Origin: Paenibacillus daejeonensis DSM 15491
GTDB taxonomy: Bacteria > Bacillota > Bacilli > Paenibacillales > Paenibacillaceae
Assembly (NCBI RefSeq): GCF_000378385.1
Contig: NZ_KB899665.1
Coordinates: forward strand, 292,752 to 356,751
Direction of reading: 5' to 3'
DNA length: 64,000 nt
Shown here: in pieces, positions 1-64,000 of the stretch
How positions within the stretch are numbered: the stretch's first letter is position 1
How the letters are laid out: every line of letters starts with the position of its first letter
Translations under genes and position numbers: made by a program
Notes under the pieces: generated by a model
The model's input: the letters and a program-made list of their open reading frames with translations, nothing else
Told to the model about the DNA's origin: nothing
Database searches by the model: none

Positions 1-1
1 G

Positions 2-145
2 CTAGTATTTGTCATTATATTTATTCGTCGGAGTCAACCCGGCCGACTGCAGCTCATACTGAACAAAGATGATATCAAGCTCATGGTTCATGAAGGCATG
101 AAAATAAAGAATAAGCTCGAAAAACGAAAAAGAAATCAGTCTTAA
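2..145 (+). CDS. C-terminal end of an unidentified membrane protein (partial)
   Basis: The window opens inside a reading frame that stays open from base 2 to the TAA at 143-145. The visible 47 residues begin hydrophobic (LVFVIIFI) and then become basic and polar, ending in KRKRNQS. That pattern fits a last transmembrane helix with a cytoplasmic tail. It lies 12 bases before the first glycosyltransferase and probably belongs to the same glycan cluster, for example a flippase or polymerase. The family cannot be named from this fragment. Confidence 0.5.
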   Translation, partial: LVFVIIFIRRSQPGRLQLILNKDDIKLMVHEGMKIKNKLEKRKRNQS

Positions 146-157
146 AGGAGTGAAACC

Positions 158-1342
158 ATGAACATCCTCGCGTCAGGCATGGGATGGATCGACCACACGC
201 ATGGCGGGCTAAACCGGTATTTTGCCGATTATACCGCGGCCATGCAAGCTAAGGGGCACGCCGTCAAAGGTCTAATCACCGCTCACGGGGAGCGCACGAC
301 GGCACCTGCCTACATCCAGGAGGTACTGTCCAGAGAAGCCAAGGTGAATCCAATTGTACGAAGTCGGGCCTTCGCGAACAAGTTCCGTTATGAACTCAAG
401 GCCAGCCCTCCAGATGTGTTTAATCCGCACTTTGCTCTTTATGCGTCATTAATTACCCGGCAGCAGGTCCCATTAGAAGTTCCTATCGTGACACACTTCC
501 ATGGGCCTTGGGCACAGGAATCGCAGGTAGAGGATCGCGGGGCAAGTATGGGGCAGAAACTGCGCTATCAGCTGAAGAAGAATGTGGAACAGCTGTCGTA
601 TCGACGTTCCGATTATTTTATTGTTCTCAGTCAATATTTCCGGGATATTCTGGCCAATGAATATGGGGTCCCGACGAACCGGATTCATATCGTGCCTGGC
701 GCAGTGGATGTGGATCGGTTCCGCCCGGCAGTGGACCGTGAAGAGGTTCGGCGTAGTCTGGGACTGAGACCTGATCAGCCGGTACTGTTCTGTGCCAGAC
801 GGCTGGTCAACCGGATGGGCATCGACCGCTTGATTGCGGCAATGCCACAGGTGCTTAAGGAAGCAGCGGATACGGTTCTCTATATCGTGGGTGATGGTCC
901 ATTACGTGGCAGGCTGGGTGAACAAATCGAACAGCTGGGCCTGCAGCAATCCGTAACCCTGCTTGGTAAGGTGTCCAATGAGGACTTGGTCCGCTGGTAC
1001 CAAGCGGCGGATCTCAGCATTGTCCCGACAGTCACGCTAGAAGGCTTCGGGTTGGTAACCGTCGAGGCCCTGGCTTGCGGAACGCCTGTCCTAGGTACTC
1101 CATATGGCGGTACATTAGAAATTCTAGACCAATTCGATCGCAAACTATTATTCCGCGACCATAGTCCCGAAGCAATCGGGGATAAGATTACTGCTGTCCT
1201 CACTGGGCAATGCACGATTCCAAGCCGAGATGCCTGCAGAGCACATGTCATGCAGCGGTATACCTGGGATATCGTCTCCGAGTCTGTGACCCAAATCTTC
1301 GAGATGGCGGTCTCGGATCGAAGGAGGCTGATGGTACGATGA
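158..1342 (+). CDS. GT4-family glycosyltransferase
   Basis: Cytoplasmic retaining glycosyltransferase that would move a sugar from a nucleotide-sugar donor to a growing surface glycan; donor and acceptor cannot be read from sequence. The 394-residue length is typical of GT-B enzymes. The N-terminal half has an acceptor-side Rossmann fold starting MNILASGMGWIDHTHGG. The C-terminal half has GDGPLRGRL and the donor-site motif EGFGLVTVEALACG (the E-x7-E motif of GT4) near residues 292-305. An AAAGGAGTG ribosome site precedes the ATG. Its stop overlaps the next start in ATGA, so the two are translationally coupled, which points to one polysaccharide pathway. Confidence 0.88.
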   Translation: MNILASGMGWIDHTHGGLNRYFADYTAAMQAKGHAVKGLITAHGERTTAPAYIQEVLSREAKVNPIVRSRAFANKFRYELKASPPDVFNPHFALYASLITRQQVPLEVPIVTHFHGPWAQESQVEDRGASMGQKLRYQLKKNVEQLSYRRSDYFIVLSQYFRDILANEYGVPTNRIHIVPGAVDVDRFRPAVDREEVRRSLGLRPDQPVLFCARRLVNRMGIDRLIAAMPQVLKEAADTVLYIVGDGPLRGRLGEQIEQLGLQQSVTLLGKVSNEDLVRWYQAADLSIVPTVTLEGFGLVTVEALACGTPVLGTPYGGTLEILDQFDRKLLFRDHSPEAIGDKITAVLTGQCTIPSRDACRAHVMQRYTWDIVSESVTQIFEMAVSDRRRLMVR

Positions 1343-3657
1343 AAGTCGCCTTCTACAATCATACAAGCGATATTAGTGGGGCCGAGATCAGCCTGCTGCT
1401 GACGATGAAACATCTACAGCAGGCGGAACCGGTCCTTTTTGCGCCGTCTGGCGAATTGACCGAACGTGCTGCTGAGTTCGGTATTCAGACCGTCCCGCTT
1501 GAGTCCTACCGAGCGAGGTTGTCGCGCAATCCCTTGAAGTTGCTCAAGGACATAGGCGGAATGATGAAATCCGGTTGGCGGCTCGCCCATGCTATTCGAA
1601 ACGAGCGGGTAGAAGCGATTCATGCCAATTCGCTTCGCGCGGGTATGATGGCTTCTTTGTTCGTCTGGCTGCATCGCCGTCCCGTTATATGGCATGTGCG
1701 TGATATTCCACCGGGTGGAATGATTGGCCGCATGATAAATTGGCTGGCCGCACCTACAGTAACTGCAATTATCGGTATTTCCAAACCAGTGCTTGAAGGC
1801 TTTCCGCTAAAGATTCTACAGAAGCGGCTCCACCTGGCCCACAACGGAGTAGAAATCGAGGATCTCTCGGAGCTAGAAAGAGCTAGATGCCGGCAACAAA
1901 TTCGCAAAGAGTGGCAGACTTCACAGGAAAGCAAGGTAATGGTGATTATTGGGCAGGTGGCTCCATGGAAGCGACAGGAGGATGCAATAGCGGCAGCGGA
2001 GCGGTTGATCTGGGAAGGACAGGATGTATACCTCTGGGTAGTGGGAGCGCCGAAGTTCCGACAGGAGAATATTGATTACTTCCGGGATCTGCGAGAGCGG
2101 GTGGCAGAGGCGGGGCTGTTGGATCGGATTCGGTTCACTGGCTTCCGTGAAGATGTGACGGCTATTTGCTGTGCAGCCGATCTGTTGTTGCTTTGCTCCG
2201 ACAATGAGCCCTTCGGGCGAGTGATTACAGAGGCAATGGCTCAGGGGGTACCTGTGGTAGGTACGCGTGCCGGAGGCGTGCCGGAAATTATTAGACATGG
2301 AGAAGATGGGCTGCTATATGAGACGGGCGATGTGGATGAGCTTGTTGCGTGTGCGACACAACTGCTCCGTGATTCAACAACAAGACGTGTAATGGGCAAA
2401 AAAGCAGCGGAACGTGTACGCAGTACCTTCACCATCGAACGTACCGCTGCCCGTATTGAAGAGATTTACGGCACGGTACTTAAGAACTCCTTCAACAGAA
2501 GGATATCCTCTGCGCCGCGTGTCGCCATCGTCCACGATTATTTAAATCAGATGGGCGGCGCAGAGCGAGTGGTTGGGACGCTGCATCGCATGTACCCAGA
2601 AGCTCCAATCTTCACGACTATCGTTGACCGGGAAAAACTACTACCGGAGCTACAGAATGCGACCATTCACTCGACTTGGATGCAGCATATTCCTGGTATC
2701 CAGAAGCGTTTCAAGCTGTTCTTCTGGCTTTACCCACTAGCCATGCGCTCAATGAAGCTAGACGATTACGACTTGGTGATTAGCTCCAGCAGTGCATACG
2801 GCAAGGCAGCTCCTGTACGCAAAGGGGCCTTGCATTTATGTTATTGCCACACGCCAATGCGCTTTGCCTGGGATTTCGACACGTATATGGAAGGGATGAG
2901 AGTCTCTCCTGTCCTCAAAATGGCAGCTCGCATGCTGGTGATGCCGCTTCGGCTGTGGGATCGTGCAACCTCCAAGCGTGTCGATAGAATAGTTGCCAAT
3001 TCAACAATCGTTAGTGAACGGATCAAGGCGCATTACAATAGAGAAGCACCGATTCTCTACCCGCCAGTTAACCTGTCCCGGTATGAGCCGAGCGGAGAGC
3101 CTCCGGGGGATTATTTTCTGGTCGTATCGCGATTGGTATCTTACAAGCGTATTGATCTGGCCGTGGAAGCGTGCTCTGCCCTGAGTATGCCTTTGGTCGT
3201 CATCGGGGATGGTCCGGACCGAGCGCGGCTCGAGGAGCTGGCCGCTCCATGCGTACGCTTTATGGGTAGATTGCCTGATGCCGAGGTTCGTCAGTGGATG
3301 CAGGGATGCCGGGCATTCTTGTTTCCGGGGCTAGAAGATTTCGGTATTACACCGTTAGAAGTTAATTCCTGTGGCAGACCGGTCATTGCGTATCAGGGCG
3401 GTGGAGCACTGGATACCATAAAGCCCGGCGTTAATGGCCAATATTTCACCGAGCAAACCGTAGAATCTCTGGCTGACGTACTCAAGCGTTTTGACGAAAA
3501 ACTGTTTGATGAGGTACTTGTACGTAAGCATGCCGAGCAGTTTGATGAATCCCGCTTCATCCGACAGCTAAGCCAAATGATTGACCAGATGCACAGGACA
3601 CCCAAACCAGTCACCGGATTTGAAAATGAATCGCACCCTGTCCGCGCAAATGCATAA
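1339..3657 (+). CDS. Tandem GT4-GT4 fusion glycosyltransferase
   Basis: A 772-residue protein made of two complete GT-B enzymes in one chain. The first domain (about 1-385) starts MKVAFYNHTSDISGAEI and carries NEPFGRVITEAMAQGVP as its donor-site E-x7-E motif. The second (about 395-760) starts RVAIVHDYLNQMGGAERV and ends in a GT4 donor site with LFPGLEDFGITPLEVNSCG. The start at 1339 is preferred over an upstream in-frame ATG because AAGGAGG lies at 1321-1327 and the start overlaps the previous stop in ATGA. Two linked transferases could add consecutive sugars to one acceptor; that is inference. The second domain resembles WbaZ-type mannosyltransferases. Confidence 0.85.
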   Translation: MKVAFYNHTSDISGAEISLLLTMKHLQQAEPVLFAPSGELTERAAEFGIQTVPLESYRARLSRNPLKLLKDIGGMMKSGWRLAHAIRNERVEAIHANSLRAGMMASLFVWLHRRPVIWHVRDIPPGGMIGRMINWLAAPTVTAIIGISKPVLEGFPLKILQKRLHLAHNGVEIEDLSELERARCRQQIRKEWQTSQESKVMVIIGQVAPWKRQEDAIAAAERLIWEGQDVYLWVVGAPKFRQENIDYFRDLRERVAEAGLLDRIRFTGFREDVTAICCAADLLLLCSDNEPFGRVITEAMAQGVPVVGTRAGGVPEIIRHGEDGLLYETGDVDELVACATQLLRDSTTRRVMGKKAAERVRSTFTIERTAARIEEIYGTVLKNSFNRRISSAPRVAIVHDYLNQMGGAERVVGTLHRMYPEAPIFTTIVDREKLLPELQNATIHSTWMQHIPGIQKRFKLFFWLYPLAMRSMKLDDYDLVISSSSAYGKAAPVRKGALHLCYCHTPMRFAWDFDTYMEGMRVSPVLKMAARMLVMPLRLWDRATSKRVDRIVANSTIVSERIKAHYNREAPILYPPVNLSRYEPSGEPPGDYFLVVSRLVSYKRIDLAVEACSALSMPLVVIGDGPDRARLEELAAPCVRFMGRLPDAEVRQWMQGCRAFLFPGLEDFGITPLEVNSCGRPVIAYQGGGALDTIKPGVNGQYFTEQTVESLADVLKRFDEKLFDEVLVRKHAEQFDESRFIRQLSQMIDQMHRTPKPVTGFENESHPVRANA

Positions 3658-3666
3658 CTCACGTCT

Positions 3667-3720
3667 ACTCCCACCCTCCCAAACATAAACTGTACTAGCT
3701 ATGGTGGACAGGGAGGGAGT
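3667..3720 (+). promoter_or_regulatory. Possible hairpin masking the ribosome site of the next gene
   Basis: ACTCCC (3667-3672) plus TCCC (3677-3680) can pair with GGGAGGGAGT (3711-3720), leaving a four-base bulge. The right arm is the Shine-Dalgarno sequence of the gene at 3723. This could limit translation of that gene or act as a weak stop signal after the glycosyltransferase operon. No U-run follows. Confidence 0.35.
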
Positions 3721-3722
3721 TT

Positions 3723-4226
3723 ATGTTCAGAAGAAGACGGCGGCCGCTTCGTTTCCTGCCGATCGCCCTGCTTGCAGTTGTGCTGCTGTGGGGAGGATGG
3801 CAGGCATACGGGTGGCTGCAATCGTCGTTTGGCTCCAGTCGGGAGATGGAATTGCAGGAAACCGTGGATGCTTTCTATGCAGCGGAGCAACAAGGTGATT
3901 TCGGAAGCGCCTGGGAGCTGTTTCACTCGGACATGCATAAGCGGTTCTCAAAGGAAGCCTATATTGAAACACGCGCGCACGTAATTCTGAACCACTTCGG
4001 TGTCCAGACCTTTCAATACGCGGTGGGGGAGCCGGAGCTGGTCGGCGAGTGGCGAATGGACGATAATGCCTCCAAGCTGGCGCATGTGTATAAGATTCAA
4101 GTGCAAACGACATTCCAAAGTCCGATCTTCGGCCGGTTCGAGCTCTCCCAAGTCTGCTATCTTGCGCAAGAGAATGAGCAGTGGCGCATGCTGTGGGACT
4201 ACCAGCCGGATAGAGGCTCCTCTTGA
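3723..4226 (+). CDS. Membrane-anchored unknown protein, NTF2-like
   Basis: 167 residues. A basic start (MFRRRRRPLRF) leads into one hydrophobic helix at about 12-30, so the protein is probably a type II membrane protein with an outside domain. Residues 40-160 contain alternating helix and strand with LQETVDAFYAAEQQGDFGSAWELFHSDMH-type sequence, as in NTF2-like or DUF4878-like lumazine-fold domains, and end in aromatic strands (CYLAQENEQWRMLWDY). GGGAGGGAG is a strong ribosome site. The enzyme activity, if any, is unknown. The next gene follows 27 bases on. Confidence 0.6.
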   Translation: MFRRRRRPLRFLPIALLAVVLLWGGWQAYGWLQSSFGSSREMELQETVDAFYAAEQQGDFGSAWELFHSDMHKRFSKEAYIETRAHVILNHFGVQTFQYAVGEPELVGEWRMDDNASKLAHVYKIQVQTTFQSPIFGRFELSQVCYLAQENEQWRMLWDYQPDRGSS

Positions 4227-4253
4227 AATGATTATTCGTCATAGGAGGTCCAA

Positions 4254-4769
4254 ATGAGCAACCTAGTCTACTACCGCCCTGATTGTGACAGTCATGCTCC
4301 GGTGCGGCTGCACCGGAATGACCGGGGAATGCTGGTGCTGGAGATGGATGGCGTCAGCTACGAACGGATACAGATCGCTTATGGACTGCCGCGGGCGCTG
4401 CCCCAAGGATATATTGCTGTGCAAAATCAATTGGGGAAACAAATCGCGCTCATCCATTGCCTGAGTCTGCTCGATGAGGCCAGTCGCGCTGAGGCGACAC
4501 GCGAGCTGGAGCGGGCGGCTCTACTGCCGGTCATTGAACGTATTGACTCCATTGCCTATGAACAAGGAGATTGGGTGTGGCAGGTACAAACGAGCTGCGG
4601 CGCCGAGACGATTGTTATGCGTGCGACCAGCGAACAGCTTCACCGCCTATCCCAGCGCCGCTGGATCCTTGTGAATTATAACGACCATCGCTGCGAGCTG
4701 CGTGATCTGACAGCGTTGGATGATGTCAGCCGCCTGCAGGCCGAAGACTGGTTAGAGCGTTTCGGATAA
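4254..4769 (+). CDS. DUF1854-like protein
   Basis: 171-residue soluble protein with no signal or membrane segment. The C-terminal half has the pattern WILVNYNDHRCELRDLTALD followed by SRLQAEDWLERFG, which resembles DUF1854, a domain found at the end of some cyanophycin-associated exporters and also as stand-alone proteins in Firmicutes. AGGAGG lies 8 bases before the ATG. It probably shares a transcript with the upstream gene. No function is assigned. Confidence 0.55.
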   Translation: MSNLVYYRPDCDSHAPVRLHRNDRGMLVLEMDGVSYERIQIAYGLPRALPQGYIAVQNQLGKQIALIHCLSLLDEASRAEATRELERAALLPVIERIDSIAYEQGDWVWQVQTSCGAETIVMRATSEQLHRLSQRRWILVNYNDHRCELRDLTALDDVSRLQAEDWLERFG

Positions 4770-4791
4770 AACCCCGCCATTTCAAATCCTC

Positions 4792-4926
4792 TGTATACGC
4801 TTCAGAATTCTCTCTCATCGCCGCTTTCCGATCAGGTCAACTTCTTCTTCCCGCACGATGTTCTCCGCGTATCGACAGGTCCTGCATCAGGGACCTATCG
4901 CTAGCCTGTATTGAAAGCGTATACAC
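4792..4926. repeat. Inverted repeat in the 4770-5066 gap
   Basis: TGTATACGCTT-CA at 4792-4804 is matched in inverse by TTGAAAGCGTATACA ending at 4925. Between them is a second smaller inverted pair, AGGTCC and GGACCT. The segment could form a long branched hairpin after the DUF1854 gene. It has no T-run, so it is not a classical terminator. Confidence 0.45.
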
Positions 4927-4957
4927 GACAAAACCCTACAAGATTTACAGGTTATGC

Positions 4958-4986
4958 TTGACACGGATCGATATTTGTCATAAATT
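4958..4986 (+). promoter_or_regulatory. Sigma-A-type promoter for the small cysteine protein
   Basis: A perfect TTGACA at 4958-4963 is followed after 17 bases by TAAATT at 4981-4986. A second possible -10, TACAAT, lies at 5001-5006. The next gene starts at 5067, which leaves a leader of about 75 bases. Confidence 0.55.
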
Positions 4987-5066
4987 AAGGATAACTGGGA
5001 TACAATATGTAACATAAAGGATATTAAGATACATTTCGTATATCTCATTTCGAGGAGAGATCGTAG

Positions 5067-5324
5067 ATGCTAAGATCAGACCAATATTACTGCGTGGGCT
5101 GCGGCCGCATGGAAAAGCTAGAAGAGGCACAAGTGTTGTTCCGTACCGGCTTCTTCCGTATCGTTCACCCGCTTGGTTGCTGTGTCAGCTGCGGTGAACA
5201 GGATCAAAGCGCCCCTGACCTGTCTCATCCCCTCATGAATAACGACCCGATGCAAGAGGATGAAGATAAGCGCCCCATTGCCTATCCTTACAAAGAACGC
5301 AAAGAACTGGCCTACGCTTTCTAG
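5067..5324 (+). CDS. Small zinc-ribbon-like protein
   Basis: 85 residues. Two cysteine pairs, CVGC (residues 9-12) and CVSC (about 39-42, preceded by another Cys), fit a four-cysteine zinc site. The C-terminal part is acidic and then ends with basic and aromatic residues (YPYKERKELAYAF). GAGGAGAG precedes the ATG, the gene has its own promoter, and a terminator follows, so it is a stand-alone unit. I do not recognise the family. A metal-binding or nucleic-acid-binding role is a guess from the cysteines only. Confidence 0.65.
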   Translation: MLRSDQYYCVGCGRMEKLEEAQVLFRTGFFRIVHPLGCCVSCGEQDQSAPDLSHPLMNNDPMQEDEDKRPIAYPYKERKELAYAF

Positions 5325-5343
5325 CTCCCTTGAATGGACCTCA

Positions 5344-5378
5344 AGCCGCCGTGCACCTTGTTGCAGGGCGGTTTTTCC
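5344..5378 (+). terminator. Rho-independent terminator
   Basis: GCCGCC and GGGCGG arms, with a second GTGCA/TTGCA pair inside, are followed by TTTTT. It closes the small cysteine-protein unit before the ABC exporter. Confidence 0.65.
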
Positions 5379-5477
5379 ATATTGTCTAAAGGAATTGCTA
5401 AGTTTTTGCTAAATTACTACCAATGCCTGAGGCAGATCAGCTATAATAAATGGAAGTTTCATGAGAGGAGAGATGGC

Positions 5478-6434
5478 ATGACGTCCAGCTCGGCTCCTGC
5501 GGGAGCACATGCAGCCCTGCCCAATCAAGAACCGGTTGTCCGGATGCAGGGTGTTACCAAGCGAATAGGCAAGCGAACCATTATTGATAATCTCACGTTG
5601 GATGTTCCTCCTGGCGAGGTATTCGGCTTCCTTGGGCCCAATGGTTCAGGTAAGACTACGACGATCCGCATGATGGTCGGACTGATGAAGCTCAGTCAGG
5701 GTGAGATCCTGATCCGCAATCACAGCATTTCCCGTGACTATGAAAAAGCGATCCGGCATGTCGGCGCCATTGTCGAGAATCCGGAAATGTACAAGTATCT
5801 AACAGGCTATCAAAACCTGCTCCACTTCGCCCGCATGATTCCTGGCATCACCAGACAGCGGATCGATGAGGTAGTACAGCTGGTCGGGTTGAATGCTCGT
5901 ATTCATGACAAGGTCAAAACGTATTCTCTTGGTATGCGTCAGCGTCTGGGTGTGGCCCAGGCTATTATGCACAAGCCTTCGCTGCTGATTCTGGACGAGC
6001 CTACCAATGGTCTTGATCCGGCGGGAATTCGTGAGCTGCGCGATTACTTGCGCTTACTGGCCATTGAAGAAGGGATTACGGTATTTGTCTCCAGCCATTT
6101 GCTCTCCGAGATGGAGCTGATGTGCGACAGAGTTGCGATTATCCAGAGCGGCAAGCTCATCGACGTTCGGCCGATGCGTCAGCAGCAGATGGAGACGGAT
6201 CTCAGCAAAGTATTCTTCGAGGTCGATCAGCCGCAGACAGCGCTGGAGGTGCTCGAGGGTACGGGAGCTGCGCTTGAGGGTAATCACGTGGTATTCCTGG
6301 GCAATCGGGAGAACATTGCTGCGTGCAATGCGCAGCTGGTGCAAGCGGGGATCAAGGTATACGGTATCCGCCAACAGATCAAGACGCTGGAAGATCAGTT
6401 CCTTGAAGTGACGGGGGGCGAGAGAATTGTTTGA
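5478..6434 (+). CDS. ABC-2 type exporter, ATP-binding subunit
   Basis: 318-residue ATPase that would power an ABC-2 exporter. It has Walker A GPNGSGKTT near residue 51, signature YSLGMRQRLG, Walker B LLILDEPTNGLD and the switch His in VSSHLLSEME, followed by the roughly 90-residue C-terminal domain common in CcmA/NatA-type subunits. The start at 5478 follows GAGAGGAGAG; an upstream in-frame extension runs through the terminator and is rejected. It overlaps the permease gene by 8 bases. The substrate is unknown; drugs, sodium or lipid-linked compounds are all seen in this family. Confidence 0.9.
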   Translation: MTSSSAPAGAHAALPNQEPVVRMQGVTKRIGKRTIIDNLTLDVPPGEVFGFLGPNGSGKTTTIRMMVGLMKLSQGEILIRNHSISRDYEKAIRHVGAIVENPEMYKYLTGYQNLLHFARMIPGITRQRIDEVVQLVGLNARIHDKVKTYSLGMRQRLGVAQAIMHKPSLLILDEPTNGLDPAGIRELRDYLRLLAIEEGITVFVSSHLLSEMELMCDRVAIIQSGKLIDVRPMRQQQMETDLSKVFFEVDQPQTALEVLEGTGAALEGNHVVFLGNRENIAACNAQLVQAGIKVYGIRQQIKTLEDQFLEVTGGERIV

Positions 6435-7209
6435 TTTTTTGCAGCTCGTGAACAACGAGAATATGAAGATCTACCGTCGGGTTCGTACGTGGATTATGCT
6501 GGGCATCTTGCTGGTGCTGACACTCAGCATTTCTCTGTTGACTTACATATATAGCGGGAATATCTCCCCATCCATGTGGGACCTTATGCAGATTCAGTCC
6601 GTGATGTCGATCATGCTGGTGACCGTGTTCACAGTAGTCATTGCTGCGGAGACAGTGGCAGGAGAGTTCAGTACGGGAACGATTAAGCTGCTTATGATTC
6701 GCCCATGGAGCCGTTCGAAGATTTTGTTGTCCAAGTACGTGTCGCTCCTGTTGTTTGGCTTGTTCTTCATGGCCGTCATCTTCGTGTGGACTATCGTGAC
6801 TAACATGCTGTTCTTCGGCTATGACGCATCTCCTATCATGGGTTCTGACATGTCCCAGTTGACATATTGGCTGCTCAACTATGGTGCGGAGTTCATTACC
6901 ATGATCGTTATCGTTACCCTGGCGTTCCTGATTTCGACTGTCTTCCGCAGCGGTGGTCTGGCGATTGGACTGTCTCTGTTTATCCTGCTCGGCGGAAGCA
7001 TTGTTACGGGCATTATCAGAATGCTCGATTATGCGTGGGTCGATTATCTGCTGTTTGCCAACCTTTCATTAAGTGAGTATATCCTTGGCGATGCTTCTTC
7101 AATTACAGGTAAGCCTCTCGGATTTACGTTGGGCGTTCTCGCGGGATACTATGTCCTATTCATTGCTATCACATGGACCGTATTCAACCGGCGGGATATT
7201 GCTTCCTAA
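6427..7209 (+). CDS. ABC-2 type exporter, permease subunit
   Basis: 260-residue membrane protein with about six hydrophobic helices. It begins with a cytoplasmic helix and then WIMLGILLVLTLSISLL; the motif AAETVAGEFSTGTIKLLMIRPWSR is typical of ABC-2 permeases. The likely start is TTG at 6427 inside the end of the ATPase gene, so translation is coupled. It forms the channel for the ATPase at 5478. Confidence 0.87.
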   Translation: MFDFLQLVNNENMKIYRRVRTWIMLGILLVLTLSISLLTYIYSGNISPSMWDLMQIQSVMSIMLVTVFTVVIAAETVAGEFSTGTIKLLMIRPWSRSKILLSKYVSLLLFGLFFMAVIFVWTIVTNMLFFGYDASPIMGSDMSQLTYWLLNYGAEFITMIVIVTLAFLISTVFRSGGLAIGLSLFILLGGSIVTGIIRMLDYAWVDYLLFANLSLSEYILGDASSITGKPLGFTLGVLAGYYVLFIAITWTVFNRRDIAS

Positions 7210-7230
7210 TGATTTGAAGATATACCACAA

Positions 7231-7278
7231 TGGTCTGTTCCCTGTGAGATCCACTCTCCCTGGAACAGCCCATTTTTA
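7231..7278. terminator. Terminator between convergent genes
   Basis: TGGTCTGTTCC (7231-7241) pairs with GGAACAGCCCA (7262-7272) with one mismatch, and TTTTTA follows. It lies between the permease stop and the bactofilin stop and mainly serves the plus strand. Confidence 0.65.
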
Positions 7279-7281
7279 TAT

Positions 7282-7719
7282 TCAGCTCACTGCGCGCGCC
7301 TTTTCTTTGTCCTTGGCTTCTTTGCCATTCTTCGGAGGAGGCTCATCCTTGCGGGATGCAGGGACGGCAGCAGGAGCGGGCAAGACCATCAAGCAGTGAC
7401 CGTTGAGCTGGCCGCCTTCTTGAATAATTAGGGCAGCTGCGCTCACCGTGCCATGAATCTGACCTGTAGCCGTAATGATCAACCGTCCTGTGACCTGAAC
7501 CTCGCCATGAACGATGCCAGCTACAGTCAGGTCTCTGGAAGTCAGAGTCGAGTGGGCCACTCCGCATTCCCCGATGATAATCTCACCTGTACACGAGATG
7601 TCGCCCCGCACCTCGCCTTCAATTCTAAGGTCGGATTCGCAGACCAGCTTGCCTTCCGTGTGCGTCCCTTGACCAATCAACGTATCCGCTGACGAATAGC
7701 GACTTTTCTCCTTAAACAT
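7282..7719 (-). CDS. Bactofilin family protein
   Basis: 145 residues. The core (about 10-110) has the regular hydrophobic/Gly pattern of the bactofilin beta-helix (DUF583), for example GTHTEGKLVCESDLRIEGEV and a repeat about every 17 residues. A low-complexity Lys/Pro/Ala tail follows. Bactofilins polymerise without nucleotide into filaments that guide cell shape, motility or wall enzymes. GGAGGAGGTC precedes the ATG on the minus strand. It is a single-gene unit. Confidence 0.88.
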   Translation of the reverse strand: MFKEKSRYSSADTLIGQGTHTEGKLVCESDLRIEGEVRGDISCTGEIIIGECGVAHSTLTSRDLTVAGIVHGEVQVTGRLIITATGQIHGTVSAAALIIQEGGQLNGHCLMVLPAPAAVPASRKDEPPPKNGKEAKDKEKARAVS

Positions 7720-7934
7720 ACAGCAGACCTCCTCCTCCTCAAGATAAGGTGATGTCCTAGCCTCCTTAGCTATTTATTCGGGAGCTTGCTCCTTCATGAC
7801 AGAAATCTTGTTAGCCGGTTGATGCAAGTCTGTATTCTCCGGGTTATAGGAGAGTATAAGGCTGACTGAGGATGCAAAAACTAACTGGAACGTTAATGAG
7901 TTGTGTTTGCGAGCCTCCACGAAAGGAGTCCTCC

Positions 7935-9362
7935 ATGATCTGGCTTGTACTGGCACTGCTTATCTTTATCTTTCAAATCGCAACCATTCTAATTGCTGAA
8001 TTCAGACGACCCTCCAAAGCAGTGGCCTGGCTGTTGATTTTATTTGTGTTTCCTTTGGTGGGGTTTGTGATGTACTACTTTATGGCCAAAGACTTCCAGC
8101 AGCGCCGTGCGGTTCGCAAGCGTGGTGTCATCGCAGGAGAGCATCGCCTGGAGGCGATGCGACGCTGCAAGCTGGTTCACCGGATATCTGACCTCGGGGA
8201 AGGGCGGTTTGATCATCAGGAGCGCTTGTTCCACCTGCTGCACAATCTGGCCCAGTCTCCGATTACTGGCTGCAACACAGTCAAAATTCTTAATAATGGG
8301 GAAGCGACCTTTGAAGCGATCCTCGATGCCATGGCGTCGGCCAAGCATCATATTCATCTGGAATATTATACGCTGCGAGACGACGAGATCGGCCAGCGCT
8401 TCAAGGAGCTGATGATCCGCAAAGCCAAGGAGGGCGTGGAGGTACGGCTCATTTTCGACGGGATCGGCAGCTATGAGCTCAGCGGCGCTTATCTTCGAGA
8501 GCTTTGCGACGCAGGTGTGCATACGCATTGCTTCTTGACACCGCGTCTGGCTTTTTTCCGTAAACGGATGAATTACCGCAATCATCGCAAAATCGTAGTG
8601 GTGGACGGGACCATCGGTTTCCTGGGCGGCATTAATATTGGAGATGAATACTTGGGCAAGGACCCCAAGCTAGGCTACTGGCGGGATATTCATATGCAAA
8701 TAACAGGGGATGCCGTCTATTTCCTGCAAGATGTCTTCTTGCGGGACTGGTGGTTCACAGCGCGTGAGAAGCTCGAGGATGGCGCCTATATGCCAGAGCA
8801 TAGCTGTGAGAGCGACCAGCATGTGCAGATTATCTCCAGCGGCCCGGATAGTACAGCCGATACGATACTGGAGTGCCTATCGGGAGCCATCTCCGTAGCC
8901 AAAAAAAGCATCTACATCGCAACCCCCTATTTCATTCCCGATCCGAGCATTCTGATGGGACTGCGAACTGCAGCGCTGGCTGGCGTCGATGTACGGATAC
9001 TCATTCCCGAGAAGGCCGATTCGCGGTTGGTCATGTTCGCTTCGCTTTCCTACGTAGAGGATCTGATGACTGCCGGCATCCGGTTCTATCGGTATCAAAA
9101 AGGGTTCATTCACTCCAAGGTGACGATAATTGATGAGCTGGTTGCTTCGGTGGGGACGGCTAATCTGGATATGCGGAGCTTTTTCAGTAATTTTGAAATC
9201 AATGCGATGCTGTTCGACGAGGAGCCAATCCGTCAGTTGACGGAAGATTTCATGGCAGATCTGGAGGATAGCAAGGAGCTTCATCTGGCGGAGTTCCACG
9301 AGCGCTCGCGCTTGCAGCGTGCCAGCGAAATCGCCGCACGCATGTTATCACCGTTGCTTTAG
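7935..9362 (+). CDS. cls: Cardiolipin synthase
   Basis: 475-residue membrane enzyme that joins two phosphatidylglycerol molecules into cardiolipin and glycerol. Two N-terminal transmembrane helices (about 2-22 and 33-53) precede two phospholipase-D domains. HKD motifs are HRKIVVVDG near 217 and HSKVTIIDE near 392, each followed by the expected GG.N or G.ANLD sequence. The start at 7935 follows GAAAGGAG and gives the standard family length. Spore formers often have several cls copies, so the specific paralogue is not assigned. It converges with ligD with no gap. Confidence 0.93.
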   Translation: MIWLVLALLIFIFQIATILIAEFRRPSKAVAWLLILFVFPLVGFVMYYFMAKDFQQRRAVRKRGVIAGEHRLEAMRRCKLVHRISDLGEGRFDHQERLFHLLHNLAQSPITGCNTVKILNNGEATFEAILDAMASAKHHIHLEYYTLRDDEIGQRFKELMIRKAKEGVEVRLIFDGIGSYELSGAYLRELCDAGVHTHCFLTPRLAFFRKRMNYRNHRKIVVVDGTIGFLGGINIGDEYLGKDPKLGYWRDIHMQITGDAVYFLQDVFLRDWWFTAREKLEDGAYMPEHSCESDQHVQIISSGPDSTADTILECLSGAISVAKKSIYIATPYFIPDPSILMGLRTAALAGVDVRILIPEKADSRLVMFASLSYVEDLMTAGIRFYRYQKGFIHSKVTIIDELVASVGTANLDMRSFFSNFEINAMLFDEEPIRQLTEDFMADLEDSKELHLAEFHERSRLQRASEIAARMLSPLL

Positions 9363-10256
9363 CTAGCGCTTGGAGATGAACTCGAGAATGGGCCGCAGCT
9401 GCTGTGGCTCGGTCTGTTCCATCAGATCCCCCATCTGGCTGAGCCGCTTGCCAATGGTAAGAAGGTTGAACTCGGTGGGGTGGGGGGAGCGACGCACTTC
9501 ATCCCAGGTCAATGGTGTCGAGACCGGGGCTCCCGGACGAGCTCTTGGTGTATAGGGAGCGGAGAGGGTCTTGCCTTGATAATGCTGCAGATAATCGACA
9601 TAGATGAGCTTGCCGCGATTTTTCTTCAGTCGTTCGATCGTAAACAGATCAGGATACGTAGAGGTGAGGTATTCCCCAATGAACAGACCGATGTGCCGCA
9701 GCTCATCGAAGCTGAGGTCCCGTTGGAGCGGGACTGTAATTTGAACGCCGGTGGCCCCGGAGGTCTTGGGAATGCTGCGGATGCCTAAGGAATGCAATAC
9801 ATCGCCCACGCGCATGGCAGCCTCCATGATGCGGGGCTCTTCGTCTTGAGACGGGTCCAGGTCCAGCACCCATTCCGTTGGAACAAGCGGTTCATTAATC
9901 CGGTCAAAAGAGGCGTGAAACTCCAACGCAGCCAGATTCCCCAGCCATAACAAAGTAGGCAAGGAGTCCAGATGCACATAGTGAATGCCGGACTGCTCGG
10001 CAAGCTGCACGAATGGCGGCTGGGGCTGCGGGCAGTTCTTCTGGTAGAATGACTTGCCGTCAATCCCGTTCGGATAGCGAATCGTGGTTAGATAACGGCC
10101 GCGGCAGTGCTTGATCAGGTAAGGGGCGAGCTCACCCAGACGTTGCAGATAGACGAGCTTGGTAATGCCGTCCTCAGGCCATAACAGCTTGTCCGGGTTG
10201 GTAATATCGAGCTCGCAGCCGTCGATGGTGAGCTTTCCTTTTACAGTTGCCGGCAT
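9363..10256 (-). CDS. ligD: LigD-type NHEJ polymerase/primase domain protein
   Basis: 297-residue stand-alone polymerase of the archaeo-eukaryotic primase fold used to fill ends in bacterial non-homologous end joining. The start LTIDGCELDITNPDKLLWP and the conserved LDLDPSQDE with TSGATGVQI match LigD polymerase domains. No ligase or phosphoesterase domain is attached; an ATP-dependent ligase lies separately at 39479. It follows ku by 39 bases in the same direction. In B. subtilis the two activities are fused in one protein, so the split here is a structural difference. Confidence 0.88.
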   Translation of the reverse strand: MPATVKGKLTIDGCELDITNPDKLLWPEDGITKLVYLQRLGELAPYLIKHCRGRYLTTIRYPNGIDGKSFYQKNCPQPQPPFVQLAEQSGIHYVHLDSLPTLLWLGNLAALEFHASFDRINEPLVPTEWVLDLDPSQDEEPRIMEAAMRVGDVLHSLGIRSIPKTSGATGVQITVPLQRDLSFDELRHIGLFIGEYLTSTYPDLFTIERLKKNRGKLIYVDYLQHYQGKTLSAPYTPRARPGAPVSTPLTWDEVRRSPHPTEFNLLTIGKRLSQMGDLMEQTEPQQLRPILEFISKR

Positions 10257-10295
10257 GTTCTCACCTCCTTTGGTTGGATTTGAATTGGCGTACTG

Positions 10296-11135
10296 CTATT
10301 CGGCCTTTTTGCGGGCGGGCTTCTTCTTGGCGGGAGCTTTGGTCTTGGCTGGCTTCTCGGTGGTATCGGTATTCACGGCTTCCAGCGAAGCCTGCAGAGC
10401 TGCCATCAGGTCGACAACATTGGTCCGCTGCTGCTCTGGCGCCACATGGACCTCTTCACCCGCAATTTTTTTATTGATCATATCCATCAAGCGCACCCGG
10501 TAGTCATCCTGGTATTGGTCGGGCTCGAACGGCGTGCTTAGCTGATCGATAAGCATCGCAGCCATCGACAGTTCTTTTTCGTTGACGTCTACTTTTTCGG
10601 GTAGACCTGGGACTTGGGATATCGGGCGCACTTCGTCAGGATAGAAGATCGTTTCCATTGCCAGACAATTATCCATGACCCGAATGGCTGCCAGTGAGCT
10701 TTTCGAACGAATGGAGATCTGGGCGATTCCGATGCGGCCCGATTGCTTCATGGCTTCCAGCAGCAGGTTGTAGGCATTGCCGCCGGCTTGGTCCGGAGAG
10801 AGGTAATAGGTTTTCTGAAAATAAATCGGATCAATCTCGTGGAGATCGACAAAATCCACAATCTTGATCGTCTTGCTCCCGTCACTGCCGAGCTGATCCA
10901 GCTCCTCCTTCTCAAACAAAACAAAGCGGCCCTTCTCATATTCATAGCCCTTGGCAATATCGGCCCATTCCACATCCACTTCACAGGTTTTGCATTGTCT
11001 GACATAAGCGATCGGCGTGCCGCACACTTTGTGAATCATGCGCATCGAGATATCCTTATCCTCTGTGGCGGAGAACATTTTGACAGGGACATGAACGAGC
11101 CCGAAGCTGATCGCCCCTTTCCAAACCGTATGCAT
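10296..11135 (-). CDS. ku: DNA end-binding protein Ku
   Basis: 279 residues from the ATG at 11135, where AGGAGG precedes; an in-frame ATG 48 bases upstream lacks a ribosome site. The start MHTVWKGAISFGLVHVPVK and later YYLSPDQAGGNAYNLL are hallmark Ku sequences. The C-terminus is Lys/Ala/Pro rich, as in other bacterial Ku proteins that use it for DNA contact. Ku homodimers encircle broken ends and recruit LigD. It is first in an operon with ligD and is divergent from a spore gene group, consistent with repair during spore germination. Confidence 0.95.
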   Translation of the reverse strand: MHTVWKGAISFGLVHVPVKMFSATEDKDISMRMIHKVCGTPIAYVRQCKTCEVDVEWADIAKGYEYEKGRFVLFEKEELDQLGSDGSKTIKIVDFVDLHEIDPIYFQKTYYLSPDQAGGNAYNLLLEAMKQSGRIGIAQISIRSKSSLAAIRVMDNCLAMETIFYPDEVRPISQVPGLPEKVDVNEKELSMAAMLIDQLSTPFEPDQYQDDYRVRLMDMINKKIAGEEVHVAPEQQRTNVVDLMAALQASLEAVNTDTTEKPAKTKAPAKKKPARKKAE

Positions 11136-11207
11136 GGTTAAAGCCTCCTCTTCCTGGGTTTCGGGGTGCAATTCGTCCTGCACGTGTAGTATTCAGGTTT
11201 CCCCGAA

Positions 11208-11238
11208 TGCATGATTATCAACCGGAGAGGGCATATTT
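11208..11238 (+). promoter_or_regulatory. Possible forespore (sigma-G/F-like) promoter
   Basis: TGCATG (11208-11213), an 18-base spacer and CATATTT (11232-11238) resemble the forespore consensus TGMATA - CATNHTA. It lies about 35 bases before the small gene that precedes sspH. SASP genes are known forespore genes, which makes the match sensible. Confidence 0.45.
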
Positions 11239-11273
11239 TCACAGAGACTGTAAACCTGAGGAGGAGTGACAGG

Positions 11274-11480
11274 ATGCCTAACGATAAAAAAGAGCACCAG
11301 TTGGATGCTGACCACGAGGGCCGGCAAGCCTATGAGATGGATATCGACCGGATGGTCAATGAAGGTCTGGGCGGCGGTCAGGTCACCCGGGACAATGGGC
11401 TGATTGAAGAGACGACAACGAGTACGATGAAGGGTGACCAGCAGGTGTCCGAGAGCAGCTTGGACCGGGATGATCTGTAA
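11274..11480 (+). CDS. Small acidic hydrophilic protein of unknown family
   Basis: 68 residues starting MPNDKKEHQLDADHEGRQ at an ATG with GAGGAG upstream. It is rich in Asp, Glu, Gln and Gly and has no membrane segment. It contains the sequence MVNEGLGGGQVTRDNG, vaguely like short spore or YfhD-type proteins, but I cannot assign it. It lies 23 bases before sspH and behind the possible forespore promoter, so expression in the forespore is a reasonable inference. Confidence 0.6.
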   Translation: MPNDKKEHQLDADHEGRQAYEMDIDRMVNEGLGGGQVTRDNGLIEETTTSTMKGDQQVSESSLDRDDL

Positions 11481-11503
11481 TTGAAGAAGGGAGGCGTAGG
11501 AAA

Positions 11504-11686
11504 ATGAATACCAAGCGAGCACTGGAGATCTATCATGCCGATGAGCAGATTGGCGTACAGCTGAATGGCGAGCCGGTCTGGATTGAGCATGTGGATGAAG
11601 CGAATGGGATGGCTACTGTCCAGGTAGGTTCAAGACCGACCAATACCCAAACGGTTTCTGTAGACGCTCTGACCGAAGGGGAATGA
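11504..11686 (+). CDS. sspH: H-type small acid-soluble spore protein
   Basis: 60 residues: it starts MNTKRALEIYHADEQIGVQ, with the central GEPVWIEHVDE, which matches the SspH family in length and pattern. These minor SASPs are made in the forespore and packed in the spore core. AAGGGAGG precedes the ATG. The stop at 11684-11686 is next to the deacetylase start, giving a short operon. Confidence 0.9.
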   Translation: MNTKRALEIYHADEQIGVQLNGEPVWIEHVDEANGMATVQVGSRPTNTQTVSVDALTEGE

Positions 11687-11688
11687 GT

Positions 11689-12483
11689 ATGAAGCCGGGC
11701 AAGCCGATTGCCATTTTGCTATTGGTACTCGTGCTGTTGGGGTGCGGGGCAATGCAAGAGGAGGCCGGAGAGGGTGGGCAGGTCATGAGCGGCGCGAGCG
11801 AGGCTGAGGGCATCAGGCAGCCGGTCGCTCCGCCACTGACACTGGCGGAATTGGGCCGCAAGTATCCGGAGACGTTCATTTTCCATGGTCCTCAGAATGT
11901 ACGGGCCGTCGCCCTCACGTTCGATGATGCGCCAGACGATACGTTTACCCCGATGGTGCTCGATGCGCTCAAGGAAGCTGGGGTGCAGGCAACCTTCTTC
12001 GTGGTCGGTGAGCGGGTGGAAAAATATCCGGACGTTATGCGCAGGATCGTTCAGGAAGGGCATGTGGTGGGCAATCACTCGTATAATCATGCCAATCTCC
12101 CCACACTCAGCGAGGCGGCCTTTCGCTCCCAGATTACCAGGACCGATGAGCTGATCCGGCAATATACCGGGTACATCCCCAGTTACATTCGACCGCCCTA
12201 CGGCAATATTAACGAGCCTCAGCTGCAGTGGATTGCTTCCCAGAAGCGCAAGGTCGTCAACTGGAACGTCGACTCACTGGACTGGCGCAATCTGCCCCGG
12301 GACGAGGTCGTCGCCAACATCCTGGCCGGCGTCAAGCCGGGTGCAATCATTCTCCAGCACTCAGGTGGCGGCGTTGGGGCCGACCTGCGGGGAACAGCCG
12401 AGGCCATCCCGATTGTCGTGAGCCAGCTCAAGGAGCAGGGCTACCGCTTCGAGACCATTCCCCGACTGTTGGGTGACTTTTAA
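11689..12483 (+). CDS. Polysaccharide deacetylase (NodB domain) lipoprotein
   Basis: 264 residues. A lipobox-like VLLGC after a hydrophobic N-terminus suggests a lipoprotein. The NodB domain (about 70-260) shows TFDDAPD, HVVGNHSYNHANL (metal-binding H-S-x-N-H) and RPPYGN, the usual metal and catalytic residues. It would deacetylate N-acetylated sugars in peptidoglycan or an exopolysaccharide. The ATG at 11689 is preferred over the one at 11683 because AAGGGG is 7 bases upstream. The position after sspH suggests a role in spore cortex or germination (PdaA/PdaB-like), but this is not proven. Confidence 0.88.
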   Translation: MKPGKPIAILLLVLVLLGCGAMQEEAGEGGQVMSGASEAEGIRQPVAPPLTLAELGRKYPETFIFHGPQNVRAVALTFDDAPDDTFTPMVLDALKEAGVQATFFVVGERVEKYPDVMRRIVQEGHVVGNHSYNHANLPTLSEAAFRSQITRTDELIRQYTGYIPSYIRPPYGNINEPQLQWIASQKRKVVNWNVDSLDWRNLPRDEVVANILAGVKPGAIILQHSGGGVGADLRGTAEAIPIVVSQLKEQGYRFETIPRLLGDF

Positions 12484-12523
12484 CCTTCAAAAGGATGGGT
12501 AAAAACCGATGCTGTACAAACCG

Positions 12524-12567
12524 AAACCGATTCTGTACCGCCTCCTGCGGCAGGGTCGGTTTTTTTG
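12524..12567 (+). terminator. Rho-independent terminator
   Basis: AACCGA and TCGGTT arms, with CTGTACCGC/GCGGCAG inside, are followed by a run of seven T. It closes the sspH-deacetylase unit. Confidence 0.8.
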
Positions 12568-12768
12568 TGATTATAACCCCTGAGCTCATGAACAGGCTGA
12601 ACCCACAACGAAAAATCGACGCAGCGATGGCGGAGCTTAAGCAGTTAAAATAGGATGGCGTTTTCCCTAATCAGGAAATTTATTGAAACCAACTTCCTCT
12701 TTTTTCCGTATGATATAGCGTTTTCTTTTTTGGGGAGAACAATTATCTGCGTTGAAAGGATGGATGAA

Positions 12769-15126
12769 GTGAGTAGAAAGCAAAAAAGAAGCACAAAGGC
12801 ATTGAAGGTTGCGGTGGCCGGTACGCTTAGTCTGGCTTTGTTGCACGGTCCAATCATTCCGGGAGTATCGGCAGCAACAGGAGCTTCGGGCAGCGCAACA
12901 GCAGTTACGGTAACTGACACGACGGTACCCGCACCAACACCTGTGTCCGGAACCCAAGCACAGGGGCCAGATGCCAGCCAAGTGAAAGTGACAAAGGAGG
13001 AAGCAGAGAAGATTGCACGGGACTTGTTCCCGGAATTGGCGGAGGCTCAGCTGCAAGAGGTGAATTTGGGCAGTCCGGGTACGTACCCCCCGCCTACGGA
13101 GTTGGTTTGGGAGCTGCGTTGGCAGATGACAAGGGGTAACGGCAGCTATGGTTACGGGATTCGAATTGATGCGCTGACAGGGGACGTTCGTTCGTATTCC
13201 CTGCCATCTTTTCAAGAAGATTGGATTGTTGGCTATCCACCGGAGGTGAAGCGGGACCAAGCAGAGGAGATTGCCAAAGCCTTCATCGTCAAGGTGGCGC
13301 CATCTCTCAAGGATGTTGAGCTTGTCGAGCATCAAAACAGTTATATCTCCCCAAGAGGCGGATTGTTCGGCCAGATCGGTTATGCTCTCACTTATCAGGT
13401 CGTTGTCAATGGCGTGTTGAGCGAGATAGAAAGCATTAGCGTCGAGGTCGATGGCCAGGGAACCGTGAGAGGCTTCCATTACAATAAGCTGCAGAGCGAA
13501 TATCCGCAAGTGACGGCAAGTGTCAATGCGGAGGAGGCGCTGGAATCTATTCAAGAAGGTCTCAAACTGCAGCCAGTCTACCAGAGCAGCAATTATTACT
13601 ATTATGGTCCAAGAAGAGGTTCGGAACAATGGAGCCTTGTCTATACACCAGCTGAGCCGCTGTCGGTCATTGATGCCGTAACGGGTGAGTCCATTGTTTC
13701 TCCCTATCTCTCTGTCGGTCAAACTGAGTCGCTGCCTGCAGCAGATCGTGTATTCCAGCCTCATCAGGGAGCGAAGCTGACTGCGGAGCAGGCCAGAGCA
13801 AGAGTCACCCAGGTGTACACCATTCCAGAGGGCTTTGTTCAAGAGCAAAGTAATTTGCAAACAAACAGCTATGAGAGCAGCAAAGAAACCTGGTATTTGA
13901 GATGGTCCAAAGAATATGATCCCAGAAACAGATATCCGTTCCCGGAGAGCATCACGGCCACTGTGGAAGCAGACACGGGCAAAATCCTCCGTATCTATGA
14001 TGAGAGCCGCATGTACTATGGCTATGAGCAAGAGAATGAACCAGCGAAGATTACGGAGGCTGAGGCGCGGGCTGAGGCGATCCGGTTGATCCATCAGCTC
14101 TATCCGAACGCTGCAACCGAGCTTCGTATGACATCCATTGGTGATTCTGAAGCTGCGGAGGAGTCTGGACAGTTTACATATTCTTTCCAGCGATACTATG
14201 GCGATTATCCTGTACAAAATGCCAGCGTTGGCCTGACATTGGACGGCGAAGGCAAGATCATCATGTACAGTAGTTCAGCGCCTTCCAATGAAGAGCTGGC
14301 ACCGAAGCTGGATGGTCTGGAGTTGACGGTATCCGAGGCGGAGGCCCAGGAGACTTTCATAGATGCACTGACCACGGAGCTGGCTTATATCAGCACTGGC
14401 ATCTTTGGTTATCCGGGGCATGAAGAAGCAGAGATTAAATTGGCTTATGTGCCGTATGTCGACGGCAAGCGTCTGGGGGCTTATGTGGATGGAACGACAG
14501 GGAAGCTGCATACGATTACTTTTGGAGAGCAAACGGAAATTGTAGAAGCTACAGACATCGAGGGACATTGGGCGCAAGAGCAATTGGAAACTCTGGTATC
14601 GGCAGGCGTATTGCAGCCTGATGCTGAGGGTCTCCTGCATCCGAATGCGGAGGTTACACTAGGCGACTGGATTCGTATGATGGCTAGAGCCATGTACGGA
14701 GACTATGAAATGTATGGATACTATGACGATGGCGGTGAGCTGTTCGCAGATATTGATGCGGATAGTCCCTATGTCTCCGCGGTCCGCCTTTTCGTAAATA
14801 ATGGCTGGCTGGAGCGGAAGCCGACGGCCGACCTGAATCCGGAGCAGGCGTTGACGCGCGATCATCTGGCGCTGCTGTTGACGCATGTTCTGAGCTACGA
14901 TAAGCTAGCGGGCTTTATGCAGCAGGATGTAAGCGTCAGCGGCTTGGCAGATGCGAGCGCAATCGACAACAAAGGCGCCGTAGCCATCGTAGCCAGTCTT
15001 GGCTTGCTGCAGCCATCCAATGGCCGCTTCAACCCTGACGGTGTCGTGACCAAAGCCCAGGCTGCGACCATCATCATGCGCCTTGCAGCGCTCCAGGGCA
15101 AGACCGATTCCACCTTATTCCGCTGA
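12769..15126 (+). CDS. S-layer-anchored surface protein with YcdB/PepSY-like repeats
   Basis: 785 residues from GTG 12769, placed 8 bases after AAAGGA; an in-frame ATG at 12760 overlaps that site. A basic start and a hydrophobic helix (TLSLALLHGPIIPGVSA) form a signal peptide. Residues about 60-560 contain repeated PepSY/YcdB-like units, each with E-A-(E/R)-x-I/A and then a strand pair such as TYQVVVNGVLSEIESISVEVDGQG. The C-terminus (about 605-780) holds SLH modules, the first with ATDIEGHWAQEQL, which bind secondary wall polymers. The role is unknown; PepSY domains often inhibit proteases. The gene stands alone. Confidence 0.82.
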   Translation: MSRKQKRSTKALKVAVAGTLSLALLHGPIIPGVSAATGASGSATAVTVTDTTVPAPTPVSGTQAQGPDASQVKVTKEEAEKIARDLFPELAEAQLQEVNLGSPGTYPPPTELVWELRWQMTRGNGSYGYGIRIDALTGDVRSYSLPSFQEDWIVGYPPEVKRDQAEEIAKAFIVKVAPSLKDVELVEHQNSYISPRGGLFGQIGYALTYQVVVNGVLSEIESISVEVDGQGTVRGFHYNKLQSEYPQVTASVNAEEALESIQEGLKLQPVYQSSNYYYYGPRRGSEQWSLVYTPAEPLSVIDAVTGESIVSPYLSVGQTESLPAADRVFQPHQGAKLTAEQARARVTQVYTIPEGFVQEQSNLQTNSYESSKETWYLRWSKEYDPRNRYPFPESITATVEADTGKILRIYDESRMYYGYEQENEPAKITEAEARAEAIRLIHQLYPNAATELRMTSIGDSEAAEESGQFTYSFQRYYGDYPVQNASVGLTLDGEGKIIMYSSSAPSNEELAPKLDGLELTVSEAEAQETFIDALTTELAYISTGIFGYPGHEEAEIKLAYVPYVDGKRLGAYVDGTTGKLHTITFGEQTEIVEATDIEGHWAQEQLETLVSAGVLQPDAEGLLHPNAEVTLGDWIRMMARAMYGDYEMYGYYDDGGELFADIDADSPYVSAVRLFVNNGWLERKPTADLNPEQALTRDHLALLLTHVLSYDKLAGFMQQDVSVSGLADASAIDNKGAVAIVASLGLLQPSNGRFNPDGVVTKAQAATIIMRLAALQGKTDSTLFR

Positions 15127-15183
15127 TTGTGATACAATAGGGACGTATTACATATGTCCTGGAATGAGAGGAGCGACTGGAGC

Positions 15184-15750
15184 ATGTACGAAATCGCGAT
15201 CATCGGAGCCGGGCCTGCCGGCGCAAGTGCAGCGTTATTTACCGCCAAGGCCGGCAAATCCACCTTGGTGCTGGATAACAACCAGAGTATGACCAAGCGC
15301 GCTTGGGTGGAGAACCATTATGGTGTCATGGAGACCACCGGGCCTAATCTGGTCGAGACCGGTAAGCAACAGGCAGCCAAGTTCGGCGCCGAGATTATGG
15401 AAGAGCAAGCTACGCGTCTGGAGCCGATTGACGGCGGTGTTCTGATTCACACGGATACCGGCGAGAACTATGAGGCCCAGCATGTCATTATTGCCACCGG
15501 CATTGCGCAGGATCTGCTGGAGACTAGCGGCATTATGACCCGTCCCGGTACCGAGCCCCGGATTAAGACCGTTATCGACTGCGATCCGCTAGGACGCACA
15601 TCGATGGAGCGCGTATGGGCTGCCGGTACGGCCGCAGGCATGAGCGTGCATACAATCATTACCGCTGGCGATGGTGCCAAAGTAGCGATCAATGTCATCA
15701 GTGAGCTGAATGGCGCACGTTACGTTGATCATGATGTTTTGAAATCCTAA
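15184..15750 (+). CDS. Short FAD-dependent oxidoreductase (TrxB-like, one domain)
   Basis: 188 residues. The dinucleotide-binding GAGPAGASAALFTAKAG near the start and the late FAD motif VWAAGTAA are those of thioredoxin-reductase-like proteins. The usual central NADPH domain and its CxxC redox pair are missing, so the protein is about 120 residues shorter than TrxB. Both edges of the FAD domain are intact, so this is a compact family member, not a broken gene. The ATG follows GAGCGACTGGAGC. The reductant and substrate are unknown. Confidence 0.75.
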   Translation: MYEIAIIGAGPAGASAALFTAKAGKSTLVLDNNQSMTKRAWVENHYGVMETTGPNLVETGKQQAAKFGAEIMEEQATRLEPIDGGVLIHTDTGENYEAQHVIIATGIAQDLLETSGIMTRPGTEPRIKTVIDCDPLGRTSMERVWAAGTAAGMSVHTIITAGDGAKVAINVISELNGARYVDHDVLKS

Positions 15751-15762
15751 GGTAATGGTAAG

Positions 15763-15834
15763 AAAAGCCCCTCGGGGCGGCCGGGCTCTGCGAATCATGC
15801 AGTGCCAGACCGCATCTCCCGCAGGGGCTTTTGA
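15763..15834 (+). terminator. Long hairpin terminator
   Basis: AAAAGCCCCT (15763-15772) pairs exactly with AGGGGCTTTT (15823-15832). The 50-base interior is GC rich and can fold further. Confidence 0.7.
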
Positions 15835-15946
15835 CGCGGCTGTGCCTTTCTTGTATTCCTACATCGTGCTCCCGCTTTGAATCTGCGGACGTTTCAGTTA
15901 AAATAAGAACATTGACTGTAGATAAAGTCAGAAGGGAGCACACCCT

Positions 15947-16816
15947 GTGGTTGCAATGCAGCATCACCGTTTAACCAAAACTGATGTGGCTAGGCGGGTG
16001 TTTTTCATCGTCTTGGGCGCTGCGCTGGTTTCTGTGGCTCTGGAAATCTTTCTGGTCCCGAACCAGATTATAGACGGCGGCATCGTCGGCATTTCCATTA
16101 TGCTGGCCCATCTATTGTCCCTGCCGCTGGGGATTTTTCTGTTCGCGTTGAATGTTCCCTTCTTGTTTCTGGGATATAAGCAAATCGGCAAGACCTTTGC
16201 CCTCTCCACCCTCTTCGGGGTTACGCTGATGTCGGTAGGGACACTGGTGCTTCACCATGTGAATCCGCTCACGATTGATACGTTTCTGGCAGCGGTGTTT
16301 GGCGGAGTCATTCTGGGCATAGGGGTGGGCTTGGTCATCCGCTTCGGCGGGTCGCTGGACGGCACGGAGATTGTGGCGATTTTGATCAATAAAAAGTCGC
16401 CCTTCTCCGTAGGCGAAATCGTCATGTTCTTCAACTTGTTCATTATGACGACCGCCGGCTTCGTGTTTGGCTGGGATCGGGCGATGTATTCGCTGATTGC
16501 GTATTTCATTGCTTTCAAGACGATCGATATCATTATCGCAGGCTTCGATGAATCCAAGTCCGTCTGGATTATTAGCGATGAGGCGCGGGAGATTGGCTCT
16601 GCGATTATGGACAGGCTCGGCCGTGGCGTAACGTTTCTGCAGGGTGAGGGTGCGTTTACAGGAGACAGCAAGCAAGTGATCTTCTGCATCATTAACCGGC
16701 TGGAGGAGGCCAAGCTGAAATCGATTGTCCAGGAGCTGGATACGTCCGCCTTCCTGGCCATTGGGACGATTCATGATGTAAGAGGCGGCCGCTTCAAAAA
16801 GAAAGACATCCATTAA
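15947..16816 (+). CDS. YitT family membrane protein
   Basis: 289 residues with five or six N-terminal helices (about 15-165) and a soluble C-terminal DUF2179 domain (about 215-285: WIISDEAREIGSAI... FCIINRLEEAKLKSIV). The sequence FLVPNQIIDGGIVGISIML is the YitT signature. These proteins are common in spore formers, and their transport substrate is not established. The start is GTG at 15947, 8 bases after AGGGAG. Confidence 0.9.
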   Translation: MVAMQHHRLTKTDVARRVFFIVLGAALVSVALEIFLVPNQIIDGGIVGISIMLAHLLSLPLGIFLFALNVPFLFLGYKQIGKTFALSTLFGVTLMSVGTLVLHHVNPLTIDTFLAAVFGGVILGIGVGLVIRFGGSLDGTEIVAILINKKSPFSVGEIVMFFNLFIMTTAGFVFGWDRAMYSLIAYFIAFKTIDIIIAGFDESKSVWIISDEAREIGSAIMDRLGRGVTFLQGEGAFTGDSKQVIFCIINRLEEAKLKSIVQELDTSAFLAIGTIHDVRGGRFKKKDIH

Positions 16817-16858
16817 CCCGCCGGTTTACCGCCGGCCGCAGGAGAGAGGAGCAACGGG

Positions 16859-17974
16859 ATGCCACTAGATGAATTTGGCCGGATCCGGCACTGGACGGGC
16901 AACCGGCAATCGCCAGAATGGTTGGCTGGCCAAGGTGTAATCATCGGCATTGGCGACGATACGGCGGTCGTTGACCCCCTGCCACCAGGCGGGGGTGAGC
17001 CTGCCGAATGGCAGCAGTTGCTTGCGGTCGATACCATGGTGGAGACGGTGCATTTCCTGGAATCGACGATGACCGAAGCGGATATCGGCTATAAGGCGCT
17101 GGCCTCCAATGTGAGTGATATCGCGGCAATGGGCGGCATTCCGCGGCACGCACTCATCTCGGTCAGTGCTCCTGCCTCATGGGGACCGGAGCGTATGCAG
17201 CGGCTCTATGACGGGCTATATGCTTGCGCGGCGGAATATGGGGTAGCCGTGGTGGGGGGCGATACGACCTCCGCACCTCAGCATCTGGTGGTGAGCGTAA
17301 CGCTGACCGGCGCGGTAGAGCGGAGCCATGCCATTACCCGTGCGGGTGCACAGCCGGGAGACGCCGTGTTTGTCACGGGACCGCTTGGCATGTCAGCTGC
17401 CGGGCTCCATTATTTGTTGGCCGAGGCGGGGCGACCGGATTCGGATGATCCACTGGCAGCAGCGGAAGCAGCCGGGACGACAGCGCTGGTGCGAGCACAT
17501 CGTCGCCCCCAGCCTTCGATACAGGCGGGGCGATGGCTGGCACATCGCGGCACCTGTACCTCGCTTAACGATGTAAGCGACGGCTTGGCCAGCGAGACTT
17601 GGGAATTGGCTGAAGCTTCTGGTGTCGCTCTTGTACTGGAGGAAGAGCGGTTGCCGCGCGCCGGCTCACTGTCGGCCTATGCTTCCCGTGTTGGAGAGGA
17701 TCCGCTGACCTGGATGCTATGCGGCGGCGAGGATTATGTGCTGGTCGGTACGATTGCCTCATCGGATGCAGAGGCAGCTCGGACAGAACTGAACGGACTC
17801 GGCATCCCCTTCTATGTTATCGGCCGTGTAGCTTCAGGAGAAGGCGGGGCTTCGGTCTCGATGGAGACAACGTCAGCTTCGGGAACCGTCCGCCGTTCCC
17901 CGGTGGCGCGGCGCGGATACAATCATTTTGCGACATCAATCCAAGAGGAAAGAACTGATAGGCATGATAGTTAA
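16859..17974 (+). CDS. thiL: Thiamine-monophosphate kinase
   Basis: 371-residue ATP-dependent kinase for the last step to thiamine diphosphate. The start MPLDEFGRI, the ATP/Mg site GIGDDTAVV, and VDTMVETVHFL followed by DIGYKALASNVSDIAAMGG are ThiL signatures; LNDVSDGLASE and CGGEDYVLV lie later. The ribosome site is GAGAGGAG. It leads a run of overlapping genes into tsaE-tsaB-rimI-tsaD, the same order as in B. subtilis. Confidence 0.95.
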   Translation: MPLDEFGRIRHWTGNRQSPEWLAGQGVIIGIGDDTAVVDPLPPGGGEPAEWQQLLAVDTMVETVHFLESTMTEADIGYKALASNVSDIAAMGGIPRHALISVSAPASWGPERMQRLYDGLYACAAEYGVAVVGGDTTSAPQHLVVSVTLTGAVERSHAITRAGAQPGDAVFVTGPLGMSAAGLHYLLAEAGRPDSDDPLAAAEAAGTTALVRAHRRPQPSIQAGRWLAHRGTCTSLNDVSDGLASETWELAEASGVALVLEEERLPRAGSLSAYASRVGEDPLTWMLCGGEDYVLVGTIASSDAEAARTELNGLGIPFYVIGRVASGEGGASVSMETTSASGTVRRSPVARRGYNHFATSIQEERTDRHDS

Positions 17975-18449
17975 GCATACGATATGGCAGGCCCGAAATG
18001 AGAACGATACAGTACGCCTGGCACGATCGCTGGCCGGCTGGGCGTCTGCGGAGACGCTGCTGGCGCTGGATGGGGAGCTGGGAGCCGGCAAGACCCGGTT
18101 CTCGCAAGCTTTTGCGGAAGCGCTTGGTGTACAGACGGTCGTGAATTCGCCAACGTTTACGATTATTAAAGAATATCAGGGCGAGCGATTGCCTTTTTAT
18201 CATATGGATGTATACCGGTTGTCGATGGCGGAGGCGGACGAGCTGGGGCTGGACGATTACTTCTATGGTGACGGAGTAACGATCGTGGAATGGGCGAGTC
18301 TGATTGAACCACTGCTTCCGCCGGAGCGGCTGGAGATGCGCATTTTGCACGCGGCGGACGGTGGACGTCGTATCGAGCTGACCGGGCGGGGAGCTCGGTA
18401 TGCCGATTGGTGCGCACAACTTGAAGAGATGGGGGCGGAGAACGCGTGA
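17964..18449 (+). CDS. tsaE: tRNA t6A synthesis ATPase TsaE
   Basis: 161-residue P-loop ATPase that supports the threonylcarbamoyl-transfer complex. It has Walker A GELGAGKTRF, then VNSPTFTIIKEY and the HMDVYRL sequence typical of TsaE (YjeE/YdiB). The start at 17964 follows AAGAGGAAAG and overlaps the thiL end by 11 bases. Works with TsaB and TsaD in the adjacent genes to make N6-threonylcarbamoyladenosine at tRNA position 37. Confidence 0.94.
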   Translation: MIVKHTIWQARNENDTVRLARSLAGWASAETLLALDGELGAGKTRFSQAFAEALGVQTVVNSPTFTIIKEYQGERLPFYHMDVYRLSMAEADELGLDDYFYGDGVTIVEWASLIEPLLPPERLEMRILHAADGGRRIELTGRGARYADWCAQLEEMGAENA

Positions 18450-19285
18450 AGGTGCATACTGGTTTACAAAAAGGTCTCCATCCCTACCAACCGGAATCGG
18501 ACGAGCCACTCGTGCTGGCATTTGATACGGCGACGGCGGCGATTGCAGCCGCACTGCTGCAAGGAGATCGGGTACTGGGCGAAGTGCAATCCTTGGCAGA
18601 GCGCAATCATTCGGTTCATATTATTCCTCAGCTGCAGCAATTGCTGCAGGAAGCAGGCGTCACTCCCCAGTCGCTGACGGGACTGGCTGTGGGCGTGGGG
18701 CCTGGCTCGTACACTGGCGTCCGCATTGCGGTAACTGCAGCCAAGACGCTTGCATGGGTGTGGGACAAGCCGCTGGTGGGCGTGTCGAGCCTGGAGCAGC
18801 TGGCGCTAGGCGGCGGTCCTGTAGGGGATTCCCAGTCTGCGGGGGATAGTGTTATGGAATGGGGCGTGCCGCTGATGGATGCGAGACGGGGCCAAGTGTA
18901 TACGGCGGCCTTTTCTGCTGATCCTGATCAGTGGATGCGGCTTGCAGAGGATCGGATTCGTTTAATGCGCGACTGGTGTGGAGAACTGCTGGGGCGTTTG
19001 GATGCGATCGATGCTGATGCTCAACCGGCTTGTGTGCGATTCACTGGCGATCCGGCCCTGCATATAGCAGAGATTGAGGCGTTCGAGGCAGAGTTGAATC
19101 GTCGACATCCGTCTATCCGGGTAGCTGTCAGCCCGCATGTGTCCGAAGGACGTTGGGCCGCCCTGCTGGGATCGGTTCGTCTGTTCGCAGGTGAACGTGA
19201 CGAGGCGCATGATCTAATCCCTAATTATACTCAGCTGGCCGAAGCGGAAGTTAAACTGCAAGCCAGGTTGCGGGAGGGATCGTAA
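18446..19285 (+). CDS. tsaB: tRNA t6A synthesis protein TsaB
   Basis: 279 residues with an ASKHA fold. The start of the fold LAFDTATAAIAAALLQGD and GVGPGSYTGVRIAVTAAKTLAW are TsaB signatures. The C-terminus has the common PNYTQLAEAE, which belongs to the TsaB/RimI border motif. The start is GTG at 18446 in a GTGA overlap with tsaE. TsaB is the non-catalytic partner of TsaD. About 20 extra residues come before the conserved fold. Confidence 0.93.
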   Translation: MKVHTGLQKGLHPYQPESDEPLVLAFDTATAAIAAALLQGDRVLGEVQSLAERNHSVHIIPQLQQLLQEAGVTPQSLTGLAVGVGPGSYTGVRIAVTAAKTLAWVWDKPLVGVSSLEQLALGGGPVGDSQSAGDSVMEWGVPLMDARRGQVYTAAFSADPDQWMRLAEDRIRLMRDWCGELLGRLDAIDADAQPACVRFTGDPALHIAEIEAFEAELNRRHPSIRVAVSPHVSEGRWAALLGSVRLFAGERDEAHDLIPNYTQLAEAEVKLQARLREGS

Positions 19286-19797
19286 TGGCAAGCGTTCAGA
19301 GGGGAGAGGGCGGCCGACTGCTGCCTGATTCGCTCGTGTTTCGGGCGATGCGGCTGGAGGATGTACCGTCGATCTGCCAGATTGAACAGGAGGCTTTTAC
19401 GAGTCCTTGGACCGCAGAGGCTTTTATTAATGAGTTGACGAACAACCATTTTGCGCGGTATATGGTGATGATGCTGGACGAGGACGTGATCGGTTACGGC
19501 GGGATGTGGACAATTATGGACGAGGCCCATATCACGAACATCGCGGTGCGCCATGACTATCGCGGCCGAGGCTTCGGCGAGCGGCTGCTCCTGGAGCTGC
19601 AGCGGACGGCGGTGTTCTTCGGGATGAACCGCATGACGCTGGAGGTTCGGGTAAGCAATGAGCAAGCGCAACGGCTGTACCGCAAGCTGGGCTTTACGCC
19701 GTCTGGGGTACGACCGGGCTATTACTCGGACAACAACGAAGATGCCCTTATCATGTGGGCGGAACTGGATAACAGGAGAGCGGGTGAGCGGGCATGA
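19285..19797 (+). CDS. rimI: Ribosomal protein alanine N-acetyltransferase RimI
   Basis: 170-residue GNAT acetyltransferase. The acetyl-CoA motif is [15 protein letters not shown], followed by [17 protein letters not shown] and [18 protein letters not shown], which fit RimI. It would acetylate the N-terminus of ribosomal protein S18 or other substrates. It is coupled to tsaB through a TAATG overlap and to tsaD through ATGA, the conserved arrangement of this operon. Confidence 0.92.
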
Positions 19798-20864
19798 CAA
19801 CAGACCAACTAGCCAAGGATGGCGTGACGCCGGAGCTGATTCTGGCGATTGAAACGAGCTGTGACGAGACCTCTGCTGCCGTCGTTCGCGGCGGCCGGGA
19901 GGTTCTCTCCAACGTCGTCTCCAGTCAAATCGCCACCCATCAGCAGTTCGGCGGCGTCGTGCCGGAGATTGCTTCGCGCAAGCATGTCGAGACGATCACC
20001 CGGATTACCGAACAAGCCGTGCAGGAGGCTGGTATTGAGCTGCGGGATCTCTCGGCCATCGCTGTCACGCAAGGGCCGGGACTGGTCGGCGCGCTTCTGG
20101 TTGGCATCATCGCGGCCAAGAGCTTGGCCATGGCGCTGGATGTGCCGCTCATCGGTACCCACCATATCGCCGGACATATCTATGCCAACCAGCTGGTGCA
20201 TGACCTTCAATACCCGCTGCTGGCGCTGGTCGCTTCGGGCGGTCATACGGAGCTGGTGCTGGTGGAGCGGGAGGGCGAATTCCGTATCATCGGACGGACC
20301 CGTGATGATGCAGTGGGCGAGGCGTATGACAAGGTGGCGCGCTCGCTCAAGCTGCCCTATCCGGGAGGCCCCCACATCGATCGGTTGGCGCAGCAGGCAG
20401 AGACAGCGACTCCGCTGCCCAGGTCTTGGCTGGAGGCGGACTCGTATGACTTCAGCTTCAGCGGCCTCAAGTCGGCGGTGCTGGGCGTCATTAATCAGCA
20501 TGGGATGAAAGGGCTGACGCTCGATGAGGGAGCATTGGCGCGTGGCTTCCAGGAGTCGGTCATCGAGGTGCTGACCGAGAAGGCGATTCGGGCAGCCAAG
20601 GCATTCGACGTGCGCCAGCTGCTGCTGTGCGGCGGCGTCGCGGCCAACAGTGGCCTGCGTGAGGTGCTGGGCGCACGTTGCGAGGCCGAGGGCATCCCGC
20701 TGCTGCTGCCGCCGCTGTCGCTCTGCTCGGACAACGCGGCGATGATTGCCGCCGCCGCCCACTTGAAGTGGACGCGCCGCCAGTTCACCGAGCTCGACAT
20801 GAAGGGCGACCCCGGCCTGCCCCTCGAAGACTGGTCGGTCAGCAGACACGGCAGCGACCGTTAG
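19794..20864 (+). CDS. tsaD: tRNA t6A threonylcarbamoyltransferase TsaD
   Basis: 356-residue catalytic subunit that transfers the threonylcarbamoyl group to A37 of ANN-decoding tRNAs. It shows [15 protein letters not shown], the metal-binding [28 protein letters not shown] and [13 protein letters not shown]. The last 20 residues ([14 protein letters not shown]) are variable. It ends the thiL operon, and a terminator follows. Confidence 0.96.
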
Positions 20865-20917
20865 AGTGGGACTCAGAACGTAATACCGCCCGCCAGCGCA
20901 AGCCGCCACAAAAAAAT

Positions 20918-20946
20918 GGACCTGACGTTATCGTCAGGTCCTTGCT
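20918..20946. terminator. Bidirectional terminator
   Basis: GGACCTGACG (20918-20927) pairs perfectly with CGTCAGGTCC (20932-20941) around TTAT. Seven or more A lie before it and T-rich sequence after it, so it can stop both tsaD and the minus-strand glycosidase gene. Confidence 0.88.
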
Positions 20947-22017
20947 TTATTTGAACAGCAAAAAGTTGGTGGCTAGCCGGCGTAGATTACCGTCGGAAGG
21001 CTTGTTGACCACACGGCCATTGAATATGAGCGACGACGAGCCGCCGCCGTCCAGATTGTACGCATCCTTTACGCCAAAACGGGAGAGCAGAATCTGCAGC
21101 TCTGCGAGCGTTGCACCCGAGTTGCCGTATTCGTCGGAGCCGTCGGTAACCAGGAACAGCAGCTGGTCATCCTTATAGTTGGCAATGACGGTACGAGGCG
21201 CCCGGTGTGGGTTGGACTTCCACTTCTGGGGAATGGGCTGCACTACGCCATCCTTCAGCAGGATCGGTACGAACGAGGCCCCGAATTTGGGGTTCTCGCG
21301 GTCCAATTCTTCCCGGGAGGCATACTTGCCCCCGATCAGTTTGAGATCCTCGCTCAGTCCGACGAAGAACAAATCAGCGAATGACGGCTCGAAGCCGTTG
21401 ACGTACTCGCTATTTTTCACAGTCGTACTGAGCGGATAACGGCCGCTCTGGCTGTCGGCGAAGCCACCGGCGTTGATGCCAGCCAAGGCATTATAACGTT
21501 TGACAGCCGACATGGTCGTCTCGCTTTTGCCGAAGGTATCATGGCCCAGCACCATGTCGATGGCCTCGTCCGACTTGAGCTTGACCTTGAGCGCATAGCC
21601 CCGGAAATGCTGGGCGCGGATATGGAAGAGCTGAGCCGTCAGTTTCTCGCTCTGTACTTCCTCCGAGGCATAGCCAAGCTTGCGGACTACTCGCCGGTCA
21701 TAGATATGCCAGGCCCGGTCGGATTGGGAGCTGGCCAGCTGCAGCAATGAACGGACCTCCTTGTTGGTCTGTTCATAGAGCTGGGTATCCCGCTTAATGG
21801 CTTGCGCGGTGACTGTGGCCATCTCCTTGGCCTTGTCCAATCCCCCGATGACATTGCCCGTCAAGGATTCGGCCTCGGCAGGCAGAACGGTCGCGGTCAA
21901 CTCCGGCGCGGGATCGTTCAGTTCGACAGCCGGAGTGGAGAAGAGCAGCCATGCCAGGACGCCCAGAAATGGTGCGCAGGACAGCAGAGCCAGACGGTTG
22001 ATTTGTCGTACATTCAT
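20947..22017 (-). CDS. Phosphodiester glycosidase (NAGPA-domain) family protein
   Basis: 356 residues. One N-terminal transmembrane helix (about 8-27) is followed by a helical stalk (about 50-130) and a NAGPA domain (about 150-356) with INAGGFAD, APRTVIANYKDD, LFLVTDGSDEYG, YNLDGGGSSSLIFNG. Family members cleave GlcNAc-1-phosphodiesters or act in exopolysaccharide and teichoic acid turnover. The start overlaps the stop of the upstream coiled-coil gene by one base. It is anchored outside the membrane by inference. Confidence 0.82.
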   Translation of the reverse strand: MNVRQINRLALLSCAPFLGVLAWLLFSTPAVELNDPAPELTATVLPAEAESLTGNVIGGLDKAKEMATVTAQAIKRDTQLYEQTNKEVRSLLQLASSQSDRAWHIYDRRVVRKLGYASEEVQSEKLTAQLFHIRAQHFRGYALKVKLKSDEAIDMVLGHDTFGKSETTMSAVKRYNALAGINAGGFADSQSGRYPLSTTVKNSEYVNGFEPSFADLFFVGLSEDLKLIGGKYASREELDRENPKFGASFVPILLKDGVVQPIPQKWKSNPHRAPRTVIANYKDDQLLFLVTDGSDEYGNSGATLAELQILLSRFGVKDAYNLDGGGSSSLIFNGRVVNKPSDGNLRRLATNFLLFK

Positions 22018-22439
22018 TATTTCAACACATCCAGGCTCTTTTTGAGCTCATTCAGTTTCTGATTTACTTCGTTAATCTGGGTATATAGTTGATTGCTGTT
22101 ATCCGTCTTCTCCGTTGTGTTATCCTTGGCGAAAGTCAGCAACTCGTTAAGGGCGTTAACCTTGCCTTCCAACTGCGTAATCTCTGTTGCGAATCCATCC
22201 TGCAGCTGGGTAATCTGGGTCTGGTAATTCTCCTGTACGGCTGCGATCTGCCTTGCGGTCTGCTGTTCGATCGCGGCTGCCAGTTCAGCTTGCTGCTTGT
22301 CCGAATACCAGATGGCGCCGTATACGCCTGTTCCGATAAGCACGACCCATACCAGCAAAAATGCCACCATGGACTTGGTCGTTGATCTACGGGCTGATCT
22401 CTCTGGTAGGCCCCTAGATGTCTGAAGATCTTCATTCAT
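22017..22439 (-). CDS. Membrane-anchored coiled-coil protein
   Basis: 140 residues from the ATG at 22439, where GAGGTGAG precedes. A basic N-terminus (SARRSTTKS) leads into one membrane helix (about 24-44), then an almost continuous coiled coil rich in Gln, Glu, Leu and Thr to the end. I do not recognise a family. Coupled translation with the glycosidase suggests a partner or stalk for that enzyme. Confidence 0.65.
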   Translation of the reverse strand: MNEDLQTSRGLPERSARRSTTKSMVAFLLVWVVLIGTGVYGAIWYSDKQQAELAAAIEQQTARQIAAVQENYQTQITQLQDGFATEITQLEGKVNALNELLTFAKDNTTEKTDNSNQLYTQINEVNQKLNELKKSLDVLK

Positions 22440-22558
22440 AGCTTGGTCTCTCACCTCAACAAGTAAGACGCATGACGGCCCAAAAAGTTGCGGATTGCCA
22501 AATGAGAAATATGTCATGATTGAGTGAATGGTTATCAATAGGTTGTGTCAATCGGTTG

Positions 22559-22587
22559 TTGACAGATGTATGGCAACTCGCTATACT
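22559..22587 (+). promoter_or_regulatory. Sigma-A promoter of the leuA leader
   Basis: TTGACA (22559-22564), a 17-base spacer and TATACT (22582-22587) form a near-consensus promoter. Transcription would start near 22594, just before the first T-box leader. Confidence 0.82.
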
Positions 22588-22594
22588 GGGTAAC

Positions 22595-22957
22595 AATACA
22601 TGAATGTCATCCATAATTATAACGCGATGAACAGGAACAGTAGGATGGTTTAGGGGCCGGAAGCCGAGCAATCGGGGACTGGAACAGAGAGCTGCGGGAC
22701 GGTGCGACGCAGACCCCATACGATCTGAAGCTCGCCTGGGAGCGGGACGTTGGACGTACCGATTCGAGATTGTAGGAACAGGTACAGGTACTTCGTCACG
22801 GCAGCCACCGTGATTTGGCAGCGTATCTTCTTACGGTCCGGACCGGAGCAGATGTGCAACAAGGTGGGCGCCCTCCTCTGGGAGCAGCGTCAACAAGGGT
22901 GGTACCGCGCGGACAATGGTCTGTCGTCTCTTGAATAAGAGACGGCAGGCCTTTTTT
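22595..22957 (+). promoter_or_regulatory. T-box leader 1 (leucine, CUC specifier)
   Basis: tRNA-sensing leader RNA. The conserved antiterminator sequence AAGGGTGGTACCGCG is at 22895-22909. Stem I elements are AGTA near 22639 and AGAGAGCTGCGGGACGGTG near 22686. The specifier loop GAAG-CTC-GCCTGGGAGC places CTC (Leu) at 22731-22733. The terminator CTGTCGTCTCTT/AAGAGACGGCAG plus six T ends at 22957. Uncharged tRNA-Leu would stabilise the antiterminator and allow read-through. Confidence 0.9.
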
Positions 22958-23214
22958 GAATTCTAAGAATTTATATGTTTCACCTATAGATCAGCTTAGA
23001 ATTCTCCGGAATGAAACTTGCGTCCCCGTCAAAGGACAGGGTAGCCGTTTCACCTTGATTATATAGGCACCTAAACAGGTTCACCTATAGATCATACTCG
23101 CGGCAGGCAGTGCACGGCCTGAACCGCCCGCTGACAGAAGGATGCATGTATGACGTTACTAACATAACGCTCGGCAGTGGCACGAATGGTCTTCAGCCGG
23201 CATAGAATTGCATA
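22958..23214 (+). repeat. Spacer between the two T-boxes, with repeats
   Basis: No gene is visible. GAATTCTAAG (22958-22967) and CTTAGAATTC (22995-23004) form a perfect hairpin directly after the first terminator. The 15-base sequence TTCACCTATAGATCA occurs at 22979-22993 and again at 23080-23094. I see no good second promoter, so the two leaders probably lie on one transcript. Confidence 0.5.
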
Positions 23215-23497
23215 GAGAAACGCGATGAACAGGAGTAGTAGGACGAACGTCGGGAACCAGAGAGCTGTGGGGTGGTGCAACACAGACGAAGACGATCCGA
23301 ACTCGCCTGGAAGCGGTGTGCCAGAAGTGCGCGGGGCAAGCAGTCCCCGCACATAGTAAGGCGCAACGGGTAACCTCCGTGATCAGGTATTGAGCGGGCC
23401 GGGAGCCATACTCCAGGCCAACAAGAGTGGTACCGCGGCAGCTGTTCAACCAGCCTGTCGTCTCTTCTGTAACAGAGGAGGCGGCAGGCTTTTTTTA
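23215..23497 (+). promoter_or_regulatory. T-box leader 2 (leucine, CUC specifier)
   Basis: A second T-box in series. Stem I begins CGCGATGAACAGGAGTAGTAGGA, close to leader 1. The specifier GAA-CTC-GCCTGGAAGC has CTC at 23302-23304. AAGAGTGGTACCGCGG at 23423-23438 is the antiterminator, and the terminator hairpin with a seven-T run ends at 23497. leuA starts 63 bases later. Confidence 0.9.
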
Positions 23498-23560
23498 TCG
23501 GAATGAAACGCGCTGCGCTGCTAACCCCATACAAAATTGAACCTTTGGAGGATGAATACA

Positions 23561-25102
23561 ATGACAATTCGGAACATTCAGATTTTTGACACGACTTTGC
23601 GTGATGGAGAACAGTCCCCAGGAGCTTCTATTGAACCGGCCCAGAAAATCGTTCTGGCCCGTCAGTTGGCCCGCTTGGGTGTAGATATTATCGAGCCCGG
23701 GTTTCCGGTCTCCAGTCCTGGAGAATTCAATGCGGTACAACAAATCTCGCGTGAGCTGCAGGGCACGGAAATTGTCGGCTTCGCCCGTGCGGTGAAGGGA
23801 GATATCGAATCAGCCATCAAGGCAACCCAGGATGCGGCACGGCGCCGGCTGCATTTGTTCATCTCCTCCTCTGACATTCATTTGGATTTTCAATTGAAGA
23901 AATCAAGAGAAGACGTCATCCGAATCGCACGTGAGATGGTAGCCTTCGGCAAGGCCTCCGTCGATGAAATTGAATTCTCCGCTATGGATTCGACACGGAC
24001 CGGATTGGAGTTCGTTATTGAGCTGGTGGAGGCCGTCATTGAGGAAGGAGCCACGGTGATCAATCTGCCCGACACCCTGGGCATCGCGCTGCCGGAAGAG
24101 TACGAGGCCTTGTTCCGTAACGTGCGGGCGCAGGCGCGAGGCGGGGACAAGGTGCGTTACAGTGCCCACTGTCATAACGATTTGGGGCTGGCGGTAGCCA
24201 ATTCGCTGGCAGCGATTCGGGGTGGTGCTACTCAGATCGAAGTAACAGTCAACGGCATCGGAGAGCGTGCCGGCAATTGTTCGCTGGAGGAACTGGTCAT
24301 GGCAATGGAGACGCGCAAGGAAGCGTTGCAGGCCGGCACGGGCATCAATACGTCTGAGATCTACGCTACGTCGCGGATGGTCAGCCGGACGATGCATTTC
24401 CCGATTGCCTACAACAAGCCGATCGTGGGCCGCAATGCATTTCAGCACGAATCAGGGATCCATCAGGATGGCTTGCTGAAAAACCGGAACACCTATGAGA
24501 TCATGGATCCGGAAGCAATGGGCATTCCGCGCAGCATGATCATTCTGGGCAAGCACTCGGGCCGTCACGCCATCAAGCATCGCATGAGCGAATATGGCAT
24601 TGAAGTGAGTGGGGAGCAGTTGGAGACGGTCTATACTCGGTTCAAAGATGTAGCGGATGAGAAAAAAATTGTTACCGACGATGAATTGCTGCGTCTGGTA
24701 GGTGAAGCGACGGCAACCCAGCATGATCCTTATGTGCTGACCGATGTCCAAGTGAAGACGGGACCTGCTGAAGTATGCACGGCTCAAGTGACGGTCCGCA
24801 CTCAAGACGGTGCCGCACATAGCCGGACCGGAGAGGGTACGGGTCCGTTAGAAGCCGTCATCCGCAGTATTCAAGAATTAATCCCTGTGGCGGCACAGTT
24901 TGAAGATCTGGAGCTGCATTCTCTCTCCACGGGGGAAGATGCGCATGGGGAAGCGGTTGTCAGCATCCTGCATGAACAGGCGCGCCACCAGGGCACCGCG
25001 ATTCACAAGGATATCATTCTGGCTGCAGCAACCGCTTATGTAGCGGCCTGTAATCAGGCATTACTGAGCTCAGCCCGCAAACGTCAACAGCAACAAGCAT
25101 AA
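23561..25102 (+). CDS. leuA: 2-isopropylmalate synthase
   Basis: 513-residue enzyme of leucine synthesis that condenses acetyl-CoA with 2-oxoisovalerate. It has FDTTLRDGEQSPGAS, the metal-binding HCHNDLGLAVANSLAA, GIGERAGNCSLEELVMAM, and a C-terminal regulatory domain (about 385-513) for leucine feedback. The ATG at 23561 is 8 bases after GGAGG; two earlier in-frame ATGs lack proper spacing. Control by two Leu T-boxes supports the assignment over homocitrate or citramalate synthase. No leuBCD gene follows. Confidence 0.95.
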   Translation: MTIRNIQIFDTTLRDGEQSPGASIEPAQKIVLARQLARLGVDIIEPGFPVSSPGEFNAVQQISRELQGTEIVGFARAVKGDIESAIKATQDAARRRLHLFISSSDIHLDFQLKKSREDVIRIAREMVAFGKASVDEIEFSAMDSTRTGLEFVIELVEAVIEEGATVINLPDTLGIALPEEYEALFRNVRAQARGGDKVRYSAHCHNDLGLAVANSLAAIRGGATQIEVTVNGIGERAGNCSLEELVMAMETRKEALQAGTGINTSEIYATSRMVSRTMHFPIAYNKPIVGRNAFQHESGIHQDGLLKNRNTYEIMDPEAMGIPRSMIILGKHSGRHAIKHRMSEYGIEVSGEQLETVYTRFKDVADEKKIVTDDELLRLVGEATATQHDPYVLTDVQVKTGPAEVCTAQVTVRTQDGAAHSRTGEGTGPLEAVIRSIQELIPVAAQFEDLELHSLSTGEDAHGEAVVSILHEQARHQGTAIHKDIILAAATAYVAACNQALLSSARKRQQQQA

Positions 25103-25113
25103 GTGTTTATGGC

Positions 25114-25153
25114 ATCAACCGTGTAGGCGTCTACGATCGCTTATACGGTTGAT
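25114..25153 (+). terminator. Strong hairpin after leuA
   Basis: ATCAACCGT and ACGGTTGAT pair perfectly and the stem continues through GTAGGCG/CGCTTAT with G-U pairs, giving about 16 pairs around an 8-base loop. There is no T-run, so termination is likely but not certain. Confidence 0.45.
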
Positions 25154-25204
25154 TCATGTTTGAACAGAGCTTTGTTAGAAGAAGAAACAGGCTGTGAACA
25201 AAAG

Positions 25205-25471
25205 TTATCCACATATCCTCCACAAAATGTGGGTAACTCCATTTTGGGTTGATTTATCAGTGTTTTAAAACCGGGGGTAGTTGGGGACAGATACGGATGG
25301 ATCAGCCTGTGGATAATGTGGACAATGTGTGCAAAACTTTCAAAATAAGCTTTACAAAAAAGTCAATCTTAAATTTTAGTGAAGAAATGGACGTTTTTTG
25401 AGAAAAACTATCGACAGAATTGCCTAACAATTCACAAAGAGTTGTGGATAACATGGCGGATGTGGGGATAA
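25205..25471. other. DnaA-box cluster in an AT-rich gap
   Basis: Three exact DnaA boxes (TTATCCACA) occur in 250 bases: 25205-25213 on plus, 25308-25316 and 25443-25451 on minus. One-mismatch boxes lie at 25228-25236 (TTACCCACA), 25317-25325 (TTGTCCACA) and 25463-25471 (TTATCCCCA) on minus. The 25190-25510 gap has no gene and is more AT rich than its surroundings. It may be a DnaA-binding regulatory cluster; neighbouring genes are not the dnaA-dnaN set, so it is probably not oriC. Confidence 0.7.
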
Positions 25472-25513
25472 GCGTCATTCTATCCATAATCGGCAGAAAA
25501 TGGGGGTATACCT

Positions 25514-26170
25514 ATGAGAGTAACGATCCTGGGAGCAACAGGTCGTGTGGGACAAGCGGTTTTGGCAGATGCCTTGGCAGATGGTCATAATGTATCGCTT
25601 TTAGTAAGGGATGCGAAGAGAGCCAAGGGAATTCTGCACCAGACGTCTGGCACGAAGAATGCTGTTGTGGGAGAAAATGTACGAATGGTGGAAGGCGATG
25701 CGCGGATAGCATTGGATGTTGAGGCTGCTCTTGCTGGTGCGGATGTCGTATTCAGTGCTTTAGGGACGGATGGGGGAAATGTATTAAGCGAGTCGATCCC
25801 GCACGTGATTGAAGCCATGGACAAGACGGGGGTAAGTCGGCTTGTCACGATTGGCACGGCCGGCATCCTGAACAGTCGGGTGGAACCGGGCCGATTGCGC
25901 TATGAGTCCGTCGAATCACGCAGAACCCAGACACGAGCCGCAGAGGAACATCGGCTCGTGTGGGATCGGCTGGCAGAGACATCTCTGGATTGGACCATTG
26001 TCTGCCCTACCTATTTGCCCGATGGCGACAGTACAGGCGTATATCGTGTCGAACGCGAGTTTTTGCCTATAGACGGCCGTTCTATCTCTGTGGGGGATAC
26101 CGCAGCATTCGCCTATTTACAGCTGCGGGATTCCACATATAATCGCGTGCGCGTTGGTATTTGCTATTAA
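25514..26170 (+). CDS. NAD(P)-binding, atypical SDR family protein
   Basis: 218 residues with a Rossmann start MRVTILGATGRVGQAVLADA (GATGxxG) typical of NmrA-like/atypical short-chain dehydrogenase proteins. VFSALGTDGGNVL and RLVTIGTAGIL match the family, and LDWTIVCPTYLPDG fits its late core. The usual YxxxK pair is not clear. The ribosome site GGGGG is 9 bases upstream. The gene stands directly after the DnaA-box cluster. Substrate is unknown. Confidence 0.8.
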   Translation: MRVTILGATGRVGQAVLADALADGHNVSLLVRDAKRAKGILHQTSGTKNAVVGENVRMVEGDARIALDVEAALAGADVVFSALGTDGGNVLSESIPHVIEAMDKTGVSRLVTIGTAGILNSRVEPGRLRYESVESRRTQTRAAEEHRLVWDRLAETSLDWTIVCPTYLPDGDSTGVYRVEREFLPIDGRSISVGDTAAFAYLQLRDSTYNRVRVGICY

Positions 26171-26171
26171 T

Positions 26172-26221
26172 GTGTGTTCAAAAAGGTCGGTGTTCAGCAC
26201 CGGACTTTTTGAACAACCTCT
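26172..26221. repeat. Short copy of a dispersed repeat, acting as terminator
   Basis: GTGTTCAAAAAGGTC and GGACTTTTTGAAC are inverted arms around GGTGTTCAGCACC, which is itself a small hairpin. The same ends appear in the longer element at 28198-28374, so this looks like an internally deleted copy. It sits between the stops of two convergent genes and probably stops both. Confidence 0.7.
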
Positions 26222-26222
26222 A

Positions 26223-28166
26223 TTAGGCGAGCAGTTCTTCCCAAGCCGTATATACCTCGGAAAGCTCTTCCTTATAAGTATCAATCGCTTGCTGGCGCTC
26301 TCCAACTGCAACATAATCATTGTAGATGTCGGGCTGCGTCAGTTCTTCCTCGAGGTCAGCGATCGCTTGCTCCAGTCGAGCAATATCCGCTTCCATCTGC
26401 TCCAATTTTCGCTGACGCTGGCGCTCGTCCTTTTTCGCCTGTTTGTCGGCTTCATACGACGAGCTTGGCGTTGCGACAGCAGACTGCGCCGATGCTCCCG
26501 GTTTTTGGATGGCCTCTGCCGCAGCTAATTCCTCCAACTCCTGCAATTCCTGTTTTTTCTCCATCATGTCGTCGTAATTTCCCAGGAAATGTTGCGTACC
26601 CTCTGGTGTCAGTTCGACAATTCGCTCCGCCATCTTATTGAGGAAGTAGCGATCATGGGAAATAAAGAAGAGTGTGCCTTCGTAATCCATCAATGCCGAC
26701 TCCAGCACTTCCTTACTGAACAGATCCAAGTGGTTGGTAGGCTCATCAAGGATAAGGACATTGGCCTGCTGCAGCATAAGCTTGGCAAGCGATACGCGAG
26801 CCTTCTCGCCACCGCTGAGTGCCGAGATCCGTTTCTTCACATCCTCGCCGCTGAACAGGAAATTGCCCAGCACGGTGCGAATCCGCGCCTCTTCCAAATG
26901 ACGGTATGCACTCCAAACCTCCTCCAAGACCGTGTTGGTTGGTGTCAGACCTGTCTGCTCCTGATCATAATATCCAATTTGAACATTGCTTCCCCAGCGG
27001 ATCGTGCCGCTGGCCAGGTTGGGCTTTGGATGAATAAGTGCTTTGAGCAGCGTGGACTTGCCTACACCGTTGGGACCCACCAGAGCGACAGTCTCTGCAC
27101 GACTCAGGCGGAAATCGACATCGTGAAACAATGGCTTTTCCTTGCCCTCGAAACCAATCGACAGCTGCTGTACGTCGAGGACATCCTTGCCCGTGCGCTT
27201 GTCGATTTCGAAGGAGAAGTGTGCTTTCTTGAGATCGCCGAGCGGCTTGTCCATGCGGTCCATCTTCTCCAGCGCTTTACGCCGGCTCTGTGCTCGCTTG
27301 GTGGTCGATGCGCGAACAATATTGCGTTCGATGAACTCCTCCATACGGGCAATTTCGTCCTGTTGTTTCTCGAAGGCCTTAAGAGTAGCCTCGTATTCTG
27401 CTGCTTTGATGTCGATATAGCGGCTGTAGTTGCCTGTATAGCGTTTTGCGGCATGGCGTTCGATCTCTACGATGGAAGTCGCCAGCGCATCCAGGAAGTA
27501 TCGGTCATGGGATACGACGAGAATGGCGCCGGCATACCCGCGCAGATAGTCTTCGAGCCAAGTAAGGGTCGGAATATCTAGGTAGTTGGTGGGCTCATCG
27601 AGCATCAGCAGGTCCGGTGCCTGGAGCAGGATGCGCGCCAGAGCGAGCCTGGTTTTCTGTCCGCCGCTCAAGGTATGGATCGGGGTTGCCGGGTCGAAGC
27701 TGCCGAATCCCATACCATGAAGCACGCTGCGAATCCGGGTCTCGATCTCAAAACCACCGTTCTCGCGGAACCACTCCGAGAGGTAGGCATATCGATCAAG
27801 CGTATCCTGGTAACGCTTCTCGTCGTCCTGCAAATGTGGATCGGCAATCTGCTGCTCCAAGGTGCGCAGCTCCTGTTCTGCCTCCAGAAGACTGGCGAAG
27901 ACGGCCAGCATCTCCTCTTGAATTGAACGCTCGGAGGTGAGTCCGCTGTTTTGCGCCAGATACCCGATCCGCGTTTCCTTAGACTTGAAGATCGAGCCTG
28001 AATCAGCGGACATCTCGCCGCAGATAATTTTGAGCAGCGTGGACTTGCCCGCACCATTTACACCAACCAGGCCGATTCGGTCCCGTTCCTGAACCTGCAT
28101 GGTAATATGAGAGAGTACGGACTTTACGCCGTAGCTTTTGGATAGATCGGATACTTGTAGCAGCAT
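26223..28166 (-). CDS. ABC-F family ATPase (YdiF/Uup type)
   Basis: 647-residue soluble protein with two ABC domains and no membrane segment. Walker A motifs are GVNGAGKST (about 37) and GPNGVGKST (about 365); signatures are TLSGGQKTRLAL and ALSGGEKARVSL; Walker B motifs LLMLDEPTNYLD and VLILDEPTNHLD. A charged linker and a C-terminal coiled coil (about 560-645) follow. Such proteins act on ribosomes as translation factors. The start at 28166 follows GGAGG; a longer in-frame extension only reads through the repeat element. Its place matches ydiF in B. subtilis. Confidence 0.93.
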   Translation of the reverse strand: MLLQVSDLSKSYGVKSVLSHITMQVQERDRIGLVGVNGAGKSTLLKIICGEMSADSGSIFKSKETRIGYLAQNSGLTSERSIQEEMLAVFASLLEAEQELRTLEQQIADPHLQDDEKRYQDTLDRYAYLSEWFRENGGFEIETRIRSVLHGMGFGSFDPATPIHTLSGGQKTRLALARILLQAPDLLMLDEPTNYLDIPTLTWLEDYLRGYAGAILVVSHDRYFLDALATSIVEIERHAAKRYTGNYSRYIDIKAAEYEATLKAFEKQQDEIARMEEFIERNIVRASTTKRAQSRRKALEKMDRMDKPLGDLKKAHFSFEIDKRTGKDVLDVQQLSIGFEGKEKPLFHDVDFRLSRAETVALVGPNGVGKSTLLKALIHPKPNLASGTIRWGSNVQIGYYDQEQTGLTPTNTVLEEVWSAYRHLEEARIRTVLGNFLFSGEDVKKRISALSGGEKARVSLAKLMLQQANVLILDEPTNHLDLFSKEVLESALMDYEGTLFFISHDRYFLNKMAERIVELTPEGTQHFLGNYDDMMEKKQELQELEELAAAEAIQKPGASAQSAVATPSSSYEADKQAKKDERQRQRKLEQMEADIARLEQAIADLEEELTQPDIYNDYVAVGERQQAIDTYKEELSEVYTAWEELLA

Positions 28167-28197
28167 AGCAACCTCCGTGACATGTATTCCTTTAAGT

Positions 28198-28374
28198 GCG
28201 TGTTCAAAAAGGTCACAATTCAGCACCGAGAAGGTTGCGAGAACCTGCAGAAGGAGGAGCGGAGTGTAGGCAAACCTACATGAGCACCGGACTTCAAGGG
28301 TGAACGCAAGATTCGATGTCGAGTTAGCTTCCTGATTTTCTTCGTGATCAATTGGGGACTTTTTGAACAACCTC
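28198..28374. repeat. Full-length copy of a MITE-like repeat
   Basis: An approximately 177-base element with ends GTGTTCAAAAAGGTC-like and GGACTTTTTGAACAACCTCT, inverted with respect to each other. The interior includes GTAGG-CAAA-CCTAC and no coding frame of its own. The same ends flank the copy at 26172. It lies just upstream of the ABC-F start, so it may influence its transcription. Confidence 0.65.
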
Positions 28375-28513
28375 TTTAAGTGTACCACATTGCTTGTCTG
28401 TGCTCACTAATGGCTTGGGAGAAACCTAGGCCTTCAGGTCTTCTTGGCGAAATCAGGGGATCAATGGTAAACTAAATCATACAGATGAAATTGATGTTGA
28501 AGAGGGAGAAAGC

Positions 28514-29209
28514 ATGAATCAACCAGTTTCGGCACAAGAGAAACGCCTGCTTCGGCAGGAGATGAAAGAGCGGCGGGACAAGCTCAGCGAAGCGGAACAG
28601 ACGCATGGCTCCGAACAGATCAATGAGCATGCGCTGACGTATATTCGTGGCCTGGACGCAAGGTCCGTTATGCTCTACCTCTCGTTTCGTTCGGAAGTCC
28701 GCACAGATGCGCTGATTGAATCGCTCTGGGCGGAAGAGATAGAGGTGATTGTACCGATTAGCAATCCCTACGACCGATCCTTGTCCTTGTTCCGTCTGCG
28801 GAGTTGGGATCAGCTGATTACCGGGGCGTATGGTATTCGGGAACCGGATTCGGGATTGGCCGAGCCTTGTGACCCAACATTCGTGCCCGACCTCGTCATT
28901 GTCCCTGGTCTTGCCTTTGACAGGAAGGGAGGCAGGCTTGGTTACGGCGGCGGTTATTACGACCGGTTCAATGAGCGTTTGCAGAAGCTTGCCGGTGCTG
29001 GTCAGCGAGCATCGGAGCATGTACAGCTGACAGATGGCGGAGGTGATTCTACTATTAATATAGCCCCTGTATTGGAGCCGCCTTGGGTGGGGTTAGCTTA
29101 TGAAGCACAGATGGTGGAGCAAGTGCCGATGCAGCCTCACGATGCCTCTATGAACGGTGTCATTACGGAGCAAGGAATTTGGATCCATCCAAAAATTGGA
29201 AGGGGATGA
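28514..29209 (+). CDS. 5-formyltetrahydrofolate cyclo-ligase
   Basis: 231 residues. It converts 5-formyl-THF to 5,10-methenyl-THF using [18 protein letters not shown] at the start, [14 protein letters not shown], and [27 protein letters not shown] are its signatures. About 35 extra residues rich in Gly, Ser and Asp follow the YYDRF motif, making it longer than the usual 190-200 residues. GAGGGAG is the ribosome site. It overlaps no gene but is followed directly by moaC. Confidence 0.92.
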
Positions 29210-29214
29210 TGATC

Positions 29215-29691
29215 ATGAATAGCTTTACCCATTTCAACGAGCAAGGACGGGCACGCATGGTGGATGTATCGGACAAAGAAATTACGACTCGTGTCGCCTC
29301 GGCCCGCTCCTCCGTCAAGATGGCGGAAGAGACGCTGCGGCAGATCAAGAGCGGCGGCATTCAAAAAGGGGACGTGTTGTCCGTCGCCCAGATAGCCGGG
29401 ATCATGGCTGCCAAGCGGACAGCCGATTGGATTCCGATGTGCCATCCGCTGCCCCTGACAGGAATCGATATTTCCTTTCATGACAACGGTACGGATGTCC
29501 TCTTCATTGAAGCGACGGTGAAGACAACCGGGAAGACCGGAGTGGAGATGGAAGCCTTAACGGCGGTATCAGCCGCTGCACTGACCGTGTATGATATGTG
29601 CAAGGCGCTGCAGAAGGATATGCTGATCGGGCCGACCATGCTTATACACAAAGCCGGGGGCAAGAATGGCGATTATAGCGTAACGGAGTAA
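29215..29691 (+). CDS. moaC: Cyclic pyranopterin monophosphate synthase
   Basis: 158-residue enzyme for the second half-reaction of the first step of molybdenum cofactor synthesis (partner of MoaA). It has [31 protein letters not shown] and [23 protein letters not shown]. The ATG at 29215 is preferred because AAGGGG is 9 bases upstream. It starts a group of three Mo-cofactor genes; moaA, moaD and moaE are not in the window. Confidence 0.95.
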
Positions 29692-29740
29692 CAAGTATAG
29701 AAGAGACGAACATCCAGTGATGAGGATTGGGGGGCTAAGG

Positions 29741-30235
29741 ATGAGATGGAAAGTGGCCATACTGACAGCTAGCGACAAGGGCTCTGTCGGGGAGCGGGAG
29801 GATACGAGTGCTCAGGTCATTCGCGAGTTGGTGGAGGAAGAGCTCGGCGGCGAGATTGTCGATTACCGAATCGTCCCAGACGAGCAGGATGAGATTACGG
29901 CAGCACTGATTGAGATGATCGACTATTATCAGGCGGATCTGGTGTTGACCACCGGCGGTACGGGCTTGGGTCCACGCGACGTGACTCCGGAAGCCACGCA
30001 GCGCATCATTGAGCGTGAGGTGCCAGGCATCGCAGAGGCGATGCGGATGTTCTCCATGCAGAAGACGAAGCGTGCGATGCTCTCCCGGGGGATCTGCGGG
30101 ATTCGCGGACGTTCGTTGATTCTCAATCTGCCGGGTAGTCCGAAGGGCGTTCACGAGAGTCTAGTGGCCATTATGGACCAGCTTCCTCATGCGCTGGGCA
30201 TTCTGACCGGAGCGATTGGAGAGCATAAGCGATGA
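29741..30235 (+). CDS. MoaB/Mog-type molybdopterin adenylyltransferase
   Basis: 164 residues. The sequence starts MRWKVAILTASDKGSVGERED and contains LTTGGTGLGPRDVTPEAT and NLPGSPKGVHESL, the nucleotide and molybdopterin contacts of the MogA/MoaB fold. It would activate molybdopterin by adenylation. It overlaps the next gene by 4 bases (ATGA). Confidence 0.9.
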   Translation: MRWKVAILTASDKGSVGEREDTSAQVIRELVEEELGGEIVDYRIVPDEQDEITAALIEMIDYYQADLVLTTGGTGLGPRDVTPEATQRIIEREVPGIAEAMRMFSMQKTKRAMLSRGICGIRGRSLILNLPGSPKGVHESLVAIMDQLPHALGILTGAIGEHKR

Positions 30236-31257
30236 GCGGGACAACAGGCGGTACTCGGCTGACGGAGGTTCCGGTACGGGAAGCGGTCGGGCTGCGTCTG
30301 GCGCATGACCTGACCCAGATTATTCCCGGCCAGTTCAAGGGGAGACTGTTCACCAAGGGACACTTGATTACGGAAGAGGATATCCCTCGCCTGCTCGATA
30401 TCGGCAAAGAGCATATCTATATTCTGGAGCTGGGATCCACCGAGCTCCATGAGGACGAGGCGGCCCAGCGGCTGGCGGCGGGGTTGTGTGCGGATACGGA
30501 TTTCTCGGCGACGGAGCCTCATGAAGGCAAAGTCACAATTAAGGCGGAGCGACGCGGACTGCTGGAGATCGATGGTGAACTGGTACACGCCATTAATCGT
30601 CTGGGCGAGATTGCCCTGGCGACTGTGGCCCATTGCACGGTCGTGGAGCCAGGGCAACGTGTGGCGGCGACCAGGGTCATCCCGCTAGTTGTGGACAAGG
30701 ACAAGGTGGAGCAGGCAGAGCGTCTGCTATCCGACTACCGCTCGGAGCAAGGAATTCCGCCGCTGCGGATTCGCCCCTTCCGCGCCATGCGGATTGGTTT
30801 GCTCACGACTGGTGGTGAAGTATTCAGCGGTCGCATTCAGGACAAATTCGGTCCGGCAGTCAGGGACAAGGTGGCTGCGTATGGCTCCGAGGTTATCGAG
30901 CAACGATTTGCGCCGGATGATCGACATACAATTGTCAAGGAAATACACTACTTGCTTGACGCAGAGTATGATATGATACTTGTAACTGGCGGGATGTCGG
31001 TAGACCCGGATGATCGCACACCTGCAGCGATTCGTGAAGCAGGGGCAGAGATTGTCAGCTACGGCACGCCGATGCTGCCGGGCTCGATGCTGCTTATGGG
31101 GTATCTGCATGGCGTACCGATCTTGGGTTTGCCAGGCTGCGTGATGCATGACCCGTATACTTCGTTTGATGTGCTACTGCCGCGGATCCTAGCCGGCGAC
31201 ACGATTACGAGAGAAGACATCGTGACGATGGGCTTTGGCGGCATGCTGGGTTGTTAA
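30232..31257 (+). CDS. MoeA-like molybdopterin-binding protein
   Basis: 341 residues. The C-terminal half (about 180-320) is a MoeA/Mog domain: LLTTGGEVFSGRIQDKFGP, LVTGGMSVDPDDRTPAAIR, GLPGCVMHDPYTSFDVLLPRI. The N-terminal part (1-175) begins with RLTEVPVREAVGLRLAHDLTQI, as in the start of MoeA, but is shorter than the full MoeA domains I-II, and lacks the separate domain IV. It may insert molybdate or regulate the pathway. It completes the moaC-mog group. Confidence 0.85.
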   Translation: MSGTTGGTRLTEVPVREAVGLRLAHDLTQIIPGQFKGRLFTKGHLITEEDIPRLLDIGKEHIYILELGSTELHEDEAAQRLAAGLCADTDFSATEPHEGKVTIKAERRGLLEIDGELVHAINRLGEIALATVAHCTVVEPGQRVAATRVIPLVVDKDKVEQAERLLSDYRSEQGIPPLRIRPFRAMRIGLLTTGGEVFSGRIQDKFGPAVRDKVAAYGSEVIEQRFAPDDRHTIVKEIHYLLDAEYDMILVTGGMSVDPDDRTPAAIREAGAEIVSYGTPMLPGSMLLMGYLHGVPILGLPGCVMHDPYTSFDVLLPRILAGDTITREDIVTMGFGGMLGC

Positions 31258-31341
31258 TTGTTGCAAGTCTTCGATTGTTTTGGGGAAGATTAGAATAGAC
31301 TGACAGGTTGACATCATGAAAGTTTGAGGAGGTTAACGATT

Positions 31342-31578
31342 ATGGGATTGGGTACATCAGGAATCATTTTGCTGGCCATCGTGGCGCTGTTGCTGTTCGG
31401 ACCGAACAAGCTGCCAGAGCTTGGACGGGCATTTGGACGGACGTTGAAGGAATTCAAGAACGGTGCCAAAGACATCATGGGCGATGAGGACCAGAACGAA
31501 CGCAAGACCGTTAGTACCGTGCAAGCCGATGCGCCGCGCTCGGGAGAACCAATGAACAACAAGCGCCTTCCGGACTAA
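31342..31578 (+). CDS. tatA: Twin-arginine translocase subunit TatA
   Basis: 78 residues. One N-terminal helix (LGTSGIILLAIVALLLFGP) is followed by the conserved FGPNKLPELGRAFGRTLKEFK amphipathic helix start and a polar tail. TatA rings form the pore for folded proteins with twin-Arg signals. The ATG at 31342 follows GAGGAGG. A terminator overlaps its end, yet tatC follows only 60 bases later. Confidence 0.94.
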   Translation: MGLGTSGIILLAIVALLLFGPNKLPELGRAFGRTLKEFKNGAKDIMGDEDQNERKTVSTVQADAPRSGEPMNNKRLPD

Positions 31579-31597
31579 CCGGAGACGCTTTTTTTAT
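31562..31597 (+). terminator. Hairpin between tatA and tatC
   Basis: AGCGCCTTCCGG and CCGGAGACGCT pair with a small bulge, followed by a run of seven T. The left arm is inside the tatA coding sequence. Partial termination would give more TatA than TatC, which fits the known excess of TatA. Confidence 0.7.
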
Positions 31598-31638
31598 GAA
31601 ATTCCTAGTACGTTCAGGTATAGAAAGGATGTCCTCGG

Positions 31639-32466
31639 GTGACGGAAGATAAAAAAACGGCCTCCTCCGGCAAAGGCAGACGGGAGGCCTTTGCAGACCG
31701 GCTCGGACAAGAAGGGCTCATGCCCCTGTTGGGACATGTCGGGGAACTGCGCAAACGGATCATCGCCGTCTTGGTCGTGCTGATCCTCGGAATGATTGCA
31801 GGGCTGTCCTTGGCCAAGCCCGCTTACGATTTTCTCATGTCGCAGGAACCGGCTAGGGATTTGACAGTACATGGTTTTTCTCTCTGGGACGGCGTCGGAA
31901 TCTATATGAAGTTTGCGCTGGTCATGGCGCTTCTGATTACCTTGCCGTTTACGTTTTATCAGCTTTGGTCATTCGTGAAGCCTGCATTGGCGCCCAGTGA
32001 ACAAAAAGCAACGCTAAAGTACATTCCATTCGCGACGCTTATGTTGCTTATTGGAATAACCTTCTCTTATTTTGTTGTGTTACCAATGGCTTACTATTTT
32101 ACTACGGCAGTTTCAGCTAATCTTAATTTGGTTGAAACTTTCGGTGCAATCCAGTACCTTCAGTTTATGTTCAACATCATTATTCCAATCTCGTTGCTCT
32201 TCGAGCTGCCGATCGTAATCATGTTCCTGACCAAGCTGAGAATCCTTAATCCACTCCGGCTGCGCAAAATGAGGCGTGTCGCATACTTCGTGCTCATCGC
32301 TGCTGCAGCTCTCATTACACCGCCGGATATTGTGTCGGACATTCTGGTCGCGATACCGCTCATCATCCTATATGAGTTCAGTGTCTTCCTCTCCGCTCGC
32401 GTGTACCGCAAGCAGTTGGAGAAGGATGCAGAGTTCGAAGCGCAATATCAAGACAATCAAGCTTAA
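31639..32466 (+). CDS. tatC: Twin-arginine translocase subunit TatC
   Basis: 275 residues with six transmembrane helices. It has MPLLGHVGELRKRII (the TatC N-terminal motif), SFVKPALAPSEQK and FELPIVIMFLTK. It recognises twin-Arg signal peptides and recruits TatA. The start is GTG at 31639 with AAAGGATG upstream. The tail after the last helix is short and charged. Confidence 0.95.
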   Translation: MTEDKKTASSGKGRREAFADRLGQEGLMPLLGHVGELRKRIIAVLVVLILGMIAGLSLAKPAYDFLMSQEPARDLTVHGFSLWDGVGIYMKFALVMALLITLPFTFYQLWSFVKPALAPSEQKATLKYIPFATLMLLIGITFSYFVVLPMAYYFTTAVSANLNLVETFGAIQYLQFMFNIIIPISLLFELPIVIMFLTKLRILNPLRLRKMRRVAYFVLIAAAALITPPDIVSDILVAIPLIILYEFSVFLSARVYRKQLEKDAEFEAQYQDNQA

Positions 32467-32479
32467 TGTGTCGACTTCC

Positions 32480-32525
32480 TAGTCCCGTACAGATCGAATA
32501 CCGAGATGTGCGGGACTATTGTTAT
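32480..32525 (+). terminator. Terminator after tatC
   Basis: TAGTCCCG (32480-32487) pairs with CGGGACTA (32511-32518), followed by TTGTTATTT. Confidence 0.7.
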
Positions 32526-32550
32526 TTAATGAACTCTTCGCAAAAGGGAC

Positions 32551-32579
32551 TTGAAATTTAAGACCAAAATAGGTATTAT
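32551..32579 (+). promoter_or_regulatory. Sigma-A promoter of groESL
   Basis: TTGAAA (32551-32556), 17 bases, TATTAT (32574-32579). Transcription starts next to the CIRCE operator, as in other CIRCE-controlled operons. Confidence 0.8.
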
Positions 32580-32590
32580 AAAAATGGTTG

Positions 32591-32617
32591 TTAGCACTGA
32601 GGGTTGTCGAGTGCTAA
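32591..32617 (+). promoter_or_regulatory. CIRCE operator (HrcA site)
   Basis: TTAGCACTG (32591-32599), nine bases, GAGTGCTAA (32609-32617). It equals the consensus TTAGCACTC-N9-GAGTGCTAA except for the last base of the left arm. HrcA would repress groES-groEL here until heat stress. Confidence 0.95.
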
Positions 32618-32661
32618 CCATGCCGATATTTGGCGACAAATTTAAAAGGAGGCTATTTTTC

Positions 32662-32943
32662 ATGATCAGACCTTTGGGTGAGCGCGTTTTGATCGAACCA
32701 ATCGCGAAGGAAGAAACGACTGCTAGCGGTATCGTCCTGCCGGATACGGCGAAGGAAAAGCCGCAAGAAGGCCAAGTTATCGCAGTTGGTGTCGGTGCGC
32801 TGAAGGACGGTGTACGCGTAGAGCTGGAAGTGAAAGTAGGCGATCGCGTTTTGTTCTCCAAGTATGCCGGTACAGAAGTGAAGTATGATGGAAAAGAATA
32901 TTTGATTATGAAAGAAAGCGACATCCACGCAATCTTCTCTTAA
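32662..32943 (+). CDS. groES: Co-chaperonin GroES
   Basis: 93-residue cap of the chaperonin. It starts [18 protein letters not shown], has the mobile-loop sequence [19 protein letters not shown] and ends [23 protein letters not shown] precedes the ATG; in-frame upstream codons run through the CIRCE element and are not used. First gene of the groESL operon. Confidence 0.97.
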
Positions 32944-33013
32944 GTTAAGGAGGTTCAGAGAGCTCGACTTTTTGAACTTTAATTTTAGAGATTGCGTTTC
33001 GGACCCCACATAG

Positions 33014-34711
<1,698 letters not shown>

Positions 34712-34746
34712 TCAAGCCCCCAGAAACCTTATATAGATCAAAGATC

Positions 34747-34779
34747 AGAGGCCTCGGAGTGAGGTCTCTTTTCTTTTTT
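34747..34779 (+). terminator. Terminator of groESL
   Basis: AGAGGCCTC (34747-34755) and GAGGTCTCT (34761-34769) pair with one G-U, followed by TTTCTTTTTT. Confidence 0.85.
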
Positions 34780-34969
34780 GCAATCAAAGGAAAATAACAA
34801 TCCACCTGCGCATTGCTTGATATTGAGGCATAGATAACTGCCGACGACAGAGATATGACCTTTTGGATTTCCATTGTCGACAATCAGGAGGACAAGTGAC
34901 CAACATCCTGCTACTCGATCGAAATGTCCCTCTTCACTCAAAAAAAGTAGAAATCGTCCGGCCAGCTTC

Positions 34970-35158
34970 CTCTAACGGCCACCACAGCCGCTATTTCAGT
35001 CAAAATTCGTGGTTCAGAATTCTAACGGCCATATATGCAGTTATCTGATCTACTTGGGGCCGTTTTCTGGTGTTTTTGATGAGATAAGCGCATATGTGGC
35101 CGTTAGAGCAGCGAGCCCCGCAAAAAGCAGGAAATAGCAGCTTATATGGCCGTTAGAG
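34970..35158. repeat. Nested palindromic intergenic repeat (TCTAACGGCC element)
   Basis: Four copies of TCTAACGGCCA and its complement: direct at about 34971 and 35021, inverted ending about 35107 and 35158. The outer pair continues as GCTATTTC / GAAATAGC and the inner pair as ATATGC..TTATC / GATAAG..CATATG, so the whole 190-base segment can fold into one long hairpin with a roughly 30-base loop region. No gene lies in it. Bases 34780-34969 before it show nothing recognisable. Confidence 0.75.
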
Positions 35159-35159
35159 T

Positions 35160-35440
35160 AAAGTAACCATGCTACAACACTCCGAGCACCATACTCAGCA
35201 CAGTACACCCATTCCGCACAACCAGTACAATACACTCAGCGCCGCGCACTCAACATCATCCGAAAACCACACATCGAGTCCACCACCCCGAACCCAGCAT
35301 CACTCGAGCACAATTCACCAAGCAAAGTATACCGAACCCCGCACACACGCTACCTCTCCACCCATTTTCTTCGCACCTCCCCACAAGCGTCTCCGGACCA
35401 ACTACTTCCTGACCCGCTGCTTCCTGATCTCCTACGGGAT
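35160..35440. other. AC-rich, G-poor stretch without a convincing gene
   Basis: The plus strand is dominated by A and C with very little G (for example CACTCCGAGCACCATACTC). One 92-codon open frame crosses it, but its product is low-complexity His/Ser/Thr/Pro with no ribosome site. The composition is unlike both neighbours. Confidence 0.5.
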
Positions 35441-35493
35441 ATGGTAGAATGAACGACGAATATCATTAACGCGAACGTAGAGGAGAGCCCATT

Positions 35494-37389
35494 GTGCCCC
35501 GAAAAGCTGCAGTCCTTATCATTATGATGCTTATATGTTTTTCTCTAGCGATACCTGGGCTTGCTGAATCGCAAGCATCTGGCGGTCCGCTTCGTCCCAT
35601 ACCAGGAACGACGCCAACAGGCGTGCCTTATGAGGAGTTAGAGGACTTTGTGGATGAATATGCGGGGCGTTATGTGGGACAGAGGACGGTCGGGGCAGCC
35701 GTTGTTATTGTAAAGGATGGCGAGATCATCCTGTCCAAAGGCTACGGTTATACAGATATGGAGCTACAGCAGCCGGTGGATCCACAGCGTACCGTATGGG
35801 AATGGGGATCCATTTCCAAACTTACGGTCTGGACCGCAGTGATGCAGTTGGTGGAACAGGGGAAGCTTGATCTGGATACGGATATCCGATCGTATCTGCC
35901 TGACGGGTTCTTAACCCAGCTAAGCTATGACGAGCCAATTACCATGCTCGATTTGATGAATCATAGTGCAGGCTTCGAAGAGTATATGTTTGATCTTGCT
36001 TATCAGTCACCGGATGACGTCCAATCCCTGGAGGAAGGCCTAAGGCTTGCTGAGCCTGCACAAGTGTACAGACCCGGCGAAAACATCGCCTACTCCAATT
36101 ATTCCACTGCCCTGGCAGCATATATTGTTGAGCAGCTTACGGGATTCGAGTTTCATACTTATGCAGAGAATCATATCTTTTCACAATTGGATATGAAGCA
36201 GACGTCAGCCCACCCTACGCTGTCGGACCGTCCTGAGCTGCTGACACAGAAGGCCAAGGGGTACTATTATCAGGGGAATGCACAATTCGAACCTGGCCCA
36301 TGGAACTATATGTCGATGTATCCGGCAGGTGGCATAAACGGAACTGCCGAAGACCTGGCCAGGTTCGCAATGGCCTTCATGCCGGCTGAGGGGCAGTCTT
36401 CTCCTCTTTTTCATCAAATCACTACCCTAAGCGATATGCTGGCAACCAGTCATTCGAGTGCACCGCAGGTACCTGGAATTGCGCATGGATTTTGGGAATA
36501 TGCAGGGGAGCATGGCGGCTTGGGGCACACCGGCAATACGATGGTTTTTACCAGCAACTTGCTGATTGTACCCGAAGAGGGGCTGGGGATTGTTGTAATG
36601 AGCAACCAGGCGAGCGAGGCAGATATGGTTCATGGTTTGGTCAAAGCACTCGCTGGCAGGGTGAATGTCGCGCCTCCTCAGCTTGAAATGCCGAGTGCAG
36701 CAACCATCGAAGGCAGCTATATCGCCGCCCGCCGGCCGCACCACGGGTTCATGAGCCTCTATCCCTACCTGTCCTTGATGAAAATTGCTGCAGTAGATGA
36801 ACAGACGATCCAGCTTGCTATTGCCGGCGCCATTGGTGAATATGTGCAGACTCATCCCTATGTCTATGAGAAGGTAAGTGGACATTCGGCACTGGATGCT
36901 TGGTCTGTTCTGTACGCTCAGGTTGAGGGGGACAAGGTAATGAAGGTTGCCATTCCGACCTCTGATTATTTGCCTCTGCCAGCTGGAAAATCCATACCAA
37001 TGCTTACGACTTACGCGATAGTGGCTATCATCGTCATATTGTATTTTTTGAGTCTGCCGATTCTGCTTATCGTTCCACCTGTGCGAAGAAAATGGAGATT
37101 TTCCCCGTCCCTTTTCTGGCTTAGCCTTACGGGTATGGGATTAATCCTGAATAACGGCTTCCTCGCGCTGCGGATGCTCAGCAATTATGAGCGGGCGTAT
37201 GCAGAGGTCTATCCACATCTCGTCGTGAACTACATCTTCACGGGGATCGGGTTGGTGCTGAGTGGAATCGTCCTAAGCGGATGGAGAAAACAAACCATGA
37301 CCTTGGTCCAGAAAAGTATCCGACTGGCTACGGCTCTGTTGATGCTTCTTCTTGTTGCTTTGCTTGTCATGTGGCAATTTTATTCGTAG
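35494..37389 (+). CDS. Serine beta-lactamase-fold hydrolase with C-terminal membrane domain
   Basis: 631 residues. A signal peptide (MLICFSLAIPGLAES) is followed by a class C beta-lactamase/PBP-like domain (about 50-400) with SISK at 106-109 (catalytic Ser and Lys), YSN at 200-202 and HGGLGHTGNT as the third box. The last 135 residues contain four hydrophobic helices. It is probably a D-Ala peptidase or esterase tethered outside the cell, not proven beta-lactamase. The start is GTG 35494 after GAGGAGAG. Confidence 0.88.
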   Translation: MPRKAAVLIIMMLICFSLAIPGLAESQASGGPLRPIPGTTPTGVPYEELEDFVDEYAGRYVGQRTVGAAVVIVKDGEIILSKGYGYTDMELQQPVDPQRTVWEWGSISKLTVWTAVMQLVEQGKLDLDTDIRSYLPDGFLTQLSYDEPITMLDLMNHSAGFEEYMFDLAYQSPDDVQSLEEGLRLAEPAQVYRPGENIAYSNYSTALAAYIVEQLTGFEFHTYAENHIFSQLDMKQTSAHPTLSDRPELLTQKAKGYYYQGNAQFEPGPWNYMSMYPAGGINGTAEDLARFAMAFMPAEGQSSPLFHQITTLSDMLATSHSSAPQVPGIAHGFWEYAGEHGGLGHTGNTMVFTSNLLIVPEEGLGIVVMSNQASEADMVHGLVKALAGRVNVAPPQLEMPSAATIEGSYIAARRPHHGFMSLYPYLSLMKIAAVDEQTIQLAIAGAIGEYVQTHPYVYEKVSGHSALDAWSVLYAQVEGDKVMKVAIPTSDYLPLPAGKSIPMLTTYAIVAIIVILYFLSLPILLIVPPVRRKWRFSPSLFWLSLTGMGLILNNGFLALRMLSNYERAYAEVYPHLVVNYIFTGIGLVLSGIVLSGWRKQTMTLVQKSIRLATALLMLLLVALLVMWQFYS

Positions 37390-37438
37390 AATGCAGGCTA
37401 ATTTTCATCAACGATCTTCTCCCTCTCTTAGCTTCGTA

Positions 37439-37447
37439 TGGTATAAT
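37439..37447 (+). promoter_or_regulatory. Extended -10 promoter
   Basis: TGGTATAATTA: TG one base before a perfect TATAAT at 37442-37447. No -35 box is seen, which is usual with extended -10 elements. It would drive the YolD-like gene 26 bases on. Confidence 0.6.
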
Positions 37448-37472
37448 TATGGGATAAGGAGAGGGTAACGTG

Positions 37473-37736
37473 ATGTTTCAAAAGCCAAAAAAAGGATACA
37501 AAGCAAAACGGCCCACGAGGGACGAGTATCAATTGGAGGAATTAGGTGACCGCTTGGTGGAAGCCAAGGAAGAAGAGTCGGAGCTGTTGCTTGAGGTGTG
37601 GGGCGAAGAGCAAGAGGTACGCGGCAGAATTGTCGCATTGGATTCCCGGACCCGCAAAGTCCATGTCGCGGAGAGCCATGGGGAATTGAGAAAAATCCCC
37701 TTTCTGGATATTATGAATGTCAACCGTCCCAGGTAA
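37473..37736 (+). CDS. YolD-like protein
   Basis: 87 residues. The pattern RPTRDEYQLEELGDRLVEAKEEE, then a beta-rich half with VRGRIVALDSRTRKVHVAESHGELRKIPFLDI, fits the YolD-like family, often found near DNA polymerase Y-family genes. No such gene is next to it here. GGAGAGGG precedes; GTG at 37470 is an equally possible start. Confidence 0.75.
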   Translation: MFQKPKKGYKAKRPTRDEYQLEELGDRLVEAKEEESELLLEVWGEEQEVRGRIVALDSRTRKVHVAESHGELRKIPFLDIMNVNRPR

Positions 37737-37819
37737 ACTCCCACACGAGCGCCGCGAGGCATTTATTCGCATGTAATGTTCTTGTGCGTCCTGTGATCCA
37801 TGAGAAGGACACTTTGAAA

Positions 37820-37850
37820 AAGTGGCCCTCTTGTGGGTCATTTGTATTTT
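37820..37850 (+). terminator. Weak terminator
   Basis: AAGTGGCCC and GGGTCATTT pair with three G-U or similar weak pairs around TCTTGT, followed by GTATTTT. It lies 83 bases after the YolD-like gene. The rest of 37851-37960 shows nothing. Confidence 0.4.
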
Positions 37851-37960
37851 GGATGCAGATTCAGGCCCCCACAGTCGTTAGAGTCTCACCCCCGCCAAAA
37901 ATGCCCCCATCCCATCGCCATTCCTAGCCAAGGTGCTGTTGCGGCTAGCAGCTTATCACC

Positions 37961-38164
37961 TCAAACCGGCCATGCTCCTGCGAAAGCAAAAATCAAAAAA
38001 ATAATAAGGACAAAGACGCTGCCAATTCTACTCATCGTCATGTAGGCTTCACTGGGTTCAGATTGGCCTTTGACCATCCACCCATAACGCAAATACCAGC
38101 CGATCGCCGGATTAATAATATTCACAATCGTAAGACCCACAAACAGTAACATGAAGAAAATCAT
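37961..38164 (-). CDS. Small two-helix membrane protein (DUF6199-like)
   Basis: 67 residues with two hydrophobic helices (about 1-24 and 45-65) and a short polar loop GWMVKGQSEPSEAY between. NPAIGWYLRYGW resembles the DUF6199 group of small Bacillus membrane proteins. AAGGAG lies 9 bases before the ATG on the minus strand. Single-gene unit; function unknown. Confidence 0.65.
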   Translation of the reverse strand: MIFFMLLFVGLTIVNIINPAIGWYLRYGWMVKGQSEPSEAYMTMSRIGSVFVLIIFLIFAFAGAWPV

Positions 38165-38342
38165 CCGCCTCAGCTCCTTTTTAGGTAATACGTGGGAGAG
38201 GCGCTAAATGTTTCGGCGTTGGAGCCTAAATGGCGCAAGATGCAATAAAGCAGTTTTTTTTACGACAATTGGCCCATTCGACCACAAAAGTACGGTTTCA
38301 TACTATACTTATGGGAGTAGATTCCAGAAGGGGGACGGCCAG

Positions 38343-39383
38343 ATGGACACGGAGCTCAAGTACCTATTTGCACCCTACGAGTTGAAGGGCCATCACATCA
38401 AAAACCGCATCGTCATGGCGCCGATGGAGCTGTTGATTAAGAAGACAAGGGATGGATTCGTGAATGAGGATCACTTGAATCATTACGGAGAGCGAGCGAG
38501 AAGCGGGATTGGCCTGGTCATTATCGAAGCAACCAGCGTCGATCCGCGCAGCATGAATGTCGTGTCCCAGCTCGGTGCCTGGTCGGATGAGCACATCCCG
38601 GGGTTAAGACGACTTGCCGCAGCGTGCCAACGGTATGGCGCCAAGGTGCTGCTGCAGCTGCAGCACCTGGGTGTCCGCATGAAGCAGGATCCGATCGGCC
38701 CATCCGCGTATCAGGACAAGTCGGTGACAGCGCGAGAGATGAAGCTAGACGAACTGAAGGCGCTGCAAGAGGCATATGTGTCGGCTATCCGGCGTGCAGA
38801 ATTAGCTGGCTTCGATGGGGTTGAGCTTCATGGGGCGCACGGCTATATGCTGAATCAGTTTTCTTCGCCGAATGTGAATCAGCGAACCGATCGCTACGGC
38901 GGGACGTTAGACAACCGACTGCGTTTTGTCCAGGAGGTCATGGAGCAGGCGCAACCGCTGGTGAATGAACGCTTTATCTTCGGTTACCGCATGGGCTGCA
39001 ATCAGCCTACCCTTGAAGATGGCGTTGCGATGGCCGTAAGGCTGGAGCAGATGGGGATAGATGTGATCCATGTGTCTTCTTGCGGCTACTCTGGTTCGCG
39101 GCCAGAGCTGCCTACGGATTTTCCCTACAATTGGGTCATCTATGGCGGCAGCCGGATCCGGGAGAAGGTAACGGTCCCGGTCATTGTGGTGTATGAGATC
39201 CGGACACCGGAGCGTGCGGACGATATTGTGAAGCAAGGCTATGGAGATTTTGCGGCTATTGGTCGGGAGCTGATTGTGGATGCGGAATGGGCGAGAAAAG
39301 CAGCCGATGGCGATGAGATCCGCTACTGCATTCGCTGCCAGCCCTGCGTCATCTTTAATGGAGAGAACTGTGTGATGCTTTAA
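38343..39383 (+). CDS. NADH:flavin oxidoreductase (old yellow enzyme family)
   Basis: 346-residue FMN enzyme with a TIM-barrel: LFAPYELKGHHIKNRIVMAPM start, GVELHGAHGYMLNQFSSPNVNQRTDRYGG, and IGRELIVDAEWARKA near the end, all family signatures. It ends with CIRCQPCVIFNGENCVML: a cluster of four Cys, like the 4Fe-4S motif of 2,4-dienoyl-CoA reductase-type members, but the usual extra FAD/NAD domains (about 300 residues) are absent. The start at 38343 follows AGAAGGGGG. The substrate is unknown. Confidence 0.88.
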   Translation: MDTELKYLFAPYELKGHHIKNRIVMAPMELLIKKTRDGFVNEDHLNHYGERARSGIGLVIIEATSVDPRSMNVVSQLGAWSDEHIPGLRRLAAACQRYGAKVLLQLQHLGVRMKQDPIGPSAYQDKSVTAREMKLDELKALQEAYVSAIRRAELAGFDGVELHGAHGYMLNQFSSPNVNQRTDRYGGTLDNRLRFVQEVMEQAQPLVNERFIFGYRMGCNQPTLEDGVAMAVRLEQMGIDVIHVSSCGYSGSRPELPTDFPYNWVIYGGSRIREKVTVPVIVVYEIRTPERADDIVKQGYGDFAAIGRELIVDAEWARKAADGDEIRYCIRCQPCVIFNGENCVML

Positions 39384-39478
39384 CAAGCCGTAGCATTTCT
39401 ACCCCCACTTGCCTACATTTACCGAGTGGCAGCCCGCAATCGAGGTGCTACAATGGTTGAAATGGGAGGCGCGAGTTA

Positions 39479-40330
39479 ATGTTTTACGAACCAATGCTGC
39501 TAGAGACTAGCGAGGTAGCTTTTGATGATGAACGCTATGTATTTGAACCCAAGATTGACGGACACCGCCTGGAATTATCAATGATTAATGGCAAGGTTAA
39601 TTTGTATACCCGATTTCGAACGAACGTCACGGAGCGTTATCCGGAGCTGCATCACGTACCTGTGGATAGCCCGCATGTGGTGCTGGATGGGGAGGTGGCT
39701 TACCTTAATCCAGATACCGGGGACTTTGAACTGGAATCTGTGATGCAGCGGTTTCGGCTCACCAAACCAGCTAAGATTCGGGATGGCATGAAGCGGCTGC
39801 CGTTGCGTTATTTTGTGTTTGATATTCTGAGCTACGACGGGGAGGACATTCGTCACTGGCCGCTTCACGAGCGCAAAGCACTGCTGAACGACGTGTTGAC
39901 GGAGAACGCAACGTACAGCCGGGTGATGTCTGTTGAACGAACAGGAAAGGCGTTATTTGATGTCGTGAAGCAACGGAGACTGGAAGGGATTGTGTGCAAA
40001 CGCAAGGACAGCCCGTATCTGGGACGCCGGTCTACCAACTGGCTTAAGGTCATCAACTATCAGTACGCCAATGTAACGATTGTTGGCTACCGCAAATCAC
40101 AATTTGGCTGGCTGGTCCACTTTAATGGCAAACCCGTTGGGGTGGTTGAGCATGGGGTGCCACCGCATCAGAGAGCCAAGTTCTACGAAGCCGCCAAGAA
40201 AATAGTTACGTCTGAGGATCGCAATTATACGTATCTTGAGCCTGTGCTGCAGGCACGAATCCGCTACCTGAATGTTTACAAATCCGGTATGCTGCGTTCG
40301 CCGGAGTTTGTCCGATTTGTGGTGGACTGA
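39479..40330 (+). CDS. ATP-dependent DNA ligase (stand-alone)
   Basis: 283 residues. The adenylation motif EPKIDGHRLE (Lys about 24) is motif I; VVLDGEV, YFVFDIL, LEGIVCKRK and NWLKVINYQY are the following ligase motifs, and an OB-fold domain closes the protein. Such ATP ligases serve NHEJ. It is separate from the polymerase at 9363 and Ku at 10296, and could provide the missing ligase activity. GGGAGGCG is the ribosome site. Confidence 0.9.
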   Translation: MFYEPMLLETSEVAFDDERYVFEPKIDGHRLELSMINGKVNLYTRFRTNVTERYPELHHVPVDSPHVVLDGEVAYLNPDTGDFELESVMQRFRLTKPAKIRDGMKRLPLRYFVFDILSYDGEDIRHWPLHERKALLNDVLTENATYSRVMSVERTGKALFDVVKQRRLEGIVCKRKDSPYLGRRSTNWLKVINYQYANVTIVGYRKSQFGWLVHFNGKPVGVVEHGVPPHQRAKFYEAAKKIVTSEDRNYTYLEPVLQARIRYLNVYKSGMLRSPEFVRFVVD

Positions 40331-40340
40331 GCATAAGCTT

Positions 40341-40371
40341 CTAAGGAGGACTCCACGCGAGTCCTTTTTTC
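40341..40371 (+). terminator. Terminator after the ligase gene
   Basis: GAGGACTC and GAGTCCTT arms around CACGC, followed by a T-run. Confidence 0.75.
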
Positions 40372-40394
40372 TCTGGGCTGCCCATAATATTCGG

Positions 40395-40730
40395 CTACTT
40401 CCTCTTCCCTTCGGGCTGCTTGATCAAGGCATAGGCGATATGACCGATCATGCTGATGAACAAGCCGGTGCCGACAATAATGTAGACCATCATGAAGCCT
40501 TTACCCAATCCTGTCTGGGGGACGAAGGTCGGGTGGCCGACCGTGCTGAGGGTAGTCACACATACATAGAGGGCATCAATAGGCGCCAGACCTTCCTGCG
40601 TCGTGAAGAAAATCGTACCGGAGATGAGCATCAGCAGCACAAGCACGAAGATGGCTTGAAAATTCTTCATCTTGAAGGCGCGCCACATTCCGCTCAGGAG
40701 ACGTTTTACAGTTAATGCAAAGGAAATCAT
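40395..40730 (-). CDS. Two-transmembrane ion channel with altered filter
   Basis: 111 residues. Two helices (about 22-42 and 77-97) flank a pore loop, DALYVCVTTLSTVGHPTF, in the layout of two-TM potassium channels (Ion_trans_2). The filter reads T-V-G-H-P (63-67) where potassium channels have T-V-G-Y-G, so selectivity is uncertain. No regulatory domain is present. No clear ribosome site, but GGAGG lies upstream of the ATG on the minus strand. Confidence 0.75.
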   Translation of the reverse strand: MISFALTVKRLLSGMWRAFKMKNFQAIFVLVLLMLISGTIFFTTQEGLAPIDALYVCVTTLSTVGHPTFVPQTGLGKGFMMVYIIVGTGLFISMIGHIAYALIKQPEGKRK

Positions 40731-40857
40731 GGTTGTCCTGCCTCCTCTGGCTTAGGATATACCGCTACTATAAAAGTCATGCGAGATATTCCTAGGCTAG
40801 CTAATTCTTCATCTACTGTACAACTGACCACGTGAATAATCAACGCAATCATGAAAC

Positions 40858-40894
40858 AGCAACAGACGGAACCGGGGTGGCTCCGTCTGTTGCT
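40858..40894 (-). terminator. Terminator of the minus-strand importer operon
   Basis: AGCAACAGACGGA (40858-40870) pairs perfectly, 13 of 13, with TCCGTCTGTTGCT (40882-40894). On the minus strand GTTTCATG follows, so the T-run is weak, but the stem is very stable. Confidence 0.75.
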
Positions 40895-40909
40895 CGCATC
40901 GGGGAATTA

Positions 40910-42052
40910 TTATTGCGCCTGGGCCTGCAGGTCCTGCGACTCGGTCAGAATCGGGTTGCGCTTAACTTTGACCTCCTGGAAGGTAATCTTATTAGAAATA
41001 ATATACTCCGGCGTCTTGCGATGGGCGTGCGATTCCTTGAAGGCTTCACTGCGCGTCCAGTTTTGAAAATCCTCCTTGGTTCTCCAACGCGTCACCACAG
41101 ACACTTCATCATGATCCTTGAGATTTTGCGTCAGCAGCACCTCCAGGCCCAAGAATCCCTCCATGGCTTCCACTTTACCAATGCGGTCAAAACGTTCGAT
41201 CAGCTTGTCGCCGTCCCCTTTGGTAATCTGCGAGATGTTCGTTACAATAATCATCGTTGACTCCTCCTCTATAGGTTGAACTACCGGTATAATGACCGGG
41301 TATTGCTCTTCAAAGCTGACCCTGGCTTCAATCTCATAGACTTCTCTGAGAAAATCAGCCTGGATAACCTCCTTGGGCGCTCCTGAGGCGGCAACTTCGC
41401 CGTCCTTCATGGCTATCAGATGGTCACAGAAAGCTGCAGCATGTTGCAAGTCGTGGAGCACCATCACAATCGTTATGCCGGCTTCCCGATTGAGGCGGGT
41501 CAGGGTGCGCATCACTTCCAACTGGTGAGCGATGTCCATATAGGTTGTCGGCTCATCCAGCAGCAAGATGCCGGTTTTTTGAGCAAGCGCCATGGCGATA
41601 CGCGCCTTCTGTTGTTCGCCGCCCGAGAGGGTGTGGAACATCCGCTCCTCGTGCCGACGGATACTCATGACACGCATCGCCCAGTCGATGATCTGCTCGT
41701 CTTCGTCGCTAAGACGTTGGCGCAAGCCCCGCAGATGCGGTGAACGGCCATAGGCGACGAGTTCGCGGACTGTCAGCTCGGGCAAGCGGTCTTTGGCTTG
41801 CGGCAGCATCGTCAGTGTGCGAGCGTACTGCGAGCGGTTGTATTCCGAGACGGCTTTGCCGTCGACGACAATTTGGCCGCTCTCTGGAGCGATGAGAGTA
41901 GTGATAAGCTTCAGTAGTGTCGATTTGCCCGAACCGTTGGGGCCGATAATGGCAGTTATTTGACCTGTAGGGATCTCGAGCGAGAGCTCGTGCAGCCGGA
42001 AGCGGCCGGCTTCATAGACTAGCGTGTCTGTCTGGATCGCATTCATCGCCAT
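40910..42052 (-). CDS. Iron/heme importer ATPase fused in frame to an IsdG/HmoA-type monooxygenase
   Basis: 380 residues. Residues 1-262 are a FecE/BtuD-like ATPase: Walker [10 protein letters not shown], signature [14 protein letters not shown], Walker [13 protein letters not shown]. Residues 267-380 are an antibiotic-monooxygenase-fold domain with TNISQI (Asn), [14 protein letters not shown] (Trp and His) as in heme-degrading IsdG/HmoA. Before Met at 41252-41254 (complement) the code reads GAGGAGGAG with proper spacing, so the second domain may also be made as a separate 114-aa protein. It would couple heme import to heme cleavage and iron release. Confidence 0.85.
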
Positions 42053-43035
42053 TGACTCCTTTTTCTTAGCAAAATGAGGAAGAACGGTCCGCCAATCACA
42101 GCAAGCAGGATGCCGACCGGCAGTTCAACCGGATCGAACCAAGTGCGGGCGGTCGTATCCGCGAGGACGACTAATGCTGCACCGCCAATCATGGAGAGCG
42201 GCATTAGATAGCGATAATCATCGCCAAGCAATAGTCTGATGGCATGCGGGACAACCAGACCGACGAAGCCGACCAGGCCGGCCACACTGACCGCAGCTCC
42301 AGCCAATAAGGACGAGAGCAGGATGAGCAGCAGGCGCTGGCGTTCCACCTTTTGCCCCAGTAGCTGAGCCGAATCGTCCCCGAGTAGCAACAGATTGGCA
42401 GGCTTGATCGCTAACAGTGCCAAGAGGAGTCCGACAATCGCATAGGGAGCCATAAAGGATAAATGATGCCAGCTGCGACCATTGAGTCCGCCAGACAGCC
42501 AGGGCAGCACAGCTTGCACACGGTCGCTGTAGAGAACCATAATTCCGTTCATGACCGCGCCCAGCATGGCGTTCACGGCAACACCGGCCAGCACGATGCG
42601 TACCGGAGCACTGCCTTTATCCCAAGCAAACGCATAGACAACAAGCGATGCGCCAAAGGCACCCAGAAAAGCCGCGGCAGGCAGCAAATAGCTGAACTGA
42701 GGCAGAACCACCATTGTGATAACGGCAGCCAGACCACCACCCGCGGAAACCCCGATAATTCCGGGATCAGCCAGTGGGTTACGCATGACGCCCTGCAGGA
42801 TGGCTCCCGCAGCCGCCAGAGATGCACCAACCAGCAGACCGATTAGAATGCGGGGCAGCCTCAGATCGAACACGATCGTCGAGTAGTTGGAATGACCGGT
42901 CAATGCCGGCCAGATTTCCTGAAGTGGGACAGATACAGATCCATACATCAAACCATAGAGCATGCTGAGGACCAGCAGGAGAGGGCAGCCCGCGAGCAGC
43001 CAACGTCTGCGGCGAGTGCGTTGAAGTTTATCCAT
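42043..43035 (-). CDS. FecCD/BtuC-type permease
   Basis: 330 residues with about nine to ten helices. [43 protein letters not shown] is the family signature, and [18 protein letters not shown] fits the ATPase-contact region. It forms the channel for heme or ferric siderophore. It overlaps the ATPase gene by 10 bases and follows the binding-protein gene by 10 bases. AAGGAG precedes the ATG on the minus strand. Confidence 0.92.
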
Positions 43036-43045
43036 GATGCTCCTT

Positions 43046-43999
43046 TCAAGGCGTGGCCAATCCCAGCTTGTCGTGCATAAGTGCCAATGCGTCTAAGATG
43101 CGAGTGCCTGGATTCGTACCGAACAGGTCGGGAGGCAACACTTCAATCCTGTCATCTGTAACCGCATCGATCTTGTTCCAGGCCGGGTTGGTCTGCATCT
43201 CGCGTACGAAGCTATCGCGAACCTCGTCCGGCTTGCCGTGGGTCAAGATGAAGATGCGTTCAGGATTGGCCTCTACGATCCGTTCGCTGCTCAGTTGAGC
43301 GTATTGCGGATAGCTCTGGAGACGGGGATAATCCGATGCGATGTTGATTCCGCCCGCAACACTCAAGATATCCCCGCTCAGCGAGTTGGGCAGCGCCGCC
43401 ATGAAGGTGCCGGGTGCGCCGTAGACGAGCAGGACTCTTGGCTGATGATTAGCTGAACGCTGCTGGTATGTGTCCACAGCTTCATTGATCTTCTTGACCC
43501 ATACTTCTGCCTGTTGGTCGCGGTCAATCAATTCACCCAGCAACGTGATTTGCTGCTGAATATCTGCAATGGAGTTGGCACTGGAGAGCAGCATCTGGGA
43601 GCCCAGGCTTTCGATGGTGGGGATATCCTTCGTATTCATAGGGTGGTTGCCAAGGACAACATCCGGCTTCAGTAGACTTATACGCTCCAGATCCACCTCG
43701 TGCGTGCTGCCGACCTGGGAGACATCGAGGGCGGCAGGGTTGCTCGGCACGATATCTGAGGTCGGCCTGCCCACTAACGTACCTCCCAGAGCGTAGATAA
43801 TATCGGTTTCGCCATTGCCCAAGGCAACAATATGCTGGGGCGGCGTGTCGAATACAAGCTGGCGCTGTGCAAAATCGGTAACGATAATTGCATCGGGAGA
43901 ATTCGGATTCACCTGTTCGGGTCCGGCGCCGGCACTGCAACCTGAGACTGCGATGCCGAGCAGTAAGATAGGGACGGAGAGCCATTCAGGCTTCTTCAC
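43046..43999 (-). CDS. Iron/heme-type substrate-binding lipoprotein
   Basis: 317 residues. A hydrophobic N-terminus ending in VSGC is a lipobox. The rest is the FepB/BtuF/IsdE-type two-lobe binding protein: PQHIVALGNGETDIIYALGG, LKPDVVLGNHP, FMAALPNSLSGDIL. First gene of the minus-strand operon, behind Fur-box-like sequences. AAGGAGG precedes the ATG. Ligand (heme or siderophore) cannot be decided; the attached monooxygenase favours heme. Confidence 0.88.
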   Translation of the reverse strand: MKKPEWLSVPILLLGIAVSGCSAGAGPEQVNPNSPDAIIVTDFAQRQLVFDTPPQHIVALGNGETDIIYALGGTLVGRPTSDIVPSNPAALDVSQVGSTHEVDLERISLLKPDVVLGNHPMNTKDIPTIESLGSQMLLSSANSIADIQQQITLLGELIDRDQQAEVWVKKINEAVDTYQQRSANHQPRVLLVYGAPGTFMAALPNSLSGDILSVAGGINIASDYPRLQSYPQYAQLSSERIVEANPERIFILTHGKPDEVRDSFVREMQTNPAWNKIDAVTDDRIEVLPPDLFGTNPGTRILDALALMHDKLGLATP

Positions 44000-44029
44000 A
44001 GTTGAACCTCCTTACAATTCATATGTAAC

Positions 44030-44071
44030 TGATACTGAGAATCAATTTCAACAACATGATAATCCTTCTCA
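44030..44071 (-). promoter_or_regulatory. Fur-box-like sites upstream of the minus-strand importer
   Basis: TGATACT-G-AGAATCA (44030-44044) matches 11 of 14 positions of the 7-1-7 Fur box TGATAAT-N-ATTATCA, and TGATAAT-C-CTTCTCA (44057-44071) matches 12 of 14. Iron-loaded Fur would repress the operon. Bases 44072-44312 show no clear gene. Confidence 0.65.
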
Positions 44072-44312
44072 TTTAAGAAGTCAACAAAAATATTTGGAAA
44101 TGAATGGTCGGATGAGTAGGGGAGGATCTCGCCTTGATTAAGGTCAGTTGGATAAACAGCCCGGCTGATTTTCGTTAAATTAACGCTCTAATGTAAGGAA
44201 AAAGCCAATGCAAAAACGAGTTGACGGGATGGGAACTCATGAAGTACTATGTTGGGGAACTGGTAAGGAGAGGGAGGAACGGGCAAAGGCCCTTTCTTTT
44301 TTTAGTCCTTAT

Positions 44313-44356
44313 TGAGAATGATAATCAACAATAATCATTTGATTATCACTATCAAT
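44313..44356 (+). promoter_or_regulatory. Fur-box region of the NEAT genes
   Basis: TGAGAAT-G-ATAATCA (44313-44327) matches 12 of 14 positions of the 7-1-7 box, and overlapping GATAATCA, ATAATCATTTGATTATCA follow up to 44347. The dense array lies about 30 bases before the first NEAT gene and predicts iron repression. Confidence 0.78.
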
Positions 44357-44371
44357 ATTTGGAGGTGAACA

Positions 44372-45442
44372 ATGAAACACAAGCTTAGAAGGGTGTCGCT
44401 GCTGCTGACCGGACTTGTGTTAAGCCTGCTATGGGCGGGATTGATTCATGCCCAGTCCCTGGACAACGGCGTCTATACTGTGGATTACACGGTTCTCAAA
44501 GCAGAGAACGATTCGGCATCGATGGCCAATGATTATTGGGAGAAGCCTGCCAAACTTACCGTGCAGGATGGCAAAGTGACGATCCAGATGACGGTCAACC
44601 ATAGCCAGTGGGTGACAGAATTCAAAGTCCCAGCTGGAGGAAACTATGTGGATACCAAGGTGATCAGCACTGACACAGGCGCTGATAAGCGAACCGTGGA
44701 ATTCACAGCTGCCGGGATTGAGCAACCCATTCTGTCCAAGATTCACGTCACCGTTGCGGAGATTGATTATGATCACGATTATACGATCCGCTTCGCATTC
44801 AAACCGGACAGTCTCAAGCTGATCCAGGCGGCTGAATCGGCAGCGACGCCGGAGCCGCCAGTCGATAAGCCGACGACCGAGAAACCGCCAGCTGCAACGG
44901 AGCAGCCTGCGGCTGCCAAGCCGTCCAAGCCAGCTGCAACTCCGTCCTCAAGCGGGACGCCAGCTGCCAATACAACGGCGAGCTCGCCGCCGCCAGCTGC
45001 TCAACCTACGCCACCCAAGAAGGAGGCAAGCAGCAGCTCACAGGAGCCAGCGGCTGGATCTGGACAGGAAAGCACGAATCCTCCTGAAGCAGAGGCGAGG
45101 GAGATACAAGCTGATGAACCCGTTGTCGAAGCTGAAGAGAACCCTGCCGTTGAGCCTGTGGAAGAACCGGCCGCATCAGAGATCGATAATAGCACGGTTG
45201 ATGAAGAAGCTGCGTCTACTGAGCAGCCTGCCGAGGCAACGGCCGTGACGGCAGACGCTACCGATGAGACGACTGTGGTAGAGGAAGGCCGCCAGCTCTC
45301 TGCAGCTCCGGCTAGCGGAAGCAGTTCGTCAGGTCAAGCCAAGACCTGGCTCATCATCAGCATCGCAGTTGTAGGTGCAGGCATCATTGCTGCGGGAGTT
45401 TTCTTGATTTATCGCCGCCGCGTGGAAGCACGCCAAGCTTAA
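44372..45442 (+). CDS. NEAT-domain heme-binding membrane-anchored protein
   Basis: 356 residues. Signal peptide (1-27), one NEAT domain (about 30-150) with the heme helix SMANDYW and the strand motif YDHDYTIRF (Y-x3-Y, heme-ligating Tyr), then a 170-residue Pro/Ala/Glu/Ser linker, and a C-terminal membrane helix (about 327-347) with YRRRVEARQA. There is no LPxTG or NPQTN sorting motif, so it is anchored by the helix, not by sortase. It would relay heme from the surface to the importer. GGAGG precedes the ATG. Confidence 0.88.
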   Translation: MKHKLRRVSLLLTGLVLSLLWAGLIHAQSLDNGVYTVDYTVLKAENDSASMANDYWEKPAKLTVQDGKVTIQMTVNHSQWVTEFKVPAGGNYVDTKVISTDTGADKRTVEFTAAGIEQPILSKIHVTVAEIDYDHDYTIRFAFKPDSLKLIQAAESAATPEPPVDKPTTEKPPAATEQPAAAKPSKPAATPSSSGTPAANTTASSPPPAAQPTPPKKEASSSSQEPAAGSGQESTNPPEAEAREIQADEPVVEAEENPAVEPVEEPAASEIDNSTVDEEAASTEQPAEATAVTADATDETTVVEEGRQLSAAPASGSSSSGQAKTWLIISIAVVGAGIIAAGVFLIYRRRVEARQA

Positions 45443-45512
45443 TCGGTCTTACCGGGTCCCCGTCTATCGGGGCCCCACCCCACTACACCCATTCAAAGGA
45501 GAATGAGAATCC

Positions 45513-48500
45513 GTGAGTACTCGCAAGTCTTTTCGCTGGATTGCCCTGCTATCCGCTTGGTTTATTCTGCTCTCATCCGTACATATTTCTACTGCTGCAG
45601 CTGCCCCAGATCCGTCCGAGTTGGAGGATGGGTTGTATAGTGTAAGCTTTAACTCGTACAAACATAATACCAATGAAATTTCCGTGATGAATACGTATAT
45701 CGGTACATCCGCCGTACTGGAAGTCAAAGATGGCGAACAGACGGTGCATGCGTTGCTCCGCTTCAGCAACTGGATTAAAGAGCTGAAGATTGGAACAACC
45801 ATAGAATCGCAAACCGATGTCGTTAATCTGACCGAGGATCTGTGGGTTTTTGATTTTGTAAATACACAAGGTGACACGTACCCGCGTACGTCTCGTATTG
45901 TGAGCTTCCCTGTTGAACAATTGGGCAATTTCAATTACGAAGGCTTCACACACATTGAGGTGCCGCAAGGCCAACTGCCCTTCACTTATAACCACAAGTA
46001 CGATTTGCATTTTCAGGTAGGCGAGCCAGCAGGTCTTGTGGCCAACAGTACAGGAACGCTTGCTGACTTGCAGCAAGCGATTGGCGGTGCAGAGCAGGTG
46101 CTGGACGCTGGCAAACGGCATGCTGATTTTGTCGCAAGCAGAGCGATCGATCTTACCGATTCCATTACGTATGCCAAGGCTATTGCTGCATTGCCATCGG
46201 CTACTCCATTGCAAATAACGGCAGCTCAGCATTATCTGGAACAGGATGCGGCTGTATTTGCCGACTTGTACCCAGGTGAGCAAACAGCGGACATCACTGT
46301 CCAGGCCGTCCATGCGACGGATGATTATCGCTCTTCTGCAATGTCTGGTTATCTGGCCAGTCCCAAAGCAGTAACGAGTGCTGCCGGAACGGCTGTTCAA
46401 TTACTAATTAATGATCACAAGACAGTGACGAGCTTCATGGTGGAGCAGAACGGAGAATTGGTGGAGGCAACGAACGTGTCGGTGAATGCTGATGCGAATA
46501 CGCGCCTAATCGAATTCCCGGTCTCAAGTCTCGATGCTGTCATTAATGCACGTGTTCATGTGTCAACTACATTGGATAATGGCCAGCCTTACGAGATGGA
46601 TCATAATATTCGCTTGATTTTCAACCGTGCATTGAACCGTGTCGAGTTGCAATCGGAAGTGACTGCAGCCCAACAATTGCATAACCAAGCTGTGGTCGGA
46701 ACAGAGGTTGGCCAATATCCGCAGGAAGCCACAACAGCTCTGCAAGCCGCCATTAATCAGGCTAAAGTGGATGGAAGTATGCTATCTACCCAGGAAAAAG
46801 TAAACGCAGCCTTGGCAAATCTGAGGACGGCAGTAGAAGCATTCAAGAGTGCTGTTGTTGCAGCACCAGGTAACGGTCAAGGCACCCCGATCTCGATTCA
46901 GGTCGTGCATGGAACCGATGATTACCGCTCTTCGTCGATGGCCAGCTATCTGCTGAATCCTAGAGCTGTGACAGAAAACGGCGAGACATCCGTTCAACTG
47001 ACAGTTAAGGATCATACCATTGTAACCAGCTTCAAAGTGCAACAAGCAGGCGAGCTGAAAGAAGCGGCTACCGTATCTGTTGATACAGAAACGAATACTC
47101 GCTTGGTCACATTCCCGGTTTCCAGCCTGGATGCCGTAGTCCAAGCACGCGTTCATATCTCGACGTCGATGCCGAACGGCAGCCCGTATGAAGTGGATCA
47201 TGACATTCGTCTGATCTTCAACCGTGCGCTGGATCGTGCTGACCTGCAAGCGGAAGTCACGTCTGCACAAAAGCTTCATGACGAAGCAGTTGTCGGAACG
47301 GCAGCTGGACAATATCCGGCAGCGGCCAAGACGGCACTACTGACAGCAATCAACAAGGCAAAAGTGGACGGCAGTATGCTCTCCACCCAAGCGAAAGTAA
47401 ACACAGCTTTGACGGAGCTGAAAGCAGCAGTCAACACGTTCAAAGGGGCGGTTGTCGCTCCTGGAAACGGCGGTGGTCCAGTTACGCCTCCACCGGGTGG
47501 ATTGGCTGATGGGAAATACTCAATTAATCTCCGTGTTCTGAAAAATGGAACTTCTGAAACATCTATCATGAATGGATATGTGTATCATCCAGCAAGGCTC
47601 CTTGTCCAAAATGGAGTTAAAACCATTGTGATGAATCTGGGTGTAAGTGATAAAATCACTTCTTTTTCGGTAAGTGGTTCATCCATTTCAGTTGTAGAAA
47701 CGAATGCAAATGAAAATAGCCGTCGAGTCAGTTTTAATGTATCGGATCTCACACAAAAATTGGATGGAGAAGTCCGAATAGATTGGAGCGAAATCAATTA
47801 TCATTATACGTATAAAATTCAGTTGGAATTTGGAAATCCAATAGAAGTTGATGAATGGCCTGTTGAAAATCCGCCTAATCCCAATCCTCCAACGGAAACA
47901 CCTAACCCTAATCCACCAGCAACCGGTGGTAACGGTACGGGTGGAGGTGGAACGACGCCAGGCGAAGAGGGAGAGCAGGGCACCGAGCCAGGTACAGACA
48001 ACGGCTCGGAGAATCCATCGCAGCCTGGTAGTAACGGGAATGGTGGCGGAACCGAAACACCTACGCCGCCGGCCGTTACATTCACGGACACTGCAACGCA
48101 CTGGGCGAACCAATCCATTGCTCGTGCAACGGAGCTGGGAATCGTGAATGGTTATGCTGACGGCACATTTAAGCCGAATGCCACAGTGAACCGTGCCGAG
48201 TTCGCAGCCATCATCAGCCGTGCGTTCCAACTGGATCTGAACGCACCAGCCTCATCCTTCAGCGATTGGAATGGCGTACAGGCCTGGGCTAAGCCATTCA
48301 TCGAGCAAGCGGTCGCCGCAGGTATCATCAACGGCTACGAGGATGGTTCATTCCGTCCAACACAGCAGGTGAGCCGTACGGAGATCGCAGTGATGATCGT
48401 CCGTGCGCTGGGGCTGCACACAAATAGCGAGGCGGAGCTAAGCTTCCAGGATGCCGGACAAATCCCGGCTTACGCCAAGCCATACATCGCAGCGGCTGTG

Positions 48501-48635
48501 GAGCATGGTCTGATTGAAGGACTGGGCAACAATACCTTTGGCGCTCAGGCACCAGCTACCCGCGCCCAAGCGATCACACTGATTCTGCGCGCACTGGATT
48601 ACCTGGCCGCATCGCAGAATGGTCAGGCCGCTTAA
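45513..48635 (+). CDS. Four-NEAT, three-SLH surface heme-binding protein
   Basis: 1040 residues. Signal peptide (1-33); NEAT1 about 36-171; helical region; NEAT2 about 257-372; helical linker; NEAT3 about 459-575; helical linker; NEAT4 about 663-775; Pro/Gly linker; three SLH modules from 855 to the end that bind the cell wall. NEAT1 (YNHKY) and NEAT4 (YHYTY) keep the heme Y-x3-Y. NEAT2 and NEAT3 are near-duplicates with Y-x3-H (YEMDH at 359, YEVDH at 559). The start is GTG 45513 with AAAGGAG. It would capture heme or hemoproteins at the cell surface. Confidence 0.92.
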   Translation: MSTRKSFRWIALLSAWFILLSSVHISTAAAAPDPSELEDGLYSVSFNSYKHNTNEISVMNTYIGTSAVLEVKDGEQTVHALLRFSNWIKELKIGTTIESQTDVVNLTEDLWVFDFVNTQGDTYPRTSRIVSFPVEQLGNFNYEGFTHIEVPQGQLPFTYNHKYDLHFQVGEPAGLVANSTGTLADLQQAIGGAEQVLDAGKRHADFVASRAIDLTDSITYAKAIAALPSATPLQITAAQHYLEQDAAVFADLYPGEQTADITVQAVHATDDYRSSAMSGYLASPKAVTSAAGTAVQLLINDHKTVTSFMVEQNGELVEATNVSVNADANTRLIEFPVSSLDAVINARVHVSTTLDNGQPYEMDHNIRLIFNRALNRVELQSEVTAAQQLHNQAVVGTEVGQYPQEATTALQAAINQAKVDGSMLSTQEKVNAALANLRTAVEAFKSAVVAAPGNGQGTPISIQVVHGTDDYRSSSMASYLLNPRAVTENGETSVQLTVKDHTIVTSFKVQQAGELKEAATVSVDTETNTRLVTFPVSSLDAVVQARVHISTSMPNGSPYEVDHDIRLIFNRALDRADLQAEVTSAQKLHDEAVVGTAAGQYPAAAKTALLTAINKAKVDGSMLSTQAKVNTALTELKAAVNTFKGAVVAPGNGGGPVTPPPGGLADGKYSINLRVLKNGTSETSIMNGYVYHPARLLVQNGVKTIVMNLGVSDKITSFSVSGSSISVVETNANENSRRVSFNVSDLTQKLDGEVRIDWSEINYHYTYKIQLEFGNPIEVDEWPVENPPNPNPPTETPNPNPPATGGNGTGGGGTTPGEEGEQGTEPGTDNGSENPSQPGSNGNGGGTETPTPPAVTFTDTATHWANQSIARATELGIVNGYADGTFKPNATVNRAEFAAIISRAFQLDLNAPASSFSDWNGVQAWAKPFIEQAVAAGIINGYEDGSFRPTQQVSRTEIAVMIVRALGLHTNSEAELSFQDAGQIPAYAKPYIAAAVEHGLIEGLGNNTFGAQAPATRAQAITLILRALDYLAASQNGQAA

Positions 48636-48753
48636 ATCGCAGCGTATCACTGAACCGAACAAGACAACGAGCACGTACGAGGACGCCAGAACACTGGTGT
48701 CCTCTGCGCGCTTGCAAGCACAGAGCTGGCCCAGCCGGCCGCACCAGAGCCCA

Positions 48754-48943
48754 GCAAGTAAAGAAAATGTACTTGCACGCACCCAACATGCCGCACCCGA
48801 GCGCAGCAAGTAAAGAAAATGTACTTGCTGGCCCCTAGCATGCCGCACCCGAGCGCTGCAAGTAAAGAAAATGTACTTGCACGCACCCAACATGCGGCAC
48901 CCGAGCGCAGCAAGTAAAGAAACTATACTTGCGGACCCCAGCG
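48754..48943 (+). repeat. 52-bp tandem repeat array, four units, last one cut by the IS
   Basis: Units start at 48754, 48806, 48858 and 48910. Each opens with GCAAGTA-nine bases-TACTTGC, a seven-pair hairpin conserved in all four even where the loop differs (AAGAAAATG or AAGAAACTA). The tail is about CATGCCGCACCCGAGCGCA. The fourth unit is interrupted at 48943 and its end is found after the IS, at 50212-50228, giving a 51-base unit. Confidence 0.85.
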
Positions 48944-48972
48944 TGTACCACTGTCAAGAAAATGGACACAAA

Positions 48973-49797
48973 TTAAGCAACCTGGAGTTGTTCGTAATAC
49001 TTCTTCTCGGCCATGTGCGGAGTGAGGTAGCCAATGGATGAATGGATTCGAATCCGGTTGTACTCAAGCGTAATGTATGAGCGGATTGCACGGTAGGCCT
49101 GTTGGCGTGTCTGAAACGTCGTCAAATACACGAGTTCCTTTTTGAAGACGCTATGGAACGCTTCAATACAGGCGTTATCGTAGCAATTCCCTTTGCGACT
49201 CATACTTCCAACCATCCCATAACTCTCTAAGCGTTTACGGTAATCCTTGGCGGCGTACTGAGAGCCTCGATCGGAATGGTGAATGAGTCCTGCCTTTGGC
49301 TGCTGCAGTTTGTAGGCCATGTCGAGGGCGTCCAGAGCAAGTTCCTGGGTCATCCGGCTGCCCATTGAATAGCCTACAATTTTGCGAGAGTACAGGTCCA
49401 TCACGCTCGCCAAATACACCCACCCTTGCTGAGTGGCGACATAGGTAATGTCGGAAACCCACGTATGGTTAGGGGCTTCAACCTTGAACTGACGATCCAC
49501 CAAATTGGGGAACACCGGTTGGTTATGCTTGGAGTTGGTGGTTGCCTTGTACTTCTTCACCACACGAGAGACCAACCCCATCTCTTTCATGAACTTCGCT
49601 ACCGTCTTAGGGGAGATCACCCAGCCCTCTTCGCGCAGCTTAGCCGTGATCTTCAGGCTCCCGTAACGCTGCTTAAAGCCGTTAAAATGATGCTGGATTC
49701 GCTTCTTCAGCTTTGCTTGGCGCTTGTGTGTATCACTGGGTTTGCGGTGCACCCAGCGGTAGTAACCGCTTCTAGATACCTTCATCAACTGGCACAT
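48973..49797 (-). CDS. IS3-family transposase OrfB
   Basis: 274 residues as an independent frame; the upstream -1 frame is open back to the slippery site, so the working product is an OrfAB fusion. DDE catalytic residues are in WVSDITY, HHSDRGSQY and CIEAFHSVFKKE. SRSGYYRW and HTWVSD are usual for IS3-family integrase cores. It would catalyse cut and circle formation of the IS. Confidence 0.94.
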   Translation of the reverse strand: MCQLMKVSRSGYYRWVHRKPSDTHKRQAKLKKRIQHHFNGFKQRYGSLKITAKLREEGWVISPKTVAKFMKEMGLVSRVVKKYKATTNSKHNQPVFPNLVDRQFKVEAPNHTWVSDITYVATQQGWVYLASVMDLYSRKIVGYSMGSRMTQELALDALDMAYKLQQPKAGLIHHSDRGSQYAAKDYRKRLESYGMVGSMSRKGNCYDNACIEAFHSVFKKELVYLTTFQTRQQAYRAIRSYITLEYNRIRIHSSIGYLTPHMAEKKYYEQLQVA

Positions 49798-49844
49798 CTT
49801 CTGGACGCGGAACTGGAAGCGGTGTTTGTGGATAAACTTAAAAA

Positions 49845-50126
49845 TCAGTCCCGATTTTTCGTGAAGAAGTGCATGGCCTTTTTTAAGATTTCGTTCTCCT
49901 CCTGCAGTTCACGGTTCATCTGCTCTAGCTGTTTCAGATGTTCCTTGTCCACAAAGAGCTGGGACTTCTCTCCCGTCTCACTGTACTGACGTTTCCACTT
50001 TCGGATACTGGAAGCCGGCACATCAATCTCTCTAGCTACTTCGGTGGGGGTTTTACCCGCCTCCATCATATGCTGCACCGTATTACGCTTAAACTCTTCA
50101 TCAAAGTGCTGTCGCTGTTCTCCCAT
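49845..50126 (-). CDS. IS3-family transposase OrfA
   Basis: 93 residues: helix-turn-helix (about 20-45: TPTEVAREIDVPASSIRKWKRQ) followed by a leucine-zipper coiled coil (MNRELQEENEILKKA). It binds the IS ends. Near its end the minus strand reads TTA-AAA-AAG-GCC, and shifting one base back joins KGHALLHEKSGLIFKF to OrfB without a stop. GGTGACTT precedes the ATG. Confidence 0.92.
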   Translation of the reverse strand: MGEQRQHFDEEFKRNTVQHMMEAGKTPTEVAREIDVPASSIRKWKRQYSETGEKSQLFVDKEHLKQLEQMNRELQEENEILKKAMHFFTKNRD

Positions 50127-50228
50127 AAGTCACCTCAACCTGATCGAATTCTTTATTCTATATTATCAGGTCGCTCTTACATCGTGTCTAAATTTCAGTT
50201 TACATGCAGCGTGCCGTGTCCAAGCGCC

Positions 50229-50646
50229 GCAAGTAAAGAAACTTTCGCTGGAGCGGCGGTGTGCGCCGAGTTGTGCGCTCCAAGGCAAGAAACTTTCGCT
50301 GTAGCAGCAGTATGCGCCGAGTTGTGCGCTCCAAGGCAAGAAACTTTCGTTGCAGCAGCAGTATGCGCCGAGTTGTGCGCTCTAAGGCAAGAAACTTTCG
50401 CTGTAGCAGCAGTATGCGCCGAGTTGTGCGCTCCAAGGAAAAAAACTTTCGCTGCAGCAGCAGTATGCGCCGAGTTGTGCGTTCCAAGGCAAGAAACTTT
50501 CGCTGGAGCGGCGGTGTGCGCCGAGTTGTGCGCTCCCAAGGCAAGAAACTTTCGCTGCAGCGGCAGTATGCGCCGAGTTGTGCGCTCCAAGGCAAGAAAC
50601 TTTCGCTGGAGCGGCGGTGTGCGCCGAGTTGTGCGCTCCAAGCCCA
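50229..50646 (+). repeat. 51-bp tandem repeat array, eight copies
   Basis: Eight units built on AAGAAACTTTCGCTG, then GAGCGGCGG or CAGCAGCAG, then GTGCGCCGAGTTGTGCGC and TCCAAGGC. The landmark GAAACTTTCG recurs at 50238, 50289, 50340, 50391, 50442 (as AAAAACTTTC), 50493, 50545 and 50596; steps are 51 except one 52. In the GGAGCGG variants the 5' GGAGCG can pair with CGCTCC at the unit end. The array begins with GCAAGTAAAG like the 52-bp array and ends at CCCAGCAAGTA, 20 bases before the IsdE-like start. It is not coding; the open frames in it follow from the multiple-of-three length. Confidence 0.88.
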
Positions 50647-50666
50647 GCAAGTAGTAAGGAGGACAT

Positions 50667-51638
50667 ATGAGAAAAGATTACCGTACACGGTTCAAGCCCT
50701 TACTCGGGGTCCAGACCCTGCTGCTAATGTTACTGCTCCTGAGCGCTTGCGGATCAGAGCCGCCGCTCAGTAACCAGCCGCAAGACACATCCGACGCGCA
50801 GACCGTCCAGGCCGCTGCACCTGAACCCGAAGCGGAGGCGGAGACCGCGAAGCCTCCGCAATCGGAGGAGCAGCGTATCGTCTCGACCACGGTCGCCATT
50901 ACGGAGATCATGGATGCCCTGGAGCTGGAGCTCGCCGGAATCCCCAAGAGCGTCAAGACTTTGCCCGCACGCTATGACGGCGTGACCGAAGTCGGCAATC
51001 CGATGAGTCCGGACATGGAGCTCGTCAAGTCACTGAAGCCGACAGAAGTGCTGTCGGTGACAACTCTCCAATATGACCTGGAGCCCGTATTCGACAATGT
51101 CAACCTGGACGCGACGTTTCTGGATTTCACATCACTCTCGAACATGCAAGCAGCAATAACGGATCTGGGTGCACGATATGACCGGGAGCAGCAGGCTTCA
51201 GCAATCGTCGAGACCCTCGATGCGCAGGTCGCAGAAATTCGTGAAGCGGCCAGGGGCCGGGAGCAGCCGACCGTGCTCATTCTGTTGGGCGTGCCGGGCA
51301 GCTATCTCGTCGCGACGGAGCATTCTTATATTGGCGACCTGGTGCGACTGCTGGGCGGTGTCAATATTGTGCAGGGCGAGAGTGTGGAATATCTGGCTTC
51401 TAATACGGAGTACCTGCAGCAGGCCAATCCGGACGTCATTCTGCGGGCCGCGCATGGGATGCCGGAAGAGGTCGTGAAGATGTTCGACGCCGAGTTCAAG
51501 ACCAATGACATCTGGAAGCATTTCAAGGCGGTCCAGACTGGCCGCGTCTATGATTTGGAGGAAGCGTTATTCCCGACCACCGCCAACCTCGCTGCCGACC
51601 GCGCGCTTGCCGCGCTGGCAGAGATGCTCTATCCCTAA
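50667..51638 (+). CDS. isdE: Heme-binding lipoprotein, IsdE-like
   Basis: 323 residues. Lipobox LLSAC ends the signal sequence, then a Glu/Ala/Gln-rich linker. The two-lobe binding domain starts IVSTTVAITEIMDALELELAG. Met of EVGNPMSPDME (about 113) and His of RAAHGMP (about 263) correspond to the heme ligands Met and His known in S. aureus IsdE. AAGGAGG precedes the ATG and abuts the repeat array. It leads a three-gene importer operon. Confidence 0.9.
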   Translation: MRKDYRTRFKPLLGVQTLLLMLLLLSACGSEPPLSNQPQDTSDAQTVQAAAPEPEAEAETAKPPQSEEQRIVSTTVAITEIMDALELELAGIPKSVKTLPARYDGVTEVGNPMSPDMELVKSLKPTEVLSVTTLQYDLEPVFDNVNLDATFLDFTSLSNMQAAITDLGARYDREQQASAIVETLDAQVAEIREAARGREQPTVLILLGVPGSYLVATEHSYIGDLVRLLGGVNIVQGESVEYLASNTEYLQQANPDVILRAAHGMPEEVVKMFDAEFKTNDIWKHFKAVQTGRVYDLEEALFPTTANLAADRALAALAEMLYP

Positions 51639-51672
51639 GCGAACGTGATTCTAACTGGTGAGGAACGATAGC

Positions 51673-52662
51673 ATGTCTACTTTACGAACTACATTCAAAT
51701 TTACTGTTGTATTGTTGCTCCTGGCAGCGGCTGTACTCATCTCCATAACGACAGGCAGCATCAAGGTTGGCCTGTGGGAGCTGCTCCAGGGACTCTTCAG
51801 CGGTACCAACGAGCAAGTCGAAGTCATTCGTGATCTTCGTTTACCGCGAATCATCGTCTCCATGCTATCCGGTGCGGCGCTTGCTGTCTCCGGTGTGCTG
51901 CTGCAGGCAGTCATGCGCAACCCGCTGGCCGACGCAGGCGTTATCGGTATTGCCTCGGGCGCGGGATTCGTTTCTCTGTTGCTGGTGACGCTGTTCCCGG
52001 CGATGTTCTTCTGGATGCCGCTGTTCTCCTGCCTGGGCGGGGCGCTCGCTTGCTTCCTGGTCTACTCGCTCTCCTGGCGCTCGGGTCTGCAGCCGATGCG
52101 GCTGATCCTGGTGGGCGTAGCCATTAACGCTACCTTCACCGGATTAGGCCAGTCATTCAATTACCGGGGCAGCTATGCAGTCACCTCGGTCAATCAGGCG
52201 ATCAGCTCGATCTTCACGATGAAGACCTGGACGGATGTGGAGATCCTTGGCATTTATGCATCCATTGGATTAATCCTCTCCTTACTTGTTGGCTCCTGGT
52301 GCAACATGCTGGCCCTCCAGGACAAGACGGCGGGAAATCTCGGTATGCGTGTGACCCAGGCTCGGCTGCTAATCTCAGTCATCGCCGTCCTGCTTGCTTC
52401 GACCGCCACCGCAGTTGGTGGGCTGATTGCTTTTGTCGGACTCCTGGTACCGCACATCGGCCGCCAGATTGTTGGTTCGGATCACTGGTTGTTGATCCCG
52501 TTCTCCGCAATCAGTGGCGCGCTGCTGATACTGGTCGCTGATACCTTGGGCCGAACGATTCTGGCACCCACCGAAATTCCGGCCTCGATCCTGATGACGA
52601 TCATCGGCGGGCCATTTCTTATTTTCATGCTTAGAAGGAGTGATCGGCTTCATGGAGCTTAA
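51673..52662 (+). CDS. isdF: Heme importer permease, IsdF-like
   Basis: 329 residues, FecCD fold: [42 protein letters not shown] signature and LIAFVGLLVPHIGRQIVG ATPase-contact loop. The start at 51673 is 9 bases after GAGG; an in-frame GTG at 51658 is weaker. It pairs with the IsdE-like protein and the ATPase that overlaps its end by 11 bases. Confidence 0.9.
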   Translation: MSTLRTTFKFTVVLLLLAAAVLISITTGSIKVGLWELLQGLFSGTNEQVEVIRDLRLPRIIVSMLSGAALAVSGVLLQAVMRNPLADAGVIGIASGAGFVSLLLVTLFPAMFFWMPLFSCLGGALACFLVYSLSWRSGLQPMRLILVGVAINATFTGLGQSFNYRGSYAVTSVNQAISSIFTMKTWTDVEILGIYASIGLILSLLVGSWCNMLALQDKTAGNLGMRVTQARLLISVIAVLLASTATAVGGLIAFVGLLVPHIGRQIVGSDHWLLIPFSAISGALLILVADTLGRTILAPTEIPASILMTIIGGPFLIFMLRRSDRLHGA

Positions 52663-53440
52663 GGGCCTTACCTTCTCGTACGACGGAAGAATAGATCAGC
52701 TCAAGCAAGTGGAGGACCGCATCCCGACGGGACAGATTACAACGATAATCGGACCGAATGGCAGTGGCAAATCCACGCTGCTTGGCGTCATGGCCCGCAA
52801 TCTCTCTCCGCGCGAGGGAGAAGCCGTGCTGGACGGCAAGGCGATCATAGCTTATGCACCAAAAGAACTCGCCCGTAAACTGGCAGTCGTGCACCAGCAT
52901 AATGATGCGCCACCGGATCTGACAGTCCAGCGCCTTGTCGCCTATGGACGTCTACCGCATCGGCGGATGTGGTCGCAGCAGAGTGAGGAGGATGAAGCGG
53001 CTATCCAATGGGCATTGGAAAGCACCCGGCTGCTCGACAAACGGGAGTCCCGGCTTTGCACACTGTCTGGAGGTGAGCGGCAACGGGCCTGGATTGCCAT
53101 GGCGCTTGCGCAGCGAACGAAGCTGCTTTTTCTCGATGAGCCCACAACGTTTCTGGATATGTATCATCAGATTGAATTGCTGGAGTTAATTCGACACTTA
53201 AATGAGGAGCATGGGATCACCATTGTGATGGTGCTCCATGACATTAATCAGGCACTGCGCTACAGTCATCATCTGATCGTCATGAAGGAGGGGGAGGCAA
53301 GACTCAGCGGAGCGCCGCGGGAAGTTATCACTTCGGCTGCGCTGGCTGACATCTATGGGGTAAAGGCGGTGCTGCGGGAGGATGATCAGGCTGGCCTGGT
53401 CGTACTCCCGCTCGGGACAGCAGAAGCTGCACATATGTAG
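52652..53440 (+). CDS. Heme/iron importer ATPase
   Basis: 262 residues: Walker [10 protein letters not shown], signature TLSGGERQRAWIAM, Walker B LFLDEPTTFLDM, switch VLHDINQAL. The ATG at 52652 follows AAGGAG by 11 bases. Compared with the ATPase at 40910 it has no monooxygenase domain. It closes the second importer operon and converges with nucB two bases later, without a visible terminator. Confidence 0.92.
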   Translation: MELKGLTFSYDGRIDQLKQVEDRIPTGQITTIIGPNGSGKSTLLGVMARNLSPREGEAVLDGKAIIAYAPKELARKLAVVHQHNDAPPDLTVQRLVAYGRLPHRRMWSQQSEEDEAAIQWALESTRLLDKRESRLCTLSGGERQRAWIAMALAQRTKLLFLDEPTTFLDMYHQIELLELIRHLNEEHGITIVMVLHDINQALRYSHHLIVMKEGEARLSGAPREVITSAALADIYGVKAVLREDDQAGLVVLPLGTAEAAHM

Positions 53441-53442
53441 GG

Positions 53443-53949
53443 TTAGTCGGTAGCAAACACGACGTTCTGCAAGTCGATTTCCCCTTCAATGGTAAACAGG
53501 ACAATGGTGCCGTCGGGGTAATCACTCAACTGATTGCTGACCCAGGAGCCGGCTCCACGGTTATCTGAGGGACTTATGTAGGCAATACTCGCACCTTCGC
53601 CGCCTTCGGCACACATGGCCATCGGCCATTCGTCACGGTCCAGGCCTTTTCGTGTAGGGATGCCACGGAGCGACAAATCTCGATTGCGATCTGCACCTTG
53701 GCGGTCGATGGTACAGGTGGCGGAGGATCCCTTTCCGATGGCGGCGGCAATATGCGATCCGGTTTCAGGATAGCGATCCGCCGGAAACATCAGCTCATAA
53801 TCATGGATACCGGCAGGTGCAGGCGAATCTGTCGGCAGCCAATCCGGATCCAATACCCCGATCGCTATCAGAATCGTCAGCGCAAATCCAATCAGCAGGG
53901 CAATTCCTCCACTGGGGGCGCGTTTTGTTCGTCTTCGCGTGCTTCTCAT
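53443..53949 (-). CDS. nucB: NucA/NucB-family secreted DNase
   Basis: 168 residues. Basic start, one N-terminal membrane or signal helix (about 15-32), then the NucB fold (about 50-165) with [47 protein letters not shown] and [10 protein letters not shown]. NucB-type DNases digest DNA outside mother cells in B. subtilis and are used in biofilm dispersal. GAGGAGG precedes the ATG on the minus strand. Confidence 0.92.
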
Positions 53950-54031
53950 TGTTCCTCCTCTGACTGTATAAATAGGGCCAGAGAATAGTATACCATGCGA
54001 GTTAAATCATGGGCTTATTAAAAATGAATGC

Positions 54032-54065
54032 ACAAAAAACCGCCTATCCCTTGGATCAGGCGGTT
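54032..54065 (-). terminator. Terminator of the small minus-strand gene
   Basis: AACCGCCT (54038-54045) pairs with AGGCGGTT (54058-54065). On the minus strand the stem is followed by a run of six T. Confidence 0.85.
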
Positions 54066-54068
54066 CGG

Positions 54069-54281
54069 TCAGACACTGATCGGCTTACGTGTCATCATCT
54101 CATACAACGTATGGTACGCTCTGGCGATATCAGAGTTTGGATTATTGGCTAAATGTTGCCTGTATTCATGACTCATCTCCATCAGCAATTCCCGGTAATG
54201 CCGTTTTTTCTCGGTTTCGGGGAAGAGGGAGCGGCTCATAAGCATCGCTTCGTCTAGATATCGCTGCGGGGGCTTACTCAT
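54069..54281 (-). CDS. Small helical protein of unknown function
   Basis: 70 residues starting MSKPPQRYLDEAMLM. Charged, helical, no membrane part; the middle is rich in Glu, Lys and Leu (EKKRHYRELLMEMSHEYRQH). AAGGAG is 9 bases before the ATG at 54281. Not recognised. Its stop lies 4 bases after the terminator stem. The gap 54291-54529 shows nothing clear. Confidence 0.65.
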   Translation of the reverse strand: MSKPPQRYLDEAMLMSRSLFPETEKKRHYRELLMEMSHEYRQHLANNPNSDIARAYHTLYEMMTRKPISV

Positions 54282-54529
54282 GCTGATCAACTCCTTGAAG
54301 TCTGGCTATCCTTATATTAACCTGTCCTGTTACATTCGAATCGGTAGCTTAACAAATTTAACACATCTTTTTTGGCCATGCCACTCCCTTTCGACAATCG
54401 TCACGGAATCGACAAGCTCCGTCCACGTACCCGCAGACTTTGACGATTCGCCGACTGTCCGAGACGTTTAATCACTAGTATCGGGCTTTTAACCGCCCAG
54501 ACTGTGAGCTAGAAGGGAGACTGATCCGT

Positions 54530-55957
54530 GTGAATACATGGCAATTGTTTAAAGACGGTAAATGGCGACCGGCACGCTCCGGTCAAACGTACGAAGTGAC
54601 CAATCCCGCTAATGGCGAGGTTGTAGCGGTTGCTGCATCTGGAGATGCCGAGGATGCGGCGGATGCGGTGAGGGCAGCTGAAGCTGCCTTCTCAGCATGG
54701 GCTGCAACCCCGGCCAAGGAACGAGCAGAACTACTGGAGCGCCTGGCTGCTTTGCTGGAGGAAGACAGCGAGGAGCTGGCACGCCTCATTACGTTGGAAA
54801 TGGGCAAGCCGCTTGCGGAAGCGAGAGGCGAAGTGAAAATCTCCGCCGATTATCTCCGTTGGAACGCTGGCGAAGGGGTGCGCGCCTATGGTCAGATGAT
54901 TCCACCGCCTGCTGGAGACAAGCGATTGTTGACCTTGCGTCAGCCCGTTGGGCCGGTCGCGGCAATCACGCCTTGGAATTTCCCATTGTCCATGGTTGCG
55001 CGCAAACTGGGGCCTGCGCTGGCCGCTGGTTGTACCGTCGTCCTCAAGCCGGCAGGCCAAACCCCGGGACCTGCTGTTCGTTTCTGTGAACTCGCAGCTC
55101 GAGCTGGGATTCCTGACGGCGTCATCAATCTGGTGACAGGACCGTCAAGTCCAATCGGCGATACCCTGCTACAGGAGGAAGCGATTCGTAAGATTACCTT
55201 CACCGGCTCAACGGCCGTCGGCAAGCAGCTGATGGCACAAGCGGCCGAGCAGGTCAAGCGAGTGTCCATGGAGCTTGGCGGTCACGCACCGCTGCTGGTG
55301 TTCGAAGACGCGGATCTGGACGCGGCGGTTGCTGGGGCAGTCAGCAGTAAATTTCGTAATAGCGGTCAGACTTGTATCTGCGCCAACCGTATTTACGTTC
55401 AAGCTTCCATTGCCGAGGCATTCACGCAGAAGTTCAAAGCAAAAGTGGACGAGCTGGTCGTCGGTGACGGCCTTCAAGAGGAGACGACCATTGGTCCGCT
55501 GATTAACGCGGACGCCGTAGATAAAGTACAAGAACAGGTTCAGGATGCGCTGGATAAAGGTGCGAAGCTGATCAAGGGCGGTAGACGGAGTGACCGGGAG
55601 GGTAATTTCTACGAGCCCACCGTGCTTGCCGATGTCGACGAGTCCATGACCATCACGACGGAAGAAACATTTGGCCCTGTCGCGCCAATCTATGTCTTTG
55701 AGACCGAGGAAGAGGCCATTGCCAAGGCTAACGCCACGCCTTACGGGCTGGCCGCCTATTATTACACCCGTGATCTGGCTCGTTCGATTCGGGTCTATGA
55801 GGGTCTCCAGTATGGCATTATCGGCTGTAACGATGCCGTACCAACGACAGCAGAGGCCCCGTTTGGCGGCTTCAAGGAGAGCGGAATCGGTCGGGAAGGC
55901 GGTCCAGGGAGTATCGATGATTTTCTGGAAACCAAGTTCGTATCGATCGCGATTTAA
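54530..55957 (+). CDS. gabD: NAD(P)-dependent aldehyde dehydrogenase, succinate-semialdehyde type
   Basis: 475 residues. LITLEMGKPLAEARGEV, ITPWNFPLSMVARKLGPALAAG, FTGSTAVGKQLM and the catalytic NSGQTCICANR match GabD-type succinate-semialdehyde dehydrogenases, and PFGGFKESGIGREGG fits the end. It would oxidise succinate semialdehyde to succinate in GABA catabolism. No GABA transaminase is adjacent, so the substrate is less certain. The start is GTG 54530 with AGAAGGGAG. Confidence 0.85.
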   Translation: MNTWQLFKDGKWRPARSGQTYEVTNPANGEVVAVAASGDAEDAADAVRAAEAAFSAWAATPAKERAELLERLAALLEEDSEELARLITLEMGKPLAEARGEVKISADYLRWNAGEGVRAYGQMIPPPAGDKRLLTLRQPVGPVAAITPWNFPLSMVARKLGPALAAGCTVVLKPAGQTPGPAVRFCELAARAGIPDGVINLVTGPSSPIGDTLLQEEAIRKITFTGSTAVGKQLMAQAAEQVKRVSMELGGHAPLLVFEDADLDAAVAGAVSSKFRNSGQTCICANRIYVQASIAEAFTQKFKAKVDELVVGDGLQEETTIGPLINADAVDKVQEQVQDALDKGAKLIKGGRRSDREGNFYEPTVLADVDESMTITTEETFGPVAPIYVFETEEEAIAKANATPYGLAAYYYTRDLARSIRVYEGLQYGIIGCNDAVPTTAEAPFGGFKESGIGREGGPGSIDDFLETKFVSIAI

Positions 55958-55989
55958 CTATGGGTTGTAGCACCTGCCATACACAACAT

Positions 55990-56041
55990 AATGTCCGGTC
56001 CAGACTTGCGCTTAGCATAGTTATGATCGGACATTTTTTTG
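55990..56041 (+). terminator. Terminator after the aldehyde dehydrogenase
   Basis: AATGTCCG (55990-55997) pairs with CGGACATT (56028-56035), followed by a run of seven T. Confidence 0.85.
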
Positions 56042-56062
56042 TTTTACAGACAGTTGGGCGCA

Positions 56063-56105
56063 TCAAAAATCCCCTGTGCAACAGAGGATCTGTCGTACAG
56101 GGGAT
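56063..56105 (-). terminator. Terminator of glgC
   Basis: ATCCCCTG (56069-56076) pairs with CAGGGGAT (56098-56105). On the minus strand the stem is followed by TTTT. Confidence 0.8.
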
Positions 56106-56118
56106 ACAAGAAGCCGGT

Positions 56119-57330
56119 TTATTTGCTGTAAGCTGCTGCCGTCTCGACTGCCGTTTGCCTACCGTACAGTTGACGGAGAACATGCGGTTTGAGCGAAGAA
56201 GGCTGCGTAGAGAAGATCAGCTCATCGGCACCAATAACCGTAATTTCACCGGAGCTACTGCCGATTACCGTTCCATCCTCAATGATCGAGCCTTCGCCAA
56301 TGATGGCGCGTGTAATCTTGACATTCCGGCCAATCTTCACGTTAGGCATAATAATGCTGTCCTCGATTTCGCTGCCGCGCCCAATCTGCACGCCATGGAA
56401 TAGCACCGAGCGGGTCAGATCGCCGTCAACTGAGCAGCCATGGGGAATCACAGATTGTTCTACGGAAGCAAAAGGATCACGATAAGATGCCAAGTCACCG
56501 GATACCGCTTTGGTTTGCATTGGCCAAGCGTCCGTATCAATGGTCAGTCCGTTATCCAGAAGGTCCATATGAGCCTCCCAGAGGCTGTCAACCGTACCTA
56601 CATCACGCCAGTAGCCGTTGAATGGGCAAGCGTACAGCTCGATTTGATCCTTTAACATTTTAGGGATGATATCCTTGCCGAAGTCATGGCTTGATTGAGC
56701 GTCTGCAGCATCTTCGATCAGATAGTCCCTCAAGGTTTCCCAGCGGAACATATAGATGCCCAGGGAAGCGAGGTTGCTCGCAGGCTTAGCCGGCTTTTCC
56801 TCGAAGCCAATGACGCGTTGCTGCTCATCGGTGTGCATGATTCCGAACCGGTGGGCTTCCTTCCACGGTACTTCTTTCACAGAAATTGTGGCATGGGCAC
56901 CCGTGGAGGTGTGCACATCCAACAGCTCGCGATAATCCATATTATAAATATGATCACCCGACAGGATGAGTACATTTTCAGGTTGAAGCGCATCGAGATA
57001 CGCAATGTTCTTGTAGATAGCATCCGCCGTTCCGGTATAGCCGTCTTTATGTTCGGAGGATGGAGGCAGCAAGGTGAAGCGACCTTCCTTCTCTTCAGGC
57101 ATCCAGCAAGCTCCGTCCTCCAGATGACTATGGAGCGATTCAGCCCGGTATTGGGTCAAGACTCCGATCGAGTGAATGCCGGAATTTTTGCAATTGCTCA
57201 GCGGAAAGTCGATAATCCGGTATCGGCCTCCGAAAGGGACTGCAGGCTTGGCAAGCTTTGCAGTCAGGGGCGCAAGCCGCTTGCCCTCTCCACCGGCCAG
57301 GATCATCGCTACACATTCATTGGAAAACAT
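56119..57330 (-). CDS. glgC: Glucose-1-phosphate adenylyltransferase
   Basis: 403 residues. It makes ADP-glucose for glycogen. The start [18 protein letters not shown] is the nucleotide loop, [17 protein letters not shown] the sugar-phosphate site, and the C-terminal left-handed beta-helix carries repeats such as [19 protein letters not shown]. It is transcribed away from glgB-glgA through a 220-base gap (57331-57552), unlike operons where glgC and glgD sit together; no glgD is here. GGGAGGG precedes the ATG. Confidence 0.95.
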
Positions 57331-57552
57331 ACATTAAGTCCCTCCCGTATCATTAATTATCAAATTATGCCTTTTTGGTAAGTGTTTGGATTGCAAGTGA
57401 ACCCGTTCCAAAATGACGATACGTATATATAACGCCTTGGACTTGTTTTGAAACCAGTTGACCAGGTTCAGAGGATAAAAGACCGGGCGTGGCGAACTAA
57501 GATAATGAACAATTCGTGAACAGCAACGCGGGGGCACTGAAAGACTGCTTCA

Positions 57553-59517
57553 ATGAGAAGTAAACGGGGTAATTGGACTAAAACTATGGCTAATGATGGT
57601 GGTGAATACGTGCTGGGAACGACAATACGCTCGGAAGACGTGTTTCTTTTTCATGAAGGAACACTATATGAAAGTTATCGATTGCTGGGGTCGCATGTTG
57701 TGCGTGGTCGTGATCAAGAAATCGTAGGCACGCGCTTTACGGTATGGGCGCCGCATGCGCAATCGGTTGGCGTAGCAATGGACCGGAATCATTGGGACGG
57801 AACGGTTCATAGGCTGGAGCAAGTGCCCCAATCGGGATTGTGGACGGGGTATATCGAAGGCGTCAGTGAGGGAACGTTATATAAATATGAAATCATCGGA
57901 TCTAGTGGGGAGAAGCTGCTCAAATCGGATCCCTATGCGTTCGAGTGCGAACTCAGACCTCGCACGGCTTCGGTTGTACGCGACATCGAAGGCTATCAGT
58001 GGCGGGACAAGGCCTGGGTACGCAAGCGCAAAGCGCCGTACGATCAGCCGATGAATATTTACGAGGTACATCTGGGTACCTGGAAATATTCCGAAGCAGG
58101 CGAACTCCTGACCTATCGGGAGCTGGCAGGGGCGCTGCTCGATTATGTTGTTGAGATGGGCTATACCCACATTGAGCTGATGCCGCTCTCGGAGCACCCC
58201 TACGATTTATCATGGGGGTACCAGGTTACAGGTTTCTACGCAGCGACCAGCCGGTTTGGTTCTCCTCAAGACCTAATGTACCTGATCGACGAATCCCATA
58301 ACCGTGGTGTCGGCGTGATCCTGGACTGGGTACCTGCACATTTTGCCAAGGATGCGCACGGTTTGCGTCAGTTTGACGGACAGCCGTTATTCGAGCATGA
58401 GGATCCCTTGATTGCCGAGAAGCCGGGTTGGGGAACGCTGGGATTTGACTACAGCAAGCCTGAGGTAAGATCATTCCTCATTTCCAATGCATTGTTCTGG
58501 ATGGAGAAGTATCATGTAGACGGGCTGAGGGTCGATGCCGTCACCAGCATGCTGCTGCGTGATTTCGAGAAGAGCGAATGGCGTCCCAACGAAGAAGGCG
58601 GCAGAGAAGATAAAGATGCGATTTACTTTTTACAAAAGTTGAACGAGACGGTTTTCGGCACATTTCCACACACGCTGATGATGGCGGAGGAGTCAAGCGC
58701 CTGGCCTCTGGTTACGGCACCTGTGGAGCAGGGGGGATTGGGCTTCAATTATAAATGGAATATGGGCTGGATGAACGACACCCTCTCCTATTTTGAGCTC
58801 GACCCTATTCATCGTGCAGCCAAGCAGTCCTTGTTGACCTTTCCCATCGCTTATGCGTACACGGACAATTTTGTACTCCCGCTCTCCCATGATGAGGTCG
58901 TCCACGGCAAAAAATCGCTGTTGAACAAGATGCCTGGCAGCTATGAGCAAAAGTTTGCGGGTCTGCGAACGTTGCTGGCTTATTGGTTGTCGTTTCCCGG
59001 CAAAAAGCTGATGTTCATGGGGGGCGAATTCGGTCAATTCATCGAATGGAAGGACCAAGCTGAGCTGGACTGGCTGCTGCTCGACTATGAGATGCATCAG
59101 CGAATGCAGCATTTCACCCGCACCGTCAATGGTCTCTATCGTCAGGAGAAAGCGCTATGGCAGCTGGACCACGAGCTGTCCGGCTTTGAGTGGATCGATC
59201 ACGAGGATCATATCCAGAACATAATTGTCTATCTGCGCAGGGGCAAGCGGAACGGCGAGACACTCATCGTCATCTGCAATTTTGCTCCGGTAGAACGTCA
59301 GGGCTACCGGATTGGCGTGCCTACAGCGGGGGATTATTACGAACTGCTGAATACCAGCGATGCCGAATTCGGCGGTGAGGGCCAGACCTCACAAGAGCCG
59401 TACCAGACGGACAAGCTGCCTTGGCATGATCGTAAGTACAGCTTGGAAATGACCTTGCCGCCGATGAGTGTCATCTGGCTTAAAAAGAATCGTGGAAGAG
59501 GGGTAAAGAAACCATGA
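57553..59517 (+). CDS. glgB: 1,4-alpha-glucan branching enzyme
   Basis: 654 residues. It makes alpha-1,6 branches in glycogen. An N-terminal CBM48-like domain (about 50-140: GTRFTVWAPHAQSVGV) is followed by the GH13 barrel with DGLRVDAVTSML (nucleophile Asp), MAEESSAWP (acid Glu) and LSHDEVVHGKKSLL. The start is uncertain: neither ATG 57553 nor ATG 57586 has a good ribosome site. It overlaps glgA by 4 bases. Confidence 0.95.
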   Translation: MRSKRGNWTKTMANDGGEYVLGTTIRSEDVFLFHEGTLYESYRLLGSHVVRGRDQEIVGTRFTVWAPHAQSVGVAMDRNHWDGTVHRLEQVPQSGLWTGYIEGVSEGTLYKYEIIGSSGEKLLKSDPYAFECELRPRTASVVRDIEGYQWRDKAWVRKRKAPYDQPMNIYEVHLGTWKYSEAGELLTYRELAGALLDYVVEMGYTHIELMPLSEHPYDLSWGYQVTGFYAATSRFGSPQDLMYLIDESHNRGVGVILDWVPAHFAKDAHGLRQFDGQPLFEHEDPLIAEKPGWGTLGFDYSKPEVRSFLISNALFWMEKYHVDGLRVDAVTSMLLRDFEKSEWRPNEEGGREDKDAIYFLQKLNETVFGTFPHTLMMAEESSAWPLVTAPVEQGGLGFNYKWNMGWMNDTLSYFELDPIHRAAKQSLLTFPIAYAYTDNFVLPLSHDEVVHGKKSLLNKMPGSYEQKFAGLRTLLAYWLSFPGKKLMFMGGEFGQFIEWKDQAELDWLLLDYEMHQRMQHFTRTVNGLYRQEKALWQLDHELSGFEWIDHEDHIQNIIVYLRRGKRNGETLIVICNFAPVERQGYRIGVPTAGDYYELLNTSDAEFGGEGQTSQEPYQTDKLPWHDRKYSLEMTLPPMSVIWLKKNRGRGVKKP

Positions 59518-60983
59518 AAGTGCTGTTCGCCGCTGCGGAAGGAAGTCCGTTCATGAAAACCGGCGGTCTCGCGGATGTCATATCGGCTCTGCCGAAAGCG
59601 CTGCTGGAGAGCGGAATCGATGTGCGAGTCATCATGCCCAAATACAAATCCATTCCCGAGTCTTATAGCTCCTCCATGCGCTTTATTAAAGCCATCGAGG
59701 TTCCGGTAGGCTGGCGTCAGGTCTATTGCGGGCTGTTTGAGCTGATGCACGAGGGCGTGATGTTCTATTTTCTGGACAGTGAATACTATTTTGGCGCCCG
59801 GGACACCGCCTATGGTCATTACGATGATGGCGAGCGTTTTGCTTTTCTGGACCGCGCGATCCTGGAAGCACTGCCGCATGTAGCTTTTCAACCGGATATC
59901 ATCCACAGCCACGACTGGCATACCGGTATGGTTGCACCGCTGCTGGACAAGCACTATCGGCATGATCCATTCTATCGGGATATCCGGACCGTCTATACGA
60001 TTCACAACTTGCAGTTTCAAGGCGTTTTTCCGTATGAAATACTGGGCGACCTGCTTGGGCTTGATCATGAAGCCTTTCATCCGGAACGCCTGGAATATCA
60101 GGGTGGCGTAAGCTTCATGAAGGGTGGTATTGTCTACTCGGACCGGGTGACTACAGTAAGTCAGACCTATGCGGACGAGATCCGGACATCGTATTACGGG
60201 GAAGGACTGGATGGAACCTTGCGCTGGCTTGGCGGGAGACTGAGTGGAATTGTCAATGGGATTGACGAGCAATCCTATAATCCGGCAACGGATCCCCATC
60301 TCTATCTGAGATACAGCTCGGACATTGCCAAGAAGCAGTCCAACAAAACAGAACTACAGCGTGTACTTGGACTGGAGCAGAACAAAGACATTCCGCTCAT
60401 TGGCATGGTCACGCGATTGACGGATCAAAAAGGAATGGATCTGGTTTCACACGTGCTACAGGAGATTCTGGATGAAGACCAAGTGCAGTTTGCCATTCTT
60501 GGCAGCGGCGATCCCAAATATGAAGGCTTCCTTCTGGACAAGGCCTATCATCATCCGAAGAAGCTGGCGGTGCAGGTGCGTTTTGATGAACGATTGGCAA
60601 GGCAAATTTATGCCGCCTCTGATTTGTTCCTGATGCCTTCACGGTTTGAACCTTGCGGACTGAGCCAGTTGCTTGCGCTGCGATATGGGAGTATCCCGGT
60701 CGTACGTGAGACCGGTGGGCTGGTTGACACCGTCCAGGCCTACGATGAATATGCAGGCACAGGCAACGGTTTTTCCTTCACCAATTATAATGCGCATGAC
60801 ATGCTTCATACGATCCGCTATGCCTTGTCCTTCTATGGAACACCGGTATGGAAGGATCTTGTTCAGCAAGCCATGAGCGCGGATTATAGCTGGGGCCAGT
60901 CTGCAGCCAAGTACAAGGAGCTGTATGACGAGATTGTCGGGGCAAGGACGTCCGTTTCAACAGCGGGAGATTCAGTCGAATAG
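59514..60983 (+). CDS. glgA: Glycogen synthase (ADP-glucose)
   Basis: 489 residues, GT5. The KTGGLADV motif near residue 18, DWHTGM, PSRFEPCGLSQL and RETGGLVDTV are signature sequences. It extends alpha-1,4 chains with ADP-glucose from GlgC. It begins in an ATGA overlap with glgB. AGAGGGGTAAAG precedes the ATG. Confidence 0.96.
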   Translation: MKVLFAAAEGSPFMKTGGLADVISALPKALLESGIDVRVIMPKYKSIPESYSSSMRFIKAIEVPVGWRQVYCGLFELMHEGVMFYFLDSEYYFGARDTAYGHYDDGERFAFLDRAILEALPHVAFQPDIIHSHDWHTGMVAPLLDKHYRHDPFYRDIRTVYTIHNLQFQGVFPYEILGDLLGLDHEAFHPERLEYQGGVSFMKGGIVYSDRVTTVSQTYADEIRTSYYGEGLDGTLRWLGGRLSGIVNGIDEQSYNPATDPHLYLRYSSDIAKKQSNKTELQRVLGLEQNKDIPLIGMVTRLTDQKGMDLVSHVLQEILDEDQVQFAILGSGDPKYEGFLLDKAYHHPKKLAVQVRFDERLARQIYAASDLFLMPSRFEPCGLSQLLALRYGSIPVVRETGGLVDTVQAYDEYAGTGNGFSFTNYNAHDMLHTIRYALSFYGTPVWKDLVQQAMSADYSWGQSAAKYKELYDEIVGARTSVSTAGDSVE

Positions 60984-60991
60984 ATCATGTG

Positions 60992-61020
60992 AAACGGGGC
61001 TTAGCCAGCTCCGTTTTTTT
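60992..61020 (+). terminator. Terminator of glgBA
   Basis: AAACGGGGCT and AGCTCCGTTT-like arms, followed by a run of seven T. Confidence 0.75.
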
Positions 61021-61143
61021 CTGCACGAATCTATAAAAGCGCTTGCAAATTGAGTCGCAGCTGGATAAAGCTTGTTTAGTCCTTTAGTCGCACGGGTAAT
61101 AATGGGAACAACGAAGAACAGCGAACGGAAAGGATGACGAACC

Positions 61144-61878
61144 ATGCTGAAATCGATCCTGGCTGCTATGATGATTATTGGCCTGTCAACCATTTCCCCA
61201 ACGGCTCAAGGCCCTACCTCTAACCATGAACATTTTTCGTATACCTATCCTCCGCTTGCTGCTGGCAAAGCAGAAATCGGCGGATCCATCGGCACCCATC
61301 CAGGGGTTCCGGCGGAAACGACACAAGAACTTGCTGGTCTTCTTCCTGCACATATCCAAAAGCCGATTGGTGCGGCTGTTCCAGGGACGGAGACGGTCCA
61401 CGTTCCTGAATCCTTGAACCATGACGTACCCGTGGTCACGGAGCATAACGAAGTGGAGTCTGTGGAGCATGAACCAGCGGAACAAGAGCCCGCATTGGAG
61501 CTTGGCTACCGTCAAGTGAATGGGCTGGATCTGGATGCGGATGCCGATACCGTCCTCCAACTGCTTGGCGACCCCGAGGAACGGACGACAGACCCGTTGC
61601 TGGGTACGGAGGAATATCATTATGCTGCACAAACCGTAGGACTCTATGAAGATCTGGTCGATTATATTATTGTTCCTGCTTCTGCCGGTCAGGTTCAACT
61701 GGGTAATGTCACGATTCCGCTTGATATGGAGCAGCTGAAGCAGCATTTGGGCGAACCGGATTACACCGCAGAGGATGGATTGGTCTATGTACAACAGGAG
61801 GTTTGTCTCAAACTCTTCTATGGAGAGAACGAAGCAGAGTTGGACTCTGTACAAATCTATTGGTTGTCCCATATCTGA
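61144..61878 (+). CDS. Secreted protein of unknown function
   Basis: 244 residues. A short signal sequence (MLKSILAAMMIIGLSTISPTAQ) precedes an extended region rich in Pro, His and Glu (about 25-120) and a folded C-terminal half (about 125-244). This half contains VNGLDLDADADTVLQLLGDPEER and GNVTIPLDMEQLKQHLGEPDY, two copies of a motif L-x-LD-x4-V-x-LLG-x-P known from DUF4309/SmpA-like outside proteins. AAAGGATG is the ribosome site. Not assigned further. Confidence 0.7.
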   Translation: MLKSILAAMMIIGLSTISPTAQGPTSNHEHFSYTYPPLAAGKAEIGGSIGTHPGVPAETTQELAGLLPAHIQKPIGAAVPGTETVHVPESLNHDVPVVTEHNEVESVEHEPAEQEPALELGYRQVNGLDLDADADTVLQLLGDPEERTTDPLLGTEEYHYAAQTVGLYEDLVDYIIVPASAGQVQLGNVTIPLDMEQLKQHLGEPDYTAEDGLVYVQQEVCLKLFYGENEAELDSVQIYWLSHI

Positions 61879-61916
61879 TCGGATGAATCAGTGGCAAAAA
61901 TTGCCCATACCATCCT

Positions 61917-61942
61917 GTTTCAACTTCTGTAGGCAGTGGTAA
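61917..61942 (+). promoter_or_regulatory. Possible general-stress (sigma-B-like) promoter
   Basis: GTTTCA (61917-61922), 14 bases, TGGTAA (61937-61942) resemble GTTTAA-N12-14-GGGTAT. The downstream YflT gene belongs to a stress family. The match is partial. Confidence 0.3.
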
Positions 61943-62009
61943 TTAGAGCTATGCTGGTCAACGCATAATTAATTTGAACTACTAACCATATGAATGGAGG
62001 AGAAGAAAC

Positions 62010-62336
62010 ATGAGACCGAATGTACAGATTGTCGATAACGGAATGGCTGCAATCAATGCGGTGAGGGAGCTTAACTCCCGTGGCTACAGTCAAGAGGATA
62101 TCTACGTGCTCGCCCATGACAGTGATCAGACTGATTCGCTGAAGGAAGCGACGAACACGAACAAGATCAGTATGTCGGAGGAAGGTGTATTCAACTCCAT
62201 GGCGAACTTGTTCAGAAGCCGCGGCGATGAGCTGAGAGCGAAGATGGAATCCGTAGGGATGACGAAAGCGGAAGCGGAACAATATGAATCGGAGCTTGAT
62301 CGGGGCAAGGTCCTCGTCATCGCAACCGTACATTGA
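62010..62336 (+). CDS. YflT-type general stress protein
   Basis: 108 residues. NGMAAINAVRELNSRGYSQEDIYVLAHDSDQTD is the beginning of the YflT/general stress protein 17M domain; it ends SELDRGKVLVIATVH, also typical. Soluble, function unknown. GGAGGAG precedes the ATG. A terminator follows and it is a single-gene unit. Confidence 0.88.
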   Translation: MRPNVQIVDNGMAAINAVRELNSRGYSQEDIYVLAHDSDQTDSLKEATNTNKISMSEEGVFNSMANLFRSRGDELRAKMESVGMTKAEAEQYESELDRGKVLVIATVH

Positions 62337-62360
62337 GGCCGATGCGCCAAGCCACCCCAG

Positions 62361-62401
62361 ATAGAAAGACAAGTCTTCTTTGAAGGCTTGTCTTCTATTT
62401 G
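62361..62401 (+). terminator. Terminator after the YflT gene
   Basis: ATAGAAAGACAAG (62361-62373) pairs with CTTGTCTTCTAT (62387-62398) with one bulge. A short T-run follows. Confidence 0.65.
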
Positions 62402-62484
62402 CGTGTAGCGGCCATTGGTCTGATCCGGTCATTTTTGTTGCAGCAGCATCGCCTAAGATATAGAGATAGCGAGGGGCATAGAGG

Positions 62485-64000
62485 ATGAAGATAAGAACCA
62501 AATTAATCATCAGTTCCGCGATTATGATCGCGCTGCTGTTGATACTGGCCGGAGTTGCGATTAATAATATTTTTAAACTCAGCGGACAAATGAATGAAAT
62601 GTATCAAGAGCGCTACAAGAAGATGGAGCTTGCATACGAAGGCAGGGGGCACATCAATGAGCTGGCCAAAGAAATAGCACGACTGATGCTAGATCCCACG
62701 TTAGAGAACGTGAACCGGCTTATGCCTGCCTTGGAAGCTCGTTATGAAGCGGCCGCGGCTTCATTTGACGAACTGGGATCAATGGTGCAGGCGAGCAATG
62801 TCCAAGTATCCGCCGCCGAGCAGCAGATTTTGTCCCAAGTCGATACGGCGCGCAGTCAGTTCTCACGATATGCTGTGGATCTGCTTACAGTGATCGAGAA
62901 CGGAAGCGTCGAGGAGGCGCAGGCCTTGTATATTACGCAAGGGGGCAATGTCGAGGGCGAGTTGATCAACAAGACCAATGAACTGGCCACCTATCATAGC
63001 CGACTAATGGACGGTGCCTTCACGGAAGCGACAAGCAGCAACGAGCGGACGCTGACTGTGATGATTGCCGTAGCGGTTATGGGCTTGCTAATAGGTATCG
63101 TGACCATGCTCTGGAATATGCGTCTTGTTGGGCGGGGACTGGCCAGTCTGTCTGCCATGATCCGAGGATTTGCACAGGGCACAGTTGATGCATCTTCGCG
63201 GGTGGAGAATCTTAGCGATGATGAATTTGGCGATGTTGGCCGCGTATTTAACACCCTCGCCGAGAACCTGGAGCAGAAGAGTGAATATGAACTGAGATAT
63301 AACAAACAGATGGAGGATGACTCCTGGATTAAGACGCACCTGACGCAGACAGTGATGGCTATTCAGAGCCAGACCGATCTGGCAAGGATGAGCAAGAGCT
63401 TCATTCAAGAACTGACGCCTCTGCTTGGTGCAAGCTACGGAGCCCTTTACATTCGAGAAGGAAACGGCACACAGCAGGCGCTTCGGCTGCAAGGCAGCTA
63501 TGCCTTCCATGATGAGAAGGCTTGGCATTCTACATTCTTATATGGACAGGGTCTGGTTGGGCAATGTGCCGAGGACCGCAAAGTCATTGAGCTTCATGAA
63601 CTGCCGTCGGACTACGTGAAGGTAAAATCCGGCACCGGTGAGACAGAGGCGAGCTATCTCGTCCTGCATCCCATCCAGTATCAGGATGAGCTGTTGGGCG
63701 TCTTGGAGATTGCTTCCTTGCGTCCCCTCTCTCCGGTAGAAAAGCAATTGCTTGAAGAAACTGTCGAGAGCCTGGGTATAATCCTGAATAGTCTGTTCGG
63801 ACGGATTCGGGTAGAGGAGCTGCTCCGCGAATCGCAGACGCTCAGCGAGGAACTGCAGGCTCAGTCTGAGGAATTGCTCAGCCAGCAAGAAGAGCTGCGC
63901 AGCTCGAATGAACGGCTTGAAGATCAGACCCGTCAGCTCAAGAAATCAGAGGAGCTGCTGCAGAGCCAGCAGGAGGAGCTGGAGCAGAGCAACGAAGAGC
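62485..64000 (+). CDS. Membrane sensor protein, probable (hybrid) histidine kinase, N-terminal part
   Basis: Open from ATG 62485 to the window end (505 codons). Helix 1 (about 8-28) and helix 2 (about 190-210) flank a helical outside sensor region (four-helix bundle type). HAMP (about 212-265) contains DDEFGDVGRVFNTL. A GAF domain (about 295-430) follows, then a coiled coil (about 440-505) of repeated QSQQEELEQSNEE units. The kinase core is not in the window; this order is usual for hybrid histidine kinases. GAGGGGCATAGAGG precedes the ATG. The kinase label is an inference. Confidence 0.75.
   Translation, partial: MKIRTKLIISSAIMIALLLILAGVAINNIFKLSGQMNEMYQERYKKMELAYEGRGHINELAKEIARLMLDPTLENVNRLMPALEARYEAAAASFDELGSMVQASNVQVSAAEQQILSQVDTARSQFSRYAVDLLTVIENGSVEEAQALYITQGGNVEGELINKTNELATYHSRLMDGAFTEATSSNERTLTVMIAVAVMGLLIGIVTMLWNMRLVGRGLASLSAMIRGFAQGTVDASSRVENLSDDEFGDVGRVFNTLAENLEQKSEYELRYNKQMEDDSWIKTHLTQTVMAIQSQTDLARMSKSFIQELTPLLGASYGALYIREGNGTQQALRLQGSYAFHDEKAWHSTFLYGQGLVGQCAEDRKVIELHELPSDYVKVKSGTGETEASYLVLHPIQYQDELLGVLEIASLRPLSPVEKQLLEETVESLGIILNSLFGRIRVEELLRESQTLSEELQAQSEELLSQQEELRSSNERLEDQTRQLKKSEELLQSQQEELEQSNEE

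Follow-up and report, generated by a model that had tools for sequence, protein, structure and literature searches.

Can a bacterial gene fuse the ATPase of a heme importer to the enzyme that consumes the imported heme, and supply the same enzyme in free form from a second start site within the frame? This question is raised by a locus of Paenibacillus daejeonensis DSM 15491, lying in a stretch of 64,000 nucleotides (hereafter, the window). Little is known of how heme passes from an importer to a ring-opening enzyme without harming the cell, and a natural fusion of an importer ATPase and an enzyme, found in three families with two-gene relatives alongside, provides ready natural controls. The locus also stands out as a candidate for a single bacterial gene that has two start sites and has kept the second through repeated fusion and splitting. 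No description of an ATPase–IsdG fusion was found in the titles and abstract beginnings of open-licence papers, and none by word searches in PMC6018153, PMC12670364, and PMC4143258. The comparison described below leads us to propose, with a probability of about 0.72, that a single gene in an isd-like operon for heme uptake gives rise to two proteins, an ATPase with the monooxygenase attached and a free monooxygenase.

The fused gene and its isd-like neighborhood

The sequence-only reading had described an importer ATPase and an IsdG-like domain as one open frame, with a ribosome-binding sequence directly before an internal Met. Both points were borne out (Table 1), the former also by Pfam and NCBIfam matches; in the fused protein, the Pfam model ABC_tran covers residues 20–170 and ABM residues 267–343, the monooxygenase part passing the ABM cut-off (55.5 versus 23.1 bits) as well as that of the NCBIfam model NF009839 'heme oxygenase' (164.9 versus 115 bits, residues 267–369). 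By its sequence the ATPase part is an importer ATPase of the FecE/FhuC/HmuV type, and genes for a FecCD permease and a binding protein accompany it; since the best curated models, FecE (266.7 of 375 bits) and the heme ATPase NF010068 (225.3 of 261 bits), both stay under their cut-offs, no single named member is claimed. The residues of the Walker A, signature, Walker B, and H-loop motifs fall mostly in invariant columns of a 29-row alignment. The likely start ATG of the ATPase overlaps the permease stop as ATGA, and because the Shine–Dalgarno spacing, judged by eye, is better there, the long product probably has 378 rather than 380 residues; initiation at the internal ATG would give a free product of 114 residues.

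Table 1 Features of the fused gene and its surroundings (positions in the window)
Feature	Positions	Strand	Remarks
Fused gene, ATPase + IsdG-type monooxygenase	40910..42052	-	380 codons + stop, single frame
Monooxygenase part, 114 codons	40913..41254	-	from internal ATG 41254-41252
Linker codons joining both parts	41255..41278	-	model pLDDT about 64
Internal Shine–Dalgarno sequence GAGGAGGAG	41261..41269	-	AGGAGG core ends 8 nt before ATG 41254-41252
ATPase part, residues 1-258	41279..42052	-	likely start ATG 42046-42044
FecCD-type permease	42043..43035	-	Pfam
Binding protein	43046..43999	-	best curated model IsdE, 151.9 bits, below cut-off 298.65
Fur-box-like sequences before importer operon	44030..44071		loose pattern matches
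Fur-box-like sequences before IsdC-like gene	44313..44354		loose pattern matches
IsdC-like NEAT protein	44372..45442	+	185.8 bits, cut-off 155.85
Surface protein, four NEAT + three SLH stretches	45513..48635	+	domain search

The fused gene comes after the permease and binding protein genes, and the genes of the IsdC-like and NEAT/SLH proteins lie across a divergent intergenic region. This region holds five of the window's seven loose matches, some of them overlapping, to the Fur-box pattern; shuffled sequences gave a mean of 2.17 per whole window, with two of 100 shuffles reaching seven. A second importer at 50667–53440 has an ATPase frame without a monooxygenase tail; just before it, at 50195–50654, the sequence is repetitive and holds long open frames on either strand (with a repeated peptide such as ERTTRRTPPLQRKFLAL). 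By eye, an IS3-type transposase-like frame is seen within the isd-like region (48973–49797, minus strand), and two plus-strand frames look like an Old Yellow Enzyme-type oxidoreductase (38208–39383) and an ATP-dependent DNA ligase (39479–40330). As in the isd system of Staphylococcus aureus (IsdEF, IsdG, and IsdI), a heme importer and IsdG enzymes belong to a single uptake pathway. However, the S. aureus isd operon contains no ATPase, IsdF being powered by FhuC according to PMC10147376, whereas here the ATPase is encoded with the importer.

The fused protein was modeled with AlphaFold2 from 29 aligned fused proteins, hand-picked from 56 usable ones (L104, L113, and L142 were left out), giving a mean pLDDT of 82.3 and a pTM of 0.66, with low values in the block 261–270 containing the linker end (64) and in the tail 364–380 (under 50). 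In this monomer model, the strands and helices of the monooxygenase domain follow each other in an order that would fit a ferredoxin-like fold, with block pLDDT values of about 65–82 over residues 271–360. The top Foldseek match is the HmuV chain 4g1u_C (30% identity, TM-score by target 0.86); unlike the fused protein, the matched HmuUV/BhuUV ATPase chains comprise 252–262 residues and leave no room for an enzyme domain. The nearest solved chain by sequence is 8avh, Bacillus cereus IsdG (E 5.1e-41 over domain residues 1–103), which, according to PMC10294844, degrades heme as a free enzyme together with a reductase and has in common with the present domain the active residues Asn6, Trp66, and His76 (8avh/8avi). 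The B. cereus enzyme is a free chain of 107 residues, whereas here the domain also constitutes the C-terminus of an ATPase.

Fused and separate genes among relatives

The genome itself has a single match. In the family sample, relatives of the domain turned up in 88 of 394 genomes (E 1e-18), in the order sample in 75 of 392 (E 1e-21), in the family of G655 in 17 of 80 (E 1e-16), and in the phylum sample in 8 of 398 (E 1e-12). For comparison, 125 orthologous loci were classed by script, comprising 80 of the 101 places in the family sample (E at most 1e-29), 29 places of family f6 newly contributed by the order sample, and 16 of the 17 places in the family of G655. The two parts are fused in frame in 60 of the 125 loci, distributed over three families (f1, f6, and f12) and eleven genus groups (g1, g2, g4, g6, g12, g13, g17, g37, g42, g44, and g55); a sequencing error as the source of the fusion is thus ruled out by the relatives, and an open inter-domain frame at this frequency is more than chance. 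The monooxygenase lies beside the ATPase in another frame in 46 loci and in the same frame behind a stop in seven, including one (L101) whose stop lies behind a degenerate fused copy and two (L110 and L136) with one stop just before the Met. The remaining 12 have no adjacent ATPase, a class that includes a locus at a contig end (L150), one with an unclear start (L160), and one with another ATPase about 900 bases off (L178). The survey for a stop between the domains, suggested by the sequence-only reading, has therefore come out divided: its proposal of a fusion accompanied by a free monooxygenase is backed by the 60 open frames and the conserved internal start, but many relatives carry separate genes, and fusion would not be needed for the system.

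The ATPase is nearly full-length in 57 of the 60 fused loci and truncated at its start in three (L073, L074, and L112); two loci that are not fused (L130 and L145) also have a start-truncated ATPase, and L145 lacks the monooxygenase start, too. Among the records with species names, 10 of 11 loci are open upstream, two of the ten (L061 and L069) over a truncated ATPase; the open ones include Paenibacillus endophyticus, P. cellulosilyticus, P. eucommiae, and Cohnella laeviribosi, and the upstream frame is not open in Marinococcus halophilus (L070). In the class survey, frames of at least 380 were found for the window, G655, and G952 only, among the matches listed. On plasmids, the best 12 of 3,446 records are ATPase-only matches, and six of the 3,446 have one place covering at least 80% of the query. 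Two genomes with a fused locus (G361 and G378) carry a second monooxygenase locus (L094 and L117), situated before an IsdC gene, with no importer genes found upstream.

On a quick maximum-likelihood tree of 122 of the 125 loci, with 39 of 119 inner branches under 80 and no power to tell gain from loss of the fusion, the fused and separate states are connected by at least seven changes when ATPase-less loci are left uncounted, and the fused state and all others by 11, nine of them forced by well-supported branches. These repeated changes agree with a reading in which the fusion arose by neutral accident: the stop codon of the ATPase was lost, the tail is tolerated, and function resides in the free enzyme and the ATPase alone. 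The two-gene relatives, moreover, do well, and two loci within mostly fused groups, L109 and L136, seem to have gone back to separate genes. The linker itself speaks differently. The frame is open throughout the 17-row clade of the window, in which L073, L074, and L112 account for the three start-truncated ATPases, and in a 42-row clade, which also contains L101 with its stop behind the degenerate domain and the out-of-frame L109, no linker stop is seen against at least 4.8 stop-making changes expected from the substitutions observed (P about 0.008). This deficit favors, with modest strength, upkeep of the open linker. Since fusions also occur in three families, and since even the degenerate fused domain of two genomes described below still has a dN/dS of 0.25, we regard a merely neutral fusion as unlikely, though it is the competitor to be taken most seriously.

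Degenerate fused copies and possible roles of the fused domain

Two genomes (L093 in G082 and L101 in G066) have an ATPase whose fused monooxygenase is degenerate; behind it stands an intact free copy that has a ribosome-binding site of its own. The degenerate copies have lost Met1, have Asp in place of Asn6 and Asp or Asn in place of His76, and retain Trp66. At 32 positions, at least 97% of the 121 live domains agree; both copies keep 12 of these, and both are changed at 18. A comparison of G066 with G082 gives a dN/dS of 0.246 for the degenerate domain, as against 0.137 for the ATPase and 0.074 for the free enzyme. Among 37 genomes of that genus, only G066 and G082 score as ATPase plus degenerate copy (E 8.6e-69 and 1.1e-43), the other matches, judged by score, being at 1.4e-12 or weaker. 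With Met, Asn, and His gone from a fused copy whose free counterpart is intact, the part played by the fused domain may be docking or regulation and not catalysis. These copies argue, as far as their sequences go, against catalysis at the transporter as its sole role, and it is mainly because of them that simple channeling is not accepted here.

The fused domain might accordingly be read as a heme sensor or brake of the ATPase, or as a docking half for the free enzyme, and not as a working enzyme. Besides the two degenerate copies, with their dN/dS of 0.25, this reading can draw on the MetN-type ATPases, in which an importer ATPase is likewise followed by a further domain. The C-terminal domain of MetN-type ATPases senses the substrate and regulates, and is not an enzyme. 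MetN chains rank high in the Foldseek search, with alignments of 370–387 columns, gaps included, but at rmsd values of 16.6–17.9, indicating that their domain arrangement is unlike that of the fused protein. Furthermore, Asn6, Trp66, and His76 are intact in all 121 full monooxygenase domains, fused ones included, whereas degeneration is confined to two genomes, in both of which 18 of the 32 conserved positions have been lost. A purely sensing or docking role of the fused domain in general is, in our judgment, doubtful. More speculatively still, the fused domain could be a docking or heme-sensing half that recruits the free enzyme of the same gene into a mixed dimer at the importer exit, where heme would be handed over or cut on arrival, the two start sites on one mRNA setting the ratio of tethered to free enzyme; we offer this elaboration only tentatively.

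The internal start and the two proposed products

The proposal of two proteins from one gene depends on the internal start. An ATG stands at the Met of the domain in all 60 fused frames, and in 106 of the first 109 loci such an ATG coincides with alignment of the domain from its first residue. In this first set, whose loci are related and hence not independent, the fused loci have GGAGG upstream in 43 cases out of 46 (42 at a distance of exactly 8 nt, one at 12), the other-frame loci in 42 of 43, those with a stop in the same frame in 6 of 7, and those without an ATPase in 9 of 10. The remaining in-frame ATGs of the fused frames have it in only 3 of 536 cases, and windows at large in 627 of 30,896. 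Over all fused loci the count is 43 of 60: the 14 fused loci of g55 have AAGGGAG instead (−9.0 kcal/mol), with no codon bias, and L073, L140, and L148 also lack GGAGG.

The codons underlying the site are biased in the same direction. Glu at codon −4 is encoded by GAG in 43 of 43 cases (background, 0.49), and the Lys, Glu, or Gln codon at −5 ends in G in 41 of 41 (background, 0.43 for Lys and 0.59 for Gln). Among 28 ten-codon linkers of the 42-row clade, the third positions of these two core codons show no change, versus 7, 8, 0, 9, 7, 4, 7, and 10 changes at the other eight, one codon outside the Shine–Dalgarno core thus being likewise unchanged. When each linker peptide was recoded by random synonymous choice, an equally strong site arose with a median P of 0.23; 9 of 43 distinct linkers fell under 0.1 and 35 under 0.5, and Fisher's combination gave about 9e-5 over linkers that are not independent. 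This peptide control weakens the codon argument for single loci. With its conserved start codon and Shine–Dalgarno sequence, weaker in g55 and the three other loci, the internal start of the fused gene is nevertheless well supported by the comparison.

Five loci (L090, L091, L092, L098, and L108) bear on the use of this start, having the order binding protein, permease, monooxygenase, and IsdC with no ATPase match between; with no ATPase before it, the monooxygenase would hardly be made there except from its own start. Residues resembling the fusion linker still precede that start in all of them but L108. The importer in these five loci may be powered by another ATPase, as IsdF is by FhuC in S. 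aureus. The internal site could, on the other hand, be a relic of the two-gene state, with the fusion as the only product, and relatives with separate genes and the same site are indeed common; its unchanged position throughout the 42-row clade, the absence of third-position changes in the two core codons, and the retention of GGAGG in 43 of 46 fused loci make a fusion-only gene improbable. Cleavage of the fusion by a protease, leaving the cell with only the short enzyme and a cut ATPase, would fit a linker that is short and modeled with low confidence, but nothing else points to it and we consider it very improbable.

Under the two-protein reading, initiation at the ATPase start would yield the ATPase with the monooxygenase attached, and, with no stop between the domains, every complete ATPase chain of this gene is necessarily fused. 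Ribosomes loading at the conserved internal Shine–Dalgarno sequence would in turn produce the free 114-residue monooxygenase. At the importer's inner mouth, the fused copy may provide enzyme or a site to which the free enzyme docks, and the free enzyme may deal with heme in the cytosol. The arrangement probably arose from a coupled gene pair in which the ATPase stop was lost more than once and the old start was kept. A parallel is Cas11b, a small protein that is translated in frame from an internal Met in cas8b and corresponds to its C-terminal part (PMC11899642); Cas11b is an archaeal CRISPR subunit shown by experiment, whereas the short product here is predicted from conservation. Over 56 fused loci, the mean Shine–Dalgarno energy is −11.0 kcal/mol for the ATPase's own site versus −10.5 kcal/mol for the internal one. 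In the window the order is reversed, with −12.1 kcal/mol for the internal site versus −8.8 kcal/mol; the expectation that the internal site generally outdoes the ATPase's own was rejected, being true in just 20 of the 56 loci.
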